Source of the DNA: an uncultured bacterium
GTDB lineage: Bacteria; Patescibacteriota; Gracilibacteria; Absconditabacterales; Absconditicoccaceae
Direction: 5' to 3'
Assembly (NCBI GenBank): GCA_947168815.1
Contig: CAMVNG010000010.1
Span: forward strand, 1-41,492
Length of the DNA: 41,492 nt
The notes under the pieces are model-generated. The model worked only from the letters and a program-made list of their open reading frames with translations. It was not told the origin of the DNA and searched no databases. This document shows, in pieces, positions 1-41,492 of the stretch. Made by a program: the position numbers and the translations under genes. The stretch's first letter is position 1. Every line of letters begins with the position of its first letter.

Positions 1-72
1 AGCCACGACCGAGGATTGAACTCGGCTTTCATCCTTACCATGGATGCGTTCTACCGAATGAACTATCGCGGC
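1..72 (-). tRNA. tRNA-Thr(GGU)
   Basis: The minus strand folds as a full cloverleaf: a 7-bp acceptor stem (GCCGCGA with TCGTGGC, one G-U pair), an anticodon stem CATCC/GGATG with loop ATGGTAA, and a T arm with TTCAATC. The anticodon GGU reads the threonine codons ACC and ACU. The discriminator base is the window's first position, so any encoded CCA lies outside. It follows the tRNA-Thr(CGU) gene by 11 nt on the same strand and probably shares its transcript. Confidence 0.93.
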
Positions 73-83
73 TTATATTTCAT

Positions 84-156
84 AGCCACAAGGCGGAATT
101 GAACCCCCAACCCCCGCTTTACGATAGCGGTGCTCTACCGATTGAGCTATTGTGGC
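84..156 (-). tRNA. tRNA-Thr(CGU)
   Basis: Cloverleaf on the minus strand with acceptor GCCACAA/TTGTGGC, anticodon stem CCGCT/AGCGG and loop ATCGTAA, giving anticodon CGU (reads ACG). The T loop is TTCAATT. The bases after the discriminator are ATG on the minus strand, so CCA is not encoded and must be added by the nucleotidyltransferase. It is the first gene of a two-tRNA unit that reads out of the window's left edge. Confidence 0.93.
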
Positions 157-169
157 ACACAACGAGATT

Positions 170-197
170 AAGATAGGGATTTAATCGGAAAATGCAA
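170..197 (-). promoter_or_regulatory. Promoter of the tRNA-Thr pair
   Basis: On the minus strand TTGCAT (192-197) and TATCTT (170-175) are separated by 16 bp and lie about 14 bp before the tRNA-Thr(CGU) 5' end. This is a plausible sigma-70-type promoter in the right place for a stable-RNA unit. Confidence 0.5.
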
Positions 198-348
198 GTA
201 CTTGAAATTTTTTTATAGTGTATATTTAGTTGAATACCAACAATTATTTTACTGCATTATTTCACAACAATTATATTTGACTTTTATCAACATTTATATA
301 CACTCCATTCTATAAGGCAAAAACTTGTTTTGTTTTTTGAATTATAGC

Positions 349-849
349 ATGAAAAGTAGCCGTATTTATAAAAACCTTATCATTCTTATTATTGCACCTT
401 TTTTTGCTTGGGCTTTGCTTTTCATTATGAACGATTTTTCTGGATTAACGGCAAGTGTGTTAGATATTGGAGAGGTACAAAAAGTGAAAGATGAATGACG
501 AGATTTGGCTTATAAAACTGAAAACCAAACTTTTGAAATCTTCTGATCTGAAAAAATTAAAACTGCAGAAAATGTAAGTGTTGAAGTGCTCTATAATCCA
601 ACAAAAGTCAGTCTTGATATTGATAATGCATCTTGAGAGAACTATGAAATACTAAATCAAGATAATGGTATATTAAGAATTTTATTAACAAATCTTTGAT
701 TACGTAATCATGAAGAGGGACGGTTTGAAGTTCCCTTCTCATGAGATAACTCACAAATCCTTCTTTGAGATTCATGGAAAACAGAAAAAAAAGAAACAAT
801 TTCCCTTAGTATAGGAAATTTAAATAAAATTGATGAGCACTCTATTTAA
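349..849 (+). CDS. Hypothetical single-pass membrane protein, 166 aa
   Basis: Reads as 166 aa with UGA as glycine (six UGA codons). Residues 9-27 form one hydrophobic segment after a short basic N-terminus, so the protein is probably membrane-anchored with about 135 residues outside. The outer part alternates short hydrophobic stretches with Gly and Asn turns, as expected of a beta-rich domain, but I do not recognise a family. The start is the first ATG before the hydrophobic segment. It stands 17 bp upstream of a large secreted protein in the same direction, so the two are probably co-transcribed and work at the cell surface. No Shine-Dalgarno-like sequence precedes it. Confidence 0.72.
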
Positions 850-866
850 CCCTAAAAATATCTCTA

Positions 867-2603
867 ATGAAAAAGTTTTTAATTTGATTATCTCTTTGAA
901 TCCTTTCATTATGATTATCTGTATTTGCTTCTCCAAGTAGTAATTATCCAGATAGTTTTCAAGTAGAAATCAATCCATCAAACTTTGAAGTAAATCAAGC
1001 AGTTGATGTAAAGGTAACAGCAATAAAAGATGGTCAGGTAATGAAAAATTATGCATGAGATTTCGGTATTTCTGTAGAAGAAAATGGTGTGCTTCTTCTA
1101 TCGCATGAAGCAACAGTTCCAGAATGATGATGGGGAACTATTAAGTTAGAGAATCAAGGGGTTGTACCTTATACACAGTGACTGATAATAAAAAAAGCAT
1201 GAACTTTTACAGTAAAAGTTGCTGAATTTACAGATGAAACCATTTCATGATCTGCGACTGTTACAGTTAAGGATGCTAAAATTATAGATATAGGAAAAAT
1301 CGAAATTATTTCTCCTGAACAAAATAGCAACGTTGAGGATTCACCTGTTTCTATTATGGCGATGGCTGATTCATACCCAAATGCTCACATAGATATCATA
1401 CTCAATGGTCTTAAAGTGAAAGAATGAACAACTGATGAAAATGGATTTTTGAGTGACTCTATTCAACTTGAGCAGGCATGAACAAACACACTAGAACTTA
1501 GAGCTATAAATATTGATGGTGCTACTGTTGCACAATCTCCATTATATTCATTCCTTTATTCTCCATTATGAGACGATCTTTTAAAGGAACTTATTATTTC
1601 TCCAAATGAAGATTTAAGAATATGAGATAAAGTTCGTGTAGAAATAACAAGTGACGAACGTGTAAGTTCAGCGAAACTCATCCTTTCTTGAGTTAAAGAT
1701 AATATCAAACAACAAGAATTTCTTATGGATAAAGAAGGAGATGGCTTTTTCTCAAAAGAATTTTCACTTCCTTTAACTTGAGAATTCTCTGCTGATGTTC
1801 AACTTACTGCAGCCACAGAGCCAAGGCTTTATACTTGAGTACAATTTATTACAGTAAAACCTAATGTGGAAATTATTAATTTCAAGATTCTTGCTGATAC
1901 TTGAACTAATGGATTAGTTCATCTTTCTTGGGATACGGATTGATGAGAAAGTGATAATTATGCAGTATTATATTGGGAAAAAGATGTTGGTTCTGAAGAA
2001 GATTCATATCAAGAGTTCTGTACAGCTAAAGACTATGATGTGACATTAGCTCCATGAAAAACTTATGAATTTAGAATTTATGCAACAGACGAAGACCATT
2101 TTCAAGAATGAATTCCTTCAGAAATTACTGAATTCGTATATAATGGAATTACAGGTAACCTTCCTACACAAACTGCATTGACTTGAGAGAACAAAATGTG
2201 TTGAGAAGATGGTGAACATTGTATAGCACCTACTGCTCCAACATGTATTGTGTCTAGTATTAAATTTAGTACAGAAAAGATTGGAAACAAAAACTATCTT
2301 GTGTGGTCTGCTGTTGAAAATGCAACAAAATATAATGTTTATAAATCTGATTATGCAGATGGAAGCAATAAACAATTTGTAGGAGATACAGAACTTACAA
2401 GATTCGAATATCCGTTTGATGAAGATGCGAAAAAAGAAGTATATGCATACTATTCTATTGAGGCAATTTGTAGTGATTGATCTACTGTTATGGTAACTGA
2501 AGTCAATAAAGTACAAGTTGGTCCTTTCGAAGATATGATGTTAATTATCATCGCCACTGCATTACTCTATCTTATGTATAGAATTTATACATACCGCGTA
2601 TAA
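867..2603 (+). CDS. Secreted Ig/FN3-like surface protein with C-terminal membrane anchor, 578 aa
   Basis: Reads as 578 aa with many UGA glycines, three of them in the signal sequence. Residues 1-22 look like a signal peptide. Residues from about 30 to 130 resemble an Ig-like or cohesin-like beta sandwich (conserved pattern NPSNFEVNQAVDVKVTA, then a closing GTFTVKV strand). The middle holds a second Ig-like unit, and about 335-415 and 440-540 look like fibronectin type III modules (VHLSWDTDGG, YEFRIYATD, YLVWSAVENATKYNVYKS). A hydrophobic helix near residues 555-575 ends in a short basic tail, so the chain is probably anchored at its C-terminus. Such proteins usually mediate surface contact; a role in adhesion to a host cell is inference. 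It follows the small membrane protein gene by 17 bp. Confidence 0.8.
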
Positions 2604-2665
2604 TAATTTCATAATTATAAATACCTCAAACAGAAATTTTCCTTTTTTAGAGCAAGAAAAAAATC

Positions 2666-5359
2666 ATGAAATTAAATAAAAAATATGAACCTCAAAAAAA
2701 AATAATTAATAAAAATTCAGTACAGGCAGATTACTTATTCCCAGTTATCCTTCCTTCTTACGTTAAAATTTCTTGAAAAACGCTCCCTCAATATTTAAAT
2801 CAAGCTATTGAATGGTCTATAAGATCACAAAAATTAGGGAAAAACATCATTCCATGTTTTTTGCGTAATGTTGATAGTATAGGTGATTTTTCTATTTTAA
2901 ATTGAAAAGAACAGATTCCTTTTCCTGCGAAACTCCAGAGATTATATACTCACAAGGAAAAAGCTTATAAAAAAATCCTTCCCGTATTTTCTCAAGTTTT
3001 TTTTCAACAACATTTTGATGCTATTCATAAGTTTTTAGTTTCAGAGAAAAATGTTCAAAATCTTTTAAAGCTCTTTGAAGAAAAAAATCTTTGGAAATTC
3101 AAAGAAGAACTTGTTTATTGGGATATATCAACACAAACCATAGTTGAGAATGATGCAATAGATTGGAGAAAAGAAACTCAAACACAATTAGTAGTAAAGT
3201 GTTTCGTAGAAACTAAAAATGATATTTTTCCTCTTGTTGTTGATGATCCTATGCTTCTCTTTTCAGATGTTGCTGTTATGATTCATAATAATGATAAAAG
3301 ATATAAAAAGCATCTTTGAAAAAAGCTTATCATTCCTGTTATTAATAAATCTATTCCTATTTTATGATCAAGCGATATTGATACTATAAAAAACAATGGA
3401 ATTCAAAGACTAAATCCACTTCTTGATCAAAATACATTAGAGAAGGTAAAAGAATTATGACTTCCTACAGATGAACATTATATTGACGATAGTTGATGTT
3501 TCGGTGAACAAGTCGCAAATTTTTGAGGAAAATCAATCTTTGATTTTACTAGCAACATCATTGAAACTCTTTGAACCATAGGGAATCTAGTATCACAAGA
3601 AGAAGTTGAGCAATTGGTTCCTTATTCTAAAGCAAGTGGTCAACGTCTTATAAAAAAAGTTGTTCCTATGATAATCCTTGATTTTTCTTCATTGCAAGAA
3701 GAATTCTTAACGTGGTTAGAAACAACATTCCCTGATCATATTGAAAAACTTAATTTAAAGAGTTATGAAATCCTCATAGAAACAAAGAATCCATATACTC
3801 AAAAAATCGCTTTACTTAAAAATAATGACTGAAGGTTTGAATCTTTCAATCTGAAAGATTATTATTCTGGAGATGTTTTTTCTTCATTAATTCTTGATCA
3901 ATTAAAAAAAGGACACCTATCAAAAGAATTCTCAATTGAAGAATTGATAGACCTTTTCCTTTTATTACCTGAAGAGGAATGGGAAGATTTAAGTATTCAG
4001 CTTTGAAATACTGACGAAATTAATACATATCGTAAAAATATAAATTTAAAATCTGGTGAAGAAAGTGTTGAAGAACTATTATGATTATTAGATCATATAG
4101 ACTGGATTACCAAACAAAATAATGGTAAATACCTATTCAATACAGAAAAGCTTCTGGGAGATAAACAATTACATACTATTTCATGCACGGATACATTTTT
4201 ACAGGCTTTATCTCTTTTGAGTATATCTACCTCTCATTTTGTATTTCATGTGGATGAATTACCTTCACAAACAATAATCAATTTCTTTTTATTCTTATTC
4301 TTACTTTGAGGAACAGAATGTTCTATTTTTCCTCATGAAGAAGATGAAAAACAAGCTATTAGTCTCCCTGAAAGATTCCCTAAACTAGCAGAAACTTACG
4401 GATGGGAATCTTTAAGATTTTTTCTTTCTCAGCAAGAAAAATATGAAGATAGGAAAATTGAGGATGTTTTCTGATATTTAAAACATTTATGGAATTATTT
4501 TAAAGTGTTATATGAAAATTGAGCATTCCCTGAGAACTATCCTGAGACAGCAGAAGTTGATTGAAAATCAATGTTTATTCTATGAAAATGGAACAATATA
4601 AAATCAAAATTTGAGACAGTTTCATATAGAACAAAAGAGTATGCTGAAGTCATTGTGTCTTTAAAAAAATTCACAAGAGAAGATTTTGCTTGGTATTTTT
4701 CACTCATAAAAGAAGACTCAAATTCTATGAACTTTCTTCTCGCTGGACAGATATATATGGATATTTTAGTACATCTAAAACCAATAATTCCTGAATTTAT
4801 AGCTATGGTAGAACAAGCATTTTTAAGAACAGTTGAAGCTCCTCTTATATCAAAATTCTATTCAGAAACTAAAGATTATAAAGCTAATATTCTATTTGAT
4901 ATCTTTAATGGTATTCAAAAAAGCAAAGAAGAATTATGATTAAAAAAGCACATGCCTATCGAATTTTTCATTCAAGCTAATCCGAATATGCTAGATTTAG
5001 TACAATCATACGAACCTAGTTTGAAACAACTTTTTAATATTAGAGAAATTCAATATTTTTGAACTAATGAAAATTATCCAAAAATCTATAAAGAATTTAG
5101 CATATTAGACATGAATCTTTGAGTTAAGAGTTATGAAGTATCTAAAAAGGAAAGTTCTTTGGATGAATGGGAAAGAGAAAAGAAATCAAAGCAACAAACA
5201 GCAGATTATTTAAGATCTATGCTTATGTCTCTATCTTCTTCTCCGTTAACACCTTCTGAAAAAATAGCAGAGAAACAAAAAGAATTAGATGAAATTATGT
5301 TTGATATTCAATGCTTGGATATAAAAATTCAGAAAGCAAAAATGGAGAAAAAGGGATAA
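2666..5359 (+). CDS. Valyl-tRNA-synthetase-like protein lacking HIGH and KMSKS motifs, 897 aa
   Basis: The 897-aa frame is intact, uses many UGA glycines, and has the length and order of a ValRS-family class I synthetase. Residues 24-50 match the start of the Rossmann fold, but where HIGH belongs the sequence reads SGKTLPQYLNQAIEW. Residues 108-180 lead into the CP1 editing domain, and about 190-232 are clearly CP1-like (DPMLLFSDVAVMIHNNDKRY, then KLIIPVINKSIPIL). Around 555-590 the KMSKS loop is replaced by EDEKQAISL, while the following YGWESLRFF is typical of these enzymes. A helical anticodon-binding-like region and a C-terminal coiled coil (about 832-897), as in ValRS, complete it. It is therefore probably unable to activate an amino acid. 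It could be a tRNA-binding, editing-like or structural pseudoenzyme; a genuine ValRS is expected elsewhere. It starts 62 bp after the surface protein gene. Confidence 0.8.
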
Positions 5360-5371
5360 TTTACGTTTCTC

Positions 5372-5399
5372 TTGAAGAAAACGGAGTTTTTTGTATAAT
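5372..5399 (+). promoter_or_regulatory. Promoter of the HlyD-like gene
   Basis: TTGAAG (5372-5377) and TATAAT (5394-5399) are 16 bp apart and end 48 bp before the next start codon. The -10 is perfect and the -35 has four of six consensus bases. No terminator is evident between the previous stop and this site. Confidence 0.55.
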
Positions 5400-5446
5400 A
5401 AAATTTAATCAATTGTTTTATTTTTTTGGGAAAATAATATTTTAAA

Positions 5447-7168
5447 ATGACAAGTGCGGAAAAAAGAAAATCAATACTTATATGGTGAAGTACATTTTGT
5501 TGAATATTCATAGTTTTGTTTTGACTTATTTATTTTTCAAGTATTAATAGTATTCAGCCAGAATTAGAAGAAATTCAAGCAAATCCTGAAGTTGCGAGTC
5601 TTTCAGAAGTTTTTAAGCAATTAACTCTTGATAAACCGTGAAAATTTGCCTCAACACAAGATATCATTGTGACTTCACAAGCAAATGGTAGAGTTTCTAA
5701 AATTTATTATAAAGAATGACAACAAGTAAGCTGATGACAACCTGTTGTTGCACTTTCCGACACCATTGCTAGTTACAAACTTCAAGTTGATAGAGCTAAA
5801 AATAGTTTAAATAGAGCCATTCTTTCAAAACAACAAACAGAATTGCAAATAAATCAACAAATTGAGCAAGCTCAGTTAGCATACGAAAATGCTCAGAATA
5901 CTTTTGAAACGGCAAAAAGATCTACAGAACTTTCAGCTAAAAATGCAGAAATTAATGTTTCATCTGCTGATGTTGGTATTGATACACTAAAAAATAATTT
6001 TTCTGCTGCAAAAAAAGGAACTATTAATTATCTTGATACTGTTATCGATACAGCTGATAAGTTACTTTGAGTAAGCCAATATTATGAGGACAATCTTGAT
6101 TCATGATTAGAAGTATATGTTTGAGCAAAAGACTCAAGTTTAAAAGAAAGGGCTAAACAAGAATTAAGGCAACTTTATACAAAAAGAGATCACATAAAAG
6201 AAATTTCAGACACACCATCAAGTACTGATGAGTTAGGTAAAGCAACCAACGAGCTAGATGAAAGTTTGAAACAAGCATCTAATTTCGCGTGAACTATGGT
6301 TGATGTAATGAGGAATTCAATTAGTTCTGTTGGAACTCTTTCTCAAGCACAAATAGATAGTTATATTTCAACATTTCAGGGACTTCAAGCTAAAAGTGCT
6401 GGAATCTTGGCTGAGTATAAAGCTAAAGTAGATGCACAAGTCAGCAATAGCTGAACCGTTGCCCAAGAACAAGCAAATATTTGATTAGAAAGTACTTTAC
6501 TACAGAATCAAGACAATTTATTTAAAGCGGAAATGGCACTTAAAAACGCCAAATTAGCTCTTGATACAATTCTTGAGAACAAGGATATTCAGTTAGATAT
6601 GCTTTCAAATGCAATTGTTGATGCCAAAATCGCTTATGAAACTGCTCTTACATCTTATAATAAGCTTTCAGTAAGAAGTCCTGTGTCTTGAGTAATTGGG
6701 GAAATCTTAGTCAGTGAATGACAGGATGTTTGAGCATGAACTCAAATATTTAAAGTCTCTGGTACTAAAAAACAACAAATCGAAGTTTATATCACTTCTG
6801 ATGAATATCAATATCTTCAAGATGACAAACCTGTTGAAGTTGTCTATCAAGATAAAATCTTAACATGAAATATTGACGCTATTAGTACTGTTGCAGATAA
6901 AACCAATTTATTTAAAGCAACAATACAAATGGATACAGATATTTCTTTATTGTGAGATATTGCAAAAGTTAGATTTCCAATTAAAATTCAAGAAAATACG
7001 CTTCTTCCGTTAGATCAAGTAAAAATATTGAATGATAATGAATGAGAAATTAAAGTTTGGGATGGAAGTTGAATAGAAAAAAAAACAATTCAAATTAAAA
7101 AAGTTTGGTGAAGCTTCGCAGAATTAAAAGAAGCTCTTCCTTGAAATTTAAAATTAGTAATGAACTAA
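5447..7168 (+). CDS. HlyD/RND-type membrane fusion (periplasmic adaptor) protein, 573 aa
   Basis: Reads as 573 aa with UGA glycines. Residues about 9-33 form an N-terminal membrane anchor. A biotinyl-lipoyl half (about 75-105, NGRVSKIYYKEGQQVSGGQP) is followed by roughly 330 residues of Gln/Ala/Glu-rich coiled coil, then the second lipoyl half (VRSPVSGVIGEILVSEGQDV) and a beta-barrel region. This is the hallmark order of adaptor proteins that link an inner-membrane transporter to the envelope. The coiled coil is unusually long. No ABC or RND transporter lies next to it: upstream is the ValRS-like gene, and downstream come a terminator and a lipoprotein with its own promoter. Its partner must be elsewhere, or it works alone. 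The ATG at 5447 is the only start before the anchor. Confidence 0.87.
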
Positions 7169-7185
7169 TGCTAGGAAAAATACAG

Positions 7186-7209
7186 AACCCCGTGAAATCG
7201 GGGTTTTTG
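7186..7209 (+). terminator. Intrinsic terminator after the adaptor gene
   Basis: AACCCCG (7186-7192) pairs with CGGGGTT (7199-7205) over a 6-nt loop and is followed by a U-rich tail. It lies 18 bp after the stop codon. Confidence 0.9.
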
Positions 7210-7222
7210 TTTTGATATATTT

Positions 7223-7251
7223 TTGACAAATTCTATTGTAATACATATAAT
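7223..7251 (+). promoter_or_regulatory. Consensus promoter of the lipoprotein gene
   Basis: TTGACA (7223-7228), a 17-bp spacer and TATAAT (7246-7251): both hexamers are perfect sigma-70 matches, directly after the preceding terminator. Predicted 5' UTR is about 25 nt. The gene may be strongly expressed. Confidence 0.8.
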
Positions 7252-7283
7252 TAGATAATCTTATTTATCCTTTTATTTAAGTG

Positions 7284-7757
7284 ATGAAAAATACAATTGA
7301 TAATCCTAGGAAAAATCCCAAAAAACAAAATAAATTTTTAAATATTCTAAAAACTGCAGCTATAGCAACACTTCTCACTTCTTGCTGAGGGAATATAAAA
7401 GACATTCATTTTAATAGCCAAGAGAAAGCAGTTGATTTCGATATGGTTTTTACATGATGAGATTATCTTCATTATGATGTAACTATCAAACAAGAAAATG
7501 ATTCAACTTTTTATGGTTTAGTTGATGGTGATTGATTCTTTGATAAAAAAGAATTCCGTTGAAAAACACCTGATGAAGTTTTTGAATCCGTAACAGATGA
7601 ACTATGTGAACATGTTTCTGAAGCACAACTCAGTTCAGAAGAAAGCATCACAAACTTAGAAGTTGCAACACAAAATAAGATTAGATTTATTCAAAAGAAA
7701 TTTAATGAAATGTTAGAAAATGGATATCAAGAAGAAACTGTACAATATAATCCATAG
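7284..7757 (+). CDS. Putative lipoprotein, 157 aa
   Basis: The 157-aa product begins with 23 mostly polar and basic residues, then a short hydrophobic stretch ending in LLTSC with Cys34 followed by two glycines (the first encoded by UGA). This fits a lipoprotein signal, though the n-region is longer than usual. The mature part (about 120 aa) is acidic, with a beta-rich first half and a helical C-terminal half. I do not recognise a family. It forms its own unit between a consensus promoter and a terminator, which suggests steady, perhaps high, expression of an envelope component. An ATG is present at 7284; no alternative start gives a shorter n-region before the hydrophobic stretch. Confidence 0.72.
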
Positions 7758-7780
7758 AGTTGATAAACATTAATATACAA

Positions 7781-7807
7781 AAGAGAGAAATATCTCTCTT
7801 TTTTTAT
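7781..7807 (+). terminator. Intrinsic terminator after the lipoprotein gene
   Basis: AAGAGAGA (7781-7788) pairs with TCTCTCTT (7793-7800) over a 4-nt loop, followed by a run of T. Confidence 0.88.
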
Positions 7808-7969
7808 TACTTATAGAAACAATCATTGTCTATTTATATCTTTTAGAAATAAAATCATTAATTCATGTGGATAAGTTTATCTTTTATAAAAAAGATAAAA
7901 AAGCTCTTAAATTTAATACATAAATAAATATTCTTAATATGGATTTTTATTTTATTACTATTTCATCCT

Positions 7970-8716
7970 ATGAAAAGAAATGAAATTTTTACGATAATTA
8001 TTCTTGCAATTATTATTCTATTAATTTTTATTTGCGGTCCTAAGAATTGTAATAACAATGATCATGCCATTACCGTTCAATGAAATTGAGAAGTATATGC
8101 TGCTCCTGATACTGTTATTCTTTCTCTTCGCGTAGAAGAAACAAAGCCTACAACAAAAGAGGCACAACAAACCGTTGATAAAAAAATTGCTCAAATAAAA
8201 TCAATCTTGGATACTTATAGTATTCCTAAATCTGATATTAAAACAACTAACGTAAACACCTATGAATCATTTGATTGGAGAGATTCTTGAAGAGTTTCAT
8301 TGTGATATACCTCTTCTCATTCATTAGAAGTTAAAATCAAAAATAGTACTTCTGAAAATGAATGAACAGCTTGAATAATTATTTCTGAAATTTCAGAAAT
8401 TGGTTGAGTATTAATAAATAATGTTTCATATGATATATATGATAAATCTGCATATTATTCAGAAGCAAGAAAATTAGCTATGGAAAAAGCTTATCAAAAG
8501 GCATCAGAATTGGCAAATCTCTGAGATGTTAGACTTTGAAAACCTATTTCTATTCAAGAAACAAGAAATTATGATTATGCCGTTTCTGCAATGGCTAAAA
8601 ACACTTTCGCAATGGATATGGTTGAAGAAGAAGCTATTAACGATGAAGCTGGAGAGCTTTCACTAGGAGAAATGAAAATATCTTTGGATGTTGACGTATC
8701 ATACCAGATAAAATAA
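7970..8716 (+). CDS. SIMPL-domain (DUF541) protein, 248 aa
   Basis: Reads as 248 aa with UGA glycines. Residues 6-24 are a hydrophobic signal or anchor segment. The rest matches the SIMPL/DUF541 family (as in BP26 and E. coli YggE): an opening strand with APDTVILSLRVEE, a central region IPKSDIKTTNVNTYESF, the repeated helix YYSEARKLAMEKAYQKASELA, and a final strand with MKISLDVDVSY. Family members are periplasmic or surface oligomers of poorly known function. An ATG at 7939 is in another frame and soon stops, so 7970 is used. The gene has its own terminator and stands alone between the lipoprotein gene and the convergent tgt. Confidence 0.85.
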
Positions 8717-8736
8717 CACACATATCACAGATAAAA

Positions 8737-8764
8737 AAATAGCAGAATTATCTGCTATTTTTTA
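8737..8764 (+). terminator. Intrinsic terminator after the SIMPL gene
   Basis: AAATAGCAGA (8737-8746) pairs perfectly with TCTGCTATTT (8751-8760) over a 4-nt loop, then more T. The A run on the 5' side could let it also stop transcription coming from tgt on the minus strand. Confidence 0.9.
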
Positions 8765-8813
8765 TTATGTTTATATGGGGAAGAGTATGAAAAGTCCCAT
8801 CAAAAATAATACT

Positions 8814-9956
8814 TTAATCCTCCATGAATTTTCTTTTCCAATCTTCTAAGATTCTATTTAAATAAACAATATTATGTAATCATACCAGTGCTCATCATAG
8901 TGTTTCCTGTTCTCTAATTAGATGACATAAATATGCTTTAGAGAAATTTCTACAAGTAAAACAATCACAATTATCAGTTAATGGTGAAAAATCTGTTCTA
9001 TATCATGAATTCGTTATTTTTATATTTCAATGATCCGAAAATGCAATTCAATGCCTTCAAAGTCTAGTTGGAGTTACACAATCGAACATATCAATTCCTT
9101 GTTCAATACCATATAACAAATCTTCAGGTGTTCAAACTCCCATAAGATATCTTGGTTTATCATTCGGAAGTAGTGGTGTTGTATGTGCAACCACTTGTTG
9201 AATTAGTTCTTTAGATTCTCAAACACTAACTCATCATATTGCAATACCATCCCAAGCAAATTGGGAAAGATATTCAGCTGACTGTGTCCTTAAATCTAAA
9301 TAGGTTCCTCATTGAACTATTGGGAATAGCACTCCCCTCACGTCATCATATTTTGGTTTGAAATGATCAAAAGCTCTTTTTGCCCAACGGTGTGTCATTG
9401 CGATATGTTTTTCTATTGTCTTTTTATCTGATCATGCAGGAGAACATACATCTAATACCATCATAATATCTGATCATAATTCACACTCCGTATCTACAAC
9501 ATTTTCTGGTGTGAAAATATGTTTAGATCAATCATAAGGAGAAGTAAACTTTACTCCTTCTTCTGTTAATTTCATTCATACCTTATGATTATGTTTCTCA
9601 TCATTAAACTTTTGATTTGCAAGTCAAAGAGAAAACACTTGAAATCATCAAGAATCTGTTAATATAAGTCCATCTTTCCAATTTTCAAAATTATGAAGGC
9701 CTCAAGCTGCCTGAATAATTTTACTTCAAGGTCTGAGATATAGATGAAAAGTATTTGCTAAAATAAGCTTTATTGGTTCTATTTTTTCTCAGACATATTT
9801 AGGATCTTGTAAAAGATCTAAAATAAGCCCTTTAATACTTGCTTTTGTTCAAACTGGCATAAATATTGGTGTCTTAATTGTTGTTCAATTAAGAGTTATT
9901 TCTCATACCCTTGCATTTCCTTTTTGTTTCAAAATTTTAAAGTTCAATTTTCACAT
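8814..9956 (-). CDS. tgt: Queuine/preQ1 tRNA-guanine transglycosylase
   Basis: The 380-aa product matches bacterial TGT in length and motifs. The enzyme swaps guanine-34 in GUN anticodons (Asp, Asn, His, Tyr) for preQ1. Visible are the substrate loop ILTDSGGFQVFSL with the catalytic Asp (both glycines UGA), GGVSVGE, PRYLMGVGTPEDL, the second catalytic Asp in [14 protein letters not shown], and the C-terminal zinc site CDCFTC plus a downstream Cys-His pair. No preQ1 biosynthesis genes are in view, so the base or its precursor may be salvaged (inference). It lies 85 bp after a small membrane protein gene on the same strand. The start is the ATG giving the usual short N-terminus. Confidence 0.95.
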
Positions 9957-10041
9957 ATTTCAGTTTTAATGCTAAAGAATACCGTGATGAAGTATGATGA
10001 TTTATACTTTGAATTCAATAAGAACTTTTATAAGAGAAAAG

Positions 10042-10455
10042 CTATTTATTATTTTTTTCTATTTCAAGCTCAGCCTCATCTCATTTTATGATACAATTTA
10101 CAGGAAGAGAAAAAATATGGTTTTTTATCATAAAAGAAACACTTAATTCATAATCACGATTTAAAAGTCCTACATGATTTTCTGTAACTTCTGTTCAAGC
10201 ATGTTGTATATCAAGTTCTGATATTTTTAAATTTCATAAGTTAAAATTTCAAAAGTTCATTCACGCGATATGAAAATCTGAAACTTTTAAATCTCATATA
10301 CTTTCTTTATATTTTAAAAGTTCCATTATTTGTCTTTCAACACTTTGTTCACATAGAAGATGATCTTTACTAACAGTCTTTTGGCGCCATAAAAAGAAAC
10401 ATCATAAGGCAATCACAAGTATGATAATTCGACGAATTATGTTTTGTATATTCAT
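10042..10455 (-). CDS. Hypothetical membrane-anchored protein, 137 aa
   Basis: Reads as 137 aa with seven UGA glycines. Residues 7-23 are a hydrophobic helix after a basic start, so it is likely anchored in the membrane with about 110 residues outside. The outer part has a glycine-containing strand pattern (around MNFGNFNLGNLKISELDIQ) and ends in an acidic-lysine tail. I recognise no family. It precedes tgt by 85 bp with no clear terminator between them, so they may share a transcript, but a functional link is not evident. Confidence 0.68.
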
Positions 10456-10511
10456 AGGGGAAAGGTCAAAGAGCTAAATATACTGTTAAACTAATAAATA
10501 CCCCAAGAAAT

Positions 10512-10535
10512 GCAATACAATTTCCTTTGTATTAC
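10512..10535. repeat. Inverted repeat in the divergent intergenic region
   Basis: AATACAA (10514-10520) and TTGTATT (10527-10533) form a 7-bp inverted repeat with a 6-nt centre, extended by a G-C pair after one mismatch. It lies in the 210-bp gap between divergent genes. Without a T tract it is not a terminator; it could be an operator or a chance AT-rich palindrome. Confidence 0.35.
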
Positions 10536-10665
10536 ATCTATAACGATTTTTCTTTCCATATTATATTTTATAATATTTTTACGGTTTCCCTTTTGAAGAA
10601 CTATTGCATTATCTAAAAAAATCCATAGATTGAGTGACAGTATTTTATTCCCTTTGATAAAAAGG

Positions 10666-12849
10666 ATGCTCAGTGATAATATTCGTTTTATAGCATTAGA
10701 TTTCGAAACAACTGGGCTAGATATCCATAATGATGTCCCTATTCAAATAGGACTTTTAGAATTTGATAACACATGAAATATTATAGGATGATTCCAATCC
10801 CTAATTCATCCTAAAAAAGAAGTAAAAGAATTAAGAAGTGTTGTTTGATTTATAACATGACTTTCTGTAGAAAAACTCGAAAATGCTCCTGAATGTGAAG
10901 ATCTCTTATCACAACTCTCTCCTTTTTTTTGACCAAATACTGTCATTATTTGACATAATGTTGCTTTCGATTTAGAATTTCTAAAAAAGTTTTTTCCAAC
11001 GTTACAATGGAAATCAAGCATTGACACCTTTCAACTTTCTCAAGCTCTAATACATTATACTCCTAGTTATGCACTAGAAGTTCTTATAGACACATTGAGA
11101 GAAAAACAATTATTTAAAGATATTTTAGCACGTCTAAGTCCTTATATTTGAGAGGAAGAAAATTATCATGATGCTTACTATGATTCTAAACTAACAATCG
11201 CTTTATTTTGGTATCTAATTAAAAGGGTAGAAACTTTAATTAATTCATACCCCATTCTTGAGCAACTTATTACTCTTTCTGATTGTCCATTTGCTTCAAT
11301 ATTTAAAAAAGCAGAAGTTTCTTCTCAACTACCTATAGATTTTCCATCTCTTAAAAAAATTGCAGCACCTAACACACAAATTCTCAGTTGAGACTATCCT
11401 ATTTCATTAGAAAAAACTATTCATTGACAAAAATACTCTGTCGATAATTTAAAATTCAAATCTTTGCTTTCATCTTTAGCTTCAAACAAACAGGTTATTT
11501 TTTCTTTTTCAAATAAATCAAAGCTTGATATTGCAAAGAATTTATTAGCTGATTTAGGAATCAAGAATCTATGATTTGTAAAGGAAGAACAGACACTCAA
11601 TCATGAAAAATTTTCTGCTTTCATTAATAAAGGACACTTTAATGAGAATGAGTTCTTCTTCTTACTGAAATATTTTTCTCATGCAGAACAAGGATTGTGA
11701 GTGTTAGAATTGAATACTAAAGGAGACTTTGAAATTTATACAGCACTAAAAGACCAAAGAGAAACCATCAATTATCCTGTAGTTGTAGCAACACATTGAG
11801 GTCTTTTTTCTCTTTTAGAGCAAGAAGAAAGATATAAGGATTATCGTATTATCTTCTTTGATGCAGAATGGCGATATAAGAGTTATAATCTTTATCTTTC
11901 TCGTTCTTATGATCTTAATTATACATTAAATTATCTTGATATGTTGAGCTATAAGTTTCAACTTCAATATGAACTTCAAAAAGATGAAAAAATTAAGGAT
12001 GATGCGGAACAATTTAATAATTTCAAACAATTTTTTACTGTTTTTATGTGAGTATTAGGTCAAGAAACAAAAGCTTTTTTTAAGAATACAGAAGCAACAA
12101 TTCAAACTCTTGAACCGCTTATTGGGAATATAGCCTTTTATAAAAGTAATAAACTTCTAGAAAGATTTAATTGAGAATGGAAAGATGTTTTAAAGGATGT
12201 CCTTCAACCGTCAGAATTTACAACTATATGGAAACAGATTGACCATATGCAAAATATCTTTCAAGGAATGATGGTCGTAGAAAAGAAAATGTATTCAAAA
12301 TCTGATTTCTATTTCCTTTATTCTGAAGAGATTAAATATACTAACTGGGATGATTTCTTATCTGAATTTAATAGTCATAAAACCATTTTCTTAACTAATA
12401 ATGATTCAACCGTTCCACGCCTTTTAGATGATGAAAAAATTCTTTCTTCTACATCTCAAGAAGAAGAGAAAATTTTCCCTTTAAGTAAAACAGCTTCAGT
12501 TTTAAAAGCTATTGAAAATTTTGATACAGTTAAATTTCCTAATTGAACTATCTTTATTTTATCAGTTAAAAAAGAGGAAAGTATTGCCCTTTTTGAAGAG
12601 TTAATAACAAAATGATTTGATAAAAAATTCCTTTTGCTTGTTGAAAATATTACTTGATGATCTTGAAAAAATATCTTTAAAGCTAAACAACAATGAGCAA
12701 AAATAATCATTTGAGGATATAATTTTTTACTGCAACTTTTTGCTCAAAAAATTGCAATTTCTCAGTTAATCATTTATAATAATAAGTGAAATCAGCAAGA
12801 TTTGATTTATAGTGATATTTTACGGTATGGTCAAGAAGCTCTCAGCTAA
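10666..12849 (+). CDS. DnaQ-family exonuclease fused to eroded DinG-like helicase, 727 aa
   Basis: Residues 7-180 are a complete DEDD 3'-5' exonuclease domain: DFETTGLD (12-19), GHNVAFDLEFL (about 95) and YHDAYYDSKLT (about 167). The rest follows the layout of DnaQ-DinG fusions such as those of Firmicutes, but the helicase signatures are gone. There is no Walker A around 260-290, and the region VVATHGGLFSLLEQEERYKD ends in FFDAEW where DEAH is expected. The chain stops at QLIIYNNKGNQQ, before motif VI. The stretch FFLLKYFSHAEQGLG and LNTKGDFEIY still match the Fe-S-helicase-like region in spacing. The exonuclease is probably active; the C-terminal part may only bind DNA or partners. Numerous UGA glycines. 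Its end overlaps the next gene by 23 bp. Confidence 0.85.
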
Positions 12850-13726
12850 TTTTAATATATATGACCTTTGGAAATTTCTAGGGGCTGTTTTGATTATTTT
12901 TTTATGAATTATCTGGTGAGTAAAGGAAAGTGGGGAACCAAACACTATGATTGAAGTCGATTACTACGCACAAACTACTGAAAATTCCGAAAATTTAATT
13001 GAAGAGGAAGAAGAACATGATGCAGCAAGAGATTATAAAGACAAATTAACGGCTATTTGTGCTTTACATCAATCTTGGTGCGATAAAATTACATGGAGTT
13101 GAGACATAGCAGACTATGAAAAAGTTGGATATGTCAGTCAATATTTTGCTATTTTCAACTTTCTTAATGAAGAATTAGTTAAAGGATTAGATATTTCAAA
13201 AGAATTTAGAACTTTAATAATCAATTCAAGTGCAGGGAAAAGAAGATGATGAGCAACATGGTCTAGAATTACTATTAACCTTGATTCATTTAGTGATGTT
13301 GCTCAATTCTGGCAAGTATTAACCCATGAGTTTTGACATATTGTCGATCTCTGAGTCTTAAATTGAAATAGTTCGAATATGGATCAAAATTATACCGAAT
13401 TTTGAAAAGTTAAGTTCTCCATTGACGATCCATCACTTGAGTATTATAAATATTCACGAAAGAATGAAGATATAAGAAGCGCATCAGCACTTAAAAAAGA
13501 TTTTTGTAGTGAATATTGAATGTCAAATCCTTTTGAAGATTTTGCTGAATGTCATAATCTCTATCTCAATAATAGGAAGCTCTTTAGATCTATGGCATCA
13601 GAAAGTACTATTTTGAAAGATAAATATAATTTCTTTGCTAATCTTTTTGATAATAATATTCTTTGGGATAATAAAACAGCAATGCTATATAAAGAATGGA
13701 GACCTTGGGATACTACAGTACTCTAA
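12827..13726 (+). CDS. Membrane-anchored zinc metalloprotease-like protein, 299 aa
   Basis: The 299-aa product has a hydrophobic helix at residues 17-34 followed by an acidic linker, so the catalytic part is probably outside the cytoplasm. LTHEFGHIVDL (about 165-175) is an HExxH zinc motif whose glycine is UGA. NPFEDFAECHNLYL (about 235-248) offers a downstream glutamate, as in gluzincins that protect or clip secreted substrates. The family is not firmly identified. The start overlaps the exonuclease gene by 23 bp in another frame, implying translational coupling. The only other sensible start would remove the membrane helix. A strong terminator follows. Confidence 0.75.
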
Positions 13727-13754
13727 GAACATAACTGTATCCAATATTTGTTTT

Positions 13755-13778
13755 CACAACTAAAAGTTGTGTTTTTTT
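13755..13778 (+). terminator. Intrinsic terminator after the metalloprotease gene
   Basis: CACAACT (13755-13761) pairs with AGTTGTG (13765-13771) over three bases and is followed by seven T. Confidence 0.88.
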
Positions 13779-13858
13779 ATAAAAAAAACAACAATTTTTT
13801 GGCAAAACTCCTTTTATCTTTATAATTGATATGATTTATATTATAGCGAAATCAATCA

Positions 13859-15862
13859 ATGGAATGAGAATCATCAAGAGAGGTAAAAATCTCAGCAGAC
13901 AAACATCATGAAGAAGCTGAATGGGTGAAAATCCAAATTCGTGATGCTCTATCAAGTTTAAGACAATGAATCGTTGCCGATAAAGCAAAAACTTTTTATG
14001 AGAAAAAAGATAATGAAATTGTCTACAACATGGACACTGTAAGGGGTTATTTAAGCACTCTTAAAGAGAAAAAAAGCTGGAAAGAACTCACATCTAGGAA
14101 TTCTTCTGCAATGATTATGGCAATTCAAATTTCCCTTTATTCTCTTGGATATGAATTTTGAAACATTGATTGATTATTATGAGATAAAACTAAACAAGCA
14201 ATTCAAAAATTCCAAAAAGATCATCAATTACCTGTCGATACTTATTGAAGAGCGTTACCTTCAACTATTGAAAAACTACTAGAAGCAATTTCTAAAAAAG
14301 AAGAAGTTGCCGTAAGTCAGCAAGATGAAAAAGAATATGTTGTAGTAGAGCAATGAACAGGTGTTGAGAAGTGAACAACAGAAGAACATATAGAAGAATG
14401 AACTGTATGAACAAATATAAAATATCCTTTAACTGATGGGGCGTTCTATACTCCTGATGAAAATATGGAATGGATTACTGCTCAAGAAACTATTCGTCCA
14501 GAAATACAAGAATTAATTAATTCATATAATTGAAATGCTGAACATTTTAAAAATGTTACAGAATTAACAAAAGCTGAAGTAAAAGCAATTTGTGAGATAC
14601 ATTGAATAGGTTCACAATACCTTTATTTATCTTCTCTTGAAAAAATTCATCCTGCAGCACTAGAAGAATTATCAAAGCATCACTCATGAGTTGAACTTTG
14701 ATTAAAGACACTCACAAAGGAACAGGCTCAAAAAATGGTAGGATTTAAATATGGTATTTGATTCAATAATTTAATTTCATTAGAACCATCCGTCATTCAA
14801 CCTCTTTCAAAAACTGAATGAAGATTAGAATTCTCTGCTATTAATCAACTTACTCCAGAAATAATGGCAGCTTTTTCTGAAAAGCAATTTTGAGATCTTG
14901 TTTTCAACGCTGTCGATTCTCTTGATATTCAGACTGCAGAAAAAATGGTAAACTATCCAGGGAAAATTTTTCTTAACAATGTAAAAGAGATTTCTGGAGA
15001 TATTGCTAAGGTATTATCAAAAAATCCTTGATCTATTTTTCTCAAAAATTTAGATGGTAAAAAGCCTCTTTCAAATGATGTATTAGAGTGATTATCTGCT
15101 ATGAATTATCTACAATTTAACTCTGATGTTGCTGATCAAGTTGAAGCTTATAAAAAAGAAAAAAAGATTGATGGGAAAGAATTATCTACTCCTATTCTCG
15201 AACTCTATAATTCAGGATTTAGAGATTTAGATTCTTTAAAAAATTTAACATCATTAACTTATGATGATGCTGTTCTTCTTTCATGAATAACAAGACCTTT
15301 GGACCTATCTTGAATAAAATCATTTGAACAAAAAACCTTCGAAGCACTCATGAAAGCAAATACAACTATAACATTATGACTTGAAGAATTTCCTGAAGAA
15401 TTAGCTAAAAGTGTTGAATGACGTACTTACTGATTAGATTTTATCAATCTAAAGCATCTTAATGAAAAAAGTGCTCAATATTTAGCACATTATTACTGAG
15501 CACTCGGACTCAATGAGTTAGAAACAATCACTCCTTGAGTGGCTAAGATACTAGCATGAAAATGGTGAAATGCTTTTATATCTCTTAACTGAATTCAAGA
15601 AGAGAATCCACAAGTCTTTGAAGAATTTAAAAATTATTCAGGAGGTGTTTCTTTCAAAAATATTACTTCTCTCTCTTTAGATTCTGCTATGATATTAGAA
15701 AAGAAATCCAACTGAATTATTTATCTTAATGGATTAACATTCCCAATTCCTGATGAAATCATCCCTTACTTAGCTCATAACATCACCCATATTTCAACTA
15801 ATGCTGATGTTAGTGGACAACTAGATAGATATCTTCATCCAGAAAAGTATGAACAATCTTAG
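13859..15862 (+). CDS. Peptidoglycan-binding-domain protein with leucine-rich-like repeats, 667 aa
   Basis: The 667-aa frame carries many UGA glycines. Residues about 82-140 are a PG_binding_1-type three-helix domain (IQISLYSLGYEFGNIDGLLG, then AIQKFQKDHQLP). A Glu/Thr/Gly-rich linker (about 150-190) follows. From about 215 to the end come irregular repeats of roughly 22-25 residues ending in strands such as LYLSSLEKI, LEFSAINQL, LVFNAVDSL, IFLNNVKEI, IFLKNLDGK, ISLNGIQEE and IIYLNGLTF, that is, a leucine-rich-like solenoid. There is no N-terminal signal peptide in the frame, and an in-frame stop lies five codons upstream of the ATG, so export is unclear. Binding to cell wall, its own or a host's, is inferred from the domain only. 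Confidence 0.78.
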
Positions 15863-15885
15863 TATCAATTTAAACAATATAAAAA

Positions 15886-15914
15886 AACGCTTAACCTTTT
15901 GTTAAGTGTTTTTT
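15886..15914. terminator. Bidirectional intrinsic terminator between convergent genes
   Basis: AACGCTTAAC (15886-15895) pairs with GTTAAGTGTT (15901-15910), with one G-U pair and a 5-nt loop. T follows on the plus side and A precedes it, so it can end both the repeat-protein transcript and that of the convergent CCA enzyme. Confidence 0.88.
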
Positions 15915-15935
15915 ATTTCATAAAAATAATGACAA

Positions 15936-17711
15936 TTACAGCTCTGATTCCCTATTTTTTAAGTGATTTGCTAAATTTAAATATATTTGTTTTTTTGTAT
16001 TCCTATTTTCTATATCTCCCAATACCCAATCTAATGCAACTTGAAGTAATTCTCAAACTATTTTTCATGGAGTTAAGTGAAAATGCTCCATAATATCTTT
16101 CCCATCAACGGCTAAATCCTTTGCTGTAAACTGCCCTTCTTTTTCATTAATTTGAACGAGAAGATCCTTTAAATATCGAGAATCACTAAGATCGCTTGCA
16201 TTCTGCAAAGGATTGTACATTCACAACCTATCGGCAATATTAATATCCAATAAATTATTAACTCTATCGAAACCATTCTCAGATAATAATTTTCTTAGTT
16301 TTTTTTCTCGATGAATTGGATTAGCCTGCAATATTTCTCATGGTGTATGATGTTCTTTTATATATCGTTCTATTTCTTCAATTTCTTTATTAGAAAAATT
16401 AAGATTTGAAAAATCTTCTTTTGCTAATATAGCTGAAGAATATCTATGATTCAAAGGTCAAGAAAGAATCTTTCTTATCTCTTCTCTAGAAAGATTTTTT
16501 TCGTATTCTGCATATTGTCAAACTTTTCAGACATCATGATAAAGCATAGCAAATCTTACGAGATAATTGTTATTAAATTGCTGAAGATGGTAAAGCGTTA
16601 AGAGAATGTGTGTATAGACATCAAAAGGATGATACCTAATTGGTTGATCAACATGCTTTGTTAATGCAAGTGACGGAAAAATAAATGAGAGCATCTCAGC
16701 TTCATCAATTAATCAAACCAAAGCAAAAGGATTTCATTCTTTAAATGCTTTTACAAGTTCTTCTCTTATCCTCTCTTTTGCAATATTTTTTAACAAATCG
16801 TGGTTCCTTTTCACTGATTTTCGTGTTTCTGTTTCAAAATCAAAAAGTTTCATTTTATTTGTTGGATTGCTTGGTTTATCTTTATCCTGTTTCTGTAGTT
16901 TTTCATTAATCACATTCACAAATCTTAATGCCCTAAGAAGTCTTAATGCATCTTCTTGAAATCTTGTGTCTGGATCTCAAACAGTTTGAATTCTTTTATT
17001 GTAAACATCATGCAATCCATGGGCAGGATCTATAATAATATGTAGATCTATATGTGTGTGTTTTTCATCTCATTTTTGTTCTCAAAGAGAATATCCATAA
17101 GTCTGAATATCTAAGAGATAGTAAATAAAATCGAGATCTGTTTTTGCGTGAGGAAAACATTGAGATAAAAGTTTTTCATCTTGAATAATCAATGTCTCAA
17201 AATTTTCCAAATAGATAAATCATTCTTTATTTAGAATACTAAGAATTTCTTCTTCTCATACTATTTTACTTTCTTTGTATTGAGGTGTTTTCACATTACA
17301 TGTTGTATAATACATTGCATTAATACTAAAATCTCTTCTTTTATAATCTAAAAGAATATCGTCACTCCAAAATATTTCTTCTGGATGACGGAAATCTCAA
17401 TATCAGGTTTCTGCACGCAATGGAGTTAATTCATATTTTAAGTTTCCTACTGTTTGATTCTGTGGAATTAATGTAATTGTTCAAAACTTTTCCGTAATGA
17501 AATGAGAAAGATGTTCTTTATTGATTTGTTCATATAATTCTAAAGGATTTCATGACATCGTAAAATCAATATCTTCAGGAGTAGTTGTTAATCATAAAAT
17601 AAGATCTCTCAGACCCCCCCCTACAAGAAAAAAATTAGAGGTATTTATTTTAGCCCTCAAAAAATGATGATGTTGTTTTAATACTTTTAACGCTCAAAAG
17701 TTAAAAACCAT
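15936..17711 (-). CDS. cca: CCA tRNA nucleotidyltransferase with HD domain, 591 aa
   Basis: The enzyme adds CCA to tRNA 3' ends, a step needed here because most visible tRNA genes lack CCA. Residues 30-36 form the G loop (VGGGLRD), and EDIDFT (46-51) carries the two metal-binding aspartates. RRDFSINAMYY follows near 118, DALRLLRALRFV near 250, and an HD domain (YHDVGK, near 388) in the C-terminal half. At 591 aa it is longer than usual. About 80 residues are inserted between RRDFSINAM and the DPxxGxxD-like segment, and there is a Lys-rich stretch near 265-295. The G-loop glycines are GGG GGG GGT in a run of eight G, very unusual in this AT-rich sequence. It could also be a poly(A) polymerase-like paralogue, but that is less likely. 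Confidence 0.9.
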
Positions 17712-17740
17712 TATTTCAGTAACATTTAAAGTTATGAGAA

Positions 17741-17768
17741 ACTATAAGTATTAAGGGATAAATATCAA
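17741..17768 (-). promoter_or_regulatory. Promoter of the CCA enzyme gene
   Basis: On the minus strand TTGATA (17763-17768), a 16-bp spacer and TATAGT (17741-17746), 30 bp before the start codon. It sits in the 181-bp gap between divergent cca and holA. I found no equally good promoter for holA there. Confidence 0.55.
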
Positions 17769-17892
17769 GAAGAACACTTGACTTTAGCATTAAGTACATT
17801 AATTATTTTTGATATAATTGACTTTTTAATCTTCCTTGAAAACATTAGATAAATAATTACACTTTTACTATCTTTAATATAAGAATTATTTA

Positions 17893-18882
17893 ATGCTTAA
17901 CTCGGTTTTCTTATTTACAGGAGAAAATATCTACCTTCTCAGACAAGAATTCCAAAGACGAAAAAACACTTTCGTTGAAAAGTTCTGAGTAGATAGTCTT
18001 TTTATTTTTAATAGTGAAAATCGAGATTTTTGAGCCGTAAAACAAGCACTTTATGCATGAGGACTTTTTGTTTCAAAAAAAATGGTTATTTTTGAGGGAA
18101 TACCAAAAGATTTAGCCCAAGAATGATGATTAAGTGCTGATAAAATTGATAAATTTATTGAAGATTTTCAAAACAATATTAAGCTCTTATCTCCTGACAC
18201 TACGATACTTTTTTTGTGCTACAAACCAGATAAAAGAACTAAAACTTATAAGCGGCTTTCAGAGAATGTCACTGTAAAACCTTTTGACAATTTAAAAGAC
18301 TCTCAATTAAAACAATTTGTAAAAGACCAAATTAGTCCTCTTATTATTTGATCTGATGAAATCACTTATTTCTTAGATAAAGTGTGAACCGACATGTATC
18401 GTATTAGTAACGAAATTGAGAAGTTAAAATATTGATTAAAAGAGGGAACTACAATTACAAAAGAAATAATTGATGAATTTGTTTTTTGACTTATTGATTC
18501 TAATACTTTCGCTCTTTTTAATAAACTCTTTAAAAATAAAATTGATGCTGTTAGATATTTAGAGAAGTTACAAAATGAATGAAAAGAACGATGAAACCTA
18601 ATTTGACCAATAACTTGGAATTTAAAAGTGTTCCTTACCTTGATTGATTATGGGAATCGTTGAATAAAAGACTCAAAACAAATAATTGCAGAAACAAAAC
18701 TTGCACCAATGACCGTTGCCACAAACATCAAAAATATGGATCTTCTTTTAAAACACCAAGAAACTATCAAGAGTATGTTTATGAGTATTATTGATATTGA
18801 TTATGCAATAAAAAACGGTAAATATCCAGATACTTATTTTTGGTTAACATTAAAAAAACTTTTTCTAGAAACAAATTTTTAA
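17893..18882 (+). CDS. holA: DNA polymerase III subunit delta
   Basis: The 329-aa product fits HolA, the clamp-loader subunit that opens the beta clamp. The N-terminus has the typical opening LFTGENIYLLRQEFQRRK, then VKQALYAGGLFVSKKMVIFEG, matching the family's pattern of a selected Phe/Leu-rich loop ahead of a strand. Further on, LLSPDTTILFLCYKPDKRTK, the central helical part (DMYRISNEIEKLKY) and the C-terminal collar region (KVFLTLIDYG) follow in order. The family is always divergent, so the call rests on order and length. It begins a plus-strand unit with the secreted protein, racemase-like protein and gpsA, each separated by only a few bases or overlapping. Confidence 0.85.
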
Positions 18883-18889
18883 ACCGAAT

Positions 18890-19507
18890 ATGTATTTTAT
18901 GAAAAAATATCTTATATGTAGTCTTTTCTTCTTATTTAGTTTCCCTGTTCTTGCTACCAAACAGCAAGAGCAACCTTTTCAGGAAAGATTATATTGTAAG
19001 GTTTCAGAAAATGCTGTTAGAGTATATTTATTACCAGAAGAAGGGACTTTAAAATGTCTTGATTATGTCAGTGTTGTAAATTCATATCTAAAAACAGAAT
19101 ACAATGTTATGATGCAAATCATAGCTAATCGTAATCGTTGAGATGATTTAGATTATCGAGACAGTCTTTATGAAGAGAAAAAAGAACAGTTTTTAAAGCT
19201 GTTTTCTCAAAGGACGATGATAAAAAAAGCGATGACAGATTTTGAGGATGAATTGCTTACAAAATCAAAATGATTCTTAGAAGAGACGCTTCAAACAAGG
19301 CTATCTGAACTCAATCTTCAAATAGAAGCACTCAATGAAGAATTAGAAAGAAATCCATCAAATTATAAAGTTGAAAAATCTTTACATGAATTAGAATTTA
19401 AAGAGTCTATTGTTGAAGAGCTACTGGTTGCAGAAACAATGGATACCTTTTTAAAAACATTCTCTGTTTATCTTACTTTATTTCCATTCTCTACATCATG
19501 AAAATAG
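18890..19507 (+). CDS. Secreted coiled-coil protein of unknown function, 205 aa
   Basis: The product has a signal peptide (MKKYLICSLFFLFSFPVLA) if counted from the second ATG at 18899; the first ATG at 18890 adds three residues. Cleavage after VLA is plausible. The mature part has two cysteines (YCKVSENAVR and LKCLDYVS) that could pair, and its second half (about 80-175) is strongly helical and charged, with heptad-like Leu spacing around LSELNLQIEALNEELERN. Only three UGA glycines. No family recognised. It lies 7 bp after holA, and its last ten bases overlap the start of the racemase-like gene, so translation is probably coupled. Confidence 0.72.
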
Positions 19508-20289
19508 GTATTATTACAAGTTGAATGGAAACATTGGCATTATTTCGTTTCCTTACACGTTATAACCATGAATATATCATCTATTTTGATTCATTAAATG
19601 CTCCTTATTGAGAAAAACATTTTGAGAGTTCTCTAAAAAATATAAAAAAAGGAATAGATTATTTAAAAGAAAAATGAGTTGACACAATAATTCTTCCTCC
19701 TTGTTATGAATTGTCGTTGCTAGAGAAAGAATCTCTTGTTTTACCTCTTTTTAAAACATATCTTTTTCAAGAAGTTTTCACCTATTCTTTAGTTGGTAAA
19801 TTGGGGCTTGCTTGAGAATATGCAGACCTTGAAAAAGGTCAGGGATTAATTGAAAATCTCTCCAAAAACTATCAACCTAGTTTGACACAAAAAACTACAA
19901 AGAAATTTTCATATCCGTTTCATTATCGATCTAAAGAAATGGGGATATTAAATCCGTTATTAACAAGACTTTCATGGAAGTCTTTACTTACAAATACTTT
20001 GATTAAACAAGAATTTCGTTATTTTAAAGATGCAAATGTCGACACAGTTATTCCATTAAATTATCTTTATTTTAACGGGGAAAGAACTCTTAGCAAATTC
20101 TTAAACTTTAAAAAAATTAGATTCCATAAATTAGAAAAATTAGAAAAAATCTTTACTGAATTAGTAAATAAGGAAAGTAAATATGAAGTTCAAATTCATG
20201 CAACAGATCAAAAAGATTTCCTATTAAGAGAAAAAAGAATGATTTGGTTACTTCAAAGAGGAAAATCTGTTAGCATTCAGCGACTTTAG
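19498..20289 (+). CDS. Glutamate-racemase-like protein with lost catalytic residues, 263 aa
   Basis: The 263-aa length and fold pattern are those of MurI/aspartate-glutamate racemases. IGIITSGMETLALFR replaces the family's DSGxGGL opening, so the acidic residue is Thr. NAPYGEKHF matches the RxPYG segment but without its Arg. VDTIILPPCYELS aligns with the ACNTA loop and keeps a Cys but not the Asn-Thr. VDTVIPLNYLYFNGE stands where the second catalytic Cys (GCTHYP) is expected, giving Asn instead. Racemase activity is therefore doubtful. The gene is in an operon-like run with holA and gpsA and is convergent with murL about 1 kb away, which could make a racemase dispensable. It might have a regulatory or altered-substrate role. 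Confidence 0.72.
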
Positions 20290-20308
20290 TTTTTATTATT
20301 GTGGAAAC

Positions 20309-21289
20309 ATGAAGTGTGCTTTATTAGGAGCATGAAGCTGGTGAACTGCTATTGCGCAAGTATTAGCCAGTAATAATCACGAAGCTTGGCTTCGATCAAT
20401 TAAAGAATCAGACGTAAAAAATATTATGCAATATAGAGAAAACAAAGAATATCTTCCTTGAGCAAAGTTAAAGGACTGAGTTTTTTGTTCATTAAATCTT
20501 GAAGAAGTGGTCAATAATACAGAAATAATTGTCCTGTCTTTACCTTCTCATGCCTTACGTAGTGGTTTAGACCAATTAAAAAAATACTATAATAATCAAA
20601 CAATCGTTCTCGCAACAAAATGATGGAGAAGTAATCATTTTTTACCGCTTTCTACTTTAGTTGAAGAATTCTTATGAAAAGACATCTCCCTTGTTGTCCT
20701 TTCTTGATCTTCTCATGCAGAAGAAGTTGTTAGATGAGTTCCAACTGGTGTTGTCTTGGCATCAAAAGATTTACAGCAAGCAGAAAAAATTAAGACACTC
20801 CTACAAAACGATTGGTTCAGATGTGTTATATCAGAAGATGTTGTATGAGTTCAACTTTCTTGATGATTAAAGAATGTTCTCGCCTTAGCTTGTTGATTAA
20901 GTGATGGTTTATGATTCGGAGTAAATACAAAAGCTTTAGTTATTACCGAAGGTATAAAAGAAATTAAATGTATAGGAGAACAACTTTGAATTGAATTAAA
21001 AAGCATTTTTTCTTATGCAGGAATAGGTGATATTTATGTCACTTGTTCTAGCACGTTAAGTAGAAACTGGAAAGCTGGTAATGCTCTGGCTCAGGGATAT
21101 ACAAAACAAGAAATAATCTCTTGAAAAGTAACCAATATGGTCTGTGAAGGACTTTATATTATTGATATATTTGAAGAATATATCAAAACAAAGCAAATGA
21201 ATTTGCCTTTAATTGAAACATTAATTGGAATTATTAACGGGAACAAAGATACTAGAAAAGAATTTGAAAACTTCATTAAAAACATTTAG
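20309..21289 (+). CDS. gpsA: Glycerol-3-phosphate dehydrogenase, NAD(P)+
   Basis: GpsA reduces dihydroxyacetone phosphate to sn-glycerol-3-phosphate, the backbone of phospholipids. The 326-aa product has the dinucleotide motif LGAGSWGTAIAQ (residues 6-17), in which Gly is UGA and the neighbouring Trp is UGG. This is direct proof that UGA is not Trp here. IIVLSLPSHALR, TIVLATKGW and VVLSGSSHAEE follow. The substrate-binding region GGLKNVLALACGLSDGLGFG carries the catalytic Lys, and AGIGDIYVTCSSTLSRNW matches the conserved GxGDLxxTC...SRN segment. It is the last gene of the holA run. Its stop codon overlaps that of convergent murL by three bases. Confidence 0.95.
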
Positions 21290-22596
21290 ATTCCTAATTT
21301 TTTTCTTAATTTTTCAAAATCCTCTGTTGTTAACTTGCTCATAATTTCATTTTTAAAAATTGTTATAATTTCAGACATATTGTCTGGTTCTTTTTGCGTA
21401 ATAAGTCGAAAAGCAATAACCATTTCTTCGTTCGTTCAAACACATTCAAAAGGTTTTATTCCATCAATTCAAAGTAATTCTTTAAAAAGTTGAATAAGAC
21501 TTTTGTCTTCAAAAAGATCTTTATTAAAAATTTTATTAACTTTATCTTTTCCAATAAAAGCTCTTAACATCGTATAAACGAATCAACATTTTGGACACAC
21601 TCAGCACCATAAATCTTCTCATGACAATTTAGATCCAGTTATGTGAAAGTTTCTATTACAACTTGAAAAATGATTAAAATATTGTGGATATTGAGAGAAT
21701 TCTTTTACAACCTTTATCTCGTACCAATCCCTTAAATAACTTTTTGAGAAAAAATCTTTTGTAATATTAGTTTCTACATAATTTATAAACAAATCTTCAA
21801 ATTCTTTTGATTTACTCCATTGATGATTAATTTCCATACCATAATATAATGTGTTTCCCTCATCAGCACTTTTCTCTAATGAAGTTATAACTCCCCTATA
21901 ACCATATAAATATCAAACCATCAAAGACACAAAAGAAATTATTCAAGTTATAGGAAGATGTCCATTATAATATCATTTTTCTAGAAGTTTATTAATATTT
22001 TCTAAATCAAGCATCCTCTTTATGATAAGTCTTTTTGCTCCAGTTGGTTCTTGGGCTACAGCATGTAACGGAAAATCTTTTCAAAAAGAGAAAAGATCAA
22101 ACTTTTTACCTTGTTTTTTTAGTAATTCTACTGATACCAAAGAATCTTTTCCTCATCAAAACAATACCAATAATTTATCTGCTTCAAAATTAATATTATT
22201 GTTTTGATTTTTCGCATTTTCTGCTGACTTAAATTGTGCCAATCCTCTTGGATCTAGTTGGTTTCTATAAAAAAACTCTCACAATCATTTTAAATAAAAA
22301 GTATTCCAAAAATTTTTTTGATTTTCTGTTAATTGTAGGGTATTTACTACAATTTCTTTTGTTGGATATAACTTATAATAACTAACGCCTAAAGCTATAT
22401 GTAAATGAGCAAGAATATTCTCTATATTTTCTCTATCAGTATTAATAACTTTGAAGTAATTCTTTTCTTGAAGTGGTGTAAAATCTATTTTTTCCGTAAA
22501 AAATTGTTCATCATCAAAAGAATATAAAAAAGAAGCCGTCAATTGAGATTCATCCCATTGATATCCAGAAAGTATAAACTGCTTAAAAGGCTTCAT
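21286..22596 (-). CDS. murL: UDP-MurNAc-L-Ala-L-Glu epimerase
   Basis: The 436-aa product matches MurL, which in Xanthomonas converts the L-Glu of UDP-MurNAc-L-Ala-L-Glu to D-Glu in an ATP-dependent way, replacing glutamate racemase. Seen in order: LLVLFGGGKDSLVSVELL (about 142-159, a PP-loop-like ATP site with two UGA glycines), YYNGHLPITGIISFVS, SADEGN, EINHQWSKSKEFE, SSCNRNF, LWCGVCPKCGFVY with its Cys cluster, and PFECVG. The ATG at 22596 gives the usual N-terminal domain. MurL works with MurD2, which is not in this window. It follows typA by 18 bp on the same strand. Its position opposite an eroded MurI-like gene is notable. Confidence 0.87.
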
Positions 22597-22614
22597 ACTT
22601 TTTATTAAAATAAA

Positions 22615-24411
22615 TTATAATAATCCCTGTTTTCTTGCTATTGTTCTCTGACTTTCAGTTAGATATTTTTTTCTCATTCTAATTGCTTTTGGCGTAATTT
22701 CAACTAATTCATCTAATCCGATATATCACATAGCTTGTTCTAAAGAAAAATGCACAATTGGATCAATTCTCATTGCTTCATCATTTCATGAATTACGCAC
22801 ATTATTCATTTGCTTGTTTATAGTTAGATTTACTGTCATATCTCCTCATTTTAAATGTTCTCATACAATCATTCCCTCATATATTGGTTGTGCTGGATCA
22901 ACAAATATAGGACCTCTTTCTTGAAGTTTAAAGATACCGTACATCATTGCAGTTCATGTTGCTGATGAAATCATTGATCAAACTTGTCTTTTAGGAATTT
23001 CTCATTTATATGGTTCATAATGAGAAAAAGCTGAATACATAATTCCTTCTCCTTTTGTAACTAAGATGAATTCTCAACGGAATCATAGAAGACCTCTTGT
23101 CGGAATAAGGAATTCCATTGTCGTTAATCAGTTTTCCGAATTCATGTTTTGCATCAACCCCTTACGTGGTGCAAGCATGTCTATAATTGTTCAAGAAAGA
23201 TCGTCTTCCACACTTACTACTAATGTTTCTATTGGCTCTAATCTTTCTCAATTTTCTTCTTTGTAAATTACTTGAGGGGCTCATACTTGTAATTCTCGTC
23301 CCTCTCTACGGATTGCTTCGATTAAAACTCATAAATGAAGTTCTCATCTTCATGAAACAATAAATTTTCAATCTTTATTTGAAACCTTTAATCAAACATT
23401 TGTTTCTACTTCTTTTTCTAATCTTTCCGCCATATTTCTGGTTGTCATATATTTTCCTTCTTTCCCAGCAAATGGACTATCATTTACTAAAAATTCCATA
23501 CTCAATGTTGGTTCATCTATTGCAATAGTAGGCAATGGCTCAAATTCTCCTATTCAAACCGTTTCTCATACAAAAATATTTGGGATTCAACTAATAGTTA
23601 TAATATCTCAACATTGAGCTTCTTCTGTTTCTATCCTTTGGAGTCAAAGAGTTGTAAAGACTTTAGCGATTTTCCCTGTTCTTTTTTCACCATCATTTCA
23701 AATGATAGTTACTTGTGTCCCCTCTTTTACTTTTCCCTCGTATACACGACCTATTCAAAGTCTTCAAAGATATTCATCATATCATAGATTTGCTATTTGC
23801 ATACGAAAAGGTTTATCTGAATAATCTTTTGCTACTGGGACAAAATTAAGAATTTCATCAAAAAGAGGCGTTAAATCTTTTTTCTCATCTTCAAGATTTT
23901 TCATTGCATATCATTGTTTTGCACTTGCATAGATTATAGGAAAATCAGCTTGTTCGTCAGTTGCTCAGAGTAAGATAAACAGATCAAAAAGCTGATCAAT
24001 AACCCAGTTCGGTCTTGCTGCTGGCTTATCGATTTTATTTATAACTACCATTGGTCTAATTCCTAATTCTAACGCTTTTTTAAGAACAAACTTTGTCTGT
24101 GGCATTGGACCTTCATATGCATCAACAACCAAGATAACACTATCTACCATCCTTAAAACTCTCTCTACTTCACTTCAAAAATCAGCATGTCCTGGTGTGT
24201 CAACAATATTTATTCTTTCCCCCTTATATTCGATAGCTGTATTCTTAGAATAAATAGTAATTCATCTTTCTCTTTCTTGATCATTACTATCCATAATTAA
24301 ATCTTGATCTTCCATTTTTTTTAGTGTTCAAGATTGTTTCAACAACTGATCAACCAATGATGTCTTTCAATGATCAACATGAGCAATAATCGCAATATTT
24401 CTAATAGCCAT
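22615..24411 (-). CDS. typA: Ribosome-associated GTPase TypA/BipA
   Basis: The 598-aa product has the usual TypA length. The GTPase domain shows [15 protein letters not shown] (about 9-23; the P-loop glycine is UGA), ERERGITI (switch I), DTPGHADFG (switch II), NKIDKP and the SAK motif YASAKQG. A beta-barrel domain 2, an EF-G-like domain III ([20 protein letters not shown]), domain V ([14 protein letters not shown]) and the TypA-specific C-terminal domain complete it. It binds 70S ribosomes and helps assembly or stress adaptation. A good promoter lies just upstream and murL follows 18 bp downstream, so they form one unit. Confidence 0.96.
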
Positions 24412-24443
24412 AAGATAAACAAAAATTTTTAAAACCGGATAGT

Positions 24444-24471
24444 ATGATACGGAAATGGCTTTTAATTACAA
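24444..24471 (-). promoter_or_regulatory. Promoter of typA-murL
   Basis: On the minus strand TTGTAA (24466-24471), a 16-bp spacer and TATCAT (24444-24449), 32 bp before the typA start. Confidence 0.5.
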
Positions 24472-24477
24472 TAATAT

Positions 24478-24506
24478 TTCTTGAATTTTCGCAATAAAAC
24501 TATAAT
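24478..24506 (+). promoter_or_regulatory. Possible promoter of the methyltransferase gene
   Basis: A perfect TATAAT (24501-24506) lies 29 bp before the start codon. The -35 is weak (TTCTTG, 24478-24483, 17-bp spacer; TTGAAT with a 14-bp spacer is an alternative). Confidence 0.45.
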
Positions 24507-24535
24507 CTACCTCTAGTTTTACATAACAATTTTTT

Positions 24536-25285
24536 ATGTCAACTTATTCTGATTTAGAAAAATTTTACGATAGTGAAGCAACAAAATATCATCAAACAAG
24601 ACAGAAATATCGAGCAGATTGAGAGATGATTATGAGTGCCATTCTTTCTCAGATTCAAAAAGAAGATCCCAAAGTGCTTGAACTTGGTTGTTGATGATGA
24701 AGAGGAGCAAAGCTTTTATCCGAGCATTATTACCAGAATTTTTCTTATACTTGAGTTGATATTTCTTCTAAACTCTTGGCTTATGCAAAAAAAGACAATC
24801 CATGATTTTCTTTTGTGCATTCAGATATGAATAAATACCTTGCATCCCTAGAACAAGAATCTCAAGATATTATTTTAGCCTGTGCTTCTTTTCAACACAT
24901 ACCGGACGAAACATCTAGAATCAAAATTCTGAAAAATATTTTCAGAGTACTTCAATATGATTGAATAATTGTTTTTACAAATTGGGCATGCTCAGAATGG
25001 TTTCTAAAAACGCATCGGAAAGCCCTTATAGGATGAAGTTTAAAAAGTTTAATTAGCTTTTGAAAGAAGAGTTGGAGAGATGTATTGATTCCACGAAATG
25101 GTGAACATTGAAAACAATATAGATATTACCACCTTTATTCACTTGAAGAATTAAGAAAACTTGTAGAGCTTTCTTGATTGAAAATAATAGAACTCCACTA
25201 CTTAGATAAAAAATGACAAATTACCGAAGATTGGAAACAAGCAAATAATTCATTCCTTGTGGCAAAAAAAACTATCTTTAAATAA
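24536..25285 (+). CDS. Class I SAM-dependent methyltransferase, Trm9/ALKBH8-like, 249 aa
   Basis: The 249-aa product has the SAM-binding motif KVLELGCGGGRGAKLLS (about residues 44-60), in which three consecutive glycines are UGA. Motif II is YTGVDISSKLLAYAKK, with the acidic residue that binds the ribose, and ILACASFQHIPDE matches motif IV/post-IV. The later part (SWRDVLIPRNGEHGKQYRYY, HLYSLEELRKLVELSG) resembles the Trm9/ALKBH8 family that methylates wobble-uridine side chains in eukaryotes. Many bacterial relatives have unknown substrates, so a tRNA substrate is only a suggestion. It stands alone, divergent from typA, with a terminator directly at its stop codon. Confidence 0.82.
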
Positions 25286-25310
25286 AAGCCAGAATAATCT
25301 GGCTTTCATA
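25285..25310 (+). terminator. Intrinsic terminator after the methyltransferase gene
   Basis: AAAGCCAGA (25285-25293) pairs perfectly with TCTGGCTTT (25298-25306) over a 4-nt loop, overlapping the stop codon by one base. The T tract is short on the plus side. Confidence 0.75.
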
Positions 25311-25349
25311 GTATTTAAAAAGAGCTTCCTCTCATTTTTTTGGATTAAA

Positions 25350-25452
25350 AAAAATAAAAAACCTCCCCAGCCTTAAAAAGGAGGGGAGGTGAAAAACAAA
25401 TACAAAAAGTGATCTGTTTTCCCGGCCACACACGCTATAGTCGTGTCTGACA
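25350..25452 (-). ncRNA. Putative small noncoding RNA, about 100 nt
   Basis: A strong minus-strand promoter (25458-25486) is followed, about 100 nt on, by a textbook intrinsic terminator: ACCTCCCC on the minus strand (complement of 25383-25390) pairs with GGGGAGGT (complement of 25361-25368) around an inner CCTT/AAGG pairing, then a run of T broken by one A. The 5' part forms a second hairpin, GACACG/CGTGTG around ACTATAG-like loop bases near 25430-25450. No ATG-started frame of useful length lies between them. The G+C content of the stems is well above the surroundings. I see no SRP GGAAG loop, no tmRNA and no 6S-like layout, so the class is unknown. Confidence 0.6.
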
Positions 25453-25457
25453 CTAAT

Positions 25458-25486
25458 ATTATATTTAAAGAAAAGTAAAAAGTCAA
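25458..25486 (-). promoter_or_regulatory. Promoter of the putative small RNA
   Basis: On the minus strand TTGACT (25481-25486), a 17-bp spacer and a perfect TATAAT (25458-25463). The predicted start is near 25451-25453. This is one of the best promoters in the window and is not followed by a start codon. Confidence 0.75.
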
Positions 25487-25612
25487 GATTTTGTAAAAAA
25501 AATAATACTCCATATTCATATTTACCCCTTTTTACTTCAATAACACAAATCAAAAGCCTAATTTTAATATTATAAAGAATCATTATACCCCCTCATAAAT
25601 ATCATGTATAAT

Positions 25613-25641
25613 TTGACAAAATTAAACTAGTTGTTTATTAT
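25613..25641 (+). promoter_or_regulatory. Consensus promoter of the aldehyde dehydrogenase gene
   Basis: TTGACA (25613-25618), a 17-bp spacer and TATTAT (25636-25641), giving a 5' UTR of about 26 nt. It lies 127 bp from the oppositely directed small-RNA promoter. Confidence 0.75.
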
Positions 25642-25673
25642 TAGATAATCTTAAATATATAAATAAATTGCTC

Positions 25674-27116
25674 ATGAAAAGATTAAAAATGTACATTAAT
25701 GGTAAATTCTGTGAAAGCTCTAATGGTAAACGGATTGATGTTATTAATCCATCAACTGAAGAGATTATTTCTCGTCAACCTGATTGAACTATTAAGGATG
25801 TAAATCGTGCACTTGATGCTGCTCGTTCAGCACAAAAATGATGGGCAAAACTTCCTGCTATCAAACGTGCCGAATATCTATTAAAAATAGCTGAAAATAT
25901 CGAAAAGCGCAAAGATTCTTTCGTTGAAATACTTATGCGCGAACAATGAAAAACACTTATTTGGGCAAGTATAGAAGTTGATGCCACAATTAGCTATTTT
26001 AAATATATGGCTTCGTTTGCTCGTCATATTGAATGAGAAATTATTCCTTCAGATCGTCAAAATGAAACAATCTTATTAACAAAAAAGCCGATATGAGTAG
26101 TTGCTGGTATCCTTCCCTGGAATTTCCCATTTTTCTTAATTGCTCGTAAAGCTGGTGCTGCACTTATTGCTGGATGTACTATTATTATCAAACCAAGTCA
26201 ACTTACACCAGAAAATTGTACAGAATTTGCAAAAATATTAGATAAAATTAAGCTTCCATCTTGAGTTATCAATATTGTAACTGGAAAAGGTAGTGTTGTT
26301 TGAAACGAAATGGCTTGAAGTCCAAAAATTGATATTGTTAGTGTAACTGGTTCTGTTGCTGCAGGAGAAAGTATCATGGCAGCTGCATCAAAAAACATTA
26401 CAAAAGTTTCACTTGAATTATGATGAAAAGCTCCTTGTATTGTTATGAATGATGCTGATATTGAACGTACAGCACAATGGATTGTTGATTCTCGTATTGG
26501 TAATAACTGACAAATTTGTAATAATGCAGAACGTGTTTATGTTCAAAAAGATATAAAAGAAAAGTTCACAAAAGCCTTAGTTAAAAAGATGTCTAAGATA
26601 AAAGTATGAGATCCATTAAAAGATAAAAATGTTGATATGTGACCTCTTGTTGAAGAACGTGCATTAAAATCCGTATCTAATAAAGTTGAACACGCAATAC
26701 AACAATGAGCTAAACTACTCTGCTGAGGACATCGTATTGGTAAAAAATGATATTTTTATGAAGCTACCGTCTTGGATAATTGTACACAAGATATGGATAT
26801 TGTTCATGAAGAAATTTTCTGACCGGTAATTCCATTGATTGAATTTACCACTGTCGATGAAGCGATTAAATACGCTAATGATTGTGAATATTGACTCGCA
26901 TCATCTATATTCACTAAAGATATTAATATTGCGACAAAAATTTCTCGTGAATTAGAATTCTGAGAAACTTATATTAATCGTGAACATTTTGAAGCAATTC
27001 AATGATTCCATGCTTGATTAAAAAAATCAGGAATTTGATGAGCTGATGGTAAACACGGTGTTGAAGAATACCTTACAACGCATGTAATTTACCTAGATAC
27101 CTATGAAGATATGTAA
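25674..27116 (+). CDS. aldA: Lactaldehyde/glycolaldehyde dehydrogenase-like protein, 480 aa
   Basis: The NAD-dependent aldehyde dehydrogenase of 480 aa is strikingly like E. coli AldA (479 aa) along its whole length. ILPWNFPFFLIARK, the NAD-site segment VTGSVAAGE, LELGGKAPCIVMNDADIE with the general-base Glu, GNNGQICNNAERVYVQK with the nucleophile Cys, HEEIFGPVIP, and ETYINREHFEAIQGFHAG with GADGKHGVEEYL near the end all match. Many glycines are UGA, so the gene has adapted to the local code. Arginine, however, is almost always CGT (one AGA in all), whereas the neighbouring rpsA uses AGA throughout. This suggests transfer from a gammaproteobacterium-like donor. It is a single-gene unit with its own promoter and terminator. 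The exact substrate cannot be told from sequence. Confidence 0.92.
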
Positions 27117-27130
27117 ACCATATATATCAC

Positions 27131-27170
27131 AAAAACATCGTAGAAATACAAAATTCTACGATGTTTTTTG
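27131..27170 (+). terminator. Intrinsic terminator after aldA
   Basis: A 15-bp perfect stem (27131-27145 with 27154-27168, core ACATCGTAGAA) with an 8-nt loop, ending in T. The symmetry (A run before, T run after) makes it usable in both directions. Confidence 0.92.
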
Positions 27171-27220
27171 TAATATAGAACTATATAAGTACCTATATTT
27201 TTAATATCTTGAAAAATTAC

Positions 27221-27248
27221 TTGATTTGAAAATCAGAATCTGTATTAT
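27221..27248 (+). promoter_or_regulatory. Promoter of rpsO-rpsA
   Basis: TTGATT (27221-27226), a 16-bp spacer and TATTAT (27243-27248). It leaves a 5' UTR of about 137 nt before rpsO, unusually long for this window. Confidence 0.5.
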
Positions 27249-27254
27249 GCAAGA

Positions 27255-27345
27255 GCACCAATTTTGATGCATTTATTTTTTGTACTTGAATAGAAATAAA
27301 AGCAATTGGTGTGAGGACATTCCGTAAACGGTGGAGTGCTTACTG
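27255..27345 (+). promoter_or_regulatory. Structured 5' leader of rpsO, candidate S15 autoregulatory element
   Basis: CACCAATT (27256-27263) is exactly complementary to AATTGGTG (27304-27311), and TTTATTT pairs with AAATAAA inside that loop. A second short hairpin CCGT/ACGG follows (27322-27331), and the segment GGTGGAGTGCT could instead pair with the early AGCACC, giving two competing folds. In many bacteria S15 represses its own mRNA through leader structures that mimic its rRNA site, and these differ between phyla. The match here is structural only; no known class is recognised. Confidence 0.45.
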
Positions 27346-27391
27346 TTTGGTTTGTTTTCATTCTATTTTATCTTTTTAAATACATTACGTA

Positions 27392-27643
27392 ATGGCAAAA
27401 AGTGAAGAAAATGTATTCAAGAGACACGATAAAGATACAGGGTCTCCAGAAATGCAAATCGGAATTTTATCTGATGAAATTGCAACATTACAGGCACACG
27501 TTGCTGCTAATGCAAAAGATTATGATGCAAAAAGAAGTCTTTTAAAGAAAGTTGCAAAAAGAAGAACTTTCTTAAGATATCTTAAAAGCAGAGATCTCGA
27601 CGCTTATACAAAAATCTCTAAAAAAATAGGACTTAAAGTATAA
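27392..27643 (+). CDS. rpsO: 30S ribosomal protein uS15
   Basis: The 83-aa product has the S15 hallmarks: FKRHDKDTGSPEMQIGILSDEI near the N-terminus and HVAANAKDYDAKRSLLKKVA with the RRTFLRYLK rRNA-binding helix. It binds the central domain of 16S rRNA early in assembly. It is slightly shorter than the usual 88-89 aa. All three glycines are GGN and none UGA, in keeping with the other ribosomal genes here. The start ATG has no Shine-Dalgarno, only an AT-rich lead. rpsA follows 40 bp downstream and probably shares the transcript. Confidence 0.96.
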   Translation: MAKSEENVFKRHDKDTGSPEMQIGILSDEIATLQAHVAANAKDYDAKRSLLKKVAKRRTFLRYLKSRDLDAYTKISKKIGLKV

Positions 27644-27683
27644 TAACTATTTTTTATTTTTATTTTTTTAATTTTATATTTTA

Positions 27684-28865
27684 ATGGCTAAAAAAGCTGC
27701 AGCTGTTAAAGCTAGCCAATATACAGTTCCAACCATTAAAGAAGGACAAAAAGTAAAAGGAACAATCCTTAAGGAAATTGAAAATGGTGTCCTCGTGAAC
27801 TGTGAAAATGGTGCATTTACTGGAGTTATCCTTTCAAAGGAAGCTAAAGAACTTAAAAGATCTCAATTTAATCTTGATCCTTCTACAGAATTAGAGCTTG
27901 AGATTATCAACCCTTCTGTAAGACATGAAGATGGATATTATATTGTTTCTGTAACAAGATTATTACAATATGATGTATGGAAGTCAGTTATTGCTAAGTT
28001 TGAAAATGATGAAATCATTACTGTTGTTCCTACTGAAGCTAATCTTGGAGGACTTTTGATTGATATGCACGGTATTAAAGGATTCATTCCTTTGTCTCAA
28101 TTAGCTCCTATTCACTATCCTAGAGTTGAAGATGGAGATCAAGATGCTATCTTTGATAAACTTCTTGGACTTATTGGTCAAGAAATTAAGGTTAGAGTTA
28201 TTAATATCGATGAAGAAGATAGAAGAATTATCTTATCTGAAAGAGAAGCTCTTAAAGAAGAAAGAGAAAAAGTTCTTAATGAACTTGAGGTTGGAAAGGT
28301 ATTTGATTGAGTTGTTTCAGGTGTTTCTTCTTATGGACTTTTCGTTACTATTGGTGGTACTGTTGAAGGACTTGTTCATATTTCAGAAATTACATATGGA
28401 CACGTTAATGATATCGATAAACTCGGAAAAATTGGAGACAAAATGAAGGTTAAGGTTATTGGACTTGAAAATGGAAAGATTTCATTATCAAGTAAACAAC
28501 TTAAGGGAGATCCTTGGGAGGAATTACCAAAGAGATATCAAGTTGGTGACATCATCGAAGGAGAAATCGTGAGATTCGTTCCTTATGGAGTATTCGTGAG
28601 AGTATATGAAGATATCAACGGACTTGTTCACTTGAGTGAATTATCTCAAAAATCTGTTAATAATCCAAACGAAATTGTAAAATTATGACAAATCGTTAAA
28701 GCTAAATTAATCCTTATTGACCCTAAGAACAGAAAGATTGGACTTTCTATGAAAGATTTAGAACCAAAAGCAGAAGGAGAAGAGAAACCAGCCAAAAAAT
28801 CTACTCCTAAAGCCAAGGGAAGTCTAGAAGAAGTTGTTAAAAAGATCGAAGAGGACAAAGAGTAA
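27684..28865 (+). CDS. rpsA: 30S ribosomal protein bS1 (four S1 domains)
   Basis: The 393-aa product carries about four S1/OB-fold repeats, fewer than the six of E. coli. Recurrent signatures include KVKGTILKEIENGVLVNCEN, GIKGFIPLSQL, GVVSGVSSYGLFVTIGG, VEGLVHISEI, GDIIEGEIVRFVPYGVFVRV and INGLVHLSEL. The C-terminus is a Lys/Glu/Pro-rich tail. S1 brings mRNA to the 30S subunit, which matters here since most starts lack a Shine-Dalgarno. Only two UGA glycines occur (near 28308 and 28686), at conserved turn positions; the other glycines are GGA or GGT. With the standard code the gene would look truncated at residue 208. The transcript ends at a clear terminator. Confidence 0.95.
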
Positions 28866-28888
28866 TTATTAACTAATAAATATTGAAG

Positions 28889-28917
28889 AACCCTATGCAT
28901 ATAGGGTTTTTCTTTTT
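28889..28917 (+). terminator. Intrinsic terminator after rpsA
   Basis: AACCCTAT (28889-28896) pairs perfectly with ATAGGGTT (28901-28908) over GCAT, followed by a T-rich tail. Confidence 0.92.
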
Positions 28918-28951
28918 TGTAAAGATTTTTGCCCAAGTTTTTGGCGATTTT

Positions 28952-28979
28952 TTGCTTTTTTTTTATTTGTGGCTATAAT
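28952..28979 (+). promoter_or_regulatory. Promoter of the low-complexity membrane protein gene
   Basis: A perfect TATAAT (28974-28979) with a weak TTGCTT (28952-28957) 16 bp upstream. It overlaps a possible GTG start at 28969, which argues for the ATG at 29017 as the real start. Confidence 0.5.
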
Positions 28980-29016
28980 TGATTTGAGGAATTTTAAATT
29001 ATCAAATTATGGTAAA

Positions 29017-31110
29017 ATGCCAAATACAGATCAAAACACAGGATCAACTCCAGTTGCTTCAAATCAGAATCCAGCTACAGATGAATTCGATTTAGGAATG
29101 TTATCTCAGGATAATAATTCATCAAATGAGACTAGTGATTCTTCTATTGAAACAACACCAACAGTTAGTGAAGAAACTCCTGTTATCACAACAAATTCTT
29201 CTTTGGATTTTAATTTAGATCTTCCTGATTCATATGCTGAAGATCCTAATTCAAATCAATCTGAAAATAAAACAGAAGAACCAGCAGCTGCTCCAGTTAT
29301 AGACTCAGTTGCTCCTGATACTTCTGCAGACAATAATAGTGAAGCAAAAGCTGAAGAATCTTGAATTCCTTCTATTATTTTACCTGAAGCCTCAACAGAA
29401 TCTGTATCTGAAACACCAGTAGTAGCTGAAAATTTGGGAAAAGCTCCAGAAGTAAATTTTGAAGCAAATAATGATCAAACTTCTACAGCTGAACCTGTTT
29501 CAACAGAAAATTCTTGATGAATGTTTGCTAGCACTGAATCAGTTTCTGATTCTGGACAAAATGGATGAGCTCTTTTCTCATCAACACAAGCAAGTGATGA
29601 AACTTTTGTTCCAGATACTACTGATAGTTCAACATCTAACAGTACTGCTCTCTTCTGAGAATCTCCTGTTGATGCCAATTTAAATGAACAGCCATCTGCT
29701 GATATCAACCTAGACGAAGCAACACCGTCTTTGGGGGTTCAGCCACAAAACTGAGAAAGTCTTTCTGATACCTTAAAATTTCAAGAAGAAGTAGAAATAC
29801 CATCAGAAAACACAAGCACATTAGATACATGAAATACGGATCAAGAAGCGACTTCCGCTCCAAATCCATTATTAGAAGAACCAACTCTTGAAGAAGAATC
29901 AACTCTCAATATGGATACTTTAATGAATGAAGAATCAACTGTCGACATTTCTTCTCTTGAAAGTTCTCCACTACAAGAAGCTCCTCAAGAGAACATTGAA
30001 AATTGAGTATCAAATGAACAATCAGTTCAAGATAATACAACAACTTGAACTGTAGACTTAAATACTATGTTGAATCAACCTACTGATCAAGTAATACCTG
30101 CTACTACAGAGACTTCTGAACAAACTGCAACACCTTCAGATGCAGTAGAGACTCCCGTTTCTGAAACAACACCTGGTCAAAACGCAGAAATAGATCCATT
30201 TTTGGCTATGAAGCAAACTCTTGAATGAAAAAATAATACATGATTTCAAGCTACAGACAAACCAACATTGGACCTCAACAATATTCCTTCACAACCACAG
30301 TGAACAAATCCTTTAAAATCAGGATTCTTATCAAAATTAAAAGGTATTTCTTTAGGATGAGGTTCTTCATCAAAAAAATCACTTGTACCAGTCTTATCTA
30401 TACTTGGTATTGTTGTTGCATGAGCATTAGTTTTTATTAGATATCCAGACTTGTTTACAGGACTTATTTCTTCTCAAAACCCTCAACCTGTAGTTCTTCC
30501 TTCAGACCCTGTTGAACCAGAGCATCCATCAGCTGGAAATTTAACAGGTGAATCAACAGGAGATGTTCAAGAACCTATCATAGAACCAGGAACAACAACA
30601 TGAGATGATCAAGAAATTGTTGAAGTTATAGAACCTTCTCCTACTGAAGTTCCTGTCGATGAAAATATTATTAATTGAGGTGATGATGATATTCAAGTAA
30701 TTGATCTTACAAGCGATTCTGATCCTGTAGTTCAAAACGAACAATTTCCATCAACACCTTCTGTTCCTAAAGAACCATCAATACCAGAAACTCCAAATAA
30801 TCCGACCGAAGATCCATCTACTAATCCTGAAGCAGTGAATCCTTTAGAAGCTGTTGAAGGACTTGTTGGACCTATCAATAATAATGATCTTGTTGCGCAA
30901 GAAATTATGCAATATCAAGAACTTGGTGCTAGTTTAAAAGATCAATGAGCAGCTGCTAATAATAAGAAAATGCATAGATATGGAACTGTTCTTGAAAAGA
31001 GCGCTAAGGACCTTATACAACAACTTGAAAATGGTGAAAATATAGATATATCTACATGGATGGAGAAAAAAGCCACATTTGACGATTATGTTGAAAAAGC
31101 AAATGCTTAA
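29017..31110 (+). CDS. Large acidic low-complexity single-pass membrane protein, 697 aa
   Basis: The 697-aa frame has about 450 N-terminal residues that are almost entirely Ser, Thr, Glu, Asp, Asn, Gln, Pro and Ala, with short recurrent blocks such as ESTLNMDTLMNEEST and TVDLNTMLNQP. One membrane helix follows at about 455-475 (LVPVLSILGIVVAGALVFI), then a Pro/Glu/Ser-rich stretch and a short helical C-terminal domain (about 610-697). No signal peptide precedes the acidic part, so it probably stays cytoplasmic with the last 220 residues outside; this is inference. GTG at 28969 would extend it by 16 residues but lies within the promoter. No family recognised. The composition suggests a disordered spacer or scaffold, perhaps of a surface appendage or secretion complex. 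Confidence 0.75.
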
Positions 31111-31140
31111 CGATGTAAATATATACCAAAAGAACAAACA

Positions 31141-31172
31141 AGATGGGGCTAAAAAAAGAGCCTCATCTTTTT
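31141..31172 (+). terminator. Intrinsic terminator before the recombinase gene
   Basis: AGATGGGGCT (31141-31150) pairs with AGCCTCATCT (31159-31168), one G-U pair, 8-nt loop, then T. Confidence 0.9.
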
Positions 31173-31204
31173 GAACTACCAAAAAAAATCAGAAAAAATC
31201 ACTT

Positions 31205-32074
31205 ATGTCTGATGCTGCAGATATGTATATTGATTATCTTATAAACACAAAAAATTCTAGCCCAAAGACTATAGAAAATTATCAATTTTGGATATGAAAA
31301 GCCATTGAATATTTTAATGATCCATATATTGAAGATATCAAACTCATTGATATCCTTCAATATAGGAAAGATCTAGCAAAACGTGAGTTAAGTAAAAAGA
31401 CAATTAATTATTATATCATAGCCTTGAGATCTTTTTTTAAATTTCTTCTTAAGCATGATATTGATTGTATTAGTCCTGAAAAAATAGAGATTGCAAAAAT
31501 ACCTCGTACTCCTGTAAATTTTCTTACTGAGGATGAGATTTCTGTCCTTTTAACGATGCCTCAGAGACACACCAATGACCCCTTGTTAAGAGCAAGAGAT
31601 GAAGTAATCCTCCACATTTTATATGGATCTGGATTAAGAGTTTCTGAACTTATATGATTAAAAAGAGATCAATATATAATTTGAGAAAAGCAATTCTCTA
31701 TTGTTGGTAAATGATGAAAACTAAGATCTGTATTTTTTAGAAAAGAAGCATTAGAAAAACTCAATAAATATCTTGTTTGGAGAGAAGATGATTATGACCC
31801 ACTCATAATAAGTTTATCTAAAAATTCTTATGGCCATTCACTTTCAAGAAATACCATTGAAGCTATTGTAAAAAAATATGCTAATTTAGCTGGTATTGAG
31901 AAAAAAGTTACACCTCACACCTTAAGACATACCTATGCTACAATGCTCTTAAAGAACTGAGCTGATATTAGATCCGTTCAAGCATTATTAGGACATTCAT
32001 CTATCGTAACTACGCAAATTTATACTCACGTAGATGATAAATTCTTAAAACATGTTCATGACCTTCTTGATTAA
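31205..32074 (+). CDS. Tyrosine recombinase, Xer family
   Basis: The 289-aa product has an N-terminal SAM-like core-binding domain (about 1-90, with [12 protein letters not shown]) and a complete catalytic domain: GSGLRVSEL with the first Arg (about residue 148), a GKGGKLRSVFF beta-hairpin with the Lys (two UGA glycines), [11 protein letters not shown] with the His and second Arg (about 238-248), [16 protein letters not shown] with the second His and the nucleophile Tyr (about 272). The size and full active site fit XerC/XerD-type chromosome-dimer resolution. No mobile-element ends, att sites or partner genes are nearby, so a housekeeping role is more likely than an integrase. Its stop codon overlaps that of the convergent flavoprotein gene. 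Confidence 0.92.
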
Positions 32075-33141
32075 GAAAAAGCTTTTGCGCACTGATATGC
32101 TGAAGTTCGACATCGTTGTAAGTTAAATCCTCATGTTTCTCAAGTTATATTTATTGCTTCTCCTATGACATAACATCATGGGATTTTTTTTAATTCAAAA
32201 TTTTTTGTTAATTCTGAAAAGTAAATTCATCATGCCATGACTTTTGCTGTTTCTCGATCTTTAAGAGATTGCGGATTTAATGTCATAGTATAGTTTTTTA
32301 AATTTTTAGGTGCTTTAAGATACCCCAACAATCTTTTTGTAATCTCTGTTCAATCAATAATAATTTTAATTTTTAAATCCTTCAAATTATGAATATATCT
32401 GTTCAAGAATAATGTAAGGTTAAAAATTACTGGTCAAGAAATTCACCAATGCGTAAATAATACCACTCATTTTTTTTCATAAAGATTCTTATTATCTTTC
32501 CCCTTAAGAACCACGGTTGCCACAACAGAACTTCAAGACAAAGAAGAAAGATTTTCTTTAGTTTCTATTCAACAAAGTCCTGGTGAACCTTCCTGTGTTT
32601 GTATTCAATACTGATTTGCAAAATGAAAGACAAAATCCGATCCACCAATTTTTGGAAATGTTTTTCATCAACAAGCAATAACTAGATTTTTTGTTTCTAT
32701 TTGTTCGTTTTGAAGCTGTATAGAAAAATTTTCTCATTCTTTTTTTATTGATTGAACTTTTTCACCTAACAAAAATTTATGTCAAAGCTCTTCATTCCTT
32801 TTCAAAAAGAACTCATGCAACTGCTTTGATTTATTAGATGCAAGTAATAATCTTCCATTATCTTCTTCTTTTACATCTATTCCATTTTTTTGAAGTAGAT
32901 TAATCATTTCTTGAGTTCAGAAATTCTTAAATAAGGTTTCTAATCTCTCAACATCATCCCCATAATAATGTTCTTTCGAAACATTTTGATTACTAAAATT
33001 ACACCTCCCTTTTCATGAAAGTAGTAGTTTATTCCCTGTTGTCTCATTTTGCTCAATAAACAATACATCCTTTTTTTCAGGAATTAATGTTCATAGGAAC
33101 AATCAAGATGCTCAAGCTCAAATAATAACAATATCCTTCAT
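32071..33141 (-). CDS. BaiN/RdsA-family FAD-dependent oxidoreductase
   Basis: The 356-aa product belongs to the HI0933/BaiN-like flavoprotein family. The N-terminal dinucleotide motif IVIIGAGASGLFLGT (3-17) has three UGA glycines. The conserved [13 protein letters not shown] follows (family: GKGRCNxTN), then [16 protein letters not shown] and SPGLCGIETKE. The C-terminus shows GGIYFSEL and [15 protein letters not shown], matching the TGGYNLQxAxxSG end. At 356 aa it is shorter than the usual 390-420. Substrate unknown for most members. The start is 13 bp after the PAP2 gene stop on the same strand, so the two are probably co-transcribed. Confidence 0.9.
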
Positions 33142-33153
33142 TGAAAGTATTGA

Positions 33154-33810
33154 CTATAAGCTAAAAAATACTTGTTCCACTGCATGAATAATAGCATCTC
33201 AAAAATAGAAAAAAAGAAGATATGAAAAAATAAAGCATCATATTCAAAGCAACGATCAAACAATAACATCACTAACTCGATGCACCTTAATATACCATCT
33301 ACTTCGAGCTATTATTATTCATCCTACAATTGCAAGGAGGAATACCCGTTCATAATAACGGATTTCTAACATCCAAGTCAAGGCTAATGCAAGTGACAAA
33401 AAGAAAACGAATCAGGCTCAGGTATGTCAACTCGGAAAACTATAATCTTTAAAATGTATTTTAGCATCTTTTGGCCTTTGTCTTTGGGTTATTCTTTTCA
33501 AAGATCGAAAAGCTATTGAAACCATGATAATACTCGAAATTCCTATTCCTAAGATTCTATACTCTTCGTTCCATAAAAGGATTATAGCCATAATTATATA
33601 AAAGATGCTAACACTCATTGGCGTAATTGCATAATTAAGGAAATATGCAAGATGCATAAGTACTTTTTTTTCTTTACCTTTAAATACAAGTTTTTCATCC
33701 CACTCATTTATCAATTTAGGAAAAACAATCATAATAACTGTCATAACAAGAACAACAACAGCTAAAATGATACTAATATAAGCTAACTGTCTAGGAGTAA
33801 GAGATAACAT
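33154..33810 (-). CDS. PAP2-superfamily membrane phosphatase, 218 aa
   Basis: The 218-aa integral membrane protein has about five hydrophobic segments. The three-part PAP2 signature is complete: KRITQRQRP (KxxxxxxRP), FPSGHTGAG (PSGH, glycine UGA) and SRWYIKVHRVSD (SRxxxxxHxxxD). Such enzymes dephosphorylate lipid phosphates, for example undecaprenyl pyrophosphate (BacA/PgpB role) or phosphatidate, at the outer face of the membrane. Which substrate applies cannot be read from sequence. A perfect TATAAT on the minus strand lies only five bases before the ATG, so the mRNA could be leaderless, but I see no good -35. Confidence 0.9.
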
Positions 33811-34151
33811 ATTTTATTATAGCCCAAGATAATTACTTTTTTATTAGTTTTCTCCCCAGTATTTTCAAGTATTAAAAATGATAAAATTAATTTTATAACG
33901 AAGAAAAAAATTTCAATTTCAAAATATCCTATTCTAATTAATTTTATCCCCTCTATTCCATATTTTTGTTAATAAAATGATAAAAAGCAAGTATCATCAA
34001 AATAGTAGTTTGTATGCCGTCATTCATACATCAAACAGCATATTAAAACACATTTTTTACTAAAAATTTGTTTAAATTGTTAAAAAATTGCTAACTACCT
34101 GTTATCGCCCCCAAAAAAATAATATATTTTTTCCCTTGATTTTATTCTTAA

Positions 34152-34167
34152 ATACAATATCTTGTGG
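34152..34167 (+). promoter_or_regulatory. NrdR box 1
   Basis: ATACAATATCTTGTGG resembles the palindromic NrdR consensus (ACACWATATNTWGTGT type). It pairs with box 2, 32 bp (three helical turns) downstream, the usual tandem arrangement for repression of ribonucleotide reductase genes by NrdR. Confidence 0.65.
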
Positions 34168-34183
34168 CTAAATAAAATTTAAG

Positions 34184-34199
34184 ACACAAAATATTGTGT
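34184..34199 (+). promoter_or_regulatory. NrdR box 2
   Basis: ACACAAAATATTGTGT is a near-perfect palindrome and closely matches the NrdR consensus. It lies 87 bp before the nrdD start. NrdR itself is not encoded in this window. Confidence 0.75.
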
Positions 34200-34286
34200 T
34201 TAAAAACAAAAAAATAAAAAAATGGTGTCTAATTATTCAATTCCGGCAAAAGCAGGATTTTTTTATAACTTTGTTCCTCTATTACC

Positions 34287-36425
34287 ATGACAATTAAAAA
34301 GGTAATCAAAAGAAATGGATCTGAAGTCCCTTATGACTCAGAAAAAATTCGTATTGCTATTCAAAAAGCAAACAATGAGGTTCCTGAAAAAGAACAAGCT
34401 AGTGATTTTGTTATTTCTGAGATTATCAGATCTCTTGAACTTTCAAAAAAAGGAATTGTACCTATCGAAGAGATTCAAGACTTCATAGAGAAACAACTTA
34501 TAGAAATGCATAAGCCTGAATTGGCTAAAAAATATATTATCTATCGTTTTCAGAGAGCGTTAGTAAGAAAAGCAAATACTACAGATGATTCTATTCTTAC
34601 TCTTATTGCTAATAACAATAAAGAAGTAGGACAAGAAAACTCAAATAAAGATTCTGCAATTGCTTCTACACAAAGAGATTTGATTGCCTGAGAAGTTTCA
34701 AAAGACATCACTCGTAGAATGCTACTTCCTGAAGATATTAGAAAAGCACATGATGAAGGAGTAATTCACTTTCATGATATGGATTATTTTGTACAACCTA
34801 TTTTCAACTGTTGTCTTGTAAATATCAAAGATATGTTTGAGAATGGAACAGTTATGAATGGAAAATTAGTAGAAACTCCTAAGAGTTTTCAAGTAGCTTG
34901 TACTGTTTTAACTCAAATTATCGCCTCTGTTGCTTCATCTCAATATGGAGGACAATCAGTAAACATTAAGCACCTTTGAAAATATCTTCATAATACAAAA
35001 GAGAAATATAGAAGAAAATATAAGGAACAATTTGGTAATGAATTTACAGAAGAACAAATCGAAAAACTCGTAAAATCTAGAGTTCAAGATGAATTATCTT
35101 CTGGAATTCAAACTATTCAATACCAGATTAATACTCTTATGACAACAAATGGACAATCTCCTTTTGTAACACTCTTCTTGGAACTTGATGAAAAAGATCC
35201 ATATATTGAAGAAACAGCTGAAATTATTGAAGAACTCTTTAAACAAAGGATTCAATGAATTAAAAATGAAGTAGGAGTTTATGTAACACCTGCCTTTCCT
35301 AAATTAGTATATGTTTTGGACGAACATAACTGCTTAAAGTGATGAAAATATGACTATTTAACAAAATTAGCTGCTAAATGTTCAGCCAAGAGAATGTATC
35401 CAGATTACATTTCTGCTAAGAAGATGAGAGAAATTGAATGTGGAAATGTATTTGCTCCTATGGGTTGTCGTTCTTTCCTTTCTCCTTGGAAAGATGAAAA
35501 TGGAAATTATAAGTTTGAAGGAAGATTTAATCAAGGTGTTGTAACTATTAATATTCCTCAAGTTGCTATCTTAGCTGATCATGATGAGAAAAAATTCTTT
35601 GAAATTCTTGATGATAGATTGAAGATTTGTTTCAAGGCGTTAATGTGTAGACATGAGAGATTAAAGGGAACACCTTCAGATATCTCTCCTATCCATTGGC
35701 AATATGGAGCTATTGCAAGATTAAAGAAATGAGAAACTATTGATAAATATCTTTATGGTTGATATTCAACAATTTCTCTTTGATATATTGGATTATATGA
35801 AGCATCTGTTTTGATTACTTGAGGTCCACACACTACTCCTGAAGGAGAAAGATTTGCATTAAAAGTTATCCAGACTCTCAAAGATGCTACATTAAAATGG
35901 AGAGAAGAAACAAATATTGGATTTGCATTATATTGAACACCTGCTGAATCTCTTTGTTATCGTTTTGCTAAAATTGATAGAAAAAGATTTGGTGAAATTA
36001 AAGATGTAACTGATAAAGGATATTATACTAATTCTTATCACGTTGATGTTAGAGAACATATTGATGCAATTGCTAAATTAGCCTTTGAATCTCAATTTCA
36101 AAAGATTTCTTCTTGATGAGCTATTTCTTATGTAGAAATGCCTAATATGCAGAAAAATCTTCCTGCTATTGAGTCATTAATTAAATTCATGTATGACAAT
36201 ATTATGTATGCAGAATTTAATACAAAATCTGACTACTGTCATGTATGTGGATATGATGGAGAAATTATAGTTAATGAAAATAGTGAATGGGAATGTCCTC
36301 AATGTCATAATAAAGATCAGAGAAAAATGAATGTAACTCGTAGAACTTGTGGTTATTTAGGAGAGAACTTCTGGAACTTAGGAAAAACGAAAGAAATTTC
36401 AAAAAGAGTTTTACATGTATCATAA
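34287..36425 (+). CDS. nrdD: Anaerobic (class III) ribonucleoside-triphosphate reductase
   Basis: The 712-aa glycyl-radical enzyme reduces ribonucleotides to deoxyribonucleotides without oxygen. Residues 3-95 form an ATP cone (KVIKRNGSEVPYDSEKIRIA). VIHFHDMDYFVQPIFNCCLV, SSQYGGQSVNIKHLG and MGCRSFLSPWKDENG match the catalytic core with its Cys. The zinc site is CHVCGYDGEI with ECPQC (about 651-673). The radical Gly lies in RRTCGYLGENFWN (Gly about 692) and is encoded by GGA; UGA is used at several other glycines. It is regulated by NrdR, judging from the two boxes, and followed 17 bp later by its activase gene. Confidence 0.97.
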
Positions 36426-36442
36426 TAAACTTAGAATAGGTT

Positions 36443-37039
36443 ATGTATTATTGAACAGTTAAAAAAATGGATACTGCTAACGGACCCTGACTCAGGGTCT
36501 CTCTTTTTGTAAGCGGATGTCCTCATTGATGTGTTTGATGTTTTAATGCTGTTGCTTGGGATTTTAAATATTGATCAGTATTCACTAAAGACGTTGCTGA
36601 TGATATCATCAATGAATTAAAAAAAGATCATATTACATGAATAACTTTACTTTGAGGTGAGCCTTTAGCACCTGAAAACCAAGAAGAAGTACGGAAGCTT
36701 TTAAAAAGAATAAAAGAGGAATGTCCTCAAAAAAGTATTTGGTGCTTTTCTTGATATACTTTTGAATTTATTAGAGATTATATGTTTCCTGCTCTTCCTT
36801 ATACAAAAGACATTCTTTCTTCTTTAGATGTCTTAGTTGATGGAAGATTTGAACAAGATTTGTTAGATCTTAAACTAAAATTTAGATGATCTAGGAATCA
36901 AAGAGTTTTGGACATACCTAAAACATTAAAACAATGAGAAATTATTCGAAGCACTGCTGTTGACGATAAAAATTTGTATATTCATAGAGATTCTCCGGAG
37001 ATTGAAAAATTCTGACACTTGTTTAAAAAAGAGGAGTAA
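36443..37039 (+). CDS. nrdG: Anaerobic ribonucleotide reductase activase
   Basis: The 198-aa radical-SAM protein installs the glycyl radical on NrdD. CPHGCVGCFN (about 28-37) is the CxxxCxxC iron-sulfur motif with both glycines UGA. GITLLGGEPLAP binds SAM, and SIWCFSGYTFE and DVLVDGRFE follow as in NrdG. The start is the ATG giving MYYGTVKKMDTANGPGLRV, typical of the family. With the standard code no frame longer than about 50 aa would be seen, so this gene is easy to miss. It forms an operon with nrdD. Its last codons lie within a palindrome that serves as terminator for the convergent pilin gene. Confidence 0.95.
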
Positions 37040-37050
37040 TATTACTCCTC
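37025..37050 (-). terminator. Terminator of the pilin-like gene inside the end of nrdG
   Basis: GAGGAGTAAT-ATTACTCCTC (37031-37050) is a perfect 20-bp palindrome containing both convergent stop codons (nrdG 37037-37039, pilin 37042-37044). On the minus strand it is followed by six T, so it should stop the pilin transcript. The plus side has only a short T-poor tail. Confidence 0.75.
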
Positions 37051-37806
37051 AAAATTAGTTATTAATGAACATATTTGAATTCTTCATTGTTTAGGCCTTG
37101 TGTACACAACAACTGAGCAGAAACGGAGTTCTTTTGCTATATCTGGAGTTCAACATTTTTCAGATCCCCCTACTATTGTAGCCGCTCAATTGGCACAAGA
37201 GATTTTTGTAATATTGTTCTTGTCTTTTCTATATAGTCCATCTACAGCAATATACCTATAAAACTCTCAACCCAATGGATCATTTCATGGCACATTATTT
37301 GCATCTGCACTATTATACCAACTTCATCAAGTCATATTTAGCTTATATGTCGCTGTTGTCGTCGCAGCTATACTATTAGTAAATTCATCGAGATCCAATG
37401 TTAGTTTCTTTTCTGCACCCATTGATCAACCATTACTATCATGATTAACTAAAGAATAATAATAATTACTACCCTGTGACGCTGTTGCTATAGCCCATCT
37501 TCATGGTGTAATCCAAGCCTGTCATGAACAAGATGAATCTTGTCAAGCTGCATGAGCAAACGGATTTGCATTTAACCAACAAGCATCTTTTTGTTCATAT
37601 CGTCTTCTCCAATTAGTATTTCTAATATTATAAACAATTTCTACTCCCTCTTTTGCCAAATTTAAGGCCATAACTTTCTGCCTTGTTTCAGTTAAATAAT
37701 TTGTTGTAGAAATTATTCCCCCAATAATACCAACAAAGGTAATTGAAACAATAAGAACAACAACCATAACTTCAACCAGCGTGAATCCTTTTTTCTTAAG
37801 TATCAT
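37042..37806 (-). CDS. Type IV pilin-like (prepilin) protein, 254 aa
   Basis: The N-terminus is a textbook prepilin: a short basic leader, the cleavage/methylation motif KKKGFTLVEV (Gly7-Phe8, Glu at +5), and a hydrophobic helix (VMVVVLIVSITFVGIIGGII). A helix LNLAKEGVEIVYNIRN follows, as in GspI/PilV-like minor pilins. The remaining 180 residues are Gly/Asn/Trp/Tyr-rich with several UGA glycines and at least six Cys, perhaps disulfide-bonded. No pilus ATPase, platform protein or prepilin peptidase is nearby. It is probably a subunit or minor tip pilin of a type IV pilus that lets the cell attach to others (inference). Confidence 0.87.
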
Positions 37807-37918
37807 ATACTTGTATTTTAAATTAAAATTGAAATTGATTTTATAAACTATATGATAGTATAGGTGTAGTTATCTTATGGAAAGATGCAATATATTTTAT
37901 TCATTTTTGGCTTTTAAG

Positions 37919-38488
37919 ATGCAAATAGATGTTGCGGTATTGTTTTGAATAGTAATTGTTGTCTTGCTTCTTTCTTTTTTAAAAGCCGAAAAATTAGTGA
38001 AAATTACTTTTTGAAGCTACGTATTATTAGCATTTTGTATTGCTTTGTGAACAGCTCTTCTTCAACGGGCAGCACAATTGCAATGAATTTGAAGCCAAAC
38101 CTTCTTAGGTATGTCTTATGCCTCAATTTGAGAATTTCTTGTCAATGCACAGCCTACAATAATGCTTGTCCTTTATGCTTGAGGTTTATGGTTTTTTGCA
38201 GTTAACTCTCATCTTTCTATACAATTTTCTTGAGAAGTATTTGAAAAGAAAATTCAAACGTTATTACGATGTGTTTTATGCTTATGAAGTATTCTTACTT
38301 CCGTATACTTCTCATTGTGATATTTTAAATGAGATATTTATGAATGGTTGTTTAATAATTCTCAGGTTGCAATATACACTTCATTAATTCCTGTTATTTC
38401 ACTTATTGTCGCACTAGTTACCCTTTTAGCGTCATCTCATTTAAACTTCAAAATTGCGCTTAAAAAGACAGATTCTCCAAATTATTAA
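37919..38488 (+). CDS. Hypothetical four-helix integral membrane protein, 189 aa
   Basis: Reads as 189 aa with about a dozen UGA glycines. Hydrophobic segments lie at about 5-21, 30-46, 78-95 and 118-135, with another near 150-172, so it has four or five membrane spans. Short loops and a lysine-containing C-terminus suggest no large soluble domain. I recognise no family. The gap from the divergent pilin gene is 112 bp. No terminator is evident between it and the tRNA-Arg gene, but a separate tRNA promoter lies right after the stop codon. The start is the first ATG before the first helix. Confidence 0.7.
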
Positions 38489-38491
38489 AAT

Positions 38492-38519
38492 TTGAAATCA
38501 TAAAAAAAATCCTTATATA
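38492..38519 (+). promoter_or_regulatory. Promoter of tRNA-Arg
   Basis: TTGAAA (38492-38497), a 16-bp spacer and TATATA (38514-38519), 12 bp before the tRNA 5' end. Confidence 0.5.
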
Positions 38520-38531
38520 CACGTCTATTAT

Positions 38532-38602
38532 AAGAAAGTAGTGTAGTGGTAGCACACCAGTCTCCGAAGCTGGTAGTGGAGGTTCGATTCCTCTCTTTCT
38601 TG
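38532..38602 (+). tRNA. tRNA-Arg(CCG)
   Basis: A 71-nt cloverleaf: acceptor AAGAAAG/CTTTCTT, D arm GTG...CAC, anticodon stem CCAGT/GCTGG with loop CTCCGAA (anticodon CCG, reads CGG), T arm with TTCGATT, discriminator G, no CCA encoded. CGG is rare in the genes here. The A1-U72 end is unusual for Arg, but all stems pair. A T run follows directly and may end transcription. Confidence 0.85.
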
Positions 38603-38621
38603 TTTTTTAAGTCAAAATCAT

Positions 38622-38649
38622 TTGATTTTTACTTGCTAATAGTTATAAG
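38622..38649 (+). promoter_or_regulatory. Promoter of the CAU tRNA
   Basis: TTGATT (38622-38627), a 16-bp spacer and TATAAG (38644-38649), 40 bp before the tRNA. It contains the first copy of a 17-bp motif repeated before rpmG. Confidence 0.45.
38633..38649 (+). repeat. 17-bp direct repeat, copy 1
   Basis: TTGCTAATAGTTATAAG; 15 of 17 bases are identical to copy 2 at 38809-38825. It overlaps the -10 region of the tRNA promoter. Confidence 0.6.
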
Positions 38650-38689
38650 TCAAAGCAGTCGTAGAAAGTAACGATTCTCGTTATATTAT

Positions 38690-38763
38690 GGCACTATAGC
38701 TCAGCAGGTTAGAGCGCGCCTCTCATAAGGGCGAGGTCGGTGGTTCGAGTCTACCTAGTGCCA
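38690..38763 (+). tRNA. tRNA with anticodon CAU (Met elongator or Ile2)
   Basis: A 74-nt cloverleaf: acceptor GGCACTA/TAGTGCC, anticodon stem CGCCT/GGGCG with loop CTCATAA, T arm TTCGAGT, discriminator A, no CCA encoded. G1-C72 pairing and the absence of three G-C pairs exclude the initiator. CAU may be elongator Met or, with lysidine, Ile for AUA; sequence alone does not settle it. rpmG starts 62 bp later, so they may be co-transcribed. Confidence 0.9.
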
Positions 38764-38808
38764 ATACTCTTTGATCATCTCAAAAGTCATTCATATATTT
38801 TATTTTAT

Positions 38809-38825
38809 TTGCCAATAGTTGTAAG
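38809..38825 (+). repeat. 17-bp direct repeat, copy 2, abutting the rpmG start
   Basis: TTGCCAATAGTTGTAAG ends directly before the rpmG ATG. Compared with copy 1 only two bases differ. It may be a promoter -10 region for a leaderless rpmG message, or a translation signal. Confidence 0.55.
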
Positions 38826-39002
38826 ATGGCCTCAAAAAAGAAAGGTGGAGTTATCAAGGTTGCAATGGTATGTAGTGATTGTAAAGCTACAAATTATTTT
38901 ACAAGTATTAACAAGGCTATAACTCCTAAATTAGCAGAACAAAAGTACTGCAAACATTGTAGAAAACATACAGAACATACTTCTAAGGAAAAGTTAAAGT
39001 AG
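38826..39002 (+). CDS. rpmG: 50S ribosomal protein bL33
   Basis: The 58-aa product matches L33: basic start MASKKKGGVIKVAM, then VCSDCKATNYFT and KYCKHCRKHTEHTSKEKLK, i.e. the zinc-ribbon form with two CxxC pairs. It binds 23S rRNA near the E site. Both glycines are GGN and no UGA occurs. It lies between the CAU tRNA gene and rpsP (34 bp on) and probably shares a transcript with rpsP. The ATG directly follows a 17-bp repeated motif, with no Shine-Dalgarno. Confidence 0.95.
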   Translation: MASKKKGGVIKVAMVCSDCKATNYFTSINKAITPKLAEQKYCKHCRKHTEHTSKEKLK

Positions 39003-39036
39003 TTGGTTATTTTTAGTTTTATTATTCATTTCTAAT

Positions 39037-39336
39037 ATGTTAACAATTAGATTATCAAGACATGGAAGATCTAAGAGACCTTTTTATAGAATTGTCTTAA
39101 CTGAACATACAAAACCTGCAAAATTTGGATATAAAGAAGTTCTTGGTTCTTATGATCCATTGCATCACAAATTAGAAGCTAATGTTGAAGCTATTAAAGC
39201 TTGGGTTGCTAAAGGTTCTCAAATGTCAGAAAGAGTAGCAAAGCTTCTCTATAAAGAAACAAACGATGCTCTTTTCCAAAAATTCTTTGTTATGAGAGAA
39301 AGAAAAAGTTTACCTAAGAATGCTGATAAAGAGTAA
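39037..39336 (+). CDS. rpsP: 30S ribosomal protein bS16
   Basis: The 99-aa product has the S16 opening MLTIRLSRHGRSKRPFYRIV, then YKEVLGSYDPL and the helix VEAIKAWVAKGSQMSERVAKLL. It binds the 5' domain of 16S rRNA. The last 20 residues form a basic extension. All glycines are GGA or GGT with no UGA. It follows rpmG by 34 bp and ends at a terminator that begins two bases after its stop codon. The usual rpsP neighbours (rimM, trmD, rplS) are absent. Confidence 0.96.
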   Translation: MLTIRLSRHGRSKRPFYRIVLTEHTKPAKFGYKEVLGSYDPLHHKLEANVEAIKAWVAKGSQMSERVAKLLYKETNDALFQKFFVMRERKSLPKNADKE

Positions 39337-39337
39337 G

Positions 39338-39358
39338 AAATCCTTTTAAAGGATTTTT
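39338..39358 (+). terminator. Intrinsic terminator after rpsP
   Basis: AAATCCTT (39338-39345) pairs with AAGGATTT (39349-39356) over a 3-nt loop, then T. Confidence 0.85.
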
Positions 39359-39391
39359 TCTTTATCCTTTTTTACTTACTCCGGAGTATAA

Positions 39392-39805
39392 ATGCCAAGA
39401 TTACCAACAGCAGCTACTTGATTCGAAGAAATAGTTCTTTATGTATTATGAGCGATTGTTCTTATCATTTGTTGATGATGTATTTATGCGTTTCTAAGAG
39501 CTATATTTCTTTTCATCTTTTCTAACGGAAAGAATGAAAAAATCCAAGCTGCTCGAAGTAGTATAAGATATATGATTCTTTGAATGTTTTTTACTATAAT
39601 GTTTTTATTTGCTGCACCATCTCTTCTAAAGTTTACGCATGTAAAATGAGCTGAGAATTATACAGCAAAAGCAATCTTCACTTATATGTGAAAGATTCTT
39701 AGTCATATTTGAGGTCTAGGTAATATCATCAAGGAATCACAAGATGCTAATAAGATGGATGGTCAATTATACTATAACTTTGATGATAGCGACGCTTCAT
39801 TATAG
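39392..39805 (+). CDS. Small two-helix membrane protein, 137 aa
   Basis: Reads as 137 aa with ten UGA glycines. Helices lie at about 13-40 (VLYVLGAIVLIICGGCIYAF) and 62-82 (MILGMFFTIMFLFAAPSLL), with a short basic loop between (NGKNEKIQAARSSIR) and an acidic C-terminal tail. The layout resembles the VirB2/TrbC pilin-like membrane proteins often found in Patescibacteria, in which a first helix and a second Gly-rich helix flank a positive loop, but the similarity is too weak for a firm call. A GGAG eight bases before the ATG is one of the few Shine-Dalgarno-like sites in this window. It has its own terminator. Confidence 0.7.
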
Positions 39806-39830
39806 AAATATATAGTTGTTTTATTTGAAA

Positions 39831-39858
39831 AAGTCTGATTTCATGGTCAGATTTTTTT
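39831..39858 (+). terminator. Intrinsic terminator
   Basis: AGTCTGA (39832-39838) pairs with TCAGATT (39847-39853; one G-U pair) over an 8-nt loop, with A before and T after. Confidence 0.8.
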
Positions 39859-39922
39859 ATTTGATTCTGAAAAAAGAAATCTTATAGTGAAAGTATACTT
39901 CTTTATCCTTATTGATATCCTC

Positions 39923-41131
39923 ATGGTCGTTTATTCATTTTCTCAAATCAACCTCTATGAACAATGTCCAAAAAAATATCAATATCGTTATCTTGATGGA
40001 CTCGAAAGAGAATTTGAGACTTCTCCAGATTTAATTCTATGAACTAGTGTTCATGGAGCTTTAGAACGACTTTATCAACAAGTTAATATTTATAAAATTC
40101 CTATAAAAGCAGATGTTTTAGGAAAATTTCATGAATTATGGAATAATAGTATTGCTGATGCTGGAGAAAAACTAATATATAAATGAGATCAACATGAAGA
40201 AGATTATCTAAGAAGAGGTGAACATTATTTAGAAGAATATTACACTAAATATAGTCCATTTGATTGAGTTAAAGTTGTTGCCACAGAGCTCTCATTAAAT
40301 TTTACACTTGATAAAGATGAGCATTCCGAAAATAAACAATTTCGTTGAATAATTGATAGGTTAGATAAGGATGATGAATGAAATTTCATAATTAATGACT
40401 ATAAGACCAATAAAAATCTACCTCCTGAAGACAAAGATGAATATAGAGAACAATTAACACTCTATGCACATGGAATACAGCAAAAATATGGTAAATATTT
40501 AAAAAGTATAAAAGCAAAATTGCATTATCTTCACTTTTGATTATTAGACGAATGGGAAATTAGTCAGGATAGCATAAATGCAATTGTTAAAAAATATACA
40601 GAAGATATTAATCAAATAGAAAATTCAAGATTTGAATATAATATGTGAAATACAAAAGCATTCCCGACAAAGCAAAATCCGTATTGTAAATATTGTGAAT
40701 ATCAAAATGTTTGTCCACTTCGACAACATTTAAATTATGAGGATGAAATTGTAGATTGATGAGAATTAGGAGAAAAAACCATCAAAAATCTCGTAGATCA
40801 ATATGTAAAACTAGGAAAAAAATCTACAGAATGTGATAAAGAAAAAGAAATAATAAAATGAATATTAATTGAATATGCTGAAAAGAAAGGATTTGAACAA
40901 TTATTTTGAAATGAGAACAAATTATGAGTTTCAAAAACAGAGAACTATTCAGCTAAAGATAAAGATCAATTTATTGATTTCTTAAAACAACATAATTTAT
41001 TAGATGAAACAATAGATACTCCGTATTATAAAGTAAATACTTTAGTTAAAAACAACAAATTAACAGAAGAAGAAATTAAGACTTATTTAGAAAAAAAAGA
41101 TTCTCGGAGACTTACTCCATCTAAAAAATAA
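39923..41131 (+). CDS. PD-(D/E)XK nuclease of the RecB/AddB/Cas4 type with Fe-S cluster, 402 aa
   Basis: The 402-aa product is a single nuclease domain like the C-terminal nuclease of AddB/RecB. YSFSQINLYEQCPKKYQYRY (4-23) supplies the first Cys. GIIDRLDKDDEG and NFIINDYKTNKN (about 138-165) hold the catalytic Asp and D-x-K of the PD-(D/E)XK fold, and EQLTLYAHGIQ is the Q-x-x-x-Y motif. CKYCEYQNVCPLR (about 254-266) gives the other three Cys of a 4Fe-4S cluster, as in AddB and Cas4. About 130 mostly helical residues follow. No helicase, cas gene or CRISPR array is in view. A stand-alone repair exonuclease is the best reading (PDDEXK_1 family). Confidence 0.88.
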
Positions 41132-41133
41132 AG

Positions 41134-41160
41134 AACTTCATGAAATTGTGAAGTTTTTTT
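41134..41160. terminator. Bidirectional intrinsic terminator
   Basis: AACTTCA (41134-41140) pairs with TGAAGTT (41149-41155) over an 8-nt loop. T follows on the plus strand; on the minus strand a T-rich run also follows, so it can stop both the nuclease and the tRNA transcripts. Confidence 0.85.
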
Positions 41161-41213
41161 ATAACAAAAAAATAAGGATTTGATTCCTTACTTTATCGCT
41201 AATATGTAAGATT

Positions 41214-41287
41214 AGCGGGTGACGGGACTCGAACCCGCAACAGTCTGCTTGGAAGGCAGGCACTCTAGCCAATTGAGTTACACCCGC
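41214..41287 (-). tRNA. tRNA-Gly(UCC)
   Basis: Cloverleaf on the minus strand: acceptor GCGGGTG/CACCCGC, anticodon loop CTTCCAA (anticodon UCC, reads GGA and GGG), T loop TTCGAGT, discriminator T, no encoded CCA. It is the normal glycine tRNA for GGR. The UCA-anticodon tRNA-Gly required for UGA is not in this window. Confidence 0.95.
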
Positions 41288-41340
41288 ATACAGTGATGAC
41301 ACTATATACATTCCATATATCAATTTCAAGCTTTTTTGAT

Positions 41341-41414
41341 TGGGCCTAGCTGGACTTGAACCAGCGACCAAAAGATTATGAGTCTTCTGCTCTAACCAAC
41401 TGAGCTATAGGCCC
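41341..41414 (-). tRNA. tRNA with anticodon CAU (Ile2-like)
   Basis: Cloverleaf on the minus strand: acceptor GGGCCTA/TAGGCCC, anticodon stem AAGA-rich with loop CTCATAA, T arm CTGGTTCAAGTCCAG, discriminator A, no encoded CCA. The D and T arms strongly resemble bacterial tRNA-Ile2 (ileX type), so with lysidine it would read AUA; elongator Met is the alternative. Confidence 0.9.
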
Positions 41415-41446
41415 ATCATAATGGCTGGCATAAGAGTTTTTAATGG

Positions 41447-41492
41447 TGGGTGATATAGGACTCGAACCTATGACCCCCTGCTTGTAAGGCAG
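41447..41492 (-). tRNA. tRNA-Val(UAC), truncated by the window end
   Basis: Only the 3' part is visible: anticodon stem and loop CTGC-CTTACAA-GCAG (anticodon UAC), variable loop, T arm with TTCGAGT, and acceptor half ATCACCC with discriminator A. The next three bases (41444-41446) are CCA on the minus strand, the only encoded CCA in the window. It heads a minus-strand series of at least three tRNA genes. Confidence 0.88.

Follow-up and report, generated by a model that had tools for sequence, protein, structure and literature searches.

Most paralogues of aminoacyl-tRNA synthetases, such as HisZ, PoxA/EpmA and the AsnA-type proteins, have a working active site or have lost domains. The protein described here, a pseudo-valyl-tRNA synthetase (pseudo-ValRS) that we call S, resembles these synthetase paralogues in that a role other than charging is likely, but it retains every domain and has lost the active site (see Table 1 of PMC9437257 for the paralogues). 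Among known cases, LeuRS-I of the Sulfolobaceae comes closest; this LeuRS duplicate binds tRNA-Leu and forms leucyl-adenylate but does not charge (PMC9437257). LeuRS-I and the LeuRS2 of Halobacteria are kept beside an active copy and are needed for optimal growth (PMC9437257). Like S, they are full-length duplicates of a class Ia synthetase, with a disrupted CP1 editing domain and an active copy alongside. However, S is more extreme and inverted. LeuRS-I makes leucyl-adenylate and binds tRNA-Leu, whereas S, judged from its alignment, has neither HIGH nor KMSKS. In addition, it is the native gene that appears to have become the pseudoenzyme in the case of S, and the active copy would be a newcomer that was itself replaced more than once. 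A literature search, thin on subscription journals, found nothing on ValRS in Absconditabacteria or CPR and nothing on a bacterial pseudo-ValRS.

The S gene that we analyzed encodes protein P0001 and lies on contig C10 of a 1.29-Mb genome (G000) that is 99.7% complete and that, judging by named relatives, belongs to candidate division SR1 (Absconditabacteria). The window, that is, the whole stretch of DNA that was analyzed, is 41,492 nucleotides long. The features that matter here are:

325 to 849, + strand: c2, a single-pass membrane ectoprotein of about 174 aa, first gene of the c2-c1-S block (topology by eye)
867 to 2603, + strand: c1, a 578-aa envelope protein (topology by eye)
2666 to 5359, + strand: pseudo-ValRS S (P0001), 897 aa, an intact ORF in table 25
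S, residues about 1-150 and 330-585: degenerate Rossmann halves
S, residues 150-330: CP1 domain
S, residues about 390-500: clade-specific helical insert
S, residues 585-755: anticodon-binding helical domain
S, residues 755-897: C-terminal alpha/beta linker and coiled coil
5447 to 7168, + strand: HlyD/RND-type membrane-fusion-like protein, downstream of S

P0001 is a full-length ValRS-like pseudoenzyme with an intact frame, as an earlier note on this DNA had claimed. The ORF contains 19 in-frame TGA codons, decoded as Gly (table 25). A Pfam search of P0001 gave no significant match, and the NCBIfam search matched valine--tRNA ligase models only (TIGR00422, E=1.5e-32). Chains of Thermus thermophilus ValRS (TtValRS) were the sole PDB matches with E<1e-3 in a phmmer search. 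The main AlphaFold model, made with 26 homologues in the MSA, has a mean pLDDT of 82.4, and its best PDB match in Foldseek is TtValRS (1gax, E=4.7e-26). The predicted structure has the domain order and fold of a ValRS, including CP1, which superimposes on 1wk9, the editing domain of TtValRS (Z 17.7, 1.9 A, 141 residues), and the C-terminal region. A weaker model (pLDDT 76.3), made from an MSA of pseudoenzymes with no bona fide ValRS, still recovered the ValRS fold and matched 1gax over 697 residues (Z=17.6), as far as residue 824 of the model. A helical structure is predicted for the terminal coiled coil (831-896), but the alignments barely cover that stretch. Thus, S shares fold, domain order, C-terminal coiled coil and descent with TtValRS and the proteins of TIGR00422. 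It differs from them in the missing HIGH and KMSKS, the eroded editing pocket, the extra helical insert and the score, 112.6 bits against a curated cut-off of 612 bits.

The loss of the catalytic motifs, also claimed earlier, is borne out by an alignment of 66 sequences, from whose columns motifs were scored in 22 S and 15 type A (native ValRS) proteins, among others. At the HIGH columns P0001 has '-SGK' (context SGKTLPQYLN), and at the KMSKS columns it has gaps adjoining EKQAISLPERF. Both motifs are kept in 15 of the 15 active type A proteins. Of the 22 aligned S proteins, none has KMSKS and two have HIGH (G004 and G031). A regular-expression check of 11 additional S proteins found HIGH in G069 only, and the context of the single K-x-S/A-K-S match (G062) is the anticodon domain and not the KMSKS site, so that KMSKS is kept in none of the 33 pseudo-ValRSs. 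The remnants differ among members, for example QLSKS in G005, HLGN in G016 and G033, and HVGQ in G018, indicating that motif erosion proceeded separately in different lineages. The loss of HIGH and KMSKS predicts that S forms no adenylate.

The genome that carries the window has a separate, intact valS (C1:384824-387406, L078; 1089.5 bits), and we can rule out that P0001 is its only ValRS, working with a new active site. Two other ORFs of this genome, of 819 aa and 1051 aa, match the ValRS model weakly; we infer that they are probably LeuRS and IleRS. We searched 59 relatives, extracted the ORFs and scanned the 49 sampled genomes of the order; nearly all of the genomes compared are MAGs. Besides S, the SR1/Absconditabacteria family has three kinds of ValRS. 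Type A is the native ValRS, of ~1000 aa; in 14 genomes (G006-10, 12, 17, 19, 21, 26, 28, 29, 34 and 66) no other ValRS was found, and HIGH and KMSKS are kept in all 14. Type B, of 800-860 aa, is distant from bacterial ValRSs in the tree and appears to be archaeal-like, based on its length, which is PRK13208-like, and its ATTRPEL and CCSYGDE signatures. The window's genus and G063 have a bacterial-type ValRS, type C. It lies outside the CPR ValRSs in the tree, which points to horizontal acquisition. A close relative of the type C valS of the window's genus is in G063 (C16:9509-12094, L341; 1442 bits), which belongs to another genus (g14), and the presence of type C in both genera would reflect either two acquisitions or passage between these bacteria.

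S was found in at least 33 genomes of the order, spread across one clade, and it is retained in every well-covered genome of that clade; it is missing from G025 only because the contig stops within the neighboring c1. A second ValRS was found in 32 of the 33 S genomes: type B in 26, type C in 4 and a second intact type-A-like enzyme in 2 (G027 and G035), with fragments only in G001, G018 and G062. In the remaining genome, G003, none was found in an assembly that is 73% complete, which may be an assembly effect. Each of the 11 genomes that supplied the additional S proteins has another ValRS carrying HIGH and KMSKS. Retention beside three kinds of ValRS makes it unlikely that S is a subunit adapted to any one of them. 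We also considered that S might stand in for the C-terminal coil that is absent from type B, but this is unlikely, as S is kept equally beside the coil-bearing C and A' enzymes. Outside the family (f3), G037 has both a bacterial-type ValRS (C1:132416-134944, L077) and a type-B-like ValRS (C7:13477-15750, L119). Both carry HIGH and KMSKS, and the pair could be a present-day stage of ValRS replacement.

The pseudoenzymes have a single origin. In a ValRS tree built from 516 columns of CP1, the anticodon domain and the C-terminus, the 22 aligned S proteins form one clade (100/100) that is nested within the active type A enzymes (94/89), and the groups within S agree with the rpoB tree. The rpoB tree places the S genomes together, with G009, which has active type A only, beside them in an unresolved position, and with the other type-A-only genomes basal. 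Furthermore, type A and S are the only groups in which the helical insert of ~100 aa was found (for example, in L064 of G006 and at about 390-500 in P0001). Neither Pfam nor the PDB gave a significant match to the insert, a search of the genomes turned up no other copy that was convincing, and we rejected the idea that it is a known or shared domain. The nesting within type A, the agreement with rpoB and the common insert together argue that S represents the native ValRS, which was displaced a single time and has since been inherited vertically. From this tree, which covered 22 of them, we conclude that all 33 pseudo-ValRSs of the order most likely descend from the native ValRS.

S is under purifying selection, although dS is high. 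The earlier note had claimed selection from the open frame alone, and dN/dS and the clade-wide retention now support it. By the Nei-Gojobori method with code 25, dN/dS of S is 0.115 between G001 and G002 (dS 0.92) and 0.17-0.23 in comparisons with G000, where dS is near saturation (1.3-1.9). For comparison, dN/dS is 0.05-0.08 for rpoB, 0.16 for c1 (G001/G002) and 0.037 for the true ValRS of type C (G000/G002). All nine of the 100-codon blocks of S, including those of the former catalytic domain, have dN/dS of 0.065-0.19. These values bear on whether S is a functionless, decaying gene that persists by chance or as an operon spacer. S does diverge fast (about 20% identity between genera), its catalytic residues are lost, and its frame is split in G020 (assembly Ns) and in G032 (which may be an assembly effect). 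However, the frame is intact, at about 790-1020 aa, in 31 of the 33 genomes, dN/dS stays at 0.12-0.23, the fold is recovered from pseudoenzymes alone, and inheritance is vertical and congruent. Decay is thus largely refuted, and we consider it very improbable. A recent pseudogene or an assembly artefact is ruled out by the occurrence in 33 genomes, the vertical inheritance and dN/dS.

The constraint on S is uneven. Of the positions conserved in type A, S retains 0.67 in CP1, 0.65 in the C-terminal linker and coil, and 0.55 in the anticodon domain. In the two Rossmann parts, retention falls to 0.32 and 0.43, and a difference this large between periphery and core was reached in 0 of 5000 permutations. 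For the distal CP1 half (A_G006 326-350), conservation is slightly higher in S (0.43) than in active type A (0.40). An eroded core, a constrained CP1 and C-terminal module, and survival in small genomes together make a non-catalytic binding or scaffold factor most likely.

The partner of S could be tRNA, a different translation protein, or the envelope proteins c1 and c2. In the first case, S might hold, protect or sequester tRNA, tRNA-Val or another, without charging it, comparable to LeuRS-I and LeuRS2. The AlphaFold model, in which the anticodon-binding domain and the C-terminal module keep the ValRS fold, is consistent with such a role, as are the retention of 65% of conserved positions in the C-terminal module, the persistence of individual invariant residues (N610 and K682, for example), and the precedent of LeuRS-I, which binds tRNA yet cannot charge it (PMC9437257). 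However, we found no preferential retention of conserved basic residues in S (p=0.49); a raw excess, which might have been taken as a sign of tRNA binding, vanished under class-tolerant scoring. Between genera, S ranges in net charge from -27 to +22, and the anticodon domain is under weaker constraint than CP1. The basic-residue test and the varying charge weaken the case for tRNA binding, and we regard it as a possible but tentative alternative.

The earlier note had also suggested that S edits mischarged tRNA, which would occur in trans, or that it aids the decoding of UGA, which is read as Gly. CP1 is the best-kept domain of S, as might be expected of an editing factor. However, the editing signatures T-x-RPET and K-x-TPAHD read VVDDPML and RLNPLLD in P0001 and are eroded differently in other S members, and editing signatures are present in the other ValRSs of these genomes. 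Nor does S track the genetic code: sister lineages with an active native ValRS read in-frame TGA as sense without a pseudo-ValRS, and G048 and G057, outside the family, likewise have in-frame TGA and no pseudo-ValRS. Neither suggestion fared well, and we give a role in editing or UGA decoding almost no weight, even less than decay.

The gene order around S raises another possibility, that S is a cytosolic partner of the c2 and c1 envelope proteins, perhaps serving as an anchor or an assembly factor at the inner face of the membrane. By eye, c2 and c1 have a hydrophobic segment at the N-terminus, which is signal-like in c1, and c1 has an Ig/fn3-like ectodomain, a C-terminal transmembrane helix and a short basic tail. 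It lies directly upstream of S on the same strand in 32 of the 33 S genomes, with a gap of 5-93 nt in 20 of 21 measured genomes (232 nt in G020, an assembly with Ns), while the flanks reshuffle: the outer neighbors of the c1-S block vary, the downstream genes are common to subsets only, and an mltG-like gene (YceG-type, named by eye) is upstream of c2 in only a few genomes. The HlyD/RND-type gene adjoins S only in the window's own genus. An older block of RNase J, mltG, c2 and c1 (L261-L271) is conserved across SR1/Absconditabacteria and is found with no adjoining valS in lineages with active type A. In G009 it lies three genes upstream of the active valS, indicating that the linkage of c1 and ValRS may predate the loss of catalysis.

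However, c1 is present in all genomes of the family, including those without S, and weakly across the whole class. Thus, c1 does not depend on S, and we rejected the idea that c1 and c2 are partners of S alone. With few exceptions, lineages with an active native ValRS have c1 away from valS, and since c1 is also universal, the link of c1 and S may be merely inherited gene order; a single ancestral arrangement accounts for much of the adjacency. In addition, S and c1 are separated in G014, and the cytoplasmic tail of c1 has no obvious shift between genomes with and without S. We consider a partnership of S with the envelope proteins doubtful.

Two other features of the window are recorded here. 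A SIMPL/DUF541 protein (7970-8716; PF04402, E 4.6e-38) is encoded two genes past the HlyD-like gene and appears ordinary. Farther downstream, two antisense ORFs overlap almost completely (28969-31110, + strand, 713 aa, and 29007-31076, - strand, 689 aa); both are open in code 25, neither matches Pfam, and GC is raised (35%) in the region 28969-31110.

The best explanation, to which we assign a probability of roughly 80%, is that S is a displaced native ValRS that kept a non-aminoacylation function through several replacements of the active enzyme. We postulate that an archaeal-like type B ValRS was acquired, most likely in the common ancestor of the clade of at least 33 genomes, and that HIGH, KMSKS and the editing pocket of the old native ValRS subsequently disappeared piecemeal, lineage by lineage, while the protein itself was kept. 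S would still have been kept when type B gave way to type C, in the window's genus and in one species of g14, and when a distant native-type ValRS replaced type B in G027 and G035. We suspect that the native ValRS carried a second function independent of aminoacylation, and that S would perform it in the cytosol as a binding or scaffold protein, using the face of CP1 and the C-terminal linker and coiled coil, and would probably be co-expressed with c2 and c1. We see about an even chance that this function was indispensable in the native SR1/Absconditabacteria ValRS before catalysis was lost, and that the pseudoenzyme was therefore retained clade-wide while horizontal transfer repeatedly exchanged the charging enzyme.

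A displaced universal enzyme thus persists, its active site gone, in a lineage with reduced gene sets; at least 33 genomes have it, all small (assembled sizes of about 0.6-1.4 Mb). Genes of this type are easily labelled valS or overlooked in annotation. Evolution has marked the non-enzymatic parts of the protein, with CP1 and the C-terminal module conserved and the core eroded. Whether a bacterial aminoacyl-tRNA synthetase has an essential second job thereby becomes directly testable. If the second function was indeed indispensable before catalysis was lost, the S clade would be a natural experiment in which the moonlighting role of a core enzyme of translation is uncoupled from catalysis.
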